The notes under the pieces are model-generated. The model was not told the DNA's origin. It did no database searches and was given only the letters and a program-made list of their open reading frames with translations. The position numbers and the translations under genes were made by a program. 64,000 nucleotides of DNA from Candidatus Pantoea edessiphila (GTDB lineage: Bacteria > Pseudomonadota > Gammaproteobacteria > Enterobacterales > Enterobacteriaceae), in contig NZ_PDKU01000001.1 of NCBI RefSeq assembly GCF_002933355.1, positions 248,001 to 312,000 on the forward strand, given 5' to 3'. How positions within the stretch are numbered: position 1 is the stretch's first letter; every line of letters begins with the position of its first letter. Of this stretch, positions 1-64,000 are shown piece after piece.

Positions 1-229
1 GATGCCAGCAGTAACTGCAGGATGGTTATTGAGTTTTACTTTATCTATGGATGACGTTATAGTATCTTCATTTGTCACTAGTCCTGATTTTGAAATATTA
101 CCATTAAAAATTTACTCAATGGTTAAAGTTGGAATATCTCCAGAGGTAAATGCAATTACAGTAATTTTAGTATTAGTATCACTATTATTAGTAGCCAGTA
201 GCCAGTTATTACTGAATAAAAATAAATAA
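1..229 (+). CDS. potC: Spermidine/putrescine ABC transporter permease PotC, C-terminal part
   Basis: The reading frame enters from the left edge of the window and ends at 229, so only about the last 75 residues are present. The visible part contains the conserved stretch AGWLLSFTLSMDD and KIYSMVKVGISPEVNA typical of PotC, followed by a last hydrophobic membrane segment. PotC is one of two inner-membrane permease subunits of the PotABCD polyamine importer. It lies 12 bp upstream of potD in the same orientation, the order of the E. coli potABCD operon. The tail after the last membrane segment is short (NKNK) compared with E. coli. Identity is by recognition of the conserved sequence; the true start lies outside the window. 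Confidence 0.93.
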   Translation, partial: MPAVTAGWLLSFTLSMDDVIVSSFVTSPDFEILPLKIYSMVKVGISPEVNAITVILVLVSLLLVASSQLLLNKNK

Positions 230-241
230 GGGAGAATTACA

Positions 242-1285
242 ATGAAGTATTTTGCTCAATTTTTTATTGGTATATTATTGATGCTATTTACTACAGTACA
301 AGCGCAATCACCTAATAATGTATTATATTTTTACAACTGGACTGAGTATGTACCTTCAGGATTATTAGAACAATTTACTAAAGAGACAGGTATTAAAGTT
401 ATCTATTCAACTTATGAATCCAATGAAATTATGTATTCTAAGTTAAAAACATGGAAAAATGGTTCTTATGATTTAGTAGTTCCATCAAGTTATTTTGTTG
501 CTAAAATGCGTAAGGAAAAAATGCTACAGAAAATAGATAAAATTGCATTAACTAATTTTAAGAACCTTGATCCTAATTTATTAAATAAACCATTTGATCC
601 TAATAATAATTATTCTATTCCATATATTTGGGGTGCTACTGTTATTGGAGTTAATTCTGATGAAATTAATCCAAAAAGTATTACCAGTTGGGCTGATTTA
701 TGGAAACCTCAATATAAAAAAAGTTTACTATTAATAGACGATGCTCGTGAAGTTTTTCAAATAGCACTACGTAAACTTGGTTATTCAGGTAACACTAGAG
801 ATTTAAAACAAATTAAGACTGCCTATGAAGAATTGAAAAAGCTAATGCCAAATATAGTAGCATTTAATTCTGATAATCCTGGAAATCCTTATATGCAAGG
901 AGATGTCTTGTTAGGTATGGTTTGGAATGGTTCTGCTTATGTGGCGCGTCAATCTGGTGCACCATTAGAAACTATTTGGCCTAAAGAAGGTGGGATATTT
1001 TGGATGGATAATCTTTCTATTCCAATACATGCTAAAAATATAAAAGGTGCTTTAAAATTAATTAATTTTTTACTGCGTCCAGAAATAGCAGCAAAAGTTT
1101 CTATATCTATCGGGTATCCTACTGCAAATAAAGAAGCAAAGAAATTTTTACCAAAAAAAATAACTAATAATACATTATTATATCCACCTAACGATATATT
1201 ACAAAAAGGTGAATGGCAAAATGATGTAGGAGATGCTAGTCGAGAATATGAAATTCTATTTCAAAAACTTAAAGCTGATCATTAA
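242..1285 (+). CDS. potD: Periplasmic spermidine/putrescine-binding protein PotD
   Basis: Captures polyamines in the periplasm and delivers them to the PotABC importer. The 347 residues match the usual family length of 348. An N-terminal signal peptide of about 22 residues ends in the cleavage motif AQA/QS. Residues known from E. coli PotD to contact polyamine are visible: Trp33 and Tyr36 in NWTEY, the acidic pair in DDAREVFQ and the WMD motif in GGIFWMDNLS. A GGGAG ribosome site precedes the ATG, and potC ends just upstream, so the two are cotranscribed. Retention of a polyamine importer suggests dependence on host polyamines; this is inference because biosynthetic genes are not in view. Confidence 0.96.
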   Translation: MKYFAQFFIGILLMLFTTVQAQSPNNVLYFYNWTEYVPSGLLEQFTKETGIKVIYSTYESNEIMYSKLKTWKNGSYDLVVPSSYFVAKMRKEKMLQKIDKIALTNFKNLDPNLLNKPFDPNNNYSIPYIWGATVIGVNSDEINPKSITSWADLWKPQYKKSLLLIDDAREVFQIALRKLGYSGNTRDLKQIKTAYEELKKLMPNIVAFNSDNPGNPYMQGDVLLGMVWNGSAYVARQSGAPLETIWPKEGGIFWMDNLSIPIHAKNIKGALKLINFLLRPEIAAKVSISIGYPTANKEAKKFLPKKITNNTLLYPPNDILQKGEWQNDVGDASREYEILFQKLKADH

Positions 1286-1333
1286 ACAATAATTTAATCA
1301 ACATGAAATAAAAATCGAAAATATTGAAGTATT

Positions 1334-4300
1334 ATGATTAATAAACAACGTTACCCTATACCTAAAAGAGCAGGTGATATTTATCATTTAGGTCAATTAG
1401 TCGGTAATTCATGTATAATGGAATATACAAACATAATTGAAAATTATTTTGGTCTTATATTAATAGTAACATCAAACACACAAGATTCTCTTCAGCTTTT
1501 TAGTGAAATAAGCCAGTTAACTAAACATTATGTTAATCATTTTCCTGATTGGGGAATCGCTCCCTATAGCAGATTATCTCCTAATCAAAATATTATATCG
1601 AATAGAATTTCTATACTTTGTCAATTATCTAAAATAAAGCATGGAATAATAATTATATCAATAAAAACATTAATGCAATTAATTTGTCCTAGTGATTTTT
1701 TATATTGTAATACATTATTAATAAGACAAGGTGAAAAATTATCAAATAATTATTTTAAAAACAAATTGGAGAAAATTGGTTATAAACTTGTTGACCACAT
1801 ATTAGAACCGGGCGAATATAATATAACAAAAAGTTGTTTATATGATTTGTTTCCTATAGGATATGATCGGTGTTATCGTATCAATTTATTTAATGATGAT
1901 ATCCATGATATTAATGAAATAGATTTAAAAGAACAAAAATTACTTAATAGAGTATCAGAAATTAACTTATTTCCTAAACATGAATTTCCAACAAATAAAG
2001 ATGCACTAAAATTTTTTTGTAATCGTTGGAAACGGTATTTTAACAAAACAAATAGTAATAAAGATTACATATATCAAAATATTGATATGGGAATTTTACC
2101 AGCTGGTATTGAATACTGGTATCCTCTTTTTTTTGATAAACCGTTATTTACCTTTTTTGATTATCTTCCATTAAATACCATAATTATTAATCATAGTACA
2201 TTAGAAAAATCGGCAGCAAATTTTTGGCAAAACATTCAAAAATTTTATGATGATAATAATATTAATTCTAATAGATCTTTACTAAAGCCAACTAATTTAT
2301 GGATAAAACCAGATTGTTTAATAAACAAATTGAATGATTGGCCTCAAATAAAAATAACTGATAAAAAACTACCTAAAAAACAAAACAATATTAATCTAGG
2401 ATATCAACTACTTCCCCCATTAATTTCCAAGAAAGACAATAAGTTTTCTTTGAAATATTTAGCTAGATTTATTAAAAAATTTAATGGTTATATAATACTG
2501 TTTGCTAAAAATAAAATTTATCAAACAAAAATTCAAAAATTGCTTGAATATATTGAATTAAATCCTGTTATAATAAACAATTTTAATGAATCAAAATACA
2601 AAAAGCTTAGTTTGATGATTGGTAATATTCGTAGTGGATTCATAGATACTATGAACAATAAAGCCATAATCTGTGAAAATGATATAATTAATAAAAATTT
2701 TAATACTTGGGATAAAGATGAAAAAAATTGGAATCAATCTAATTTAGATAAATTTATTTTTGATATTGAAAGAATAAGTCATGGACAACCAGTGGTGCAT
2801 TTAGAACATGGTATTGGTCGCTATATGGGTTTAATCACAATTAAAACAAATAATATTGACTCTGAATATTTGATTCTTTCTTACGCGGATGATACTAAAC
2901 TCTACGTACCGGTATCATCACTTCATTTAATTAGTTGTTATATAGGTTATACGAATGACAATATACCACTTCATAGATTAGGTAGTGATATATGGTTGCG
3001 TGCACGCCAAAAAGCTATTGAAAAAATTCGTGATGTTGCAGCAGAACTTTTAGATATTTATGCTAATCGCAATTTAAAGTGTGGTTATTCCTTTAAATAT
3101 AATAAAAGTAGATATCAGTCTTTTTGCAGTAATTTTCCTTTTAATATTACATTAGATCAACAAAAAGCTATAAATGAAGTAATAGAAGATATGTGCAAAC
3201 CCATCACCATGGATAGATTAATATGCGGTGATGTTGGTTTTGGTAAAACTGAAGTAGCAATACGTGCTTCTTTTATTGCTGTTGAGGATAAAAAACAAGT
3301 TGCAATTCTTGTCCCTACAACTATTTTAGCACAACAATATTATGAAAACTTTAAAAACAGATTTAATAATTGGTCTGTTAAAATTGAAATGTTATCTGAT
3401 TTTAGAACTGATAAAGAACAAAAATCTATATTAGAACAAACTAAAAAAGGTGCAATAAATATTCTAATCGGTACACATAAAATATTAAATAAAAATATTA
3501 AGTGGAAGAATTTAGGTTTATTAATTGTTGACGAAGAACATCGTTTTGGAGTATGTCAAAAAGAATATATAAAAGCTATATATAGTGATATAGATATAAT
3601 AACATTAACAGCAACACCAATTCCACGCACGTTACATATGGCTATAACTGGTATGCGCGATATTTCTATTATTGCTACTCCACCTGAGTATCGTTTACCA
3701 GTTAAAACTTTTGTTTCTGAATTTAATTCTGAAATTATACGTGAGGCAATTTTACGAGAGATTTTAAGAGGAGGACAAGTATATTATCTACATAATAAAG
3801 TTAGTGATATTGAAAAAATAGCTAATTATATAAGCAAATTAATACCGGAAGCTCGTGTAACCATTGCTCATGGACAAATGCCTGAAAGTGATTTAGAACA
3901 AGTAATGAATGATTTTTGTTGTCAATATTTCAATGTTTTGGTCTGTACTACAATTATTGAAAATGGTATGGATATCCCAAATGCAAATACAATTATTATT
4001 GATCGTGCTGATAGGCTTGGTTTAGCACAATTATATCAATTAAGAGGACGAGTGGGACGTTCACATTATCAAGCATATGCTTGGTTATTAATTCCCAGCC
4101 AAAAATTTATTACTAATAGGGCTACTAAAAGATTTGAAGTAATTTCCTCTTTAAAAGAGTTAGGAACTGGTTTTACATTAGCAATTAGTGATTTAGAAAT
4201 TCGTGGATCAGGTGAAGTACTTGGCGAAAAACAGAGTGGACAGGTAGAAATACTTGGTTTATCACTTTATATGGAATTATTAGAAAATTATATTCACGAT

Positions 4301-4795
4301 ATCAAGAGTAATAAATCTTCTTCGATTTCGATAGAAGATCTAGTCAATAATAAAAACATTGAAATAGAACTTCAAATACCAGCTATTATTCCTGAATATT
4401 TTATTAAAAATGCAAACACTCGTCTGTCGTTATATAAAAAAATTGCAACTGCTACAAGTGAATATAATCTTCAAGAACTACAAAATGAAATGATTAATAA
4501 TTTCGGTTTATTACCTGATGCAACAATTAATTTATTAAAAATTGCATCAATACGATTACAAGCTCGTCAATTAGGGTTATGTAAAATAAAAGTTAATGAT
4601 ACAGGAGGTTATTTCGATTTTTCCTTAAAAAACAAGGTTGATCTTATTAAATTAGTTAATTTAATACAAAAAGAACCTGATAAATGGAAATTTGATGGAA
4701 ATACGAAACTACGAGTTTACTGTAATGAAATAAAATCACAAAATTCACGTATAGAATGGATAAAAAATTTCATTACTTATTTATTGATTGTCTGA
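1334..4795 (+). CDS. mfd: Transcription-repair coupling factor Mfd
   Basis: An ATP-driven translocase that removes RNA polymerase stalled at DNA lesions and recruits the UvrA/UvrB excision machinery. At 1153 residues it is full length (E. coli 1148). The N-terminal UvrB-like region is intact, the CarD-like RNA-polymerase interaction region (HGIGRYMGL) lies near residue 492, Walker A GDVGFGKT near 632, the DEEH box near 732, and the RecG-like motif QLRGRVGRS near 903, followed by the TRCF C-terminal domain. The start follows potD by 48 bp on the same strand. Many reduced genomes keep mfd while losing other repair genes, but uvrA/B are not in this window. The gene is convergent with hinT. Confidence 0.97.
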   Translation: MINKQRYPIPKRAGDIYHLGQLVGNSCIMEYTNIIENYFGLILIVTSNTQDSLQLFSEISQLTKHYVNHFPDWGIAPYSRLSPNQNIISNRISILCQLSKIKHGIIIISIKTLMQLICPSDFLYCNTLLIRQGEKLSNNYFKNKLEKIGYKLVDHILEPGEYNITKSCLYDLFPIGYDRCYRINLFNDDIHDINEIDLKEQKLLNRVSEINLFPKHEFPTNKDALKFFCNRWKRYFNKTNSNKDYIYQNIDMGILPAGIEYWYPLFFDKPLFTFFDYLPLNTIIINHSTLEKSAANFWQNIQKFYDDNNINSNRSLLKPTNLWIKPDCLINKLNDWPQIKITDKKLPKKQNNINLGYQLLPPLISKKDNKFSLKYLARFIKKFNGYIILFAKNKIYQTKIQKLLEYIELNPVIINNFNESKYKKLSLMIGNIRSGFIDTMNNKAIICENDIINKNFNTWDKDEKNWNQSNLDKFIFDIERISHGQPVVHLEHGIGRYMGLITIKTNNIDSEYLILSYADDTKLYVPVSSLHLISCYIGYTNDNIPLHRLGSDIWLRARQKAIEKIRDVAAELLDIYANRNLKCGYSFKYNKSRYQSFCSNFPFNITLDQQKAINEVIEDMCKPITMDRLICGDVGFGKTEVAIRASFIAVEDKKQVAILVPTTILAQQYYENFKNRFNNWSVKIEMLSDFRTDKEQKSILEQTKKGAINILIGTHKILNKNIKWKNLGLLIVDEEHRFGVCQKEYIKAIYSDIDIITLTATPIPRTLHMAITGMRDISIIATPPEYRLPVKTFVSEFNSEIIREAILREILRGGQVYYLHNKVSDIEKIANYISKLIPEARVTIAHGQMPESDLEQVMNDFCCQYFNVLVCTTIIENGMDIPNANTIIIDRADRLGLAQLYQLRGRVGRSHYQAYAWLLIPSQKFITNRATKRFEVISSLKELGTGFTLAISDLEIRGSGEVLGEKQSGQVEILGLSLYMELLENYIHDIKSNKSSSISIEDLVNNKNIEIELQIPAIIPEYFIKNANTRLSLYKKIATATSEYNLQELQNEMINNFGLLPDATINLLKIASIRLQARQLGLCKIKVNDTGGYFDFSLKNKVDLIKLVNLIQKEPDKWKFDGNTKLRVYCNEIKSQNSRIEWIKNFITYLLIV

Positions 4796-4845
4796 TTAAA
4801 TCTTATTTAGATATTTAAGTATTTTACAAATTATATTATTTCAGT

Positions 4846-5190
4846 TTATATCATAGGACCCAATGCTTTACCTCCTAATAGATGCATATGAACATGATAA
4901 ATTTCTTGTCCAGCATGTTTATTGCAATTTATTATAAGACGATAACCACTTTCATTAATTTTTTCTGCTCTTGCAATTTTAGCAGCAACTAAGAACATTC
5001 TTCCTAGTGTTTTTTCATGTTCATTTTTAACTTCATTAATACTTGGGATGAGTATGTTTGGTACAATTAAAACATGTGTCGGTGCTTTAGGTGATACATC
5101 ACGAAACGCTGTTACTAATTCATCTTGATACAGAATATCAGATGAAATTTCATGTTTAATGATTTTACTAAAAATAGTTTCTTTTAACAT
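4846..5190 (-). CDS. hinT: HIT-family purine nucleoside phosphoramidase HinT
   Basis: Hydrolyses AMP-lysine and other nucleoside phosphoramidates. The 114-residue protein carries the family signature HVHMH with His99, His101 and His103; the middle histidine is the catalytic nucleophile in this family. The N-terminal ETIFSKII and the conserved NILIPS segment are nearly the same as in E. coli. It ends at GPMI, a few residues shorter than E. coli HinT (119). An AAGGA ribosome site lies before the ATG. It is the last gene of the leftward run tmk-holB-tatD-ptsG-hinT, the same order as in E. coli, and converges with mfd. Confidence 0.95.
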
Positions 5191-5233
5191 AAAATGTTTC
5201 CTTTACATACTAGAACATACAATATATTATATG

Positions 5234-6664
5234 TCATAATTTCATATAATCATCTATATCAGTTTTAATATTGCCAGATTTAGTACCGAAAATAACTTGA
5301 ATACCACATCCAGATACAAGAACACCTCGTGCACCAAGATTTTCTAATTCCTCTCTATTTACTTTATCAGTATCTAATACTTTTACTCGAAGACGCGTAA
5401 TACAAGCATCAAGACTAGTAATATTGTTTTTACCCCCAAAAGCTATAATTAGCTTACGTGCTGTTTCTCTATTAGTTAAGGACAATTGATTATTATTAAA
5501 ATTTTCACGTCCTGGTGTCTTAAAATCAAATTTAATAATTAAATAACGAAATAATACATAATATGCTAAAGAATATACAATACCTATAATTGGAAATAAC
5601 CAAATTTTAGATCCATTTCCACTTAAAATAATAAAATCAATTAAACCATGTGAAAAACTAGTTCCATTACGCATGTTAAATAAAATACATACAGGAAATG
5701 CTATACCAGCTAATATAGCATGTATTATATAAAGAACAGGAGCAACAAACATAAAAGAGAATTCAATAGGCTCAGTAATACCAGTTAAAAATGAAGTTAA
5801 CATAGCCGTAACCATAACACCACCTATTCTTGAACGATATTCAGATTTAGATGTATGCCAAATGGCAAGTGCTGCTGATGGTAACCCATACATTTTAAAA
5901 AGAAATCCACCAGATAATTTACCTGCAGTTGAATCTCCCGCCATATATCTTGGAATATCACCATGGAATATTTGTCCAGATGTGTTGACAAATTCACCAA
6001 CTTGCATTTGAAAAGGAACATTCCAAATATGATGCAAACCTAAAGGCATTAAAATACGCTCAACTAATCCGTAAATACCAAAAGCAACCACTGGATTTTG
6101 ATAGGCAGCCCATTGTGAAAACCGTTCAATAGTAAATCCTACAGGCGGCCAAATAACAGCTAGTAATATACCTATAATAATTGCAACTAGTCCTGAAACA
6201 ATTGGTACGAAACGTTTTCCTGAAAAAAAACCTATATATTCTGGTAATATAATACGATAAAATTTATTAAACATATATGATACTAAAAACCCTATTATAA
6301 TACCTCCTAAGACACCAGTATCAGTAAGATGTTGTATTTTAATATTTTGCACTGTATCACATAAAATTAATGAAGATACTGTCAACATAGTTTTTACCAT
6401 TATACCATAAGCTACTACAGTAGCTAATGCTGAAACTCCATCATTATTTGTAAAACCTAGTGCTATACCTATTGCAAAAATTAATGGCATATTAGAAAAC
6501 ACCGATTCTCCAGCTTCTGCCATTACATGTGATATTGTACTAGGCAATATACTAAAATTAGCTGATCCTAAACCTAATAAAATACCTGCAATTGGTAATA
6601 CTGATATTGGTAGCATAAGTGATTTACCAATTTTTTGTAAGTTAGAAAAAGCATTTGTTAACAT
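5234..6664 (-). CDS. ptsG: Glucose-specific PTS enzyme IIBC, PtsG
   Basis: Imports glucose across the inner membrane and phosphorylates it to glucose 6-phosphate, with phosphate coming from EI, HPr and IIA-Glc. It has 476 residues (E. coli 477). Residues 1 to about 385 form the multi-span IIC membrane domain, including the conserved [10 protein letters not shown] motif. The C-terminal IIB domain has the phosphorylated cysteine in [10 protein letters not shown], at residue 421 as in E. coli. Its neighbours are tatD upstream and hinT downstream. Retention of a complete glucose PTS permease suggests host sugar as the carbon source. The other PTS proteins are not in this window. No SgrS-like target could be judged by eye. 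Confidence 0.97.
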
Positions 6665-6758
6665 AGTGTAAAACTCCTATAATATACATCTATTTTATTA
6701 GACAATGAGATAGGGGCACTTATTAATTAATAAGCTTGATATTAATATGATTATTAAA

Positions 6759-7538
6759 TTAATTAATAGATACTTGAAATAATCTTAAAAAATTATTAGT
6801 AGTTTCTTCTGCTAATATTTCTATATCTATATTTTTTATCATAGCAACATATTCAGCAATATCTCTAGTATAGGCTGGCTGATTTTCTTTACCACGGTGT
6901 GGAATTGGAGTAAGGTAAGGCGAGTCTGTTTCAATCAAAATGCGGTTAATTGGCACATAACGTATAATTTTATCTAGTTGTTGATTTTTATTAAAAGTTA
7001 CTATACCAGAAAAAGAGATATAAAATCCCATGTCTAATAACTTACGTGCCGCGATTTGATTTTCTGAAAAACAGTGTAATACACCGCTGCATACTTCACT
7101 TTTTTCTTCCTTTAAAATATTTAAAGTATCTGTGATGGCATTTCTTGAATGAACTATAATTGGTTTTTTTAGATGAATTCCAGCACGAATATGATTTCGA
7201 AAAGAAATTTGTTGATTTATTTTATTATTTTGACGATAATGGTAATCCAATCCAGTTTCACCTAATGCAATTACTCGATCATCTGCAGCTAAATAATAAA
7301 AGTCCTTATTATTATATGATTCTGGATTATTAAGTGGGTGCACTCCACAGGAAAGTGCAATGTTTTTATGTTTACCGACTAGTTTCTTTAGATTTTTAAA
7401 ATCTGATAAATCAGTAGATACTGCGAGCATGAATTTTACGTCACGTAACACTGCTTTTGTTATAACATCGTCAATGTTATGATGATTGTTTTTATAATCT
7501 AATAAATTGAGATGGCAATGTGAATCAACAATAAACAT
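6759..7538 (-). CDS. ycfH: TatD-family metal-dependent deoxyribonuclease YcfH
   Basis: A TatD-family TIM-barrel hydrolase with likely 3'-5' DNase activity. It begins FIVDSHCHLN, where the HxH pair is the first metal ligand set, and continues with GVHPLN, ALGETGLDYHY, VIVHSRNA, GVLHCFSE and ETDSPYLTPIPHRGK, all diagnostic of YcfH. I place the start at the second ATG (7538), giving 259 residues. It matches the E. coli N-terminus and has a GAG-type ribosome site just upstream, whereas the ATG at 7550 would add four residues not seen in the family. It sits between holB (22 bp upstream) and ptsG, the E. coli order. The physiological role is not well defined in the family. Confidence 0.9.
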   Translation of the reverse strand: MFIVDSHCHLNLLDYKNNHHNIDDVITKAVLRDVKFMLAVSTDLSDFKNLKKLVGKHKNIALSCGVHPLNNPESYNNKDFYYLAADDRVIALGETGLDYHYRQNNKINQQISFRNHIRAGIHLKKPIIVHSRNAITDTLNILKEEKSEVCSGVLHCFSENQIAARKLLDMGFYISFSGIVTFNKNQQLDKIIRYVPINRILIETDSPYLTPIPHRGKENQPAYTRDIAEYVAMIKNIDIEILAEETTNNFLRLFQVSIN

Positions 7539-7560
7539 AAATTTTCTCATATAATTGAAA

Positions 7561-8547
7561 TTAACTAAAAATTATTGAATTAGTTATATTAGTTCTAAAA
7601 GATCTTAATAATATATTAGCAAGCATTAATTCTTTACTTACTGAAGTTTTATGAATTGATTTATTTTTATAGTTTATCCAATCGTATATCATACTACTTA
7701 GATTGTTAAACGAAAAAAACTTAGAGAATAAAAAAATGACATCTGTACGATCTATATTAGTCAAATGCTCTGTTATATTATTTTGCATTTTCATAGCATC
7801 TAATATTAAAGATATTAACCAATGAATACAGATACTATCATTTTCATGAATAATAGGTAATAATTGTAAAATATCTTTCTTAATTGCAAATAATAAATTA
7901 TCATATAATTCTTTTCTAAGAAACCAATTTTTTTCTATAAGATTTAATGCTGTAACAGGTATTCCATGGCTTAAACGTAGTGCAGATATAATAGATTTTT
8001 CTTCTTGGACACATTGTTGTTGTAACCATATTAAACTACTGTGTTCACTAGGAGGACATAAATTTAATACAATACAGCGACTACGTATTGTTAATAATAC
8101 TTTTGAAATATTTTGCGTACTAAAAAAAAAGAAAACATTAGGTGGTGGTTCTTCAATTATCTTTAATAAAGCATTACCAGCTGATTGAGTAAGTATGTCT
8201 ATATTTGCTAACCACACAATTTTTTTATTACCTTGCTGTGCGCACTGATATAGATTACATACTAAATTTCTAATTATTTCTATACCTAAATTTTCTTTTC
8301 TTTGAGTATTGATTATATAATAATCCGGATGACTATTTAACTGCATTAATTTACAACCATTACATATTTGACATGTTTTTAAACCAATCGGTTTATGACA
8401 TAATAGCCAAGAACTTAATTTGCGAATAAGTATTTCTTTTCCAATACCTTTGATTCCGTTAACTATCATTGTAGGATGTTGAAAACCATTCTGATATTGA
8501 GTAATGATTTGTATATAGGTTTGATCCAACCAAGGATAATCATTCAT
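7561..8547 (-). CDS. holB: DNA polymerase III delta-prime subunit HolB
   Basis: Part of the clamp-loader complex that places the beta clamp on DNA. The 328-residue protein has the N-terminal PWL motif of HolB, a zinc module with four cysteines (C..TCQICNGC, about residues 50-64), and the segment NALLKIIEEPP followed by RSRC. The start is taken at the ATG that overlaps the tmk stop codon as ATGA (8544-8547), implying translational coupling; an in-frame ATG five codons earlier lies inside tmk. The Walker-A-like loop reads GIKGIGKE, with a lysine but no following Ser/Thr. Delta-prime normally does not bind ATP productively, so this probably remains inactive. Confidence 0.93.
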   Translation of the reverse strand: MNDYPWLDQTYIQIITQYQNGFQHPTMIVNGIKGIGKEILIRKLSSWLLCHKPIGLKTCQICNGCKLMQLNSHPDYYIINTQRKENLGIEIIRNLVCNLYQCAQQGNKKIVWLANIDILTQSAGNALLKIIEEPPPNVFFFFSTQNISKVLLTIRSRCIVLNLCPPSEHSSLIWLQQQCVQEEKSIISALRLSHGIPVTALNLIEKNWFLRKELYDNLLFAIKKDILQLLPIIHENDSICIHWLISLILDAMKMQNNITEHLTNIDRTDVIFLFSKFFSFNNLSSMIYDWINYKNKSIHKTSVSKELMLANILLRSFRTNITNSIIFS

Positions 8548-9179
8548 TTTATTTTTAGCCAATTAAATAAAGAATTTTTTAAATTCTGAATAACAGTATC
8601 TAAAGATTTAGTTGCATCAATAAATATTATACTATTATCTTTTCTAACTATATCTAAGTAACAATTACGAGTGCGCTCAAAGAAACTTAATGATTCTTGT
8701 TCGATTCGATCTAAATCACCTTTTTTTTGTAGTCTTCGTAAACATATATCAGGAGTGATATCTAAATAAAAAGTTAGATTAGGATAAATATCATCTAATA
8801 CCATAGATTTAAGATGATGAATCAAATTCTTATCTAATTGCCTACCACCACCTTGATAAGCTTGTGATGAGAGATCATAGCGGTCGCTAATCACCCATTT
8901 ACCAACATTTAAAGCTGGTTTAATAACATTTTCCAACAATTGCACTCGTGCGGCATACATGATTAATAATTCTGCTTTGTCTGATATAAATTCTTTTTTT
9001 GTGTTTTTTTTAATTATATAACGTAAACTTTCTGCTATAGGAGTACCACCAGGTTCTCTAGTAAGCACAATATTTTTCTTACTAATACCATATTCATTTA
9101 ATGTTTTGATAATAATACTACAAGCAGTAGTTTTGCCTGAACTTTCTAAACCTTCTACAGTGATAAATTTATTTTGCAT
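8544..9179 (-). CDS. tmk: Thymidylate kinase Tmk
   Basis: Phosphorylates dTMP to dTDP using ATP, an essential step of dTTP synthesis. The 211 residues are close to E. coli (213). The P-loop GLESSGKTT lies at residues 9-17, the DR-Y type motif appears as SDRYDLSSQAYQG, and the dTMP-binding REPGGTP is near residue 41. It overlaps the holB start by four bases. In E. coli pabC and mltG lie between acpP/fabF and tmk. Here about 350 bp of non-coding DNA separates tmk from acpP and those genes are gone. Confidence 0.96.
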   Translation of the reverse strand: MQNKFITVEGLESSGKTTACSIIIKTLNEYGISKKNIVLTREPGGTPIAESLRYIIKKNTKKEFISDKAELLIMYAARVQLLENVIKPALNVGKWVISDRYDLSSQAYQGGGRQLDKNLIHHLKSMVLDDIYPNLTFYLDITPDICLRRLQKKGDLDRIEQESLSFFERTRNCYLDIVRKDNSIIFIDATKSLDTVIQNLKNSLFNWLKIK

Positions 9180-9473
9180 TTTTTATTTTTATCATTAACA
9201 AAATATAGTTTTATAAATATTTTAATATGTAAAATAGTTACTGAAATCAATAATATTTTATTAAATTTATTTAAATAAATTATCATGTTTAAAAAAATCA
9301 CTATATTGATGTTATCTACATAATTGTTTTTTTTAGAACATAGGTTTACGAAAATAACCTTAATTATATTTATTAAATTTAATTTTGATTTATTGTATAT
9401 ATTAATTTACTATCTTTAATAATTAAATAATGCTTATATATACAATCTAATTCATCAAAATTGAATTAATTTA
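9180..9473. other. Gene-free AT-rich gap where fabF, pabC and mltG would lie
   Basis: No open frame with a recognisable product was seen on either strand. In E. coli fabF, pabC and mltG occupy this position between acpP and tmk. Nothing resembling them survives here by eye. The left end must contain whatever promoter drives tmk-holB-tatD-ptsG, since the acpP terminator lies immediately upstream of it. Confidence 0.6.
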
Positions 9474-9516
9474 TAAAAAAATCCAGATAGCTATTATCTA
9501 TTTTAGCTATCTGGAT
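9474..9516 (-). terminator. Rho-independent terminator of acpP
   Basis: A perfect inverted repeat has arms ATCCAGATAGCT (9481-9492) and AGCTATCTGGAT (9505-9516). Read on the minus strand it is followed by a run of seven T (plus-strand A at 9474-9480). It lies 17 bp past the acpP stop codon, so it should end the fabH-fabD-fabG-acpP transcript. It is one of the strongest stem-loops in the window. Confidence 0.85.
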
Positions 9517-9532
9517 GGATTAATTATCTTAT

Positions 9533-9769
9533 TTAGTTTTTGTGGTCATTAATATAATCTATCGCTGCCTGAACGGTAGTGATTTTTTCAGCTTCTTCAT
9601 CTGGAATTTCAGTATCAAACTCTTCTTCCAAAGCCATTACCAGCTCAACGGTATCAAGAGAATCAGCACCTAGGTCATCTACAAAAGATGCAGAATTAGT
9701 GACTTCATCTTCTTTTACACCTAGTTGTTCACAGATGATTTTCTTAACTCGTTGTTCGATATCACTCAT
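9533..9769 (-). CDS. acpP: Acyl carrier protein AcpP
   Basis: Carries growing acyl chains as thioesters on a 4'-phosphopantetheine arm. The 78 residues match the E. coli length, and the attachment motif [18 protein letters not shown] contains the modified serine (DSL, near residue 37). The sequence is among the most conserved in the window and is richer in G+C than its neighbours, in line with strong constraint on a highly expressed gene. It is last in the fabH-fabD-fabG-acpP order, followed at once by a strong terminator. Confidence 0.98.
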
Positions 9770-9909
9770 ACTATTTAATTTCCTGTCAAAACTCGCTTAT
9801 GCGATGATTTCATAGTTTATAAAATATTAAAAAGGATGCAACAAAATCTAATAGAATCAAAATAATAATATTGTTATTTTAAAAGCAAATAGTTTATAGA
9901 AACTAATAA

Positions 9910-10653
9910 TTAAATTACATGAATACCACCATTAACGTTAATTATTTCGCCAGTGATATATGATGCTTTTTCAGAAGCTAAAAAAACAACAACATCAGCT
10001 ATTTCTTGAGATTTACCTAAACGTTTCATAGGTATTTTTTCTATAATATTAGAATGTTGATCTTTATTTAATACTCGTGTCATATCTGTTTCAATCAGTC
10101 CGGGTGATACTACATTAACAGTTATTCCACGTGATGCGATTTCAAGTGCTAAAGATTTACTAAAACCTATTAAACCTGCTTTTGATGCTGCGTAATTAGT
10201 TTGACCAATATTACCATAAGTTCCAACTATAGAGCTAATAGTAATAATACGTCCCATGCGTTTCCTTAACATTGAAGGTATAACTGCTTTACAAAGTCTA
10301 TAAACAGAAGTAAGATTTATATTAAGAACATCGTTCCAATCGTGATGATTCATTCGTATTAAAAGATTATCACGAGTTATACCTGCATTATTAATTAAAA
10401 TATCAATTTTGCCAAATTTAGAATAAATTTTTTTTAAAACGTTATCTATAGATTTTGAATCATTAACATTTAGTAGTAAACCCTTACCTTGATCTTTTAA
10501 ATTATCATTAATAATTGAAATGCCATCTTCATTTGTTGAAGTTCCAATGACTTTAACGCCACTGAATGCTAATGTTTTAGCAATTGCAAGTCCAATGCCT
10601 CGACTAGCTCCGGTTACTAATGCTATTTTATTGTTAAAAATCATTTTATTCAT
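9910..10653 (-). CDS. fabG: 3-oxoacyl-ACP reductase FabG
   Basis: NADPH-dependent reduction of 3-oxoacyl-ACP in each elongation cycle. It is a short-chain dehydrogenase of 247 residues with cofactor motif TGASRGIG near residue 14, NNAG near 88, and the catalytic Ser plus Tyr-x3-Lys in ISSIVG and NYAASKAG. The C-terminus TGEIINVNGG is typical. Two starts are possible: the ATG at 10653 or the ATG three codons later, which fits the 244-residue E. coli form. The gene begins 5 bp after fabD ends, so translation is probably coupled. Confidence 0.96.
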   Translation of the reverse strand: MNKMIFNNKIALVTGASRGIGLAIAKTLAFSGVKVIGTSTNEDGISIINDNLKDQGKGLLLNVNDSKSIDNVLKKIYSKFGKIDILINNAGITRDNLLIRMNHHDWNDVLNINLTSVYRLCKAVIPSMLRKRMGRIITISSIVGTYGNIGQTNYAASKAGLIGFSKSLALEIASRGITVNVVSPGLIETDMTRVLNKDQHSNIIEKIPMKRLGKSQEIADVVVFLASEKASYITGEIINVNGGIHVI

Positions 10654-10658
10654 ATTAT

Positions 10659-11591
10659 CTATATATTATCTAAAGCTATTGATAAAGCGTGACTATTATT
10701 TATTGATATAGATGTTAAATTGCTTGAAATACGTTTAGTTAAATTACTTAGTACTTTACCAGGACCAATTTCTAATAATATAGTAATACGTTGTTTAGCC
10801 ATTGATTTGATGATTTCTGACCAACGAACTGGACTGTACATTTGACGAACTAAAGCGCTTCGAATTTCACTTATATCGTATTCTATTTTAACATCAACAT
10901 TATTAATTATTGATATAGAAGGTATTTTAAATATTATTTTTTCTAATTCACTTGCTAATTTTATTGCTGCTGATTTCATTAATACACAATGTGCAGGTAT
11001 ACCAACTATTAAGGGTATAATATATTTTGCTCCTGCTAATTTACAAGCAATACTGGCTCGCTCTACAGCTTCCTTATCACCTGTAATTACATATTGATCT
11101 GTTGCATTAAAACTTGCTATAGAAACAATTTGATTTTTTTTTGTTTCTTCACATATTTGCTGAATTTTTATTTCATTTAAACCTATGATAGCATGCATTG
11201 CACTTGTTCTATTTTCAACTATTTCTTGCATTAATTTACCGCGAAATTCAACTACTTTTATAGTATCAGGAAAGGTTATAACATCTGCACAAACCAATGC
11301 AGAATATTCACCTAAGCTGTGTCCTGCCATAAATACAGGTGTTCTACCCCCTTGTTGTTTCCATATACGATATATGGCAACAGAAGCAGTTAAAATAGCT
11401 GGTTGTGTTTTACATGTTTTATTTAAATCTTCATTTGGACCTTGATGAACTAATTTTAATAAATCGTATCCCAAAGTATAAGATGCTTCTTGAAAGGTTT
11501 CTCTTGCTATAGGATATTTTGCTATAAGGTCTTTTAGCATGCCAATATGTTGTGATCCTTGACCAGGGAAAACAAATGCTAGTTGAGTCAT
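10659..11591 (-). CDS. fabD: Malonyl-CoA:ACP transacylase FabD
   Basis: Transfers malonyl groups from CoA to ACP to feed fatty-acid elongation. The 310 residues match E. coli (309). The N-terminal FVFPGQGSQ and the nucleophile elbow GHSLGEYSAL (active-site serine near residue 92) are clear, and the catalytic histidine lies in PAHC. A TTAGGAG ribosome site precedes the ATG. fabH lies 17 bp upstream and fabG 5 bp downstream on the same strand, as in E. coli. Confidence 0.97.
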   Translation of the reverse strand: MTQLAFVFPGQGSQHIGMLKDLIAKYPIARETFQEASYTLGYDLLKLVHQGPNEDLNKTCKTQPAILTASVAIYRIWKQQGGRTPVFMAGHSLGEYSALVCADVITFPDTIKVVEFRGKLMQEIVENRTSAMHAIIGLNEIKIQQICEETKKNQIVSIASFNATDQYVITGDKEAVERASIACKLAGAKYIIPLIVGIPAHCVLMKSAAIKLASELEKIIFKIPSISIINNVDVKIEYDISEIRSALVRQMYSPVRWSEIIKSMAKQRITILLEIGPGKVLSNLTKRISSNLTSISINNSHALSIALDNI

Positions 11592-11608
11592 TATTAACTC
11601 CTAAATAT

Positions 11609-12565
11609 TTAGAAACGTAGTAACGCTGAACCACATGTAAATCCACTACCAAAAGCTTCTAATAAAATAATTTGACCTGTTTTAACACGACCGTCCCGAA
11701 CTGACTCATCTAATGCACTTGGCACTGAAGCAGCAGAAGTATTGCCATGACGATCAATTGTAATAACTACTTTATCTATGTTTATTCCTATTTTTTTTGC
11801 AGTTGCAAGAATAATACGTAAATTTGCTTGATGAGGTATTAACCAATCTATCATATCTATGTTAAAACTATTAGCTTTTAATGTTTCATTAGCAATGCTA
11901 GTTAATTCTTCCACTGCAACTTTAAAAACTTCATTTCCTGCCATATTAATATAAACTGGTTTATTTTGAAATATATTGCTACCTTGATATGGTAAAGTTA
12001 ATAGCTGTGCATAGGATCCATTAGAATGTAAATGTGTAGAAATAATACCAGGTCTATTGCTTTTTGCTAGAATAACGGCACCTGCACCATCACCAAATAA
12101 AATTATGGTATTTCGGTCATTAGGATTAAGTTTACTTGCTAAAACATCAGAACCAATGACTAAAGCATATTTAATCTTACCATTTTTTATAAATTGATCA
12201 GCTACACTTAAAGCATAAATAAAACCAGTGCAAGCTGCAGCTAAATCAAATGCAGTACAATCTTTTATTTCCAACATTTGTTGAATCATACATGCAGAGC
12301 TTGGAAATGCATGACTAGAAGAAGTAGTTGCTATAATAATCAGTTCAATTTCATTATGATTTATATCAGCCATACTTAAAGCATGTTTAGCAGCATTAAA
12401 TCCCATGCTCGCGACGGTTTCATTTTTTGAGGCAATACGTCTCTCTTTTATACCAGTCCTGGAAACAATCCATGCGTTTGATGTATCTACCATCTTTTCC
12501 AAATCTCGATTTGTTCGAATATGGATAGGTAAATAGCTACCAGTACCAATAATTTTGGCAAACAT
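11609..12565 (-). CDS. fabH: 3-oxoacyl-ACP synthase III FabH
   Basis: Starts fatty-acid synthesis by condensing acetyl-CoA with malonyl-ACP. The 318 residues (E. coli 317) keep the complete catalytic triad: Cys in [11 protein letters not shown], His in IPHQANLRI and Asn in [10 protein letters not shown]. It is the first surviving gene of the fab run. In E. coli plsX and yceD lie between it and rpmF, but here only 282 bp of AT-rich DNA separate fabH from rpmF, so plsX is missing at this locus. Confidence 0.97.
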
Positions 12566-12847
12566 TGAAAATAAACTGCTCCTAACTATATAAAATACAT
12601 AGTTTTTATTATTTTTATTAATTTCCTAATACATCATTTTAGTTTTAATAATTAATTAGTTTATTAAAACAAACCAAGACATTTTAATTTAGTAATGAAT
12701 TTAACTTTTATTAAGAACATTTATTTTTCAATAAATTAAAATGTATTATCTTAACAATCTTTTAAAATAATATGTCATGTTAATCTTATTTTATAAATTT
12801 AGAAAAATTTCTTTTGAAATAAAAAATTTTATTGGCTAGTTACAATG

Positions 12848-13033
12848 TTATTTAGTGTCTTCTTTTTTTAAAATAAGTTTAACACCACGATAATAACCAT
12901 CTAAAGTTAAATGATGGCGTAGATGAGTTTCACCAGAAGTTTTATCTATTGAAATTTTATTTGTTTTAAGAAAATCATGTGAACGACGCATACCTCTTTT
13001 AGAACGAGTAGGTTTATTTTTTTGTACAGCCAT
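12848..13033 (-). CDS. rpmF: 50S ribosomal protein L32
   Basis: Small zinc-free L32 type, beginning [20 protein letters not shown], typical of gamma-proteobacteria. The start is decided by the ribosome site: AAGGAG abuts an ATG at 13042 with no spacing, so initiation there is unlikely, whereas the ATG at 13033 has about 8 bases of spacing and gives the conserved N-terminus. The product is then 61 residues, against 57 in E. coli. The middle has diverged ([15 protein letters not shown]) but the HLRHH and GYYRG motifs remain. It lies upstream of the fab genes as in E. coli. Confidence 0.95.
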
Positions 13034-13108
13034 AGTGGACATCTCCTTATAACTTATATTATGTTAAATATAATAGCATGTACTCTAATATGTTCTAATC
13101 TATACTAG

Positions 13109-13139
13109 TAATATTTAGCATTAATAATATTTAGCATTA
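13109..13139. repeat. Two-copy 15-bp direct repeat upstream of rpmF
   Basis: TAATATTTAGCATTA occurs at 13109-13123 and again at 13125-13139, one base apart. It lies between rluC and rpmF in the probable rpmF promoter area. It may be simple replication slippage; no function can be assigned. Confidence 0.6.
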
Positions 13140-13282
13140 AAAAACTTAAAACTGAAATTAATAAAAAACATCTAAGTAGACTACTTATATATTAGCAAAG
13201 TTTTATGAAATTTAATGTTATTCATAAAATAAATTTTATGAGTAAATTAAAAATCATTAACAATGGTTTGTGAAATTATGAA

Positions 13283-14245
13283 TTATTTTTTCATACAAAA
13301 ACGTAAATTGTTTAAACATTTTTTTAACATTTCATCTATAGGTGCTTCTATATACATTAATTTTTTAGTTTTTGGATGAATTAAAGTTAAAGAAAAAGCA
13401 TGAAGAAACAATCGATTTAATCCTGTTGTAATTACTTTATTATTAAAATTTTTATTACCATAACGTTTATCGAATAAAATAGGGTGACCAGCATATAATG
13501 TATGAACACGAATTTGGTGTGTATATCCAGTAACTGGATTAGCTTTCATAAGTGTAGAAGATTGAAAATATTCTTCTACTGTAAAATATGTTTCAGAAGG
13601 TCTTCCGTTGATATCAACACATACCATAGATTTACCATACCTAGGATTTATTTTTATTAAAGGAACATTAATTCTATTTAAACTCTTTGGCCAAATACCA
13701 TTCACTAGTGTTAAATAAGTTTTTTTAATGCTTTTATTACGTAATTGTTCATGTAATAGCCTTAACATAGAACGTTTTTTAGCAATTAATAATAATCCAG
13801 ATGTATCCTTATCAATTCTATGTACTAATTCTAGAAATGATGAACGAGGACGTAATGCTCTTAGTCCCTCAATAACACCAAAATTTAATCCACTTCCGCC
13901 ATGTACGGCTATACCTGAAGGTTTGTTTAACACTATTAATGAATCATCTTCATATAAGATAATTTTATTTAAAAAAGTTATATCATGTATTTTTTTTTGA
14001 AATATTTGTTTAGAAGATTGATTACCTAAATAAAATGGTGGAATACGTATATTATCTCCTATTTCTAATTTATAGAAAGGTTTAATACGTTTTTTATTAA
14101 CCCTTACTTGACCTTTTCTTAATATTCTGTATATAAAATTTTTTGGTATGTTTTTAAATTTTGAATATAAAAAGTTATCAATTCTTTGGTTTAGATTTTT
14201 ATCAGTTATAGTAATATTTTGTAACTTACAATAATTCTTTGTCAT
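13283..14245 (-). CDS. rluC: 23S rRNA pseudouridine synthase RluC
   Basis: Converts uridines 955, 2504 and 2580 of 23S rRNA to pseudouridine in E. coli. The 320 residues match the family (319). An N-terminal S4 RNA-binding domain (about residues 15-75, with RKGQVRVN) is followed by the RluA-type catalytic domain, whose catalytic aspartate lies in HRIDKDTSGLLL. The C-terminal GYTHQIRVH motif is also present. It is divergent from rne, as in E. coli, with a 454-bp shared intergenic region. Confidence 0.95.
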   Translation of the reverse strand: MTKNYCKLQNITITDKNLNQRIDNFLYSKFKNIPKNFIYRILRKGQVRVNKKRIKPFYKLEIGDNIRIPPFYLGNQSSKQIFQKKIHDITFLNKIILYEDDSLIVLNKPSGIAVHGGSGLNFGVIEGLRALRPRSSFLELVHRIDKDTSGLLLIAKKRSMLRLLHEQLRNKSIKKTYLTLVNGIWPKSLNRINVPLIKINPRYGKSMVCVDINGRPSETYFTVEEYFQSSTLMKANPVTGYTHQIRVHTLYAGHPILFDKRYGNKNFNNKVITTGLNRLFLHAFSLTLIHPKTKKLMYIEAPIDEMLKKCLNNLRFCMKK

Positions 14246-14699
14246 TTTAATATTTTTAATTATATTAATATAGTTTTTCTATTATTGATAATACATCATA
14301 TAATATTTTTATTAAATTTTTATTATATATGCAAATAAGTTTTTATAATAATACAAAATTTAATATACAAATAAATTAATAAATGCTCGGTAAATTAAAA
14401 ATATTATTTTCTTATTATTAAACGAAAGATATAAACGAATAAAGCAAGATTAAAAATTATTTGAAATATTAATTTGTTATATCATTTTATTCAACATATG
14501 TATTTACCATTTTTTAATTGATATAGTTATATCATATTTATACTAAATTTTAACTAATTTAAAATGATACGTCATATCATTTTAATTACAAGATTCATCA
14601 TCTAATAAATATAACTATTTCATTAATATAATTAATTAAAAGAGCTAATTAAAAGAACTAATTAAAAGAACTAATTAAAAGAACAATGAGCAATTTAAA
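14246..14699. promoter_or_regulatory. rluC/rne divergent intergenic region and rne leader
   Basis: A 454-bp gene-free region upstream of rne. In E. coli the rne transcript has a long 5' leader with hairpins through which RNase E controls its own level. The size here is compatible with that, but no matching hairpin could be identified by eye. The region is very AT-rich and ends in a four-copy 13-bp tandem repeat just before the rne start codon. Confidence 0.45.
14634..14685 (+). repeat. Four-copy 13-bp tandem repeat in the rne leader
   Basis: Four head-to-tail units of AATTAAAAGARCT occupy 14634-14685, ending 14 bp before the rne ATG. The first unit has GAGCT, the next two GAACT and the last GAACA. 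Each unit carries an AAAAGA purine tract resembling a weak ribosome-binding site. The ATG itself has no strong Shine-Dalgarno sequence, only GAG in the sequence ATGAGCAA after the repeats. Confidence 0.85.
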
Positions 14700-17066
14700 A
14701 TGAAAAGAATGTTAATTAATGCAACTCAAGAGGAAGAGTTACGTATTGCTTTAGTTGATGGTCACCGCCTTTATGATTTAGATATTGAAAATTCTAGACA
14801 TGAACAAAAAAAAGCAAATATTTATAAAGGTAAAATTATACGTGTAGAACCCAGCCTTGAAGCTGTCTTTGTTGATTATGGAACCAAGCGTCACGGTTTT
14901 CTTCCAATCAAAGAAATTTCTTCAGATTATTTTTCAGAAAATGATATAAGTAATGCTAACAATATTAAAGATTTATTTATTGAAGGTCAAGAATTAATAG
15001 TTCAAGTTGCAAAAGAAGAACGAGGGAATAAAGGAGCAGCTTTAACAACTTTTATATCATTAGCTGGATGTTATCTAGTATTAATGCCTAATAATCCTCG
15101 TGCTGCAGGTATTTCACGTCGCATCGAAGGTGACGATCGCAATGAGTTAAAAGAAATAATTGCATCATTAGAAATTCCTAAAGGTATGAGCATAATTGTT
15201 CGTACAGCTGGTTTAGGTAAATCAGTTAAATTATTGAAATGGGATCTAAATTCCCGTATTAAACATTGGGAAACAATTAAAAAAATATCTAGTAATCGTC
15301 CCGCACCTTTTTTAATTTATCAAGAAAGTAGTGTAATTGTACGTGCTTTTCGTGACTATTTACGTCAAGATATTTGTGAAATTGTAATTGATGATCAGAA
15401 ATTTTTAGAACTAGCATGTAAACATATTATTGAAATTGGAAGACCAGATTTTGTTAATAAAATAAAAAAATACGATAGCTGTATTCCATTATTTAGTCAC
15501 TATCAAATAGAATCACAGATAGAATCTGCTTTTCAGCGTGAAGTATCTTTACCATCGGGAGGTTCTATTATTATAGATACTACTGAAGCTCTAACTGCTA
15601 TTGATATTAATTCTGCACGATCTACTAGAGGTAAAGATATTGAAACCACTGCCTTAAATACTAATCTTGAAGCAGTAAAAGAAATTGCTAGACAGCTTCG
15701 TTTACGTGATTTAGGAGGATTAATTGTTATTGACTTTATTGATATGAATTCATTGGATAATCAACAAATTATTGAAGATAGGTTGCGTGAAGAAGTATCT
15801 CAAGATCGAGCACGTGTTCAAATTAATCATATTTCTTGTTTTGGGTTGTTAGAAATGTCTAGACAAAGAATAAGTCCTTCATTAGGTGAATCTAGTCATC
15901 ATATTTGTCCACGTTGTAGCGGTACTGGTATTATCCGTGATAATGAATCACTTTCCCTTTCTATTTTAAGATTGATTGAAGAAGAAGCTATAAAATATAA
16001 TACAAAAGAAGTACATGCTATTGTCCCTATACAAGTAGCATCATATTTGCTTAATGAAAAACGAGATGCAGTAAATGCCATAGAAAAACGTCAGAATGGA
16101 GTACGTGCTGCTATAGTTCCTAGTAATGCTTTAGAAAGTCCACACTATTCTGTTTTACGAGTCAGAAAAGGTGAAGAAACTAAAACACTAAGTTATCATT
16201 TACCTAAGTTACATGAAACAACTATTTTAGATCACGACAATAATATTAAGCGCCGTTATCTAGAAGAATCTATTATAAAAAAAAATATTATGTCAAATAA
16301 TTCACTGTTATCTAGTCAAATAATATTGGATTATCCTAAAGTTAAGAAAAAAACTAATATTAAATCTTTAATAACTAAAATAAGAATTTTAAATAATAAT
16401 AATTTTTTAAGTCGTTTAGTAAGCAATTTAAAAAACATTTTTCTTAATGAAGAATCATCCTTTATTAATTCTAATAAAACTAAATTTTTTTTACAAAAAA
16501 ATAATTTTCAACAATATATTAATTATTTAAATGATATCTATATCAATAAATATCATCATGGCATTTTATCTGCACAAAATTTAAGAAAAAATAAATATTT
16601 TATAATAAGAAACAAATTATTTCATTATCTTAACAAGCACAGATTAATATCAAATAAAGTAATGTATGACCAGAAAAATTCTATAAAAATAGAATCAAAA
16701 AGGAACATCAAAAACATTTTTAAAATTAAAAATATATCATTAAATTTTCATTTAAAAAGTCAATTGAAGATCCTAGAAATTTGTAAAAAAATTAATAATA
16801 TTAAAATACAATTCATTGAAGATAATAATTTAACTTATAGGCATATTTTCAGAAATAAAAATAATACTATTAAGAACAATATCAGTCTAATAAAATATTT
16901 ATATAATGCAAAATTTTGTTTTTATCTGAAAGAATCAAGTTTGTTTAATTTTAAATATTCAAATAGTACATTAACTACTGTAGAAATGACGTCTAATAAC
17001 ATACAATCAAATAAAATACTCATATATTATAATGTTATCATAAATAAAAAAAATCATAACCAATAA
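14700..17066 (+). CDS. rne: Ribonuclease E with eroded C-terminal scaffold
   Basis: The essential endoribonuclease of mRNA decay and rRNA/tRNA processing. Residues 1 to about 515 are highly conserved: S1 domain, 5'-sensor, DNase I-like site with IVIDFIDM, and the zinc-link CPRCSGTG. A helix [17 protein letters not shown] near residues 569-585 matches the E. coli membrane-anchor segment (FLSRFFGALKALF type) in sequence and position. After it the protein is only an Asn/Lys/Ile-rich tail to residue 788, with none of the Arg-rich RNA-binding, RhlB, enolase or PNPase sites of the 1061-residue E. coli protein. A degradosome of the E. coli kind is therefore unlikely. Confidence 0.95.
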
Positions 17067-17404
17067 TATCATAACAAATGAGTATAATATGTTAAATATA
17101 CTACTTGTATAGTAATATTCAATTAAAAGAAAAAGACATCTTAATTACTGATAAAATATAAAAATAATTCTGCTAATAAAAATGATTTTATAAATAGTAA
17201 ATTACTTTAATAAAGTTAACATTTAATGAACAAATTTAACGGGAAAAATTAAAAAAGGTATCAATATTAATTTAAAGCCTGGTAAAAATTTTTATGATTG
17301 AATTTAATTTCATTTAATTTTGATATAAAAATTTTATCATAGGATCACAATGCACGTGATGTAGTTATATTTCAAAATCCAACGAATTAAATGAATGAAT
17401 AATT
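17067..17404. other. Gene-free gap between rne and murJ
   Basis: No supported gene on either strand. The tract is AT-rich and contains only short imperfect inverted repeats around 17284-17342. It may be the remains of the 3' part of a longer ancestral rne or of genes lost between rne and murJ, but no homology is visible. Confidence 0.5.
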
Positions 17405-17440
17405 TTTAAAAACAAACCTATTTTTTGGTTTGTTTTTAAA
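17405..17440. terminator. Probable bidirectional terminator between rne and murJ
   Basis: Perfect 14-bp arms TTTAAAAACAAACC (17405-17418) and GGTTTGTTTTTAAA (17427-17440) enclose an eight-base loop, with T-rich sequence available in both directions. It lies 6 bp past the murJ stop on the minus strand and could also end rne transcription arriving from the other side. Confidence 0.7.
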
Positions 17441-17446
17441 GGGCTT

Positions 17447-18997
17447 TTATTTACTAGATTGAAAAGAAAAATCACTTATTTTAAAACCAAATGTTTTTAA
17501 TACGAATATATATACTACTAATCCTATAAAACAAGTTACTATAAGTTTTAGTATACGTTCTATCATTAATCCATGTTCCCATGAAGGTATAAAATATAAT
17601 ATAATTAATAAAACTAATGCCATCACTAATGTTGCTATGAAAATATGAATTAAAAATTCAAGCCATCCATCTTGTAATTTAAATATATTTTTTTTACGTA
17701 GTTGATAATAAAGTAAATATGAATTTAAAATAGCTGATAAACTAATTGATAAGGATAGACACACATGTCCTAGTGAACTAAAAAATGCTAAATTAATTAA
17801 TTGTGTTACTATTAAAGTAATAACTGCTATTTTAACTGGTGTTTTCATGTCATTTTGAGAGTAAAACCCAAGTACTAAAATCTTAATAGTCATTAAACCT
17901 GTTAAGCCAATAGCATATGCAATTAATGCATATTGTGTCATAAGAGTATCAAGATTACTAAATTTACCATATTGAAATAATGAAATAACAATTGGTTTTG
18001 ATAGTATTATAAGACCTACGCTGCTAGGCAGAGATAACATCAAACAAATTCTTAAGCCCCAATTCATTAAGCGTGAATACTCATCGTAATTTCTATTACT
18101 TAAACTCTCTGACAGTAAGGGTAGAATAATAGTACTAAGTGCAACACCTAGTACCCCTATGGGTAATTCCACTAGTCGATTAGAATAATATAACCAAGAT
18201 ATAGATCCAAAAGTTAGAAAAGAAGAAAAAATATTATTAATGATTGAAGAAATTTGACTAACAGACATACTAATTATTGCAGGTCCCATTCTGCGAATTA
18301 CTAATAAAACATAACTTTTCTTTAAAGAAAAACGAGGTATAACCAGCAATTTAATTCTTTTTAAGAAAGGTATTTGAAATAATAATTGCATTAAACCACC
18401 AAATAATACACCCCACCCTAATAATATTATTGATGAATCAAAATATAATTTAGATAATAGTGTAAATATTATTAAACTAAGATTAAATAGAATTGGAGTA
18501 AAAGCTGGTATTAAAAAGTAATTATAAATATTCAATAAGACACTTACTAAAGATGACAATGATATTAATAAAATATACGGTAACATAATACGTAACAGAT
18601 AGATTACAACAGAAAATATATTATCTTTATTAGCAAATCCTGGTGCTATAATTGAAACCAATTGAGGAGCTATAATTGTAGTTAACATAACAATACATAT
18701 TAAAACTATTATTAATATGCCAGAGATATAAGATACAAATAATCTTATATCTTCTTTGCTGTCAAGATTATTATTTTTACTCTTGTATTCGATAAAAACT
18801 GGAATAAAAGCTTGAGAAAAAGCACCTTCAGCAAATATACGTCTTAGGAGATTAGGAAATTTAAAAGCTAAAAAAAAGGCATCTGTATACATCCCAGCCC
18901 CAAAAATTTGTGCAATAATAAGATCTCTTATAAAACCTAATATTCTAGATAATAAAGTTATGGCGCTAACTGTTGTTAAGGATTTTAATAGGTTCAT
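17447..18997 (-). CDS. murJ: Lipid II flippase MurJ
   Basis: Moves the peptidoglycan precursor lipid II across the inner membrane. The 516 residues (E. coli 511) form about 14 membrane segments. Residues shown to be essential in E. coli MurJ are kept at the same positions: Arg18, Arg24 and Asp39 in SRILGFIRD and YTDAFF, with the LLRRIFAEGAFSQAF signature following. Its presence, with dacC in this window, shows the cell still builds a peptidoglycan wall. It is divergent from pyrC across a 332-bp gap. Confidence 0.96.
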   Translation of the reverse strand: MNLLKSLTTVSAITLLSRILGFIRDLIIAQIFGAGMYTDAFFLAFKFPNLLRRIFAEGAFSQAFIPVFIEYKSKNNNLDSKEDIRLFVSYISGILIIVLICIVMLTTIIAPQLVSIIAPGFANKDNIFSVVIYLLRIMLPYILLISLSSLVSVLLNIYNYFLIPAFTPILFNLSLIIFTLLSKLYFDSSIILLGWGVLFGGLMQLLFQIPFLKRIKLLVIPRFSLKKSYVLLVIRRMGPAIISMSVSQISSIINNIFSSFLTFGSISWLYYSNRLVELPIGVLGVALSTIILPLLSESLSNRNYDEYSRLMNWGLRICLMLSLPSSVGLIILSKPIVISLFQYGKFSNLDTLMTQYALIAYAIGLTGLMTIKILVLGFYSQNDMKTPVKIAVITLIVTQLINLAFFSSLGHVCLSLSISLSAILNSYLLYYQLRKKNIFKLQDGWLEFLIHIFIATLVMALVLLIILYFIPSWEHGLMIERILKLIVTCFIGLVVYIFVLKTFGFKISDFSFQSSK

Positions 18998-19329
18998 AAT
19001 TAAAAATAAATCTTTGAAAGGTTATATAAATTAGATATTTTAATAATCAGATTTTTAATTTTTTGAATAAATTTAATATAAACATATAATATCATATTTT
19101 TCATTCTGTATATTTAATACTATGAGAAAAATAACTTATTTATATTAGTTATATAATATTCTGTTTTATAATTAATATAATAGAATTATATTGATCGATT
19201 TATTTAACATATCACTATTAGTTAGTTATTAAATCAATTAAATCAGAATAATTATTTCATGATTATTATTTAAATAAACAGTTATTTTCAATCAATTTTT
19301 TTGACTAATAATATAGGATGCAAAAATAA
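18998..19329. other. Divergent murJ/pyrC intergenic region
   Basis: 332 bp without a gene, separating divergently transcribed murJ and pyrC. It must hold promoters for both. An AGGA ribosome site for pyrC is visible near 19314. No clear -35/-10 pair, operator or hairpin could be assigned with confidence in this AT-rich background. Confidence 0.5.
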
Positions 19330-20376
19330 GTGATATTAAAACAAAATGAAATTACTCTAAAACGTCCAGATGATTGGCATTTACATGTTCGTGATAATAT
19401 ATTACTTCAGTTGGTTTTACATTATACAAGTTCAACATACGGTAGAGCTATGATAATGCCAAATTTAGCATCACCCATAGTGGATATTCAATCCGCAATA
19501 AACTATCGAAAAAAAATTTTATCTCTAGTCCCAAATTGTCATAACTTTATTCCATTAATGACATGTTATTTAACAGAATCATTAGATCCAAACGAAATAG
19601 AAAAAGGTTTTGTTTCAAGTATATTTCATGCGGTCAAGTTATATCCTATGAATTCAACTATACATTCATCTTATGGAGTTAAAAATATTAGATCTATTAA
19701 TAAAATATTAGAACGTATTCAACAAATAGGAATACCTCTATTAATTCATTGTGAAGTAACTGATGTTAATGTAGATATATTTGACCGTGAAGCACGTTTT
19801 ATAGATCAGGTGATAGAACCAATAAGAAAACAATTCCCTAAAATAAAAATGGTTTTAGAGCACATTTCTACTAAAGAAGCTGTAGAATATATTGAGTCTT
19901 CTGATAAAAGAACATGTGCAACAATTACACCTCATCATTTAATGTTAAATCGTAATGATTTATTAATCAATGGAATTAATCCTCATTTTTACTGTTTTCC
20001 AATTTTAAAAAGTAGAGTTCATCAGGAAGCACTACGAAGGGTAATATCAACTGGCAATTCAAGTTTTTTTCTTGGTACAGATAGTGCTCCCCATTTTTGT
20101 AATAAAAAAGAAAATATCCATGGACTTGCCGGTATCTTTAATGCTCCAGTAGCATTATCAGTTTATGCTAGTATATTTGAGGAATTAAATGCACTTAAGT
20201 ATTTTGAGGCTTTTTGTTCTGAAAACGGAGCACGTTTTTATAATTTACCTGTTAATAAAGATAAGATTACCTTAATACGAAAACAAACAATAGTAGAGGA
20301 TGCTATTGGTAAATTTCCAAATCATATAGTACCTTTTCTTGCAGGAAAAACATTAGATTGGAGTATTAAAATTTAA
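19330..20376 (+). CDS. pyrC: Dihydroorotase PyrC
   Basis: Cyclises carbamoyl aspartate to dihydroorotate in pyrimidine synthesis. The 348 residues equal the E. coli length. Metal ligands are visible as His17 and His19 (DDWHLHVRD), the bridging carbamylated lysine in HAVKLYP, histidines in LIHCEV and LEHIS, and the aspartate in LGTDSAPH. The start is GTG at 19330; the nearest ATG (19345) is out of frame, and this start gives the expected length. Together with pyrD (30490-31500) it shows de novo pyrimidine synthesis is at least partly kept. Confidence 0.96.
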   Translation: MILKQNEITLKRPDDWHLHVRDNILLQLVLHYTSSTYGRAMIMPNLASPIVDIQSAINYRKKILSLVPNCHNFIPLMTCYLTESLDPNEIEKGFVSSIFHAVKLYPMNSTIHSSYGVKNIRSINKILERIQQIGIPLLIHCEVTDVNVDIFDREARFIDQVIEPIRKQFPKIKMVLEHISTKEAVEYIESSDKRTCATITPHHLMLNRNDLLINGINPHFYCFPILKSRVHQEALRRVISTGNSSFFLGTDSAPHFCNKKENIHGLAGIFNAPVALSVYASIFEELNALKYFEAFCSENGARFYNLPVNKDKITLIRKQTIVEDAIGKFPNHIVPFLAGKTLDWSIKI

Positions 20377-20379
20377 AGT

Positions 20380-20408
20380 GAATACAAATCAAACTTTGAT
20401 TTGTATTC
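20380..20408 (+). terminator. pyrC terminator
   Basis: Arms GAATACAAATCA and TGATTTGTATTC flank a very short loop 4 bp after the pyrC stop codon, followed by a T-rich stretch (TATTATTTAGTTTTT). It separates pyrC from the convergent gene trhO and may work for both. Confidence 0.75.
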
Positions 20409-20460
20409 TATTATTTAGTTTTTAAATTTTTAGATAACAATATAAATATATTGTTAATAT

Positions 20461-21414
20461 TTAAATATTATAATTATTTAATATCTTATTTTTACAGACT
20501 AAACTACAGCAGTTCATAAATTTCTTTACACAGTTGACACATTGTATAAGTAACAAGTGACAATGATCATTCGCACAATTTATGTAATTATCACTAGTAT
20601 CTCCACATTGATGACAAAAAGATAATACTTCTTCAGAAACCTTTTCACTCATGCGTGCATCAAAAACAAAAATTTTACCTTTAAATCTATTTGGTAAACC
20701 TTGTTCACGTACACAATTAACATACTTAATAATTCCCCCTCTAACTTGATAAACTTTTTTAAATCCTTTATAGATCATCCATGCACTTGCTTTTTCACAT
20801 CTAATACCTCCCGTGCAATAGAGGACAATTTTTTTATTTTTTTTATTTTTTAATATTTCAGTAGATTGAGGTAATTGGTCACGAAATGTATTTGTAGGTA
20901 TTTCTATAGCTTTTTCAAAATGTCCAATTTTATATTCATAATTGTTTCTCATATCAACAAATATCACTTCAGGATCATCTAACATTTCATTGACTTCGTT
21001 TGCTTCTAAGTAAATTCCTGTGTTACTAATATTCAAAATATTGTCTTTTAAACCATCTGCAACAAGACGATCACGAACTTTAATACGAAGCACCCAAAAT
21101 GAATCATTCTGGTTATCTACTGCAACATTCATATATAAATCATTCAAATTCTTATCTAAATTACAGATAAAATATTGCATATTATTATATAGGTGATCAG
21201 GTATACTAACTTGCGCATTAATGCCTTCATGAGACACATAAATACGACCAAGAACTTTTAATTTATTAAGGTTGTAGTATAAGTTATCACGAAAAAGTTT
21301 TGGGTCCGTTATATAAAAATATTTATAAAAAGAAACTGTTATACGTGAATGATGTTTAGAAAAAAATCTATTTTTTAGTTCCTTATTGGAAATGATATTA
21401 TGCAACACTGTCAC
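20461..21414 (-). CDS. trhO: tRNA uridine-34 hydroxylase TrhO (YceA)
   Basis: Uses oxygen to hydroxylate uridine 34 of a subset of tRNAs. It has an N-terminal acylphosphatase-like domain, a rhodanese domain with the active cysteine in VLYCTGGIRC, and a cysteine-rich C-terminus (CHQCG, CVNC, CCSLVC) suggesting metal binding. At 317 residues it is shorter than E. coli YceA (350), mostly at the C-terminus. It lies just downstream of the tRNA-Leu and tRNA-Cys genes on the same strand. Retention fits the bias of reduced genomes toward tRNA modification. Confidence 0.92.
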   Translation of the reverse strand: MTVLHNIISNKELKNRFFSKHHSRITVSFYKYFYITDPKLFRDNLYYNLNKLKVLGRIYVSHEGINAQVSIPDHLYNNMQYFICNLDKNLNDLYMNVAVDNQNDSFWVLRIKVRDRLVADGLKDNILNISNTGIYLEANEVNEMLDDPEVIFVDMRNNYEYKIGHFEKAIEIPTNTFRDQLPQSTEILKNKKNKKIVLYCTGGIRCEKASAWMIYKGFKKVYQVRGGIIKYVNCVREQGLPNRFKGKIFVFDARMSEKVSEEVLSFCHQCGDTSDNYINCANDHCHLLLIQCVNCVKKFMNCCSLVCKNKILNNYNI

Positions 21415-21529
21415 AGTTTTAATCCTAAATTAGACCTAATTGTGTAAAATATAGATATATATAAAATATAACAATGTTCAAAAAATGAATAAACTATAGT
21501 TGACTAAATTATAAAAAAATTTTGCATAT

Positions 21530-21616
21530 TGGTGCCCAGGGCGGGATTTGAACCCGCATAGCAATGAAGCCGAGGGATTTTAAGTCCCTTGTGTATACCA
21601 ATTTCACCACCTGGGC
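21530..21616 (-). tRNA. leuZ: tRNA-Leu (UAA)
   Basis: An 87-base class II tRNA including an encoded CCA end. The acceptor stem GCCCAGG pairs with CCTGGGC, the anticodon loop is CTTAAAA (anticodon UAA), there is a long variable arm, and the T loop is GTTCAAATC. It corresponds to E. coli leuZ, which ends the pgsA-glyW-cysT-leuZ cluster. Here glyW is missing from the cluster. Confidence 0.97.
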
Positions 21617-21621
21617 AATAT

Positions 21622-21695
21622 TGGAGGCGCGTCCCGGAATTGAACCGGGATTACCGGATTTGCAATCCGATGCATCGCCATTCTGCCAACGCGCC
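21622..21695 (-). tRNA. cysT: tRNA-Cys (GCA)
   Basis: A 74-base tRNA with encoded CCA. Acceptor GGCGCGT pairs with the 3' side GCGCC plus discriminator U, and the anticodon loop ATTGCAAAT contains GCA. Only 5 bp separate it from the downstream tRNA-Leu, so they share a transcript. The order pgsA, cysT, leuZ matches E. coli. Confidence 0.97.
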
Positions 21696-21824
21696 TTAAT
21701 TTATTTATAAAATTAATCGAATATTAAGAACATGATACTATTTTAATTACACTAGTCAATACATTAGTTGTTAAATTCCATAATTTTAATGCTATATCTT
21801 ATAAAGAATTAATAAAATTAATAT

Positions 21825-22400
21825 TTATTGTAATAAATTATATTGAAATATTTTAAAATAAGAAAACATCGACCATAATGTAAAAAATAATGCTATATAC
21901 AAAGTTATTATTCCAATATATGTTATAATGGTATTAGGATGCCATAAAAGTATAGTTAAAGACAACATTTGTGCAGTAGTTTTTATTTTACTTATGCGCA
22001 ATGGAGAAATGATTTCAATATTACTAATTTGACTACTCCATTGGCGTAATCCAGAAATGATAATTTCCCTTGTAACTATTATTATTGCAGGTATTGTGAT
22101 CCAACAAGTATGAAAATATTCAGATACTAAAACTAATCCTACTGTTACCATTAATTTATCAGCAATTGGATCTAAGAAAGTACCAAATTTAGTAATTTGC
22201 TTCCATCTGCGTGCAAGCAACCCATCAAACCAATCTGTTATTGCAGCAATAATAAAAATTAAAGCGCTTATACTTGATGCCTTATCAAAAGGTAGATAAA
22301 AAAATATTATGAAAAAAGGTATTAATAAGCAACGTAGTAGTGTTAGCAACGTAGGAAAACTGATATTTGTTATCATATTATAAATATAACGATACTTCAT
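21825..22400 (-). CDS. pgsA: CDP-diacylglycerol-glycerol-3-phosphate 3-phosphatidyltransferase PgsA
   Basis: Commits CDP-diacylglycerol to phosphatidylglycerol and cardiolipin. The CDP-alcohol phosphotransferase signature D-G-x2-A-R-x8-G-x3-D-x3-D is intact in DWFDGLLARRWKQ and FGTFLDPIADK. Four or more membrane segments are seen. The first eight residues are not found in E. coli; the ATG at 22376 (MITNISFPTLL) gives 183 residues, matching the family, and may be the true start. No clear ribosome site decides it. Its position next to tRNA-Cys and tRNA-Leu is ancestral. Confidence 0.94.
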   Translation of the reverse strand: MKYRYIYNMITNISFPTLLTLLRCLLIPFFIIFFYLPFDKASSISALIFIIAAITDWFDGLLARRWKQITKFGTFLDPIADKLMVTVGLVLVSEYFHTCWITIPAIIIVTREIIISGLRQWSSQISNIEIISPLRISKIKTTAQMLSLTILLWHPNTIITYIGIITLYIALFFTLWSMFSYFKIFQYNLLQ

Positions 22401-22553
22401 TTTAATTATTCATTTTTAGTTTTCTAATATCCTTGTAAAAACTAACTCGAACCAGGGGAAATTTATGATATGATATATAACTTATAAGACTCAAGTTGCC
22501 TTTTTTTGTGTAACACATCAATTATTCAATATATATTATAAAAAATAAATATA

Positions 22554-22638
22554 CGGAGGAGGAGAGATTCGAACTCACGGATAGTTTCCTATCGACGGTT
22601 TTCAAGACCGTTGCCTTAAACCACTCGGCCACTCCTCC
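22554..22638 (-). tRNA. serT: tRNA-Ser (UGA), CCA end not encoded
   Basis: An 85-base class II tRNA with acceptor GGAGGAG pairing with CTCCTCC, discriminator G, anticodon stem CGGTCTTGAAAACCG (UGA) and a long variable arm. The 3' end reads G-TAT, so CCA is not encoded and must be added by a CCA-adding enzyme. The other two tRNAs in the window do encode CCA. E. coli serT likewise lies near tusE, which follows here on the opposite strand. Confidence 0.96.
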
Positions 22639-22815
22639 ATAATAGGATTATTATAAATATTTTTATTATCAATGTAAAGAAACTACAGATATAATTATAT
22701 TTGTGTATTGAATATCAATAACATTATAAAATAAAAAATTTGATTTTATACAATAAATTATTAGTAATAATTTTTATACCTGATTTTTTAATAATTTAAT
22801 GAATAAGGATAATTA

Positions 22816-23142
22816 ATGAAACTTAATAATAAAAATATTGAATTTGATTTTGAAGGATATTTAAAAAATATTGATGAATGGAATGAAAGTATAGCAATAC
22901 AAATTGCTGAAAAAGAAAATATTCTTATGAATAAAGAACGTTGGAATATAGTGTATTTAATGAGATCTTTTTATTTACAATATAGAATTTCACCTACAAC
23001 ACGTATGTTAGTAAGAGCTACAGCTGATAAATATGGTAGAGAAAAAGGAAATAGTATTTATTTAGTTAAATTATTTCCAGAAGGAATTATAAAACAAGCA
23101 TCTAAAATAGCTGGAATTCCTAAACCTAGTAAATGTCTTTAA
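22816..23142 (+). CDS. tusE: Sulfur-relay protein TusE
   Basis: Last carrier in the Tus relay that brings persulfide sulfur to MnmA for 2-thiouridine at position 34 of Lys, Glu and Gln tRNAs. It is 108 residues (E. coli 109), with the DsrC-family C-terminal cysteine in KPSKCL, the residue that carries sulfur. A GGATAA ribosome site precedes the ATG. Other relay members (tusA, tusBCD, mnmA) are not in this window. Confidence 0.93.
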   Translation: MKLNNKNIEFDFEGYLKNIDEWNESIAIQIAEKENILMNKERWNIVYLMRSFYLQYRISPTTRMLVRATADKYGREKGNSIYLVKLFPEGIIKQASKIAGIPKPSKCL

Positions 23143-23225
23143 CATAAATTTAATATAACTTTTTGTCAATATAATTAAGTATAAATAAAATGACCTATAA
23201 AAAATAAAGGAGCTGTTTACTACCA

Positions 23226-23285
23226 ATGTTAATACTGTACATTACGTTTTTTATTTTAAGTATATTAGTATTTTTTGTGATGTAA
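23226..23285 (+). CDS. Possible 19-residue hydrophobic small protein
   Basis: Reads MLILYITFFILSILVFFVM, almost wholly hydrophobic and able to form one membrane helix. An AAGGAG motif stands at 23207-23212, but its 13-base spacing to the ATG is longer than optimal. I do not recognise a family. It could be a real small membrane protein, or a chance frame in AT-rich DNA, where T-rich codons give hydrophobic residues. No function is proposed. Confidence 0.22.
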   Translation: MLILYITFFILSILVFFVM

Positions 23286-23723
23286 ATTTTCATTGAATTA
23301 TGTTACACAATTAACTGTTACTTAATTAAATAGGTTCAAAATATATAACGTTACATTAAAACAATATATTATTTTTTTAATTTTAAATATTTTAAATAAA
23401 ATTTACTAATGTTTAAAGATTAAATTATGTAAACTGTTTACATAATTTATAGCATGTAATATATTCCCTAAATTGTTTGTAAATAATTATAAATTATGCT
23501 AAATTTTCAGTTGTATTTATTAAAAGATAAAAAAATTCTTAAAATACAAAATTTTTTTTCTTACAGTTAATTTGTAATCTTAGATAAACATGATTAACTA
23601 ATTAACACAAATAATAGAAAAAATAAGTTTATTCATTCAATAACATATCGTCAATTATATATCTTTATACTTTTAATTAAAATTATAAGAATTAACTTCT
23701 TCATTTTTATAACGAGGTATAAA
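23286..23723. promoter_or_regulatory. Long ompA upstream region
   Basis: 438 bp without a supported gene upstream of ompA. It contains a striking 29-bp palindrome (23421-23449) and ends with a GAGG ribosome site 9 bases before the ompA ATG. E. coli ompA has a long, structured, stabilising 5' untranslated region; a comparable leader could lie here, but no specific hairpin near the start codon was confirmed. Confidence 0.45.
23421..23449. promoter_or_regulatory. Perfect 29-bp palindrome upstream of ompA
   Basis: Arms TAAATTATGTAAAC (23421-23434) and GTTTACATAATTTA (23436-23449) are exact reverse complements around a single central T. The core TGTAAAC-T-GTTTACA has the look of a dimeric repressor site. 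It is not followed by a T-run, so it is not a standard terminator. It lies 274 bp before the ompA start. Confidence 0.6.
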
Positions 23724-24818
23724 ATGAAAAAGATAGTTACTGCAACTGCAGTTTTACTCATTGGTTTTTCAACTTTTGTAATACAAGCAATGCCTCAAAA
23801 AAATAATTGGTATATCGGTGGTAAACTGGGGATTTCAAAATATTTTAATACAGGTGAACATGATTATACATATGCAAAAAATGATGGCATTACTTATACA
23901 CGTTCATATACCAAAAATTTATTTTTTGGCTATCAATTAAAACCATACTTAGATTGTGAATTTGGCTTTGATTTATTAGGTAATGTAAAGTATTCAGGGG
24001 AAAATGTTTTTGGTAATTTTAAACCAGCTGATCTACAGTTAAGTGCAAAATTAAGTTATCCTGTTTATAATACTCTAAATGTATATACTAGAATTGGAGG
24101 GATGATATGGCATGCACGTGCACATCAGTATACAAAACGTAATAACAATTCAATGTCAGATGAAGATGCAGGTTTTTCTCCTTTTATAGCAGCCGGTGTT
24201 GAATATGCTATGGCTAGAGATGTTTCATTACTACTAGATTACCAATTTGTTAATTCTTTGGGTGATAAATATATTGTAGGTTCAAATCCTAAAAATGGAT
24301 CATTAACTTTAGGTTTATCTTATACATTTGGTCAAAGACGTTTTTCTGGAAAAATATTTCCTAAAATCTATCCTCAATTGGTATCTTTAATTAGTGGTCA
24401 TAAACATTTTGATTTAAAAACAGATATTTTATTTAACTTTGATAAGTTTACTTTAAAAAGTGAAGGTAAAAAAACTCTAGATGATTTATGTAATACATTA
24501 AAAACACTAGATCAAAACACTACTTTTATAATTTTAGGATTTACAGATAGAATTGGTTCTATAAAATATAATCAAGAATTGTCTAAAAAACGAGCACAAA
24601 CTGTTTTTAATTATTTAGTAAATAAAGGCATTCCATCTTCTAATATGTCTGTAATTGATATGGGTATGTCTTGCTCCATTGCCAAAGATCATTGTAATAA
24701 AATTAAAAATCATAAAGCTTTAATTAAATGTTTAGCTCCAGATCGTAGAGTAGAAATAAAGATTAAAAATGTAAATACTGTTAGTAGTTACTTTAAAAAA
24801 TTAACTTCAAAATTATAA
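23724..24818 (+). CDS. ompA: Outer membrane protein A
   Basis: Structural outer-membrane protein that links to peptidoglycan. The signal peptide ends near residue 24 (IQA/MP). An eight-strand barrel follows to about residue 205, then a short linker and the OmpA C-terminal domain with LFNFDKFTLK and the peptidoglycan-binding signature in FTDRIGSIKYNQELSKKRA, ending APDRRVEI. At 364 residues it is longer than E. coli (346). The C-terminal cysteine pair is kept and a third cysteine (MSCS) is added. A good GAGG ribosome site lies before the ATG. Confidence 0.96.
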   Translation: MKKIVTATAVLLIGFSTFVIQAMPQKNNWYIGGKLGISKYFNTGEHDYTYAKNDGITYTRSYTKNLFFGYQLKPYLDCEFGFDLLGNVKYSGENVFGNFKPADLQLSAKLSYPVYNTLNVYTRIGGMIWHARAHQYTKRNNNSMSDEDAGFSPFIAAGVEYAMARDVSLLLDYQFVNSLGDKYIVGSNPKNGSLTLGLSYTFGQRRFSGKIFPKIYPQLVSLISGHKHFDLKTDILFNFDKFTLKSEGKKTLDDLCNTLKTLDQNTTFIILGFTDRIGSIKYNQELSKKRAQTVFNYLVNKGIPSSNMSVIDMGMSCSIAKDHCNKIKNHKALIKCLAPDRRVEIKIKNVNTVSSYFKKLTSKL

Positions 24819-24888
24819 TATTAATTATTAGTAAACAGATAAGCAGCTATATTAAAATATAGCAAATATCATATAAATATAATAACGA

Positions 24889-24914
24889 TCCTCTTCCTGT
24901 TTTTAGGAAGAGGA
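24889..24914 (+). terminator. ompA terminator hairpin
   Basis: Arms TCCTCTTCCT (24889-24898) and AGGAAGAGGA (24905-24914) form a perfect 10-bp stem with a GTTTTT loop, 70 bp after the ompA stop. The T-run after it is weak (AGCTTTATG). It is GC-richer than its surroundings, in line with a maintained terminator or 3' stabiliser. Confidence 0.65.
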
Positions 24915-25004
24915 AGCTTTATGATACATATCATATTAAGTTAATAACAATTAACAATATAATGCAGAAAATGTTTTGATGTTATTATTTTAAAATAGTA
25001 AAAT

Positions 25005-26765
25005 GTGTTTTTAACTATAAAAAGTACTAATATTTTGAATCATAAACAACTTACATGGAAAGATTTACAGCCAGATATTTTACAATATAAATCTGTCTTC
25101 TCAAAAATTAGAGAACATGCTGTTGATCCTATAGAAAGAGTACAACCTAGATTAATTAATGGTATAGCACACTTATGTCATCAAAAACAAGGTGTTCCTA
25201 TTTTATTGGTTTGTAGTAGTGAAAACTATGATTATCTTAAACTCATTGCACAAATAGCTCAAAATATCATTGTTCCTTCATCTTCACTATTTGGTGGAAA
25301 TTACCAAATAACTAATGACACAGTTATATTAAAACCTCCTTCGGATACACAACATTCTTTTACCAGTCAAGGTAAGGTTTATTTTACTGATTGGATTGAA
25401 AAAAATTTATTATTTGGATATTCATGTATATACAAAAATAAAATTCATCTTGAACCTGGTTTAATTCATCAAGCTAATGGTGGTACATTGGTCCTTTCTT
25501 TAAAATCTATTTTACTACAACCCAAAATTTGGTTTTATTTAAAGAAATCAATTGAACAAGGATATATTGAATTACCTCCTCAAAATAAAAAACTTCCTTT
25601 ACCTATATTGATCCCTCCAATCCCATTAAAATTAAATTTGATTTTATGCGGAGATCTAGAATCATTACAAAATTTTCAAATAATAGATTCAGAATCATAT
25701 AAAATGGCTATTTATACTGAATTTGAAGAAGAAATAACAATACTCAATGAAGATGATATGTTAAATTGGTGTAGATGGACTATATATTTAGCAGAAAAAC
25801 ATAAATTACCTATACCAGAGGAAACCTTTTGGCCAGAATTGATTAAAGAAGGTGTTCGTTTTACTAATGATAAAGAAATACTACCATTATGTCCAAGATG
25901 GTTGATTCGTCACATTCGTGAATCTGTATTGATTATGGATAAATTATTAGATGGTCAAGCATTACACAATGTTTTAAAGGTACGTCTATGGAGAGAAAAT
26001 TATCTTAAAGAAACAATAATGAATAATTTAAGACAAAATCTTACTGCAACTGAAGGAGAAGTTATAGGACAAATTAATGGATTATCAGTTATTGATTATC
26101 CTGGTCATCCTCGTATTATAGGTGTTCCTTCTAGGATTACATGCGTAGTTTATCCTGGTAATAACGAACTAGTTGATATAGAAGGTGATGCTAAATTAGG
26201 TGGTAATATATATGTAAAAAGCATGATGATCATACAATCATATCTAATGGCTCAATTAAAAATACAGCTACCTTTCGTTGCATCATTAGTATTAGAACAA
26301 TCATATTCTGAAATTGATGGAGATAGTGCTTCATTAGCAGGAATTTGTGTATTGATCAGTGCATTATCAGAATATCCTATTAATCAACAAATAGCAGTTA
26401 CCGGATCTATAGATCAACTAGGTAATGTCCAACCAGTTGGTTCTATAAATGAAAAGATCGAATCTTTTTTTGATGTTTGCTGTATGCACAACCTTACAGG
26501 TAAACAAGGTGTAATTATACCAATTCAAAATACTAGTCATTTAAGTCTTAATCAAGAAGTGGTAAAATCAGTTAAGCAAAATAACTTTCATATTTGGACG
26601 GTAACAAATATTAATGAAGCTGTTTACTTACTCACAGGTAAATTCTGGAAAAATAAAGAAGATCAAGAAAATTGTCTTCTTCATACTATTCAAAAAAGAA
26701 TAAGTAATTATAATACGACACCAGATTCAAGTCAATTTAGTTGGCTTAAGTGGTTTTATAAATAG
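25005..26765 (+). CDS. lonH: Lon-like protease LonH (YcbZ)
   Basis: A Lon-protease homologue lacking a normal AAA+ ATPase part. The C-terminal Lon S16 domain is clear: the catalytic serine in GDSASLAG near residue 441 and the catalytic lysine in GSINEKIESF near 482. Preceding segments include LEPGLIHQANGGTLVLS of the LonH/LonC type. The GTG start gives 586 residues, equal to E. coli YcbZ, but has no visible ribosome site; a TTG at 25032 is an alternative. Its E. coli neighbours fabA and rmf are missing here. The physiological substrate is unknown to me. Confidence 0.88.
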   Translation: MFLTIKSTNILNHKQLTWKDLQPDILQYKSVFSKIREHAVDPIERVQPRLINGIAHLCHQKQGVPILLVCSSENYDYLKLIAQIAQNIIVPSSSLFGGNYQITNDTVILKPPSDTQHSFTSQGKVYFTDWIEKNLLFGYSCIYKNKIHLEPGLIHQANGGTLVLSLKSILLQPKIWFYLKKSIEQGYIELPPQNKKLPLPILIPPIPLKLNLILCGDLESLQNFQIIDSESYKMAIYTEFEEEITILNEDDMLNWCRWTIYLAEKHKLPIPEETFWPELIKEGVRFTNDKEILPLCPRWLIRHIRESVLIMDKLLDGQALHNVLKVRLWRENYLKETIMNNLRQNLTATEGEVIGQINGLSVIDYPGHPRIIGVPSRITCVVYPGNNELVDIEGDAKLGGNIYVKSMMIIQSYLMAQLKIQLPFVASLVLEQSYSEIDGDSASLAGICVLISALSEYPINQQIAVTGSIDQLGNVQPVGSINEKIESFFDVCCMHNLTGKQGVIIPIQNTSHLSLNQEVVKSVKQNNFHIWTVTNINEAVYLLTGKFWKNKEDQENCLLHTIQKRISNYNTTPDSSQFSWLKWFYK

Positions 26766-26835
26766 CGAAGAATAAAATATTATTTTAATTTACCAAATTA
26801 CTACATATGCTTGTGAAATATAAAAATAAATATTT

Positions 26836-27414
26836 TTATTTTAACTTATTGTCATTGAGTTTGACTACTTCTTCTGATATTTGTTGTGATACTTTTTGCC
26901 AACCTAAAGCTAAAGTTTTAACAAGCTCATCATAACCATCTTTTTTTTGTGTTAAGATAAAATTAAAATCACGTTTAATAAAGTAATTTTGATATTTTAG
27001 TATCCATTCACCACTAATTATTGCTTTACCATCATATCTTCCTTGGAATTTTTTTATCACAATATTTAATCTATTTTTTTTTGTCCTAAATAATGGTAAA
27101 TCAGATATAAACCATTCAGGAAGTTTTTTATTTAAGCTACATACCATAGTCTGAGTTAATTGTTGTACTAAAGGATTAACCCATAAATTATTATTAGTAA
27201 TAACATATTCTACATCGTTAGTTTGATAAACTAAGCCACTACCTGAAAGATAATCTGGTATTAAAATTTGTTGAAGCCAAATAGTAGAATGTTGAAGTGG
27301 TTTATTAAAAATTTTTGCGTTTATTTCTAAAGGTAAATGATAGTAAGTTTTTTGTATTGAGCTATTACATGAAGTTAATAACATTGTAATAAGTATTATT
27401 ACTTTTTTTTTCAC
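26836..27414 (-). CDS. pqiC: Outer membrane lipoprotein PqiC (YmbA)
   Basis: Third protein of the Pqi system. The N-terminus is a lipoprotein signal with lipobox LLTSC (cysteine at residue 16), followed by an ABC-type transport auxiliary (DUF330) domain. In E. coli PqiC sits in the outer membrane and receives the PqiB tunnel. Its ATG overlaps the pqiB stop by four bases, giving translational coupling. The 192 residues are close to the E. coli length of 187. It is convergent with lonH. Confidence 0.92.
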   Translation of the reverse strand: MKKKVIILITMLLTSCNSSIQKTYYHLPLEINAKIFNKPLQHSTIWLQQILIPDYLSGSGLVYQTNDVEYVITNNNLWVNPLVQQLTQTMVCSLNKKLPEWFISDLPLFRTKKNRLNIVIKKFQGRYDGKAIISGEWILKYQNYFIKRDFNFILTQKKDGYDELVKTLALGWQKVSQQISEEVVKLNDNKLK

Positions 27415-29054
27415 CTTTGTATCCTTTTTGGTTCGGGATCTTTTTCTAGCTTAGGTTTATATATTAAGGCATTACTACTAATGTTAAGAGTTTTAATTAT
27501 TAATTTAAGTTCATTTAATACTTGATTTAATATTTGCATATTGTTAATTAATTTATCATATAATAAAGACCCAGGCTGTATCTCTTTAATAATTTCATTA
27601 AGATTAATTAATACTTTATGCATATCTTGAGGTAAATGTGTTGTTATTGGATTTTGTAACATTCTATTTACTTGATCCATAATCAGTGAAAAATCTTTGA
27701 TTATTTTTTCTGCTTCTTTAAGAGTCTTATTAGATTTCATAATTACACCACTAAGTGGTAGTTTATCAATTTTATTCAGAAATAATATAATTTTTTGTTG
27801 TATATCATTAAAATTACTGCTTATAGTAGGAATAGTTTTATAGCCTAATACTGTTTCTGTTTTATTTATCATTGATTCGCTATTATTAAAATCTAAATCA
27901 ATGTATGTTGATTGAGATATAAAGTTATTATTTTTTAATATTGCGTAAATTCTATTGTTTTTATTTTTATGAAGATACTTTTCTAAAATGAAATTTTTAC
28001 CTAACTTGTCAAAAAAACGTCTAGGTTCAATTTGAATTAATACCGGTATATTGTAATAATTATAATTTGACTTTTGTTTTGTTATTGCTTTTAAAAAAGG
28101 CACTTCTGATACAGTTCCAATACGAATACCACGAAATTCTACGGGTGCACCAACTTTCAAACCACGAATAGAACTTGAAAATAGCAATACATAATTTATA
28201 AAATTTTTATTTATTGTTTCTTTCATACTATCCTGATTATCGAATAAATAAAATAATTTTTTATTTGCAATATATTTTCCTGAGAAACAACCAACTGTAT
28301 TATCGAAACTTATACTATTATTTAATAAAGTATTAATAGATCCAATCTCAATACGCATGCTAGAAGTAGATAAACCTGCATCAATACTACTGTTTTTCCA
28401 AAAACAAATTTTGTCATTTACTAAATGGTTATAAGGTTCTTCAATAAATAATTGATAGGTCATTTTGTAAGTATCACTATTAAACTTACTATTTTCTATA
28501 ATCCCTACTTTATATCCATGAAAAAAAACTGGATCACCATTAAATAATTTTTCAGATTTTTTACTTTCTAAAAGAATACGAGTCCCTTTTACATGTGGTA
28601 ATATCGTTGGTATATCATTCATGAGTGTGTATTTTTTAAGTGCAACATCCTTAGAACCAGGATATAATACGATATACGTTCCTGATAATAAATTACTAAG
28701 TCCATTAATTCCTTCATGTTTCATTTGAGGCTTTACTATCCAGAAAATACTATCTTTATGTAATAAGTATTTCATACCTGATTTTAATCTAACTTTTATT
28801 TCAACATGATTTAAATCTTTAGATATTGACACTTCTTTTACTAAACCAACACTAACATTATGACATTTAATAATAGTTCTTCCTTCTTCGATTCCTCTAC
28901 CATTATCAGTAATTAATATTATTTCAGGGCCCAAATGAACCAACTGATATATCATAACACATGTGGCAATAAACAAAGTTAATAAAGGAATAATCCATAT
29001 TGCAGACAAATTCTTTATTTGGGTTAACTTAGCATAATTATAGTTTATTTCCAT
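27411..29054 (-). CDS. pqiB: MCE-domain intermembrane lipid transport protein PqiB
   Basis: Anchored in the inner membrane by one N-terminal helix (about residues 17-37), with three MCE domains and a long C-terminal helical region. In E. coli PqiB forms a stacked hexameric tube that spans the periplasm. The 547 residues match E. coli (546). MCE motifs such as NVSVGLVKEVS and GLKVGAPVEFRGIRIGTVSEV are clear. pqiA lies 6 bp upstream and pqiC overlaps downstream, so the complete three-gene system survives. Confidence 0.95.
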   Translation of the reverse strand: MEINYNYAKLTQIKNLSAIWIIPLLTLFIATCVMIYQLVHLGPEIILITDNGRGIEEGRTIIKCHNVSVGLVKEVSISKDLNHVEIKVRLKSGMKYLLHKDSIFWIVKPQMKHEGINGLSNLLSGTYIVLYPGSKDVALKKYTLMNDIPTILPHVKGTRILLESKKSEKLFNGDPVFFHGYKVGIIENSKFNSDTYKMTYQLFIEEPYNHLVNDKICFWKNSSIDAGLSTSSMRIEIGSINTLLNNSISFDNTVGCFSGKYIANKKLFYLFDNQDSMKETINKNFINYVLLFSSSIRGLKVGAPVEFRGIRIGTVSEVPFLKAITKQKSNYNYYNIPVLIQIEPRRFFDKLGKNFILEKYLHKNKNNRIYAILKNNNFISQSTYIDLDFNNSESMINKTETVLGYKTIPTISSNFNDIQQKIILFLNKIDKLPLSGVIMKSNKTLKEAEKIIKDFSLIMDQVNRMLQNPITTHLPQDMHKVLINLNEIIKEIQPGSLLYDKLINNMQILNQVLNELKLIIKTLNISSNALIYKPKLEKDPEPKRIQR

Positions 29055-29060
29055 TACATA

Positions 29061-30305
29061 TTAGTTCCTTGATTTTATATTATTACGATCCCAAATTAAC
29101 CGTGGATCAAAGTTCATTTCAGCCATCATAGTAAAAATCACGACTAATGCGAATAATATTAACCCCGAGGTAGGATAAATATTCATTAATTTTCCTATTT
29201 TCAATAAGGATGAAAGTATCAGTATCACAAATACATCAATCATAGACCAACGACCTATAAATTTTATCACTTTATACAGTAAATGCATTGTTTTACATTT
29301 ATTATTACCATATCCACTTGCATGCCAACATAACCAACCGATTGATAAAAATTTTAGTATTGGTATTACAATACTAAAAGTAAATATTAATATAGCAATT
29401 ACATAATAACTTTCATTCCATAATAAAATTATTCCTTCTATAATATTGGCAGGGTATTCTAAACCAAAAATTTCAGTAATCATAACTGGCATGAAGTTAG
29501 CAGGAATATAAAAAATTAATGAAGTCATTAATAAAGCTAATGTATATTGTAAACTATATTCATAGCGTGCACTAGATATGATTCCACATCTTAAGCACTT
29601 ATCCTGATATACCGATACTATAGCAGTGCAACAAGGACAGCATCGTAAACCCTGTATTAAACCGCTTATACCTGTTATAGGAGTTTGTATTAAGTTAGGT
29701 ATAGGTTTGATAGATTCCCATAGCCAACGACGATCAACACATTGAAATAAACGTAATTGTAGTATGCAAAATAAACACCATGGACAGAAACTAGGTTGTA
29801 AATTAATATCACCATAATTTGTTAATTTAAATAAACTTATAAAAATACTAATCATAAAAATTTCGACCATAATCCAATGGCGCAGATGAAAAAGAGATCT
29901 GGCTAATAACAATTTTAATTGAAATGGTATTTTTATAGGATTAACTAGTAAAAGTATTATAATAATACAATACAAAGGAATAAATTGTATGACTAGCATA
30001 AAAAATGCTGCTAGTATGGTAAAACCGTCATCCATAATGATATATGGAATTTGATTCAACAAAATTTGATTACTGATGCCAGCAAGTTTTATATTTATAA
30101 AGGGGAAAAGATTAGATAATACTAATAAAAACATAGCAGTTGCTGCATAAATATTATGTCTTTTATGAGGTTCAAACCAATTTGATACTAATACTGATTG
30201 ACAGCGAGGACAACTTGCTTGTTCTCCAACAAATGAACAAGACAATTCCATTAGTAAATCACATTTTGAGCAAATTATGTAATCCACATTTTTTTTTACT
30301 ATCAC
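29061..30305 (-). CDS. pqiA: Inner membrane protein PqiA
   Basis: Integral membrane partner of PqiB in intermembrane lipid transport. The 414 residues (E. coli 417) contain two homologous halves, each opening with a cysteine zinc-ribbon (CSKCDLLM...CPRCQ near the N-terminus and CCPCCTAIV...CLRCG near residue 220) followed by about four membrane helices. Conserved SNLFPF and CFQCVDRRWLW-like (LRLFQCVDRRWLW) segments identify it. It is the first gene of a tight pqiABC operon. In E. coli uup lies just upstream; it is not present here. Confidence 0.95.
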   Translation of the reverse strand: MIVKKNVDYIICSKCDLLMELSCSFVGEQASCPRCQSVLVSNWFEPHKRHNIYAATAMFLLVLSNLFPFINIKLAGISNQILLNQIPYIIMDDGFTILAAFFMLVIQFIPLYCIIIILLLVNPIKIPFQLKLLLARSLFHLRHWIMVEIFMISIFISLFKLTNYGDINLQPSFCPWCLFCILQLRLFQCVDRRWLWESIKPIPNLIQTPITGISGLIQGLRCCPCCTAIVSVYQDKCLRCGIISSARYEYSLQYTLALLMTSLIFYIPANFMPVMITEIFGLEYPANIIEGIILLWNESYYVIAILIFTFSIVIPILKFLSIGWLCWHASGYGNNKCKTMHLLYKVIKFIGRWSMIDVFVILILSSLLKIGKLMNIYPTSGLILFALVVIFTMMAEMNFDPRLIWDRNNIKSRN

Positions 30306-30489
30306 ATCTATTCTACCTTCAATCTTTCTTAACTTTATTTATTTTTATATTATAGTTAAATAATAGCTAAAGAAAAACCAAGTTAATGTGTTATAATTTT
30401 CTAATGGTATAATAGTAATTAAAATATTTGTTTTTACTATTTCTTTATTTCATTATTTCTAATAGCGTTTAAGTAATATAATATTTAAT

Positions 30490-31500
30490 TTAGATATAGT
30501 TAATAATATTTCTTATTAAATTAGGACCTTTATAAATTAAACCAGAATAAATTTGAATTAAAGATGCACCAATAGCAATTTTCTCTCTAGCAGCAATTAA
30601 AGAATCAATACCACCTACTCCAATAATAGGAATACGTCCTTTAAGTTCTTTTACTAAAGATTGTATTACTTTATTACTAATTAACTGTAAAGGTCTTCCA
30701 CTTAATCCTCCTAATTCTTCAGCATGTTTTAATTTATTAACTAAAGATCTATTAATTGATGTATTAGTTGCAATAACACCATCAATTTTATACCTTAGCA
30801 AACTATCTGCAATTTTAATGATTTCTTCTTCTGAAAGATCGGGGGAGATTTTTATAACTATTGGAACATATTTTAAATTGGATTTTGCTAGTTCTTTTTG
30901 TTGATTTTTAACTGAATTCAGCAAATCATCAAGTATTTCTCCATATTGTAACGAACGTAGTAATGGAGTATTTGGAGAGGAAATGTTAATAGCAATATAA
31001 TCAGCATAAGAATATACTTTTTTTATACAAATTAAGTAGTCATCTTTGCTTTGTTCAATGTCTGTTTTTTCATTTTTACCGATGTTAATACCAATCACAC
31101 CCTTAAATTTAGATTTTTTTACATTATGAACTAAATTATCTACGCCAAGATTATTGAATCCCATGCGATTAATAATACCTTCTGATTCTATTAAATGAAA
31201 TAACCTAGGTTTTTTATTACCAATTTGAGCTACAGGTGTCACAGTGCCAACTTCAATAAACCCAAATCCCATAGCTCCAAAAAAATCAATACATTCTGCA
31301 TTTTTATCGAGACCAGCAGCAAGACCTAATGAATTTTTAAAAATTAATCCCATACATTTTATTGGACGAGATATTAATCTTTGTTGAAAAAGTTTTTCTA
31401 ATGGTGTTCCACCTATGATACTTAATTTTTTAATTATAAATTTATGAGTTAGTTCTGGGTCTAATTTAAATAATATAGATCTAATGATATAGTAAATCAT
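30490..31500 (-). CDS. pyrD: Dihydroorotate dehydrogenase (quinone) PyrD
   Basis: Oxidises dihydroorotate to orotate with FMN and passes electrons to the quinone pool at the inner membrane. At 336 residues it equals E. coli. It has the N-terminal membrane-associated helix of class 2 enzymes, the FMN motif [11 protein letters not shown], the catalytic serine in NISSPNTP and the C-terminal GVGGI phosphate site. With pyrC it supports a working pyrimidine pathway. It is divergent from asnS across 409 bp. Confidence 0.97.
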
Positions 31501-31909
31501 ATTTACTCCAAAAAGATTAATTGATATAAGAAATAATTTTTATTAATAATTATTTGAATATTACAATACATTTACTAAGATATAATGTATGTTTTAATTT
31601 GCAGTGCTTATTATTGATATATTATTTCTTATTAAAAGTAACAAAATATTTTGATGAACTTTTTCATTAAATTTATGATAACAAAATCATTACAGTATAA
31701 TTGCGTTTTCCAATGCTATTTTATTTATAGGCAAAATATTGTAAAATATAGATAAATTTATTTTGATCGTTGATTATAATTGAAAAATATGTAATAAAAC
31801 TTTCAATAAATTGAAATGATTATTCTTTAATTTTAATCAATATGATTACGTAGAATAAAAATAATAAAACCTATATTACGAAGTAATCTATTAAATAAGA
31901 GATATTACT
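31501..31909. other. Divergent pyrD/asnS intergenic region
   Basis: 409 bp without an identifiable gene on either strand. It must contain promoters for pyrD and asnS. No operator, hairpin or RNA gene could be supported by eye. Confidence 0.5.
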
Positions 31910-33310
31910 ATGAATTTAGTATCTATAGCAGATATGTTAAATGGTCGTGTTTTAATTAATGATATAGTAACCATAAGTGGTTGGGTACGTACTAGAAGAG
32001 ATTCTAAAGCTGGTTATTCATTTATTACGATTTATGATGGTTCTTGTTTTAACAATATGCAAGTTGTTGCTAATGATGCCTTAAACAATTATAAAGATAT
32101 AATATTGCATCTGACAACTGGATGTTCGGTTATTATAACTGGAATTATAGTAAATTCTCCCGGTGATTGTCAAAAAATTGAAATTCAAGCCACTAAACTA
32201 GAAGTAGTAGGTTGGGTAGAAAAATCTAGTAGCTATCCTATGGCAGCAAAAAATCATAGTATGGAATATTTGCGCGAAATGGCTCACTTACGTCCTCGTA
32301 CTAATATAATTGGTGCTATAGCTCGTGTACGCCATACATTAGCTCATGCTTTACATGAATTTTTCAATGAAAAAGGATATTTCTGGATACCTACTCCAAT
32401 TATTACATCATCTGATACTGAAGGTGCTGGAAAGATGTTTCGTGTGTCTACTTTAGATATGGAAGAACCACCACATAATAAGGAAGGAAACATTGATTTC
32501 AATAAAGATTTTTTTGGAAAGGAAACTTTTTTGACTGTTTCTGGTCAATTAAATGCCGAGGCTTATGCCAGTGCTTTATCAAAAGTATATACTTTTGGTC
32601 CTACGTTTCGTGCTGAAAATTCTAATACTAGTCGTCATTTATCTGAATTTTGGATGTTGGAACCAGAACTAGCATTTGCAACATTAGATGACATTGCTGT
32701 ATTAGCTGAATCAATGCTAAAATACGTGTTTAACATAGTTCTCAAAGAACGCAAAGAAGATATGGAATTTTTTGCTGAACGTATTAATAAAAATATCATT
32801 AAACGTTTAGAATACTTTCTTACTGTTAAGTTTGCAGATATAAATTATAATGAAGCTATTAATCTTTTAATAAATTCTAAAAAAATATTCGACAATAATG
32901 TTCATTGGGGAATGGATATGTCTTCTGAACATGAACGTTACTTAGTAGAAGAATATTTTAAAATACCAGTAATAGTTAAAAATTATCCAAAAGAAGTTAA
33001 GGCTTTTTATATGCGCTTAAATAAAGATGGTAAAACTGTTGCTTCAATGGATGTATTAGTACCAGGACTAGGTGAGTTAATTGGTGGTTCTCAGCGTGAA
33101 GAACGTATTGAAGTATTAAATATTAGGCTTAAAGAACTAGGATTAAAAAAACAAGATTACTGGTGGTATTGTGATTTACGGCGTTATGGTACGGTTCCTC
33201 ATTCAGGTTTTGGATTAGGATTTGAACGCTTAATTTCGTTTGTTACTGGTGTTCAGAATATTAGAGATGTAGTTCCATTTCCTCGTACTCCGCGTAATGC
33301 AAATTTTTAA
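31910..33310 (+). CDS. asnS: Asparaginyl-tRNA synthetase
   Basis: A class II synthetase that charges tRNA-Asn. The 466 residues equal E. coli. An N-terminal OB-fold anticodon-binding domain (ISGWVRTRR) is followed by the class II core with motif 2 ([20 protein letters not shown]) and motif 3 (GFGLGFERL). An AGAGAT purine stretch lies upstream of the ATG. In E. coli asnS, ompF and aspC are neighbours, and the same trio occurs here in one orientation. The cell therefore charges asparagine directly. The host porin downstream is very Asn-rich. Confidence 0.97.
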
Positions 33311-33540
33311 TAAAAAATAGTAGGTCAATATATCATATATAAAATTAAAATTTCTAAGAAAACAAAAATCTTGATAGCATATTGTTTTTTGAATTTTACT
33401 AAATTAATTACAATTTAACATTATAACAAGAGGTGAAAAATTTTTATATTAAACATTAAATTTATTAAATTTTATAAATTATTTATATTCATAAAAAATA
33501 TGATAACTATGCTGAATAACCCTAATGAGGCTAATGAATA

Positions 33541-35970
33541 ATGGTTAGGCAAAAAATTTTTATAGCAGCCATGTTAACTATTTTAATTAATGGTGCAACA
33601 AATGCAGTAGAAGTTTATAATAAAAATAATACCAAATTAGATTTATATGGTAAAATTGATGGATTACATTATTTTACTCCTAATGCAATACATAGAAATA
33701 CTTCTTTTAATTACAGAAGTCATTATTTTGTTTTTAATTTTCCACATGGCGAAGACAATACTGGCATAGATAAAAGTCGTGCTAATTTTGGGTTTAAAGT
33801 TGAATCTTTATTAGATGATAAAATAATAGGTTATGGACAATTACAATATCAATCTACACTTGATTCACCAGAAACAACTATAAATTCTAGTAGTAACGCA
33901 AATTTAGGTTTTGTTGGTTTTAAGTTTCCATTTGGATCTATTGATTACGGACGTAATTATGGCATTATTAGTGACGTGAGTAAATGGACTAACATATTAC
34001 CGGAATTTGGTGGTAGTTCAGAATACACAGATAATTTTTTAGTTGGAAGAAATAGTGGACTGTTGACTTACCGTAATAAAAATTTCTTCGGACTTATAAA
34101 AAATTTAGATTTTGCTGTTCAATATCAAAGTCAACGTTTTCCTAGTTTTTATGTTTCAAATTTTAATGGAAATACTCTAGGAATATCAGTTTCTTATGTT
34201 TCTCCTATGGGATTAGGTATAAGTGCTGCATATGGAAACAGCACACTTGTAAATCAAGTAGATAAGCCAAGTTCATCTTCGACATTTGTTTCAATCAAAC
34301 ATAAGCCGTTACGTAGATTTAAGCTGCATAAATTTAATAAAGCAAATAATTCGCATCCAAATAATTTAAATCCAAATGATTCGAATCCAAATAATTCGCA
34401 TCCAAATAATTTAAATCCAAATGATTCGCATCCAAATAATTCGAATCCAAATGATTGGCATCCAAATGATTGGCATCCAAATAATTGGCATCCAAATAAT
34501 TTAAATCCAAATGATTCGCATCCAAATAATTCGAATCCAAATGATTCGCATCCAAATAATTCGAATCCAAATGATTGGCATCCAAATGATTGGCATCCAA
34601 ATAATTGGCATCCAAATAATTTAAATCCAAATGATTCGCATCCAAATAATTCGAATCCAAATAATTCGAATCCAAATAATTCGAATCCAAATAATTGGCA
34701 TCCAGTTTATTTGAATCCAAATGATTGGGACCCAAATGATTCGGACCCAACTCATTGGAACTCAAATAATTGGAATCCAAGTTATTCGAATCCAAATAAT
34801 TGGAACCCAAATTATTCGAGCCCAAATAATTGGAATCCAAGTGATTGGAACTCAAGTAATTGGGGCCCAAATTATTCGAACCCAAATAATTGGAACTCAA
34901 ATGATTCGAATCCAAATGATTCGAATCCAAATAATTCGAATCCAAATAATTCGAATCCAAATAATTCGAATCCAAATAATTCGAATCCAAATAATTCGAA
35001 TCCAAAAACTGATAATGTCAAATCTGAATTATTTGTACAAAATAATCAAAGTAGTATAGAAGAAGATGAGCAGAAAGAGATAGAAGAGTTTGATAATCAA
35101 AATAAAAACAAATATAAAGAAAACGACGAATATTTAGGTAATAAATATAGATTTTTTTATGATAGTTTAGAGAAAGATTTTGAAAACAATAACAACAAAA
35201 ATATAAATCAAGATAGTGATCAAAATGATACAGATAAAGATTTTGAAAACAATAACAACAAAAATATAAATCAAGATAGTGATCAAAACAATCAAGATAA
35301 CGACAAAAACATAAATACCGATAAAAACGACAAAAACATAAATACCGATAAAAACGACAAAAACATAAATACCGATAAAAACGACAAAAACATAAATACC
35401 GATAAAAACGACAAAAACATAAATACCGATAAAAACGACAAAAACATAAATACCGATAAAAACGACAAAAACATAAATACCGATAAAAACGACAAAAACA
35501 TAAATACCGATAAAAATAAAAACAGTGATAAAAAAATAAATCAAGATAATAATAAATTACATTCTATGCCAGATCATGCTATACAGTGGTCTGCTGCAAT
35601 TAAATATGATAAAAATAATGTTTATTTTGCTGCCATGTATGGTGAAACATATACTACAACTTATATAACAGACCCTAAAACCCATTTTAACAATTTTGCA
35701 GATAAAGTGCGTAATTTTGAAATCGTTGCACAATATAAATTTGATTTTGGTTTTCGTCCTTCTGTAGCATATGTTGAATCAAAATTTAAAAATACTAAAG
35801 GTAATGATACATATATTTATAGATATCTCGAAATTGGTGCTACCTATGATATTAGTAAAAATATGTCAACATATGTTGACTATCGCATCAATCAAACACA
35901 ACCAGACCGTCTATTTAATTTCAATGGTCCAGATAATGTTTTAGCTATAGGATTAGTTTATAAGTTTTAA
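33541..35970 (+). CDS. ompF: OmpF-type trimeric porin with giant repeat-filled loop L5
   Basis: A general porin at the E. coli ompF locus (asnS-ompF-aspC). The signal peptide ends NGATNA/VE. The barrel parts align throughout: VYNKNNTKLDLYGK at the start, the constriction-loop motif LPEFGGSSEYTDNF, and the terminal phenylalanine in LVYKF. The product is 809 residues rather than about 360. The extra 450 lie between GLGISAAYGNS (about 224-234) and AIQWSAAIKYD (about 680), exactly where extracellular loop L5 belongs. The insert has 44 Asn/Pro pentapeptides (269-488), a charged linker, two 21-residue repeats (545-586) and eight 9-residue repeats (587-658). The frame is intact, so a functional barrel carrying a large surface domain is likely. 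A GAGG ribosome site lies 10 bases before the ATG. Confidence 0.93.
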   Translation: MVRQKIFIAAMLTILINGATNAVEVYNKNNTKLDLYGKIDGLHYFTPNAIHRNTSFNYRSHYFVFNFPHGEDNTGIDKSRANFGFKVESLLDDKIIGYGQLQYQSTLDSPETTINSSSNANLGFVGFKFPFGSIDYGRNYGIISDVSKWTNILPEFGGSSEYTDNFLVGRNSGLLTYRNKNFFGLIKNLDFAVQYQSQRFPSFYVSNFNGNTLGISVSYVSPMGLGISAAYGNSTLVNQVDKPSSSSTFVSIKHKPLRRFKLHKFNKANNSHPNNLNPNDSNPNNSHPNNLNPNDSHPNNSNPNDWHPNDWHPNNWHPNNLNPNDSHPNNSNPNDSHPNNSNPNDWHPNDWHPNNWHPNNLNPNDSHPNNSNPNNSNPNNSNPNNWHPVYLNPNDWDPNDSDPTHWNSNNWNPSYSNPNNWNPNYSSPNNWNPSDWNSSNWGPNYSNPNNWNSNDSNPNDSNPNNSNPNNSNPNNSNPNNSNPNNSNPKTDNVKSELFVQNNQSSIEEDEQKEIEEFDNQNKNKYKENDEYLGNKYRFFYDSLEKDFENNNNKNINQDSDQNDTDKDFENNNNKNINQDSDQNNQDNDKNINTDKNDKNINTDKNDKNINTDKNDKNINTDKNDKNINTDKNDKNINTDKNDKNINTDKNDKNINTDKNKNSDKKINQDNNKLHSMPDHAIQWSAAIKYDKNNVYFAAMYGETYTTTYITDPKTHFNNFADKVRNFEIVAQYKFDFGFRPSVAYVESKFKNTKGNDTYIYRYLEIGATYDISKNMSTYVDYRINQTQPDRLFNFNGPDNVLAIGLVYKF
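34345..35004 (+). repeat. 44-copy 15-bp tandem repeat encoding Asn/Pro pentapeptides
   Basis: 660 bp made of exactly 44 in-frame 15-bp units, base consensus CCAAATAATTCGAAT, encoding N-[N/D]-[S/W/L]-[N/H]-P. Units 1-24 are dominated by SHP, LNP and WHP forms, units 25-37 are degenerate (for example VYLNP, THWNS, SYSNP, NYSSP), and units 38-44 are nearly uniform N-N/D-SNP. Because 15 is a multiple of 3, several other frames stay open through the block. The array has no spacers. Confidence 0.97.
34414..34660 (+). repeat. 120-bp higher-order tandem duplication within the pentapeptide array
   Basis: Eight consecutive pentapeptide units are duplicated in tandem with a 120-bp period. The bases of 34441-34500 and 34561-34620 are identical, and identity extends from about 34414 to about 34540 against the next copy. 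It lies in the left, WHP-rich part of the array and indicates a recent block duplication rather than single-unit slippage. Confidence 0.85.
35173..35298 (+). repeat. Two-copy 63-bp repeat in the porin insert
   Basis: Units 35173-35235 and 35236-35298 each encode 21 residues beginning KDFENNNNKNINQDSD. The first 16 to 18 codons are nearly identical; the ends differ (NDTD against NNQD). It follows a charged linker rich in Glu, Asp, Lys and Asn, and leads directly into the 27-bp array. Confidence 0.9.
35299..35514 (+). repeat. Eight identical 27-bp tandem repeats in the porin insert
   Basis: Eight units of 27 bp, each encoding NDKNINTDK (porin residues 587-658), with no base differences between copies that I can see. 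The frame is kept because 27 is a multiple of 3. Perfect identity in an AT-rich, fast-evolving genome suggests very recent expansion or continuing homogenisation, so copy number is likely to vary between strains. Confidence 0.95.
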
Positions 35971-35988
35971 ATAATTTTTATTATAAAT

Positions 35989-36017
35989 AAAAAAACGGAG
36001 CATTAGTTCCGTTTTTT
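35989..36017 (+). terminator. Porin terminator
   Basis: An A-tract followed by CGGA, a short loop (GCATTAGT), TCCG and six T (36012-36017) forms an A/T-flanked hairpin 20 bp after the porin stop. It has the classic shape of an intrinsic terminator and lies 60 bp before the aspC start. Confidence 0.85.
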
Positions 36018-36077
36018 ATTTATACTTAAAATTAATAATTAATATATAACATTTAATATATTGGATGGAATCAAACT

Positions 36078-37268
36078 ATGTTTGAATCGATTTTATCCGC
36101 ACCAAACGATCCTATTTTGGGACTAGCTGATTTATTTTATGCAGATGATCGGTCCAACAAAATCAATCTTGGAATAGGTGTTTATAAAGACAATTTTGGT
36201 AAAACTCCTATTCTTAACAGTGTTAAAAAAGCAGAAAGCATTTTATTAGAACAAGAAACTACTAAAACTTATCTAAGTATTGAAGGTATGTTGGATTTTG
36301 CTAGTTTTACGCAAAATCTATTATTTGAAAAAAACAATTTAAGTATTACAAAAAATCATATACGTACTGCTCAGACTATAGGTGGTACAGGAGCATTAAG
36401 AATAGCTGCAGATTTTATATTAACACAAACTTCTACAAAACGTATTTGGATTAGCAATCCAAGTTGGCCTAATCATAAAAACATATTTAGTACTGCAGGT
36501 TTTGAAATTTATTATTATCCATATTATGATAATCAATATCATACATTAGCATTTGATCGTATGATAGACTCATTAAAAAATGCTAAAGCTGGAGATATCT
36601 TACTATTGCACGGATGTTGCCATAATCCAACAGGGGTTGATTTAGATATTGAACAATGGAAATATTTAGCAGAAATATCTTACAATAATGGTTTATTGCC
36701 ACTATTTGACTTTGCTTATCAAGGATTTGCACATAATATACATGAAGATGCTCAAGGACTACGTATGTTTTTAAAATTACATGAAGAAATGATTATTGCT
36801 AGTTCTTATTCGAAAAATTTTAGTTTGTATAATGAAAGAGTTGGTGCAATAACTTTGGTAGCATCAAGTACTAAAATAGTTGATAATGCTTTTAGCCAAA
36901 TAAAATCTGTTATTCGTTCTAATTATTCTAATCCACCAGCGCATGGTGCTAAAATATTAACAACTATTTCTGCAGATCGTTTATTATATAAACTTTGGGA
37001 ACAGGAATTGTTAAGTATGAACATGCGAATAAAGAACATGCGTGCTTTATTTGTGAACACTTTAATTAATAATAATGTGCAAAAAGATCTTAAGTTCATT
37101 ACCAAACATCAAGGTATGTTTTCATGTATAGATCTAAATCAAGAACAGATCCTAAAATTACATGAAAAATTTGGTATTTATATTATAAATTCTGGTCGTA
37201 TAAATTTTGCAGGTATTACTCCTTATAATATATCTTTTTTATGTAATGCTATAAAAAAAGTTCTTTAA
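36078..37268 (+). CDS. aspC: Aspartate aminotransferase AspC
   Basis: A PLP enzyme that interconverts aspartate/oxaloacetate and glutamate/2-oxoglutarate; it also transaminates aromatic keto acids. It has 396 residues, the same as E. coli. The N-terminus [10 protein letters not shown], the motif [10 protein letters not shown], and the PLP lysine in [14 protein letters not shown] near residue 246 are conserved. TyrB is a close paralogue, but position next to ompF and asnS supports aspC. It is convergent with gloC. Confidence 0.95.
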
Positions 37269-37283
37269 TTAAATAAAATTTAA

Positions 37284-37925
37284 TTAATTTAAATGTAAAT
37301 TCAAAAAATGATTGTTAATTTTTTCATATCCTAAAGTAGACATAGTTCCATGACCGGGAATAAAAGTTATATTATCGCCTAATGGAAGTAATTTTGTATT
37401 AATAGAATTGATCAAATGATCATAATTGCTTTTATGAAAATCTGTACGTCCTATACCACCCTTGAAAATAACATCCCCAGAAAATAAAAAACTTCCTTTA
37501 CGATAAAAATATACAATATGTCCTGGTGTGTGACCAGGGCAGTGAATGACTTCAAATGTTAATAAACCTATCTGTATTTTATCATTATCTTTAAGCCAAC
37601 AATTAGGTGTAAAAGCTAATGATTTTATCTCATTAATGTTATTTTTTTGTTCTGATAGTGATTCAAATAAAAATTTATCAAATTTATGTGGGCCTATTAT
37701 TGGGATTTGATAAAATTCACTTAATTCTCTAGCAGAACCAATGTGATCTAAATGACCGTGAGTTATTAAAATTTTTACTGGATGAAGATTTAACTTAGTT
37801 AATATTTTTTTTATATTTTCAGCATTTCCTCCTGGATCTAATATTGCTGATTCACAAGTGGATTTACACCAAATAATACAACAATTTTGCATGAGAGAAG
37901 TAACAGGAATAATATGATAATTCAT
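37284..37925 (-). CDS. gloC: Type II glyoxalase GloC (YcbL), metallo-beta-lactamase fold
   Basis: Hydrolyses S-lactoylglutathione in methylglyoxal detoxification. The metal site is THGHLDHIG (HxHxDH), with further ligands in CPGHTPGH, SGDVIFKGGIGR and IPGHGTMS. The start is placed at the ATG at 37925 (MNYHIIPVTS), which has AAGGTG five to six bases upstream and matches the E. coli N-terminus, giving 213 residues. The longer frame back to 38009 adds 28 residues unlike the family. Its companion gloA is not in this window. Confidence 0.91.
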   Translation of the reverse strand: MNYHIIPVTSLMQNCCIIWCKSTCESAILDPGGNAENIKKILTKLNLHPVKILITHGHLDHIGSARELSEFYQIPIIGPHKFDKFLFESLSEQKNNINEIKSLAFTPNCWLKDNDKIQIGLLTFEVIHCPGHTPGHIVYFYRKGSFLFSGDVIFKGGIGRTDFHKSNYDHLINSINTKLLPLGDNITFIPGHGTMSTLGYEKINNHFLNLHLN

Positions 37926-38057
37926 AGGACACCTTAAAATATAAACAGTAAGGATTATTGTTTTAATAAATAAATTATCTTTTCTAAATATTGTATATGA
38001 AATACACAATGATTATGTTATTTAATTGTACTATATTAATTTATATAACTGTTTATA

Positions 38058-38228
38058 TTAGTTTATAGATATATGTTTAGCTTTACTTTTTATTAATATT
38101 GGAATTCCATCTCTAATGGGATATATTAATGATTCTAAGTTACAAACTAATGCGTTATAATTAACATTATAATTTAATTTGCTATTACATATAGGGCAAA
38201 TTACAGTTTTAAAAAAAACATTGTCCAT
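38058..38228 (-). CDS. ycaR: YcaR-like Trm112-family zinc protein
   Basis: A 56-residue protein starting MDNVFFKTVICPICNSKLNY, with C-P-x-C near the start, a third cysteine in ALVCNLE, and the family motif YPIRDGIPIL. E. coli YcaR (60 residues, UPF0434) has the same layout but only partly the same cysteines. In E. coli it lies among msbA, lpxK, ycaQ and kdsB, between ihfB and the gloC region. Here it is alone between gloC and ihfB, so its lipid-A neighbours are missing from this locus. Function is not established. Confidence 0.85.
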   Translation of the reverse strand: MDNVFFKTVICPICNSKLNYNVNYNALVCNLESLIYPIRDGIPILIKSKAKHISIN

Positions 38229-38372
38229 TTATATATTTATTTCCTATTCTGACTATAGTCTATATTAATCAATCACAACAAATAATATGTTAACTAAAAT
38301 GTTCAGAATTATTTATATCAAGATAATTTTATAAACAACAATTGCTATAAATAATAGAAGCATAAAATAAAG

Positions 38373-38397
38373 GATGCTGCGTTTAAAATGCAGCATC
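38373..38397 (-). terminator. ihfB terminator hairpin
   Basis: Perfect arms GATGCTGC (38373-38380) and GCAGCATC (38390-38397) around a 9-base AT loop, 9 bp past the ihfB stop on the minus strand. The downstream T-tract on that strand is interrupted (CTTTATTTTATG), so it may be a moderate terminator. Confidence 0.7.
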
Positions 38398-38406
38398 TAG
38401 TAAAAA

Positions 38407-38694
38407 TCATGAAGCCAGAATATTTGCGCGATCACGTAATTCTTTACCTGGTTTAAAATGTGGAACATGTTTACCTTCTAAGTCTACTTTATCACCTGTT
38501 TTTGGATTTCGACCTATACGAGGAGCTCGATAATGCAATGAAAAACTACCAAATCCTCTAATTTCAATACGTTCACCTTGTGATAAAGTGTTAGCCATAT
38601 GTTCAATTATCTCTTTAACTGCATTTTCAATAGTTCTAATTGGTATATGAATATTTTTTTTTGCTAGTTTTTCAATAAGTTCTGATTTTGTCAT
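38407..38694 (-). CDS. ihfB: Integration host factor beta subunit
   Basis: A DNA-bending nucleoid protein that works as a heterodimer with IhfA. The 95 residues (E. coli 94) contain the HU/IHF signature in [21 protein letters not shown], and the beta-arm with the intercalating proline (NPKTG). It lies 71 bp after rpsA, as in E. coli where rpsA-ihfB are neighbours. Together with H-NS it shows that this genome keeps more nucleoid proteins than many small symbiont genomes do. Confidence 0.96.
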
Positions 38695-38765
38695 ATAATC
38701 TCCGATTAACTATTATCAAAGTATTATTCAAAGAATTGCTTAATAATTTTTATATTTTAAGTTAA

Positions 38766-40448
38766 TCATTCATTTTTAGCTGCTTTAAATGCTTCAACCA
38801 TAACATTAGAGAAGTTAACTTCTTCATTAATAACATTATTATTTTCTTCAGATTGTTGTTTTTGTTCTTTTTGTTCTTTATGCCTAATAGATAAACCAAT
38901 GATCCGATTTTTTCGATCAATACTGATTATTTTTGTTTCAATTTCATTTCCAACTTTTATTACATGAGTTATATTTGTTTGATGATCACAAGAAATTTCA
39001 GAAATTTTTAAACAACCTTCAACTCCAGCAGATAGTTTAACTACAGCATTTTTATCATCAAACGAAGTTATTTGACCTATAACAATTTCCCCTTTTTTAT
39101 TTGCGCTTATATAATTATGAAATGGATCTTCTTCCAATTGTTTAATACCTAAAGATATGCGTTCTCTTTCTGTATCAACTTGTAATACAATAGCAGCAAT
39201 CTCATCTCCTTTTTTATAATTACGTGATATCTCTATACTTTCATTATTCGAATTCCAAGAAATATCTGATAGATGAACTAATCCATCAATTCCACCATCT
39301 AATCCAATAAAAATTCCAAAGTCAGTAATTGACTTTATTTTACCTTCGACACGATCACCTTTATTGTATTTTTCAGCAAATTGTTGCCATGGATTTGGTT
39401 TACATTGTTTTAAACCCAGAGAAATGCGGCGACGTTCTTCATCTATATCTAAAACCATAATTTCAACTAAGTCATTTACATTAACAACTTTTGAAGGATG
39501 TATATTTTTATTAGTCCAATCCATTTCGGATACATGTACTAAACCTTCAACACCTTCTTCTATTTCTACAAAGCAACCATAATCGGTTAAATTGGTTACT
39601 CTACCAGAAAGTTTAGTGCCCTCAGGATATCTTTTTGCAATTGCTATCCATGGATCTTCTCCTAGTTGTTTTAAACCTAAAGAGACACGTATTCGCTCAC
39701 GATCGAATTTTAATATTTTAACTATGATATCATCTCCTACACTAACTATTTCACTTGGATGCTTAACTCTTTTCCAAGCCATATCAGTTATATGTAATAG
39801 ACCATCAACTCCACCTAAATCAACAAATGCACCATAATCTGTAAGGTTTTTAACAACACCTTTAACTTCTATTCCCTCTGATAAGTTTTCTAATAATTGA
39901 TTGCGTTCAGCGCTATTTTCAGATTCAATCACTGCACGACGAGAAACAACAACATTGTTTCGTTTTTGATCTAGTTTGATCACTTTAAACTCAAGATTTT
40001 TTCCTTCTAAATTAAACATATCACGAACTGGACGAACATCAACTAATGAACCTGGTAGAAATGCACGTATACCGTTAATTTCTACAGTAAATCCGCCTTT
40101 AACTTTGCCATTGATAATTCCTATAACAATTTTAGCATTTTCATATGCATTTTCTAACATAATCCAAGCTTCATGACGTTTAGCTTTTTCACGAGATAAA
40201 ATTGTTTCGCCAAAACCATCCTCTACAGCATCTAAAGCAACATCGATTTCATCGCCTACTTGAATTTTTATCTCTCCTGTAATATCTTTGAATTGATCTA
40301 TAGGAATTGCAGATTCAGATTTTAATCCTGCATCAACCATAACTATATCATGATCTATAGATATTACTGTGCCACGAACAATTGAACCTGGTCGTGTTTC
40401 TATTTCTTCCAGTGATTCTTTAAATAATTGAGAAAAAGATTCAGACAT
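38766..40448 (-). CDS. rpsA: 30S ribosomal protein S1
   Basis: Binds mRNA leaders on the small subunit and is needed for translating most E. coli mRNAs. The 560 residues (E. coli 557) include six S1/OB domains, the last four with the typical [22 protein letters not shown] pattern (shortened here to [16 protein letters not shown]). The N-terminus [13 protein letters not shown] is conserved. There is no Shine-Dalgarno sequence just before the ATG, as is also the case for E. coli rpsA. It follows cmk by 105 bp. Confidence 0.97.
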
Positions 40449-40553
40449 ATTAATAATATTTCAAACTCTTAACTTTAACTGCCATCTAACTTCATGTTAT
40501 CTGGTGTTGTTTTATATAGTTGATACCTAATCCTTGGCATAACTCCATCACGT
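40449..40553 (-). promoter_or_regulatory. rpsA leader lacking a Shine-Dalgarno sequence
   Basis: The 105-bp cmk-rpsA gap has no purine-rich ribosome site close to the rpsA ATG (the nearest bases read AAATATTATTAATATG). GGA appears further up, in GATGGAG and CCAAGGAT. In E. coli the rpsA leader also lacks a canonical site, is folded into hairpins with GGA in loops, and serves S1 autoregulation. A similar scheme here is inference. Confidence 0.45.
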
Positions 40554-41246
40554 TCATAAATTGTGAAATAATAATTTTTTTTGAGCGTATTGTTTTATTT
40601 TTTCTATAACTTCTTCAACAGAAATATTTTCTGAATTGATAATTAATGCATCACTAGCAGGTAACAAAGGTGCAATTTTGCGATTATAATCACGATCATC
40701 TCGGTTTTTGATTTCTTTAAGTAAACGTTCAAACTTAACATTAAAACCATTTTTTTTCAACTGTAAGTTTCTTCGATTAGCACGTTCTTCTAAACTTGCA
40801 TATAAAAAAATTTTTAGTTTTGCATAAGGAAAAACTACAGTACCCATATCACGTCCATCAGCAATTAATCCAGGTTGTTTAACAAAATTTCTTTGTTTTA
40901 TGAGTAATAATTTACGTATTACAGGTAACGTTGCAAGAATAGAAGATAATTTACTTATTTTTTCTTCACGAATTTTATCAGTTACATCTTCTTTATTTAA
41001 AATAACTCTAAATTCATTATCTATATTGAAAAATTTTATATCGAAATTTGAATATAAATGAAGAAATAAATCCTTTGAGTTTGTTAAATTAATGTGATTA
41101 TTTATAGCAACAAATGCTAAAGAACGATATATAGCACCTGAATCTAATATATTCCATTTTAATAACTTTCCCATTTCTTTACATATGGTACTTTTACCTA
41201 CTCCACTAGGACCATCAATAGTTATTACAGGAACAACTGCCATCAT
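40554..41246 (-). CDS. cmk: Cytidylate kinase
   Basis: Phosphorylates CMP and dCMP. The 230 residues (E. coli 227) have the P-loop GPSGVGKST near residue 12, DSGAIYRSLA, the CMP-specific insert, and the DGRDMGTVVFP signature. Two adjacent ATG codons begin the frame (MMAVVPVI); the second would fit E. coli equally well. Position between aroA and rpsA is ancestral. Confidence 0.96.
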   Translation of the reverse strand: MMAVVPVITIDGPSGVGKSTICKEMGKLLKWNILDSGAIYRSLAFVAINNHINLTNSKDLFLHLYSNFDIKFFNIDNEFRVILNKEDVTDKIREEKISKLSSILATLPVIRKLLLIKQRNFVKQPGLIADGRDMGTVVFPYAKLKIFLYASLEERANRRNLQLKKNGFNVKFERLLKEIKNRDDRDYNRKIAPLLPASDALIINSENISVEEVIEKIKQYAQKKLLFHNL

Positions 41247-41308
41247 TATTACCTTTAATAATCATTAATTTTGTCATTCTACTTTAGATCTATGTAAAAA
41301 TTAATCAT

Positions 41309-42595
41309 TTAATGATAATGACAAATTTTAGCAAATTCTTTAAAGTATTCTGGAAATGTCTTACTAGTACAACTTGGATTATTGATTATAATACAAGTGT
41401 CTGATAATGCTACAAGAGAAAAACACATAGCTATACGATGATCATTATAGGTATCAATATTAGCATGAAAAAATTTTTTTGGTGGATTAATAATAAGATA
41501 ATCGTAACCTTCTTCAACTTCAGCGCCTACTTTACGTAATTCAGTTGCCATTGCTAAAATACGGTCTGTTTCTTTAACACGCCAATTATAGATATTTTTT
41601 ATCTTTGTTATACCTTTAGCAAACAAAGCCATTATAGCAATTGTCATTGCAACATCAGGGATATCATTCATATCCATATTTACAGCTTTTAGCTTACCTG
41701 ATGTACATGATATATAGTTAATTCCTTTATATACATGTGCACCCATATTCTCTATTACATCAACAAAACGTATATCACCTTGAATACTATTATAGTTAAT
41801 TCCTTTTACACATACTTTACCACCTTTAATTGCAGCTGCAGCAAGAAAATAAGAAGCAGAAGATGCATCTCCTTCAATGAAGTATTCCTGTGGTGAATAA
41901 TACTGTTGTTGTCCTTTTATCAAAAAATGCTGATAATTGTCATTTTCTACTTGAATTCCAAAATGACTCATTATTTTTAAAGTAAGATCTATATAAGGTT
42001 TTGAAACTAAATATCCTTTAATACTAATTCTAGTATCTTTTTTAGCTAAAGGGGATACCATTAATAACGAAGTTAAAAACTGACTAGATATACTACTATT
42101 GATCGAAAATTCTCCACCAATGAAACCACCATATATCCTAACAGGTGGATAATTAATATTTTTTAAATACTCAATCTTAGCACCACCTTTTCGTAAAACA
42201 TCTACTAAATGACCAATTGGACGTTGTGTCATTCTCGTTTCGCCAGTTAATATAACGTCTTGAGATCCTAAAGACAAGATAGCAGTTAATGGTCTCATGA
42301 CTGTACCTGCATTGCCTAAAAATAATTGTGTGGATTTTAATGATGTAAAAGAACCACCATTACCAGTTATTTTACATACAGTATTATTGTTATATAATTC
42401 ATAAGCTATACCCAAGTTTTTTAAGGCATTTAACATATATTTAGTGTCATCACTATTCAATAGATTATATAGTTTTGTTGTTCCTTTTGCTAAAGCTGCA
42501 ATTAATAAAGCACGATTAGAAATACTTTTAGAACCTGGAAGATTAACTGTACCATTAATTCGATGAATTGGTTTTAAAATTATAGAATTTTTCAT
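41309..42595 (-). CDS. aroA: EPSP synthase AroA
   Basis: Makes 5-enolpyruvylshikimate 3-phosphate from shikimate 3-phosphate and PEP, the step before chorismate. At 428 residues (E. coli 427), with [13 protein letters not shown] near the N-terminus, the PEP-loop [13 protein letters not shown], and RVKETDRI. It follows serC by 77 bp in the same orientation, the classical serC-aroA pair. Retention suggests the symbiont still makes chorismate-derived amino acids or cofactors. Confidence 0.97.
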
Positions 42596-42672
42596 AAATA
42601 AAATCCAAAAAATATGTAATATCTTATGAACGATAAGGTTTTTATAAAAAAATTTAAAGTATCATTATTTTA

Positions 42673-43761
42673 TTAACCATATTTGCGCTCGAAATAATGC
42701 ATAAAACTAGTTAGTGTTTTAACTCCATCCAAAGGCATTGCATTATATATCGATGCACGTATCCCTCCGATTGCACGGTGTCCTTTAAGTGCAAACAACC
42801 CTTCTTGAGATGATGTTTCTAAAAATAAATCTTCTAATTTACTATTTAATAATTTGAAGGGAATATTCATAATAGACCGGTTTTTTTCAGAGATATTATT
42901 TTGATAAAAATCACTCTGATCAATAGTTTCATAAAGAAGATTAGATTTTATTTGATTAATTTTATTTATTTTAACAACACCACCTTGTTCTTTTAACCAA
43001 TCGAATACCAATCCTGCTAAATACCAAGAAAAAGTACATGGGGTATTAAACATAGAGTCATTTTTAGCTAAAATTTTATAGTTAAGGATTGATGGGATGT
43101 TTGAATTAATATTTCGTTCTAATAAATTTTCGTTTATTATAACAACTGTTAAACCAGCAGGACCTATGTTTTTCTGAGCACTAGCATAAATAACTCCATA
43201 ACTGTTTATATTAATAGGAGTTGATAATATATTTGATGACATATCAGCAATTACTATTTTCTCTCCAAAATCAGGCTGTTCATGAATAGCAATACCATCA
43301 ATAGTTTCATTAGGGCAATAATGTAAATAGGCTGCGTTATCATTAATATTCCAATTTTGCATTGGAATAATTTCATTTTTATCATTGTTGATAATTTTCA
43401 CATCTATAATATTAGGTAAGCAATACTTTTTAGCTTCCTCTATTGCTTTGTTAGACCAGTATCCTCCATTTACATAATCAGCTGTAGAGAATAATCCAAG
43501 TAAATTACAAGGTATTGCTGCAAATTGTGCTCTTGCGCCACCATGACAAAATAGTATTTTGTAATAAGGAGGTATTTCTAGCAATTCGCGAAAATCTTGA
43601 ATGATTTTTTCCGCTATTTTGATAAAGTGCTTACTGCGATGACTAATTTCCATCACAGAAACTCCTAAGTTATTCCAATTAGTTAACTCTTTTTTAACGC
43701 GATACAGAACTTCAATTGGTAACATTGCTGGTCCTGCACTAAAATTATATATTTTTTCCAT
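42673..43761 (-). CDS. serC: Phosphoserine aminotransferase SerC
   Basis: A PLP enzyme forming phosphoserine, also used in pyridoxal phosphate synthesis. At 362 residues, equal to E. coli. N-terminal [10 protein letters not shown], the substrate motif [12 protein letters not shown], and the PLP lysine in [13 protein letters not shown] are present, with C-terminal [16 protein letters not shown] few loops around residues 245-300 are more diverged. It is upstream of aroA. Confidence 0.96.
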
Positions 43762-43928
43762 TTGTTCCTGCTAACTATTTTAGTAAATTATTTTTTATTA
43801 ATATTGAATATTTACGAAAACGTAATAAATATTTATGATATGTTAGATAATTAGAATTAATTTTTTTAATTTATTTGAAGTATTATTAATATCTCAATAA
43901 ATTCTTTTAGTAAAAAATTATATTTTTA

Positions 43929-45218
43929 TCAATTTATTTTCTGTATATTGTTCATATAGGGACTTAAAACTTTTGGTATTATAATTGCACCATCTTTTTG
44001 TTGATAGTTTTCCATAACTGCTGCTAATGTTCTTCCTATGGCAAGAGCTGAGCCATTTAAAGTATGAGTTAATGAAATTTTTTTATTTGAATTACGATAA
44101 CGAGCTTTAATTCTACGTGATTGAAAATCTTCCATGTTGGAACAAGATGAAATTTCTCTATAATTATTTTGTGAAGGAAACCATACTTCTAAATCATATG
44201 TTTTAGTTGCACCAAAACTCATATCTCCAGTACATAATAATACTTTACGATATGGCAAGTTCAATAATTTTAATACTCGTTCTGCATGATTTGTTATTTC
44301 TTCTAAAGCATTCATTGATGTTTCCGGTTTCACAATTTGAATTAATTCAACTTTATCAAATTGATGCATTCTAATTAAACCACGTACATCACGTCCATAA
44401 GATCCTGCCTCAGAACGAAAACAAGGAGTATGAGCAGTTAGTTTTATAGGTAAATGTTCTTCTCTAAAAATTTTATTTTTTGCAAAATTAATAAGTGGTA
44501 CTTCAGAAGTAGGTATAAGATAGTAATTTTTAATTTCCGATTTATTTTTTATATTATGTATGTGAAATATATCTTCACTAAATTTTGGTAATTGTCCCGT
44601 GCCGTATAAACTTTCCTGATTAACTAAATAAGGTACATAAGTTTCTAGATATCCATGTTCTATGGTATGGAGGTCAATCATAAAATGTCCTAAGGCACGG
44701 TGTAAAAGAGCAATTGGTCCTTGCATTAATACAAATCTAGAACCAGTTATTTTTGCTCCGGAAATAAAATCTAAACCATTATTTATCTCACCTAATTCCA
44801 CATGATCTTTGATTTTAAAATTGAACTTTCGTAATTCTCCCCAATAACTAATAACAAGATTTTCACTATTGTTTTTACCAACAGGAACTTCATCTGCAGG
44901 TAAGTTAGGTAATTGTACAAGAAAATCTTTAATTTGATTATGTAATTCATTTAATTTTATTTTACTATAATCTAATTTAGATTTTAATATCTTCGATTCC
45001 ATACATAATTCATTGATATTCTGTCCACTAGCTTTAATTTTACCAATGTATTGCGATTTGATTTTATATAATATGGTTAATTGCTCAGTTTCTCGTTGTA
45101 ATAATTTGCGTTGACTTTCAAGAGAAATTATTTTTGCTAAATCCAAAGAAAATCCTCTTTTTCTTAATTTTTCTGCTACTATTTGTGGTTGAGTACGTAA
45201 TAAAAATGGATCTAGCAT
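43929..45218 (-). CDS. serS: Seryl-tRNA synthetase
   Basis: A class II synthetase that charges serine tRNAs, including the tRNA-Ser in this window. An N-terminal antiparallel coiled coil (about residues 27-100) contacts the long variable arm; the catalytic core has [30 protein letters not shown] (in parts) and the C-terminal [12 protein letters not shown] motif. The start is set at the ATG at 45218 (MLDPFLLR), which has AGGATAG six bases upstream and matches E. coli; the frame upstream adds MYRIV. Length is then 429 residues (E. coli 430). Confidence 0.96.
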
Positions 45219-46217
45219 AACTATCCTATACATTTAAGATTTTGCATAAATATATTAAACAATGTTAAAAAAATAATTTCAATGATTGATTTTATTTAAT
45301 TTATAATTTTACTTTGGATTGTAGCACATTACTATAATAGTAGATTCTCTATATATTAGGATGTGAAATGATTAAAATATCAAATTTAAACATAATTTGT
45401 AATATAAATCATTACTTTTCGAGTATTTTTTATGATAATGCTACAAAGTTCAGCTAGTTAATTTTAAACAAGATTGTATCTTATTAAGATTAAATTCTTA
45501 GAAGTATTTTATTAAAACTATTTTAATTTATCACTTAGTGTGATTCCATTTAAAATTTCTGATGTAAATTCTGATTCCTGAAATTATTTTAGCAATCATC
45601 TTATCTACTTCAATTACTTCAATGAAGCTTTTTCTTGTACATTTATTCTAATGTTAAGATAAATTTATACAATCTACTAATACAATCTACTATATAGGTA
45701 ATACATCTTATCAAGAAGATACGTTTTTCATAGTATTATGAAATATAAGTCAAATTAGTAAATAAATGATTATCATCTATATTTTCAGTAATATTTATTT
45801 TAATCTATTATTTTTTGACAGTATCCTACATTAATTTATACTATCATTTGATTTGTAGAATAAACAAAAAATTTTTGAACTAATTATTTGCTATATTTAT
45901 TGTTAATTTTAAGCAATTACTATTAATACTATTTTGTTTTCTAATGGATCACAATAATATGTTATTTATAAAAACATTAAAATAAAACATATGATAATTC
46001 AATAATATTATAAAATTTATTAAATAATAAAATTTAAATTAGAAAATAATAATTATAAAAAAATTGAACTACAGATCAATAATAGATAAATTACATATTT
46101 TGAAAAATTATTAATAAATATAATATTATTTACAAATAAATTAAAAAAATAATTTTGATTTTTTTAGATTCTAATAATTAGTAATGAAAATATATTTTTC
46201 ATTTTTTGAGGTTAATT
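45219..46217. other. Gene-free 1-kb tract between serS and ompX
   Basis: About 1 kb of very AT-rich DNA with stops in every frame. In E. coli rarA, lolA and ftsK lie beyond serS; no remnant of them could be recognised. A 12-bp direct repeat TACAATCTACTA near 45667-45692 is the only local structure noted. The right end holds the ompX promoter and a GAGG ribosome site at 46208-46211. Confidence 0.55.
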
Positions 46218-46730
46218 ATGAAAAAGTTTTTATATTTACCTGCATTAATTTGTACCTTAATATTAGGTATAGCAAATGCAAACATCACTGTATCCGGTGG
46301 TACTGCTCATGGAAATTCAAAAAAAATACCTATAAATTCAAATGGTTTTAATATAAGACATCGTTATGAGAATAGCAAATATTTTCCAATTAGCTGGATG
46401 AATTCATTTGTATATACTAAAGTAAGTAAATTTGAAAATAAATTTTATTTAAAAAGTCAATATTACAGTATTGATACTGGCCTAATGTATCGTTTGAATA
46501 GTTGGTCTAGTATTTATGGAGGAATGGGTTTAGCTTACAGCAAATTTCAAAGTAGACATGTAGTTGTAATAGGAAATAAATTTATTTTTAAACGTTTAGG
46601 ATTGTCAGTCATTACAGGAATCCAATTTAATCCAGTGAAAAATTTTGTTATTGATATAGGTGTTGAAAAAGGTATTATGAAAAGTGGTGTTATAACTAAT
46701 ATAATTGCTGGTATAGGTTATAATTTCTAG
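46218..46730 (+). CDS. ompX: Outer membrane protein OmpX
   Basis: A small eight-strand outer-membrane barrel of the OmpX/Ail/Lom family. The start is the ATG at 46218, six bases after a GAGG ribosome site; the frame further upstream opens only with TTG. A signal peptide of about 23 residues ends GIANA/NI. Family features include GFNIRHRYENS, SFVYTKVSKF, YYSIDTGLMYRLNSWSSIYGG, LQFNP-like IQFNPVKNFVID and terminal GIGYNF. At 170 residues it matches E. coli (171). In pathogens relatives mediate adhesion and serum resistance; here the role is unknown. Confidence 0.93.
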   Translation: MKKFLYLPALICTLILGIANANITVSGGTAHGNSKKIPINSNGFNIRHRYENSKYFPISWMNSFVYTKVSKFENKFYLKSQYYSIDTGLMYRLNSWSSIYGGMGLAYSKFQSRHVVVIGNKFIFKRLGLSVITGIQFNPVKNFVIDIGVEKGIMKSGVITNIIAGIGYNF

Positions 46731-46739
46731 ATTTTTGTT

Positions 46740-46768
46740 AAAGACGGTTCTGTATATGCCGTCTTTTT
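46740..46768 (+). terminator. ompX terminator
   Basis: Arms AAAGACGG (46740-46747) and CCGTCTTT (46759-46766), with additional T at 46767-46768, lie 9 bp after the ompX stop. The stem is far GC-richer than its surroundings, as expected for a maintained intrinsic terminator. Confidence 0.88.
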
Positions 46769-47918
46769 ACATATACATATAAAGAAATATATTAGCTATC
46801 ATATTAGATATTAGAACATTATTGATATTTTGTAATCAATAAATTGGTAAAGATACAAATGTAATCTTAAGAAATAAATATCATTTATTAAATAATAATA
46901 TTAGGTAAAGATATAAATTTAAGACATTACTAATAATTATAGTATATTGTTTTATTCCTATAATTTGTCGTAATTAAAAATAGTAAATTCACTGCTTATA
47001 AAGAAATTAAAATAATTAATTCTTAAAAATTATATAATACTTATAGTAGAAATAAATTATATATAAAGATTTCAAATTATTAATTAAAAAATAAAATATT
47101 CAGTATTATGAATAAATACAATTCATTTTACAAAAATTATTCATAATATATTCATAATATATTGTGAGATTATCTTGATATCTTTAATAAAGACTATGTG
47201 AAATTGATATATAAATCAAGTATTATAAAAAATCAATTTAATATATTTGTTTTCTTAAAGAAACTAAACATACTTACATGATTTATTTTTTACTCTTGTT
47301 AAAGATCTAATATTTTTAATCAATATTAAACCATTAAATCTGTAAATTTATTTGTTTATTTTTGAGTTGCTTTAATATTCAAAAATAATTTATAAACACT
47401 GATTAAATAATAACATATAAAACATATTAATATTTACGTTATATATTTCTTAGATATTATTATTTTGTTTGTAATACTATTATTTTAAATTCACCCATAC
47501 CTAATACTTTCATAAAAACAATCACTGTTTTAAAACAATCACTGTTTTTTATATGTTTATGAATTAAGTTATAATTAAATTTTTTATTTATTAACATCAA
47601 CAACGAGCTATTTTTTATAAAAAATATCATAAAAATTCTGTTTTAATTTTTGTGTATCTACTGATTTATTTTAAATAATAAAAATTTTAAGGAACATGTG
47701 TTAAAATAATATTTAATATTTTTATTCATAATAATTGTAAATTCATGTGTTTTATAATTTTAAACACTCAGATAAATTTAATTATTAATAATAATTAATT
47801 AAATTAAAAAATACTATAATTTTTTATATGATAAAAATAATTTATTTATTAAGTGATTTACATCAATATTATTAATAACACCTTATTGCACTCCTAATTT
47901 ATAATTAAGGATATTATT
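46769..47918. other. Gene-free 1.15-kb tract upstream of hns
   Basis: No supported gene on either strand. Notable content is a tandem pair of 17-bp dyads at 47515-47548 and an AAGGA ribosome site just before hns. The tract is extremely AT-rich, so H-NS itself could bind it, but this cannot be tested by eye. hns is not next to ompX in E. coli, so this tract probably contains a rearrangement junction. Confidence 0.5.
47515..47548. repeat. Tandem pair of 17-bp dyad repeats upstream of hns
   Basis: AAAACAATCACTGTTTT occurs twice head to tail (47515-47531 and 47532-47548). Each copy is itself a dyad, AAAACA and TGTTTT around ATCAC. The last 17 bases of the second copy plus flank, CAATCACTGTTTTTTAT, recur exactly at 56115-56131 in the gap upstream of glnS. 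It could be an operator, a weak terminator or chance in AT-rich DNA. Confidence 0.55.
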
Positions 47919-48326
47919 ATGAGTGATCCTTTTAAAATTTTAAATAATATTCGTACATTACGTGCTCAGACTAAAGAATTGCCACTTGCTGATTTAGAAG
48001 AAATTCTTGAAAAATTAACAGTTGTGGTAACTGAACGTCGTGAAGAAGCTGAAACAGAAGAAATTCAAAATAGAGAAAAGGAAAAAAAACTATCTAAATA
48101 TCGTAAAATGCTCTTAGAAGATGGTATTGATCCTAATGAATTATTAGGTATAACAGAAATTAATAAAAAACGTAATAAACGTACTCCAAGACCAGCTAAA
48201 TATTATTATACAGATGAAAATGGTGAAAAAAAATCATGGACTGGTCAAGGTAGAACTCCGGTAGCTATTAAAAAAGCTATAGCAGAAGGTAAAAATTTAG
48301 ATAGTTTCCTATTATTGATTGATTGA
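47919..48326 (+). CDS. hns: Nucleoid-associated silencer H-NS
   Basis: Binds and bridges AT-rich DNA. The 135 residues are close to E. coli (137). An N-terminal helical dimerisation region (residues 1 to about 65, [11 protein letters not shown] and a charged coiled coil) and a C-terminal DNA-binding domain (about 90-135) are intact, including the minor-groove motif TGQGRTP with Gln110-Gly111-Arg112, equivalent to E. coli 112-114. The ATG has an AAGGA site. In E. coli hns lies near 27.8 min, so it is out of the order followed by the rest of the window. Confidence 0.96.
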
Positions 48327-48343
48327 ATAGAATCAAATTATTA

Positions 48344-48384
48344 GCTGAGAGCCCTTTTGGGGACTCGGCTTCTTGTTTTTTTTG
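48344..48384 (+). terminator. hns terminator
   Basis: GCTGAG (48344-48349) pairs with CTCGGC (48364-48369), with an inner CCC/GGG stem separated by an AG/GA internal loop and a TTTT loop, followed by TTCTTG and eight T. It lies 17 bp past the hns stop and is one of the most GC-rich spots in the region. Confidence 0.88.
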
Positions 48385-48509
48385 GAATTATTTTATATTA
48401 AAATATTACACGACTTATAGTGTACAATTATAAATACTAGCTGCGTAATATCAAATAAATCTACTAAAAATAATAATTTTTTAGAAAAATCAACTTACAA
48501 TATCACATT

Positions 48510-49265
48510 TTATCTCACACTACATACTTGACAATTTAAATCTTTGTTTATTTTTATATGATCAAACTTTGAGTTTAATGCATCGTAGATTAATAAACTA
48601 GCTTTACTCATTGTACCATAATCAGTCAATAATTTAATAGTTTCTATTGACTGCATTGCACCAATTATACCTACAATAGGTGACATAATACCTTGTTGTA
48701 TACAATTAAGACTATCTCTAGTGAAAAATTGACTAATGCATCGATAACATGGTGTATCTAATCTCCAATTAAAGACACTTAAATGACCCTCCATGCTAAT
48801 TGCTGCTCCAGAAACCAATGGAATTTTGTATTGGTAACATAGAAGATTAATTTGTTCTCTAGTTTTAATGTTGTCAGTGCAATCTATAATAACTTGTTGT
48901 CTTATAATTATTTCTGACATATTTTGATTTTTTAGTTTATCATTTACTAAATTAAGTATACAGTGCGGATTAACTTTTGAGAGATCTTCCGCAGCTGAGT
49001 AAACTTTAGGGGTATCAATATCAAGATCATGATGTAAAATTTGGCGTTGAAGATTAGATAATATCACAGTATCAAAATCAATCAACGTAACTTCCCCTAT
49101 TCCTGCAGCTACTAAATAAATTGAAGCTGCACAACCCAATCCTCCCAAACCAATTATAGCTACTTTACTGGATTTGATCTTTTGTTGACCATCAAAATTA
49201 AATTTATTTAATTTTATCTGTTCAACATAACGTAATATTTCTTTTTTATTATTTAAACTTATCAT
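48510..49265 (-). CDS. moeB: Molybdopterin-synthase adenylyltransferase MoeB
   Basis: Activates the C-terminus of MoaD by adenylation in molybdenum-cofactor synthesis. At 251 residues (E. coli 249), with nucleotide motif GLGGLGCAASIYL near residue 37, the DFDTVILSNLQRQ segment, and two zinc cysteine pairs (CYRC and CQVC). ThiF is a close relative, but adjacency to moeA supports moeB. It abuts moeA: the moeA stop and the moeB start are contiguous, as in the E. coli moeAB operon. Confidence 0.93.
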   Translation of the reverse strand: MISLNNKKEILRYVEQIKLNKFNFDGQQKIKSSKVAIIGLGGLGCAASIYLVAAGIGEVTLIDFDTVILSNLQRQILHHDLDIDTPKVYSAAEDLSKVNPHCILNLVNDKLKNQNMSEIIIRQQVIIDCTDNIKTREQINLLCYQYKIPLVSGAAISMEGHLSVFNWRLDTPCYRCISQFFTRDSLNCIQQGIMSPIVGIIGAMQSIETIKLLTDYGTMSKASLLIYDALNSKFDHIKINKDLNCQVCSVR

Positions 49266-50501
49266 TTAACTCTTAAGTAATTGATTAAAAAGCTCAACTT
49301 GTACTAACTCTCCAATTTCTATATTACCTCTCTCAGGCTCTAATATAATGAAACAATTAGCCTTTGAAAACGAACTATAAACATGTGAATCTTGTACTCC
49401 TGTTGAATGTACTTCCATTTCATTATTATAGTTTTGAGATAGAAAACCTCTTTGAAACTCAGTTAAGCCAAGTGATTTTTTTAAAGTTGTTGCAGTTCGT
49501 ACCTTATGAATTTGTGTTATAGATGGGGAGGTTTGTCCCATACATTTTAAAATAAAAGGTTGTGCTAAATGGTAAAATGTTACCATAGCTGAAACAGGAT
49601 TACCGGGCAAACCAATAAACCAACTTTTATTTAGATGACCAAATGTAAAAGGCTTACCAGGTTTTATAGCTACTTTCCAAAAAATAATTTTACCTTTCTC
49701 TTCTAATACTTGTTTAATAAAATCAGTTTTACCAATCGATACTCCTCCAGTGCTAATTATTATATCAGTATAATCATCCGCTTGTTTGATCATTCCTCTT
49801 ATATAATTAGCATTATCTTTTGCAATACCTAGATCTATAACTTCACAACCTAATTTACTAAGCATAAGAGCAATAGAAAAACGATTAATATCATAAATTT
49901 GATGAATTTTTATATTTTTTCCAATATCTTGCAATTCATTTCCTGTAGAGAAAATTGCAACACGAAGTTTGCGTATTACATTAATTTTAGTAATGCCTAA
50001 TGAAGCAATTAATGGCAACTCAGATATACTAAGTTTTACACCTAAATCTACTATTAAATCACCACATTTAATATTTTCACCTTGCCAACGAATATTTTGT
50101 CCTAATATACCAGGTTTGGTAATAATTATATTATTACCAAATTTTTTAGTATCTTCTTCTTTAATCACTAAATCACAATACTGTGGTATTAAAGCGCCAG
50201 TAGTTATTTGTATTACGCTATTTTTATGCCAATTGCCCTGAAACGGTTTACCAGCTAATGAATTACCATTGATTTTTAACAGATGATTAATTTTAACATC
50301 CTTATATCTTATAGCATAACCATCCATAGCCGAACTATTAAATGATGGTAAATTAATAGGGGATATTATTTTTTTAGATGTAATATAACCTAATGCATCA
50401 ACAACTCTTATTCTTAAAGAACCTTTTATTGTTTGAGCATGTGTTAACATTATTTTCTTAGCATTTTTGAATGATATTAATTTTTCAATATAAATGTTCA
50501 T
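49266..50501 (-). CDS. moeA: Molybdopterin molybdenumtransferase MoeA
   Basis: Inserts molybdenum into adenylated molybdopterin. The 411 residues equal E. coli. Signatures are the N-terminal NSSAMDGYAIR, FSTGNEL, IISTGGVSIGKTD, KPGKPFTFG and GLPGNPVSAMVTF. It is the first gene of moeA-moeB. The final steps of cofactor synthesis therefore look intact here, implying a molybdoenzyme or a MoaD-type partner elsewhere in the genome. Confidence 0.96.
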   Translation of the reverse strand: MNIYIEKLISFKNAKKIMLTHAQTIKGSLRIRVVDALGYITSKKIISPINLPSFNSSAMDGYAIRYKDVKINHLLKINGNSLAGKPFQGNWHKNSVIQITTGALIPQYCDLVIKEEDTKKFGNNIIITKPGILGQNIRWQGENIKCGDLIVDLGVKLSISELPLIASLGITKINVIRKLRVAIFSTGNELQDIGKNIKIHQIYDINRFSIALMLSKLGCEVIDLGIAKDNANYIRGMIKQADDYTDIIISTGGVSIGKTDFIKQVLEEKGKIIFWKVAIKPGKPFTFGHLNKSWFIGLPGNPVSAMVTFYHLAQPFILKCMGQTSPSITQIHKVRTATTLKKSLGLTEFQRGFLSQNYNNEMEVHSTGVQDSHVYSSFSKANCFIILEPERGNIEIGELVQVELFNQLLKS

Positions 50502-51015
50502 TTAAATAATCATAACATAACAATAAAGTAATTGATTATACTTCCGTTATTATAAAAATAATCAACTTTTTAAATATAAATTTTAATTTATTGTAAATTA
50601 ATAAATAGTGAAGTAATATTATAGTGAAGTGACATCAATGATATGTTTTACAACTATAATATATTAGTAATAAAAAGAAATATATCAAAATCAATTGGCA
50701 ATAATATTTAAAAACAAAATTAAATAGTTTAAGTACATCAATATTGATTTTTTATAAAAAGACTAATTATATTACTATAATTAGTTAATAGCAATAAAGA
50801 AATAGTTAAATTAAAAAAATTCATTTTGGTTTAAAAACGATTAGATGATTTTTAATAATCATTTTTAATGAATAAATTATTATAATCTTAATTACGTTAT
50901 TCCTGACAAACAAGCAATTATTGAATTAACAATACAAAAATAAATGATTAAATTCAAAAAACAATTATAATTAATTCTTTTAATAACATCTTTTACTTAA
51001 AGTTAATAAACGCAA
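50502..51015. other. Divergent moeA/dacC intergenic region
   Basis: 514 bp with no supported gene. It separates divergent moeA and dacC and must hold their promoters. E. coli has other genes between these loci; none survives recognisably. Confidence 0.5.
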
Positions 51016-52233
51016 ATGATAAAAGCTAAAAGTATTCTTTTTATAATAGTATTTACTATAGAAACATTTTCCTTAATTACTACTCCTTATAGCATTTATG
51101 CTAAAGAAATTACACCTTTACCACCTAAAATTAACGCTAAATCTTGGATCCTTATTGATTATGCTAATGGTAAAGTATTATCAGAATTTAATTCTGACAA
51201 AAGACTTAATCCGGCTAGTTTAACTAAAATGATGACTAGTTACGTAGTAGGACAAAAAATTAAAAATGGTACAATTAAATATGGAGATTTAGTAACCATA
51301 GGTGAAGATGCATGGGCTCCTGGAAATCCATTATTACAAGGATCATCTTTAATGTTTCTCAAACCAGGTGATCAAGTATCTGTATATAATTTAAATAAAG
51401 GAATTGTTATTCAATCTGGTAACGATGCTTGTATAGCATTAGCTGATCACATAGAAGGTAGTCAAGATGCATTTGTTGATTTAATGAACTACTATGTCAA
51501 AGCATTAGGATTAAAAAACACTCATTTTATGACAGTACATGGTCTTGATGCAGAAGGACAATATAGTACTGCCCGTGATATGGCATTAATTGGGCAAGCA
51601 CTAATTCGTGATGTTCCTGAAGAATATGCATTGAATAAAGAAAAAGAATTTACTTTTAATAAAATTAAGCAGATTAATCGGAATAAATTACTATGGAGTC
51701 GTATTTTACAAGTTGATGGTATTAAGACTGGTCATACGTTAAGTGCTGGAAATAATTTAGTAGCTTCTGCTATAAAAAATAATACCCGTTTAATTTCAGT
51801 TATACTAGGTTCTCCTAATGAAAATATTCGTTTTAGAGATAGTGAGAGATTATTAGTTTGGGGCTTTAATTCTTTTGAGACAGTAACACCTATTAAAGCT
51901 AACAAACTTTTTATACAACAAAAAGTATGGTTTGGAAACAAAAACAAACTTGATATTGGTGTGAATAAAAATTTATCTTTAAGTGTGATTAAAGGCCAAG
52001 AAAAAGATATTAAAATTTATTTTACTTTACACTCAAAGCGTTTAGAAGCACCTATAGTCAAAAATCAAATAGTTGGAACTATTGATTTTCAAATTAATGG
52101 TCAACATATAGAACATTGTCCATTGATAGCACTAAGTGAAGTTACGAAAGGAAACTTTTTAAGTAGATTTATTGATTTTTTAATCATAAAAATGAGCAAT
52201 TGGATTAGTATCTTGTTGCAATATATTCATTAA
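51016..52233 (+). CDS. dacC: D-alanyl-D-alanine carboxypeptidase DacC (PBP6)
   Basis: Trims the terminal D-Ala from peptidoglycan pentapeptides. A signal peptide ends about residue 29 (IYA/KE). The penicillin-binding motifs are complete: SLTK with Ser68 and Lys71, SGN in IQSGNDACIAL, and KTG in DGIKTGHT. The C-terminus carries an amphipathic membrane-anchor helix (FIDFLIIKMSNWISILL). Among E. coli homologues it matches DacC best (VPEEYALNKEKEFTFNKI), which fits location beside nfsA-rimK. The 405 residues compare with 400. Confidence 0.93.
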   Translation: MIKAKSILFIIVFTIETFSLITTPYSIYAKEITPLPPKINAKSWILIDYANGKVLSEFNSDKRLNPASLTKMMTSYVVGQKIKNGTIKYGDLVTIGEDAWAPGNPLLQGSSLMFLKPGDQVSVYNLNKGIVIQSGNDACIALADHIEGSQDAFVDLMNYYVKALGLKNTHFMTVHGLDAEGQYSTARDMALIGQALIRDVPEEYALNKEKEFTFNKIKQINRNKLLWSRILQVDGIKTGHTLSAGNNLVASAIKNNTRLISVILGSPNENIRFRDSERLLVWGFNSFETVTPIKANKLFIQQKVWFGNKNKLDIGVNKNLSLSVIKGQEKDIKIYFTLHSKRLEAPIVKNQIVGTIDFQINGQHIEHCPLIALSEVTKGNFLSRFIDFLIIKMSNWISILLQYIH

Positions 52234-52435
52234 TTATTGATTTTTTATATATATTATTTTGATATGTCTTTGTATTAACATGCAATTATTAAGATTTATT
52301 ATTCTTATAATGTAAAGTAAGAACATTGCAGTAAAGTAATTTCAAAAATTGATTTTTTATTTCTTAAGTCTTATATCAACGTAATAGCTATTTATATAAA
52401 ACTAGGTTAACCAAATATTAGTGTCTGGAGATTTA

Positions 52436-53158
52436 ATGAAATCAATTACTAATTTAATTTGTAATCATCGTTCTATTCGCAATTTTACTAATCAAGCAGT
52501 TAGTAATGAGCAATGCAAACAGATAATTGAAGCAGCGCAGTCAGCATCTACATCAAGTTTTTTACAATGCTATTCCATTATACGTATCAGTGATAAATTA
52601 TTACGTTCTGAATTTGCGATATTGTCAGGTGATCAAAAATGGATATTAGAATCTGCTGAATTTTGGGTGTTTTGTGCTGATTTTAATCGCCATATAGAAG
52701 TTTGTTCTAATGCAAAGTTAGGCTATATTGAATATCTAATTATTGGTTGTATTGATACTGCAATGATGGCACAAAATGCGATGATTACAGCAGAATCCAT
52801 GGATCTTGGAGGTGTTTTCATAGGTGGTATTCGTAATGATATTGAAAAAGCTGTAAAGTTATTATATTTACCGAAGTTTGTATTGCCACTATTTGGACTT
52901 TGTTTGGGTTATCCCCAATACATACCCGAAATAAAACCTAGAATACCATGGGAAGTGATTGTTCATGAAAATAAATACCATCCCTTAAATCAAAAAATAC
53001 TAGAAAGATATAATTTAGATATTAAAAAATATTATCAAAATAGAAGCAATAATAAACGTAATGATACTTGGAGTCAATTAATCAAACAATTAATGATTAA
53101 AGAAATGCGACCATATATGTTGAATTATTTACATAAACAAGGTTGGGGTATATATTAA
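52436..53158 (+). CDS. nfsA: Oxygen-insensitive NADPH nitroreductase NfsA
   Basis: An FMN flavoprotein that reduces nitroaromatics and quinones with NADPH. The start is the ATG at 52436, after a GGAG site, giving 240 residues exactly as in E. coli; the frame upstream opens with GTG at 52421. Conserved segments are CNHRSIRNFT, SSFLQCYSIIRI, EFWVFCADFNRH, DTAMMAQNA, LFGLCLGYP and the C-terminal HKQGWG. It precedes rimK, the same order as nfsA-rimK in E. coli. Confidence 0.94.
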   Translation: MKSITNLICNHRSIRNFTNQAVSNEQCKQIIEAAQSASTSSFLQCYSIIRISDKLLRSEFAILSGDQKWILESAEFWVFCADFNRHIEVCSNAKLGYIEYLIIGCIDTAMMAQNAMITAESMDLGGVFIGGIRNDIEKAVKLLYLPKFVLPLFGLCLGYPQYIPEIKPRIPWEVIVHENKYHPLNQKILERYNLDIKKYYQNRSNNKRNDTWSQLIKQLMIKEMRPYMLNYLHKQGWGIY

Positions 53159-53196
53159 AAAATTAAAAAGATAATAGTAATATGAGGTGTTGAATA

Positions 53197-54087
53197 ATGA
53201 AAATAGCTATTTTATCACGTGATAAAACACTTTATTCTTGTTGTCGCTTAATTAAGGTAGCTCAAAATTGCGGACATTTTATAAGAAATATTAATCCTTT
53301 ATTATGTTATATCAATATTAATCCTATATTACCTAATATCTATTTACATGGCACAATGTTAGAACATTTTGATGCTGTTATTCCTCGAATAGGTATATCT
53401 AGTTTTTTTTGCGGCATTAACTTATTGCGTCAATTTGAAATGTGTGGAAGTTATTCACTTAATACATCAATAGCTATAACTAAAGCACGTGATAAACTGT
53501 TTGCATTGCAGTTATTAGCAAAGGCAGGTATTGATATCCCAATAACTAGTTTTGTGTCTTGGCATGAAGATACTAAAAATTTAATTGATTTAGTAGGTGG
53601 TGTTCCTTTAATACTGAAACTAGTAGAAGGTACTCAAGGAGTTGGGGTAGTAATAGCTGAAACATCTAGAGCAGCAGAAAGTATAATAGATGCTTTTCGT
53701 ATCATGAATGCTAATATTTTAATACAAGAATTTATTAAAGAAGCTGATGGTTGTGATATTCGTTGTTTAGTTATTGATAAAAAAGTAGTAGCTTCAATTA
53801 AAAGACAATCCAAGATAGGAGATTTTCGTTCTAACTTGCATAGAGGAGGTAAAGCTTATCAAATTGAAATTACTAATCAAGAACGTGATATTGCAATAAA
53901 AGCAGCTTCGATACTAAATTTAGAAGTAGTAGGAGTTGATATTATCAGATCTAATAGAGGTCCGTTGGTTACAGAAATTAATGTTTCTCCAGGTCTAGAG
54001 GGTATTGAAACTGCAAGCGGTTTAAATATTGCAAGTATGATAATTGACTTAGTTGAAAAAAGATGTTGTTATTCAAATAATAAATAA
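53197..54087 (+). CDS. rimK: Ribosomal protein S6 glutamate ligase RimK
   Basis: An ATP-grasp ligase that adds glutamate residues to the C-terminus of ribosomal protein S6 in E. coli. The 296 residues (E. coli 300) show the ATP-grasp core: [35 protein letters not shown], and the Mg-binding end [20 protein letters not shown] ribosome site stands 7 bases before the ATG. It follows nfsA by 38 bp and converges with infA. Retention in a reduced genome is unusual but the gene looks intact. Confidence 0.94.
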
Positions 54088-54109
54088 AAATTTTATTTAT
54101 ATACATAAT

Positions 54110-54433
<324 letters not shown>

Positions 54434-54540
54434 TTATTCTAGTATGACTTTAATTAAAAAATTACTAACTTGAATATTTATCAATAAGTATACCTAAAAC
54501 TTGTTATTTTATTAAATTTTAAAAATATAAAAATATTTTA

Positions 54541-56846
<2,306 letters not shown>

Positions 56847-58502
56847 ATGAAACAAAATAAAAATCAACCAACTAATTTTATTCGTCAAATTATAGATAAA
56901 GATTTAGCTAACAATAGATATAAAAAAATACGTACCCGTTTTCCTCCTGAACCAAATGGTTATTTACATATTGGTCACGCAAAAGCTATATGTCTAAATT
57001 TTGGTATTGCGAAAGATTATAATGGTACATGCAATTTACGTTTTGATGATACAAATCCTGTAAATGAAAACATAAATTTCATTGATTCTATAAAAACTGA
57101 TATACAGTGGTTGGGTTTTCCTTTAAAGGAAAATATTTATTTTACATCAGATTATTTTAATCAAATGTATCAATATGCAATTGAACTTATTAATAAAGGT
57201 TTAGCGTATGTAGATGAACTAACAATAAAAGAAATTCAGGAATACCGTGGAGTTTGGAATAAATCAGGCATAAATAGTCCCTATAGGAATAGACCTATCA
57301 AACAAAATCTATTATTGTTCGATAAAATGCGTAATGGTAATTTTCAAGAAGGCACAGCATGTTTACGTGCTAAAATTGATATGTCTTCTAGTTGTATGGT
57401 AATGCGAGATCCAGTATTATATAGAATTAAATTTGTTAAACATCATCAAACTAACTATAATTGGTGTATTTATCCCATGTATGATTTCGCTCATTGTATA
57501 TCAGATGCTTTAGAAGGCATTACACATTCATTATGTACATTAGAATTTTCAGATAACCGTCGTCTTTATGAGTGGATTCTAGAACATATTTCTATCAATG
57601 TATATCCAAAACAATATGAATATTCTAGATTAAATTTGGAATACTCAGTAATGTCAAAACGAAAATTAAATCAATTAATCAATAAAAATTATGTCACAGG
57701 ATGGGATGATCCAAGAATGCCTACCATTGCTGGATTACGTCGTCGAGGTTATACAGCTTCTTCAATTCGTAAATTTTGTCGCATAATAGGAGTAACAAAA
57801 CAACAAAATCTTATTGAGATGAATTTATTAGAATCATGTATTCGTGATGAACTTAATCAAAATGCACCTCGTGCAATGGCTGTTTTAAATCCAATAAAGT
57901 TAATCATTCAAAATCTTCCAATAAATTATAAAAAGAATATCACAATGCAAAATCACCCAAAAAAAACAGAAATGGGTACTCGTGAAGTAAGATTCAGTAA
58001 TCAAATTTGGATTGATAGAGCTGATTTTCGTGAACATTCTGGCAAAAATTATAAACGTTTAGTTCTTGGGAAAGAAGTTCGTTTACGTAATGCATGTGTG
58101 ATTCGTTCTGACTATGTCATTAAAGACAAAGAAGGAAATATTAATTGCATCTATTGTACATGTGATTTAAATACATTCAACAAATATAAAACTAATGATA
58201 TCGGCATTATTCATTGGGTTTCAACATTGCATTCATTACCAGCTGAGTTTCATTTATATAGTTATTTGTTTACAATTCCAAATCCAGAAACAGAAGAAGA
58301 TTTTCTGATCAACATAAATCCAAAATCACTAGAAATTAAATATGGATATGTAGAGGATAGTATTCAAGATACGTATCCAACTGAAACTTATCAATTTGAA
58401 AGAGAAGGTTATTTCTGTATTGATAAGTCTAATTCCAGTAATTTAGTATTTAATCGTATCGTTAGTTTACGTGATCATTTTACTAAATTTTCATCGTTTT
58501 AA
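56847..58502 (+). CDS. glnS: Glutaminyl-tRNA synthetase
   Basis: A class I synthetase that charges tRNA-Gln. The 551 residues (E. coli 554) carry the HIGH motif in [16 protein letters not shown], the LRFDDTNP substrate segment, and the KMSKS equivalent VMSKRKL; two C-terminal beta-barrel domains bind the anticodon. An AAGGATG ribosome site lies upstream. It is convergent with fldA, with which it is separated by 22 bp. Confidence 0.97.
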
Positions 58503-58524
58503 TTCTTAATATTTCTAATATTCT

Positions 58525-59037
58525 TTATATATTACATTCATTTAAAATTTGTTTTACCCATTTATCTACTCGATCTTTAGTAAGATCCGGCTGACGATCT
58601 TCATCAATAGCTAGCCCTAAAAAAAAATCTTTATTTAAAATACCTTTTGAAGACTCAAAGTTATATCCTGTAGTAGGCCAATAACCTATTACTTTTGCGC
58701 CATTAGATACAACAATATCATTCATAATTCCTATTGCATCACAAAAATACTCTGTGTAATCTTCTTGATCACCACAACCAAATAATCCTACTTTCTTTCC
58801 ATCAAAATTAATTTTTTTTAATATCGGAATGAAATCATCCCAATCACATTGTAACTCCCCATAATACCATGTTGGACTACCCATTAAAATGATATTAAAC
58901 ATTTCTAGATCTTGCTGATTACTTTTGGCTATATCATAAATATTTGCCATATTATGCCCTAATTGTTTATGTATCATATGTGCAACATTTTCAGTGTTTC
59001 CAGTATCACTACCAAAAAAAATACCTATTTTTGACAT
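58525..59037 (-). CDS. fldA: Flavodoxin I FldA
   Basis: A small FMN electron carrier used in E. coli for activating radical enzymes, for IspG/IspH and for biotin and methionine synthesis. From the ATG at 59037 ([16 protein letters not shown]), which has AAGG nine bases upstream, it has 170 residues, near E. coli (176). The FMN phosphate loop is GSDTGNTE, with flavin-stacking aromatics in SPTWYYGE and [15 protein letters not shown]. The frame further upstream to 59079 adds 14 residues unlike the family. The C-terminus is a few residues short. Confidence 0.95.
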
Positions 59038-60631
59038 ATAATAAACCTTATCATCAGTATAATTTATGCAATATAACAAATCATCACTTTAATGATTGCT
59101 AGTATTATTATTTTAATAATCTATATGTTATGCATTTATAAAATGTTTGATTTCTAAAATATCCACTTAAAATTAAATATACTACATTTTATTAAAATTG
59201 AGACTATAGATATATAAATAATTTTTAAAAATAAAAATATTCATTATTGTTAAAAAAACAATGTATTAATTAATTTTGAAAATAATGTTAAGTGTAAAAT
59301 ATTATTAATGAATTAATTTAAAACTTAATTTGTTTCTCCATAGCTAATATACAATTAATATGCTTAGAAAGCTTCACTTTATATATGATATTTCTTTCTA
59401 ATGATATATCTAATGTTTGATATATCTATTGTTATGTGCTCTTGTAACAAATAAAAATTGAAAAAAATTATTCCTGTTTATTTAAGAATAAACATCTATA
59501 GTCTAATAATCATTCAATAAAAAATATTTTTCAATAAAATTTTTAATATTATCAATATTTTAAAATTTATAATTAATTAATTATTATTAAATGCTTCATG
59601 CAAAATTTCAAAACATTTTTTATTATTTTTTACGATAATAAAAATTCATGACTAAGGAAAAGAATTATTTCTAATTTAATAAATATTTAAATATTGCCAA
59701 TAATATTAATTGATTCCAACATATTTTTAAAAAAATTCCTCACTTGGTTATTTTTATCCACTGCTTTCAATAATAATGAAATAATTTTCACTTCTACAAT
59801 AAACAAACGAATTATTTATAACTTATACATAGAGCAATTGATGTACAAACTATAAAATAGAAGCATTCTATTTACTATTAGCATTATGATAAAATATAGT
59901 TAATACTCTAAATTATTTACATACAACAACTATTGGATTTTACATGTCTAAATAATACTATATAAATAAATAACACAGTTATTTACTCATAAATATATTA
60001 CAATATAAAATATTTTATACATGTCACATTGACATTAAATAAAATGTAATCAACCGAATAAGTAATTTAATTAATTGACCTAATTGTGTAATCTTATTTG
60101 CATTAACAAATAAATTATTTAATTAACAAAAATATGCAAGACTGAATCTTAAATTACATGTAATAAATTTTGTACCAATTAATTTTGATATAAGGAAATT
60201 ATTTTTATATTTTATACGGTTACATAAACAATTAAATATCATATTTTGGATTTTAATAAAGTTGATGTAAAATAATTTAAAACCAATCACTACTATTTTT
60301 TATAGTATAATAATTCTTCAATAGCACAAAAAACGCATGTAATTAAAAAAATAAAATACTACAATATATTTTATATCTTATTGTAATTTAGAATAAGATT
60401 CTTTCTAAGAATATAATCAATTTATAATTATCTAACTCACACGTTCTAAATAATAATTTTTAGAACTATTTTACTAAATATTTTATGAAAATATATAATA
60501 ATAACAATCATCAAAAAATTTTAAGATTTTTTAATATAATAATTGCGATCTCTTTATTTTATAGCAATTTTTTTAGTAATCATTATAATTGACATTATCA
60601 AATTGATTTTAATTAAGAATTGTTAGCTACA
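59038..60631. other. Gene-free 1.6-kb tract between fldA and sdhC
   Basis: The longest empty stretch in the window. In E. coli gltA lies directly upstream of and divergent from sdhC, and fur and other genes follow fldA; none can be recognised here. Short hairpin-like repeats occur, for example TGTTTATT and AATAAACA at 59475-59494. The sdh promoter must lie in the right part. Frames longer than about 35 codons were not convincing. Confidence 0.55.
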
Positions 60632-61009
60632 ATGAAGAAATCAAGACCCATCAATTTAAAATTGTCGACGATTAATTTTCCTATTCCAGCTATATCGTCT
60701 ATATTACACCGGATTTCTGGTGTAATCATATTATTTGTTTTTGGTATTTTTTTATGGTTTTTAGATTTATCTCTTTCTTCTTTAGAAGAATTTCAATATA
60801 TTACATCTATTTTCAATAGTTTTTATTTTAAATTTATCAGTTGGTTAATTTTCACTATCTTAATATATCATATAATTAATGGAATTCGTCATATATTAAT
60901 GGATTTTAGCTGTTTATCTGAGACACTAAAAACTAGCACTTTCTCAACTTACATCGTATTTAGCATGACTATAATTTTGTCTATATTAGCAGGAGTGTTC
61001 ATATGGTGA
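60632..61009 (+). CDS. sdhC: Succinate dehydrogenase cytochrome b556 subunit SdhC
   Basis: A membrane anchor of complex II with three helices. The start is placed at the ATG at 60632 (MKKSRPINLKL), which aligns with E. coli SdhC; a TTG four codons earlier is less likely. The quinone-site Ser and Arg lie in ILHRISGV, and the haem b ligand histidine in YHIINGIRHILMD. The 125 residues compare with 129. The stop codon overlaps the sdhD start by seven bases (ATGGTGA). Confidence 0.95.
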   Translation: MKKSRPINLKLSTINFPIPAISSILHRISGVIILFVFGIFLWFLDLSLSSLEEFQYITSIFNSFYFKFISWLIFTILIYHIINGIRHILMDFSCLSETLKTSTFSTYIVFSMTIILSILAGVFIW

Positions 61010-61350
61010 ACAATACATTTGCTTTGAGTCGCAAGGGTATTCAAGATTGGTTAATATTAAGGATAGCAGCAATAATTATTTTTCTATATATAATTTATAT
61101 TTGCACTTTTCTAATTCATGTAGATGAATTAAATTATTATACTTGGCATAATTTTTTTCAACATACTGTAACTAAAATATTTACTATGCTAATGATATTA
61201 TCTGTTCTTATACACGGTTGGATTGGAGTTTGGCAAGTATTAACAGATTACGTTAAGTTAGTATTTTTACGCCTTATAATACAATTGATAATTATATTAG
61301 GGTTAATATCATATGCTATTTATGGATTTATTATAGTTTGTGGAGGATAG
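61003..61350 (+). CDS. sdhD: Succinate dehydrogenase membrane anchor SdhD
   Basis: Second membrane anchor of complex II, 115 residues as in E. coli. The haem-ligand histidine and quinone-site tyrosine are in LIHGWIGVWQVLTDYV. It overlaps sdhC by 7 bp and its TAG stop abuts the sdhA ATG, so sdhCDA translation is tightly coupled. Confidence 0.96.
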   Translation: MVNNTFALSRKGIQDWLILRIAAIIIFLYIIYICTFLIHVDELNYYTWHNFFQHTVTKIFTMLMILSVLIHGWIGVWQVLTDYVKLVFLRLIIQLIIILGLISYAIYGFIIVCGG

Positions 61351-63117
61351 ATGAATTTACCAATTAGAAAATTTGATGCTATTGTGATAGGTGCTGGAGG
61401 TGCAGGAATGAGAGCTGCTCTTCAAATTGCTAAATCTGGACAACATTGTGCTTTATTATCAAAGGTTTTTCCTACAAGATCCCATACAGTATCTGCACAA
61501 GGTGGTATAACTGTCACTTTAGGTAATGCACATAAAGATAATTGGGAGTGGCATATGTATGATACTGTGAAAGGATCTGATTACATAGGTGACCAAGATG
61601 CAATTGAGTATATGTGTAAAAATGGTCCAGAAGCAATTTTAGAATTAGAACATATGGGATTACCTTTTTCACGTTTTGATAATGGTCGTATTTATCAGCG
61701 TCCATTTGGAGGGCAATCAAAAAATTTTGGAGAACAGCAAGCTGCCCGTACTGCTGCAGCTTCTGATAGAACTGGACATGCTTTGTTACATACCTTATAC
61801 CAGCAAAATTTAAAAAATCAAACAACAATTTTTTCAGAATGGTATGTATTAGATTTAGTAAAAAACATAGATAACGCAATAGTAGGATGTATCGCTATTG
61901 AAATTGAAACTGGTGAGATTGTTCATTTTAAAGCTAAAGCTACTATACTAGCTACTGGTGGAGCGGGTCGAATATTCCAATCTACAACTAATGCCTATAT
62001 TAATACTGGTGATGGTATAGGTATGGCATTACGTGTGGGAATACCAGTACAAGATATGGAAATGTGGCAATTTCATCCAACTGGAATAGCTGGTGCAGGA
62101 GTTTTAGTAACAGAAGGTTGTCGTGGTGAAGGTGGATATCTCTTAAATAAACACGGTGAACGTTTCATGGAACGTTATGCACCAAATGCTAAAGATCTTG
62201 CTAGTAGAGATGTAGTAGCCAGATCCATTATGATAGAAATTCGCGAAGGTCGTGGTTTTGATGGTGCTTGTGGTCCACATGTCAAATTAAAGCTAGATCA
62301 TTTAGGAAAAAAAAATCTTGAATCACAATTGCCAGGTATTCTTGAATTATCTTATACTTTTGCTAACATTGATCCTATAAAAGAACCTATACCAGTCATT
62401 CCTACATGTCATTATATGATGGGTGGAATTCCGACTAAAATAACTGGTCAAGTAATTAAAATTAATGAAAAAGGTGAGGATTTCATTGTTCCAGGTTTGT
62501 TTGCAGTAGGTGAAGTTGCTTGTGTATCAGTGCATGGAGCTAATCGCCTTGGGGGAAATTCATTATTGGATTTAGTAGTATTTGGTAGAGCAGTTGGTTT
62601 ATATTTACCTAAAAGTATTGAAGAACAAGGAGAGTTAAAAGATGCTTCTAAAGAAGAAATTCATGATGCCATGGTACGTTTAAATCATTGGGAAAATAAT
62701 ACAACAGGAGAAAACCCATTTGATATTAGAAAAGAGCTACAACAATGTATGCAAAATAATTTTTCTGTATTTAGAGAAGGTAAATCTATGCAACATGGTA
62801 TTAATGAATTAAAGATTATACGTGAAAGATTAAAATCAGTTCGATTATATGATCATTCCAAAGAATTCAATACACAACTTATCGAATGTCTCGAATTAGA
62901 TAATTTAATGGAAACAGCTTATGCAACTGCAATGGCCGCTAATTATCGAACTGAAAGTAGAGGAGCACATAATAGATTTGATTTTCCTAATAGAGATGAT
63001 AAAAATTGGTTATGTCATAGTATCTATCTTCCACAAACTGAAAATATGACTCGTCGCCAAGTTAATATAACACCTAAATTTCGTAATTCTTTTCCACCAA
63101 AGGTACGTACTTACTAA
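61351..63117 (+). CDS. sdhA: Succinate dehydrogenase flavoprotein SdhA
   Basis: Catalytic subunit that oxidises succinate to fumarate with covalently bound FAD. The 588 residues equal E. coli. The FAD motif [12 protein letters not shown] lies near residue 13, the FAD-linked histidine in [13 protein letters not shown] near residue 45, and the active-site arginine and histidine regions in [13 protein letters not shown] and [18 protein letters not shown] site overlaps the end of sdhD. It is highly conserved, arguing for active aerobic respiration. Confidence 0.98.
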
Positions 63118-63134
63118 ATTGAGTAAAAATAGTT

Positions 63135-63848
63135 ATGAAACTTTGGTTTTCAATTTATCGTTATAATAGAGAAATAAATAAAACACCATACATGCAAGAT
63201 TATACTCTTGAGATCGAAGATAATCGTGACATAATGGTATTAGATGCATTGATCTCTTTAAAACAACAAGATCCAACACTATCATTTCGTCGTTCTTGTA
63301 GAGAAGGAGTATGTGGTTCTGATGGTATAAACATGAACGGTAAAAATGGATTAGCTTGTATTACTCCTTTATCAAAATTAAAAAATAAACAACATAAAAT
63401 TATTATACGTCCTTTGCCTGGATTACCAGTTATAAGAGATTTAGTCGTTGATATGAGCCAATTTTATGCACAATATAAGAAGATCAAACCTTTTCTAATA
63501 AATAAATATGAAAATCCAACACGTGAATATCTTCAGTTACCGGATGAACGTGAACGTCTTAATGGATTATATGAATGCATTCTTTGTGCCTGTTGCTCAA
63601 CTTCATGTCCTTCATTTTGGTGGAATCCAGATAAATTTATTGGTCCAGCTGGTTTGTTAACACTCTATCGATTTTTAATCGATACGAGAGATACAGAAAC
63701 AAAAGAACGTCTTGATTCGGTAGGTGATTCATTTAGCGTCTTTAGATGTCATAATATAATGAATTGTGTTAGTGTTTGTCCAAAAGGATTGAATCCAACA
63801 AAGGCTATTAATCAAATTAAATTAATGCTGTTAAAATGTGATAGTTAA
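63135..63848 (+). CDS. sdhB: Succinate dehydrogenase iron-sulfur subunit SdhB
   Basis: Carries the 2Fe-2S, 4Fe-4S and 3Fe-4S clusters that wire SdhA to quinone. The 237 residues (E. coli 238) contain all cluster motifs: CREGVCGSDG with a further Cys in GKNGLACITP, then CILCACCSTSCP, and CHNIMNCVSVCPKGLNP. It follows sdhA by 17 bp. With sdhCDA it completes complex II. Confidence 0.97.
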   Translation: MKLWFSIYRYNREINKTPYMQDYTLEIEDNRDIMVLDALISLKQQDPTLSFRRSCREGVCGSDGINMNGKNGLACITPLSKLKNKQHKIIIRPLPGLPVIRDLVVDMSQFYAQYKKIKPFLINKYENPTREYLQLPDERERLNGLYECILCACCSTSCPSFWWNPDKFIGPAGLLTLYRFLIDTRDTETKERLDSVGDSFSVFRCHNIMNCVSVCPKGLNPTKAINQIKLMLLKCDS

Positions 63849-63950
63849 TAAGTAAATCATTTAAAAAATATCTTTGAATTATTGAAACATTTTTGTGATT
63901 TAATTAATTTTTCGAAACTTATTATGATAATTAATATCTAAGGGATTATA

Positions 63951-64000
63951 ATGCATAATAGAGCTATCAAATCCTGGCTAGAATCTTCCTGGTTAGCTAA
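63951..64000 (+). CDS. sucA: 2-oxoglutarate dehydrogenase E1 SucA, N-terminal fragment cut by window edge
   Basis: The first 16 codons read MHNRAIKSWLESSWLA, matching the E. coli SucA N-terminus (MQNSALKAWLDSSYLS). An AAGGGA ribosome site stands at 63940-63945. It follows sdhB by 102 bp on the same strand, as in the E. coli sdhCDAB-sucABCD operon. The rest lies beyond the window. Confidence 0.9.
   Translation, partial: MHNRAIKSWLESSWLA

Follow-up and report, generated by a model that had tools for sequence, protein, structure and literature searches.

Lineage-specific tandem repeats in external loop L5 of the OmpF-type porin of Candidatus Pantoea edessiphila and its relatives

The OmpF-type porin of this Candidatus Pantoea edessiphila genome carries 448 residues, largely built of tandem repeats, between the conserved barrel anchors of its external loop L5. 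Judged from sequence, the strongest facts are that in relatives this very loop is built of different repeats and that their clade gives no match to LpxC or LptD; with them the observation extends beyond the single window (the whole stretch of DNA that was analysed, 64 kb). The explanation that we consider fairly probable is a recurrent birth of in-frame repeats at permissive disordered sites, by which a hydrophilic polymer, perhaps weakly useful, would be displayed outside the cell. The initial annotation of this DNA had described the insert and read it as a surface domain probably kept by selection; the observation is confirmed, and the interpretation is partly supported.

The porin and its L5 insert

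The features of the gene, the insert and the neighbourhood are collected in Table 1.

Table 1. Features of the porin gene and its surroundings (positions in the window; residue numbers of the porin).
Feature	Position	Strand	Basis
asnS, conserved neighbour upstream	31910..33310	+	ORF list, NCBIfam, order compared with E. coli K-12
OmpF-type porin gene, 809 aa, with L5 insert	33541..35970	+	ORF, Pfam, phmmer, AlphaFold, Foldseek, NCBIfam
Signal peptide, residues 1-22	33541..33606	+	alignment to OmpF
Barrel strands 1-9, residues 31-235, including constriction loop LPEFGG	33631..34245	+	AlphaFold, phmmer
L1, residues 46-79, moderately enlarged, without repeats	33676..33777	+	alignment, AlphaFold strands
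L5 insert, residues 234-681, 448 aa between conserved barrel anchors	34240..35583	+	anchor alignment
Array 1: 15-nt unit (NNSNP and variants), 44.3 copies, 83% matches	34343..35006	+	TRF score 775
Acidic stretch without repeats, residues 489-541	35005..35163	+	sequence, AlphaFold
Array 2: 63-nt unit, 1.9 copies	35169..35288	+	TRF score 233
Array 3: 27-nt unit (NDKNINTDK), 8.1 copies, 100% matches	35299..35516	+	TRF score 436
Barrel strands 10-16, residues 679-808, then final Phe	35575..35964	+	phmmer, AlphaFold
Terminator-like hairpin and T-rich tail, directly 3' of ompF	35990..36017	+	consensus match only
aspC-type aminotransferase gene, conserved neighbour downstream	36078..37268	+	ORF list, NCBIfam, E. 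coli K-12 order

The frame is uninterrupted, exactly as annotated, and its product belongs to Porin_1 (PF00267; 248.5 bits against a gathering threshold of 23.7, E 1.6e-73). With phmmer, OmpF (3hw9) was aligned to residues 2-238 and 679-809, final Phe included, with a large gap at the position of the insert, which bears out the annotated likeness to OmpF from the signal peptide to the final Phe, PEFGG loop included. The OmpF equivalog NF007446 is the best NCBIfam model, although the score stays under its cut-off (290.2 against 583 bits). The order asnS-ompF-aspC, common to the window and E. coli K-12, marks the gene as the OmpF orthologue by position. In the whole genome (837,119 bp in 12 contigs) the profile search returned one porin gene at the threshold used; the second match is weak (E 6.2e-4) and comes from the repeats of this very gene, read on its opposite strand. 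Large reverse-strand ORFs also overlie the arrays and look like by-products of repeat periods divisible by 3.

The fold, the constriction loop, the C-terminal Phe and the gene order are those of the OmpF/OmpC/PhoE general porins of Enterobacterales (PF00267), from which the protein differs in its largely repeat-built L5 (448 residues against 19 in E. coli between the same anchors, in agreement with the ~450 and ~20 of the initial annotation) and in its longer L1. The pairwise dN/dS values of the barrel (0.22-0.51 in 10 pairs) indicate purifying selection on this part. As the barrel is conserved, the protein probably works as an OmpF-type diffusion porin.

The AlphaFold model of the 809-residue protein (25 sequences) contains 16 strands, and the best Foldseek match is OmpF (2zfg, TM 0.90 by target length). 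Strand 9 comprises residues 225-235 and strand 10 residues 679-691; therefore, the insert is loop L5, the external loop in which it had been placed. Its annotated borders (232 and 681) stand as far as the position between two strands is concerned, and the residue numbers are replaced by those of the predicted strands. The mean pLDDT of the whole model is as low as 57 because of the insert, where block means are 29-49, except for the last few residues and a region (504-552) in which a helix is predicted with low to middling confidence (41-73). With 32% Asn, 85% hydrophilic residue types and a net charge of -22 in its 448 residues, the insert is well supported by prediction as a mostly disordered hydrophilic polymer on the outer face, as first proposed. 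About 1350 insert residues would be present per trimer, if the protein trimerises like OmpF.

All three tandem-repeat families that had been annotated were found by TRF, but the arrays account for only ~330 of the 448 residues, about three quarters. The rest is mostly the acidic stretch and a Lys/Arg-rich lead-in (35 residues, 234-268). Outside the porin gene, no array with a TRF score above 98 is present in the window. In array 1, codons depart from the consensus unit by 64 non-synonymous and 5 synonymous changes. The argument that the open frame is a sign of selection on the insert does not hold, because the conserved strands 10-16 lie after the insert and a frame break would cost them as well.

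In-frame repeats at this site and elsewhere in the clade

The genus is represented by six genomes, five of the Edessa type and the outgroup G003, all with a porin match. Between the barrel anchors there are 448 residues in the window's genome, 165 in Candidatus Pantoea edessiphila SoET (G005), 118 in G004, 81 in G002 and 39 in G001, compared with 27 in G003. The same loop of the same gene is thus lengthened in frame in the four Edessa-type relatives, with units and lengths that differ from those in the window: the loop is repeat-built in four of the five Edessa-type genomes, and that of G001 has no array. The units are mostly unrelated (NNSNP and NDKNINTDK in the window, NNGPKIDQ in SoET, KDN in both G002 and G004), and the porin frame is open in all five, each with a different loop sequence. 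The SoET porin is 72% identical to that of the window over the N-terminal barrel and is predicted to have the same layout, with strands at 228-238 and 399-411 and a disordered loop between them; a divergent porin is seen in G003 (37% over the part that was matched). All four repeat loops are very hydrophilic (GRAVY -1.77 to -2.21), with net charges of -4, 0 and +7 in the other three (SoET, G004 and G002, values in no set order).

The KDN peptide is encoded by AAA GAT AAC in G002 and by AAG GAT AAT in G004. In a tree from BamA, MreC and OmpA columns, G002 groups with SoET (support 100) and G004 lies outside the group of the remaining four (support 97), and the two lineages with KDN arrays are hence not sisters; the node joining the window's genome to SoET and G002 has a support of 45. 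The different codons and the non-sister positions suggest separate expansions. A shared ancestral KDN array, later rewritten in one lineage, is a possible alternative.

A survey of the family covered 392 genomes, 328 of them with a porin match, and no porin open frame above 426 residues was found outside the genus among the best matches listed. A further search gave a frame of 447 residues (G027), of which ~88 precede the porin start. The porin of G018 (1.1 Mb genome) likewise has an extended external loop, which differs in being a Pro/Ser/Thr-rich insert of ~35-40 residues after strand 11, in L6, with no tandem array. Titles and opening lines of abstracts in the literature on porin loop repeats in symbionts and on repeats in reduced genomes describe no such loop.

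In-frame arrays are also found in other genes. The C-terminal tail of MreC carries a different array in three of the six genomes: the four-residue unit NSSD x16 in the window's genome, a seven-residue unit x15 in SoET and a ten-residue unit x9, the last one shortened, in G001; G002, G004 and G003 have none. At the N-terminus of GrpE, three different six-residue arrays occur in the same three genomes, out of four in which GrpE was found; G004 has an imperfect Ser/Glu-rich stretch, and the gene was found neither in the contig examined for G002 nor in the G003 sample. Of the three genomes in which a PBP5-type carboxypeptidase was found, only G001 shows an array near the N-terminus of the protein (ten-residue unit x5), and the SucB linker carries arrays in two of six genomes, G003 (TRF score 290) and G004 (120, weak). 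MreC and GrpE in the window's genome, SucB in G003 and the PBP5-type protein in G001 were identified with both Pfam and NCBIfam, GrpE in G001 with Pfam only. A protein search yielded the MreC orthologues, and conserved motifs served to recognise the others. GrpE is a cytoplasmic protein, and neither its N-terminus nor the MreC tail is at the cell surface.

The MreC arrays are located at L080:5030-5225 (contig C7 of G000, the window's genome) and in L106 and L107, and the GrpE array of the window's genome at L068:8190-8358 (contig C5). The PBP5-type gene of G001 occupies L142:8681-10009 (-). In SucB of G003 (L199:4900-6186, -), an 11-residue unit x4.8 lies between the lipoyl and catalytic domains, and an oxalate-decarboxylase-type bicupin of the same genome (L206:9455-10618, -) has HPNVT repeats reaching the end of a 10.6 kb contig. 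Further arrays of the window's genome are found on contig C2 (L076:3167-3437; 127 nt x2 and 22 nt x10) and contig C1 (L075:3605-3815; 10 nt x5 and 21 nt x5); no ORF of at least 90 aa overlaps L076:3167-3437 or L075:3701-3815.

Arrays were counted in one homologous contig (341-379 kb) per Edessa-type genome and in ~299 kb of G003, with a mechanical mask of ORFs of at least 100 aa. In the five genomes (1.83 Mb), all 10 arrays with TRF scores of at least 200 are in ORFs, with periods divisible by 3; they belong to ompF (6), grpE (3) and the PBP5-type gene (1), and are therefore not independent. Among arrays scoring 120-200, 7 of 9 are outside ORFs, as are 297 of 410 scoring 50-120. At the level tested, nothing supports a loss of mismatch repair as the driver of the repeats: a MutS_V match is present in all six genomes of the genus.

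The lineage-specific repeats at one site, together with the strain-specific arrays in MreC, GrpE, the PBP5-type protein and SucB, support the repeated birth of repeats at permissive sites. L5 of the OmpF-type porin would be a hot spot in which in-frame tandem repeats arise again and again, presumably by slippage or unequal recombination, with a mostly different unit in each symbiont lineage. The insert would be made and displayed as a loop that projects from the cell, one end fixed to strand 9 and the other to strand 10. Such a long loop may be tolerated as it lies outside the channel, and the surface of a clade without LPS would be less crowded. The resulting layer may be a by-product or weakly useful; it is presumably not essential, since G001 makes do with 39 residues at this place. 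If tolerance were the whole cause, very long arrays would be expected between genes too. In the contigs examined the longest ones are in genes, so that coding context seems to favour length, which is a hint of selection and argues against tolerance alone.

Loss of LPS and the cell surface

LpxC and LptD give no match in any of the five Edessa-type genomes; in G003, LpxC is matched and LptD weakly so (E 1.2e-8). BamA and OmpA are matched in all six genomes of the genus. Synthesis and export of LPS thus appear to be missing in the Edessa-type clade. According to the text of PMC8032781, the Edessa symbionts lack the lipid A pathway except for a few genes (lpxA and kdsC, in some of them) and have also lost O-antigen and ECA, the Brachystethus symbiont SoBr retains the lipid A pathway, and these stink-bug symbionts are extracellular; the word 'porin' does not occur in its main text (term search). 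Within the genus, the long L5 is confined to the clade without LPS, yet it is not present in all members.

These data could mean that, after the loss of lipid A, the general porin carries a selected hydrophilic protein brush, by which a symbiont living extracellularly in the gut recovers some of the steric and barrier functions that LPS sugars provide. We regard this as possible, although on the unlikely side. The retention of BamA and OmpA, the losses described in PMC8032781, the occurrence of both LpxC and LptD in G003, where the loop has 27 residues, the repeat loops of 81-448 residues in four of five lineages, the confinement of the longest arrays to ORFs, and the same KDN peptide written in different codons in two non-sister lineages are all in its favour. 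A broader form, in which the porin was repeatedly and independently rebuilt as the anchor of a brush that replaces the lost glycolipid coat and is regrown by repeat birth in each lineage, is unlikely.

Several observations speak against such a brush. The association is seen in one clade only, and within it the LPS-less G001 has just 39 residues in the loop. No repeat expansion was found in the OmpA and BamA loops of the clade in alignments inspected by eye, and arrays are present in GrpE and MreC too. As to these two outer-membrane proteins, OmpA of G003 (L100) has an Asn/Asp/Ser-rich linker of ~97 residues between the barrel and the C-terminal domain, which is short in the five Edessa-type genomes, and BamA of G003 (L098) has several longer barrel stretches (frame of 888 aa against 805-824).

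Genomes from outside the genus served as a control. The set comprises 51 genomes of at most 1.6 Mb with a porin match, from 34 genera, hand-picked among the survey matches listed and with the window's genus left out. An LpxC match is absent from twenty of these reduced Enterobacteriaceae genomes, which represent 8 genera; the porin frames in this group measure 180-413 residues (median 379), including three short ones of 180-188 residues (G131, G312 and G372). In the other 31 genomes, which have an LpxC match (interrupted by stops in G209), the frames are 345-406 residues long and the median is likewise 379. Loss of LPS is therefore not sufficient for a long porin loop, the general rule fails, and loop extension does not track LPS loss over independent lineages.

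Three points favour selection on the insert: the longest arrays are restricted to genes, the units are hydrophilic, and out of eight loops one was chosen repeatedly. Against it stand the arrays that GrpE and MreC carry too, the extension in G001, which is small and free of repeats, and the porins of other LpxC-less symbionts, which are of normal size, and for this reason the birth of repeats at a permissive site is favoured over a brush that replaces LPS.

Host contact, assembly and wider meaning

The insert could also be an adhesin, an immune decoy or another host-contact domain, with repeats matched to the symbiont's own host species, a role that we find improbable. The repeats do differ by genome, no two Edessa symbiont strains share a host species (PMC8032781, Table 1), and the 64 non-synonymous departures against 5 synonymous ones make the units of array 1 differ in protein sequence, but the copying of units that had already mutated swells this excess. 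Pfam gives Porin_1 only and no known adhesin domain, and GrpE, a protein inside the cell, has strain-specific arrays of this kind as well. That the repeats are misassembled or of wrong length is very improbable indeed: these are draft assemblies (from 2 x 300 bp MiSeq reads for the genomes of PMC8032781, the window's strain being possibly from an earlier paper) and the copy numbers are in doubt for the 664-bp array and the perfect 218-bp one, but all five clade members have an uninterrupted frame, with loops that differ from one assembly to the next, neither flanks nor synteny are disturbed, and array 1 is easier to resolve in assembly because its copies match at 83%.

Low-complexity repeats at the cell surface are shared with the repeat-bearing variable loops of pathogen porins and the NANP repeats of the malaria circumsporozoite protein, a resemblance in kind. 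Those repeats are thought to face host antibodies, and insects have no antibodies.

The repeated birth of repeats at permissive sites would make L5 a repeat hot spot, perhaps with a weak benefit to the cell. For the life of an extracellular Gram-negative cell without LPS, the porin is a candidate surface protein to look at. With different arrays at the same few sites (L5 of OmpF, the MreC tail and the GrpE N-terminus) in related small, reduced genomes, the clade offers a natural experiment in the de novo birth of protein repeats.
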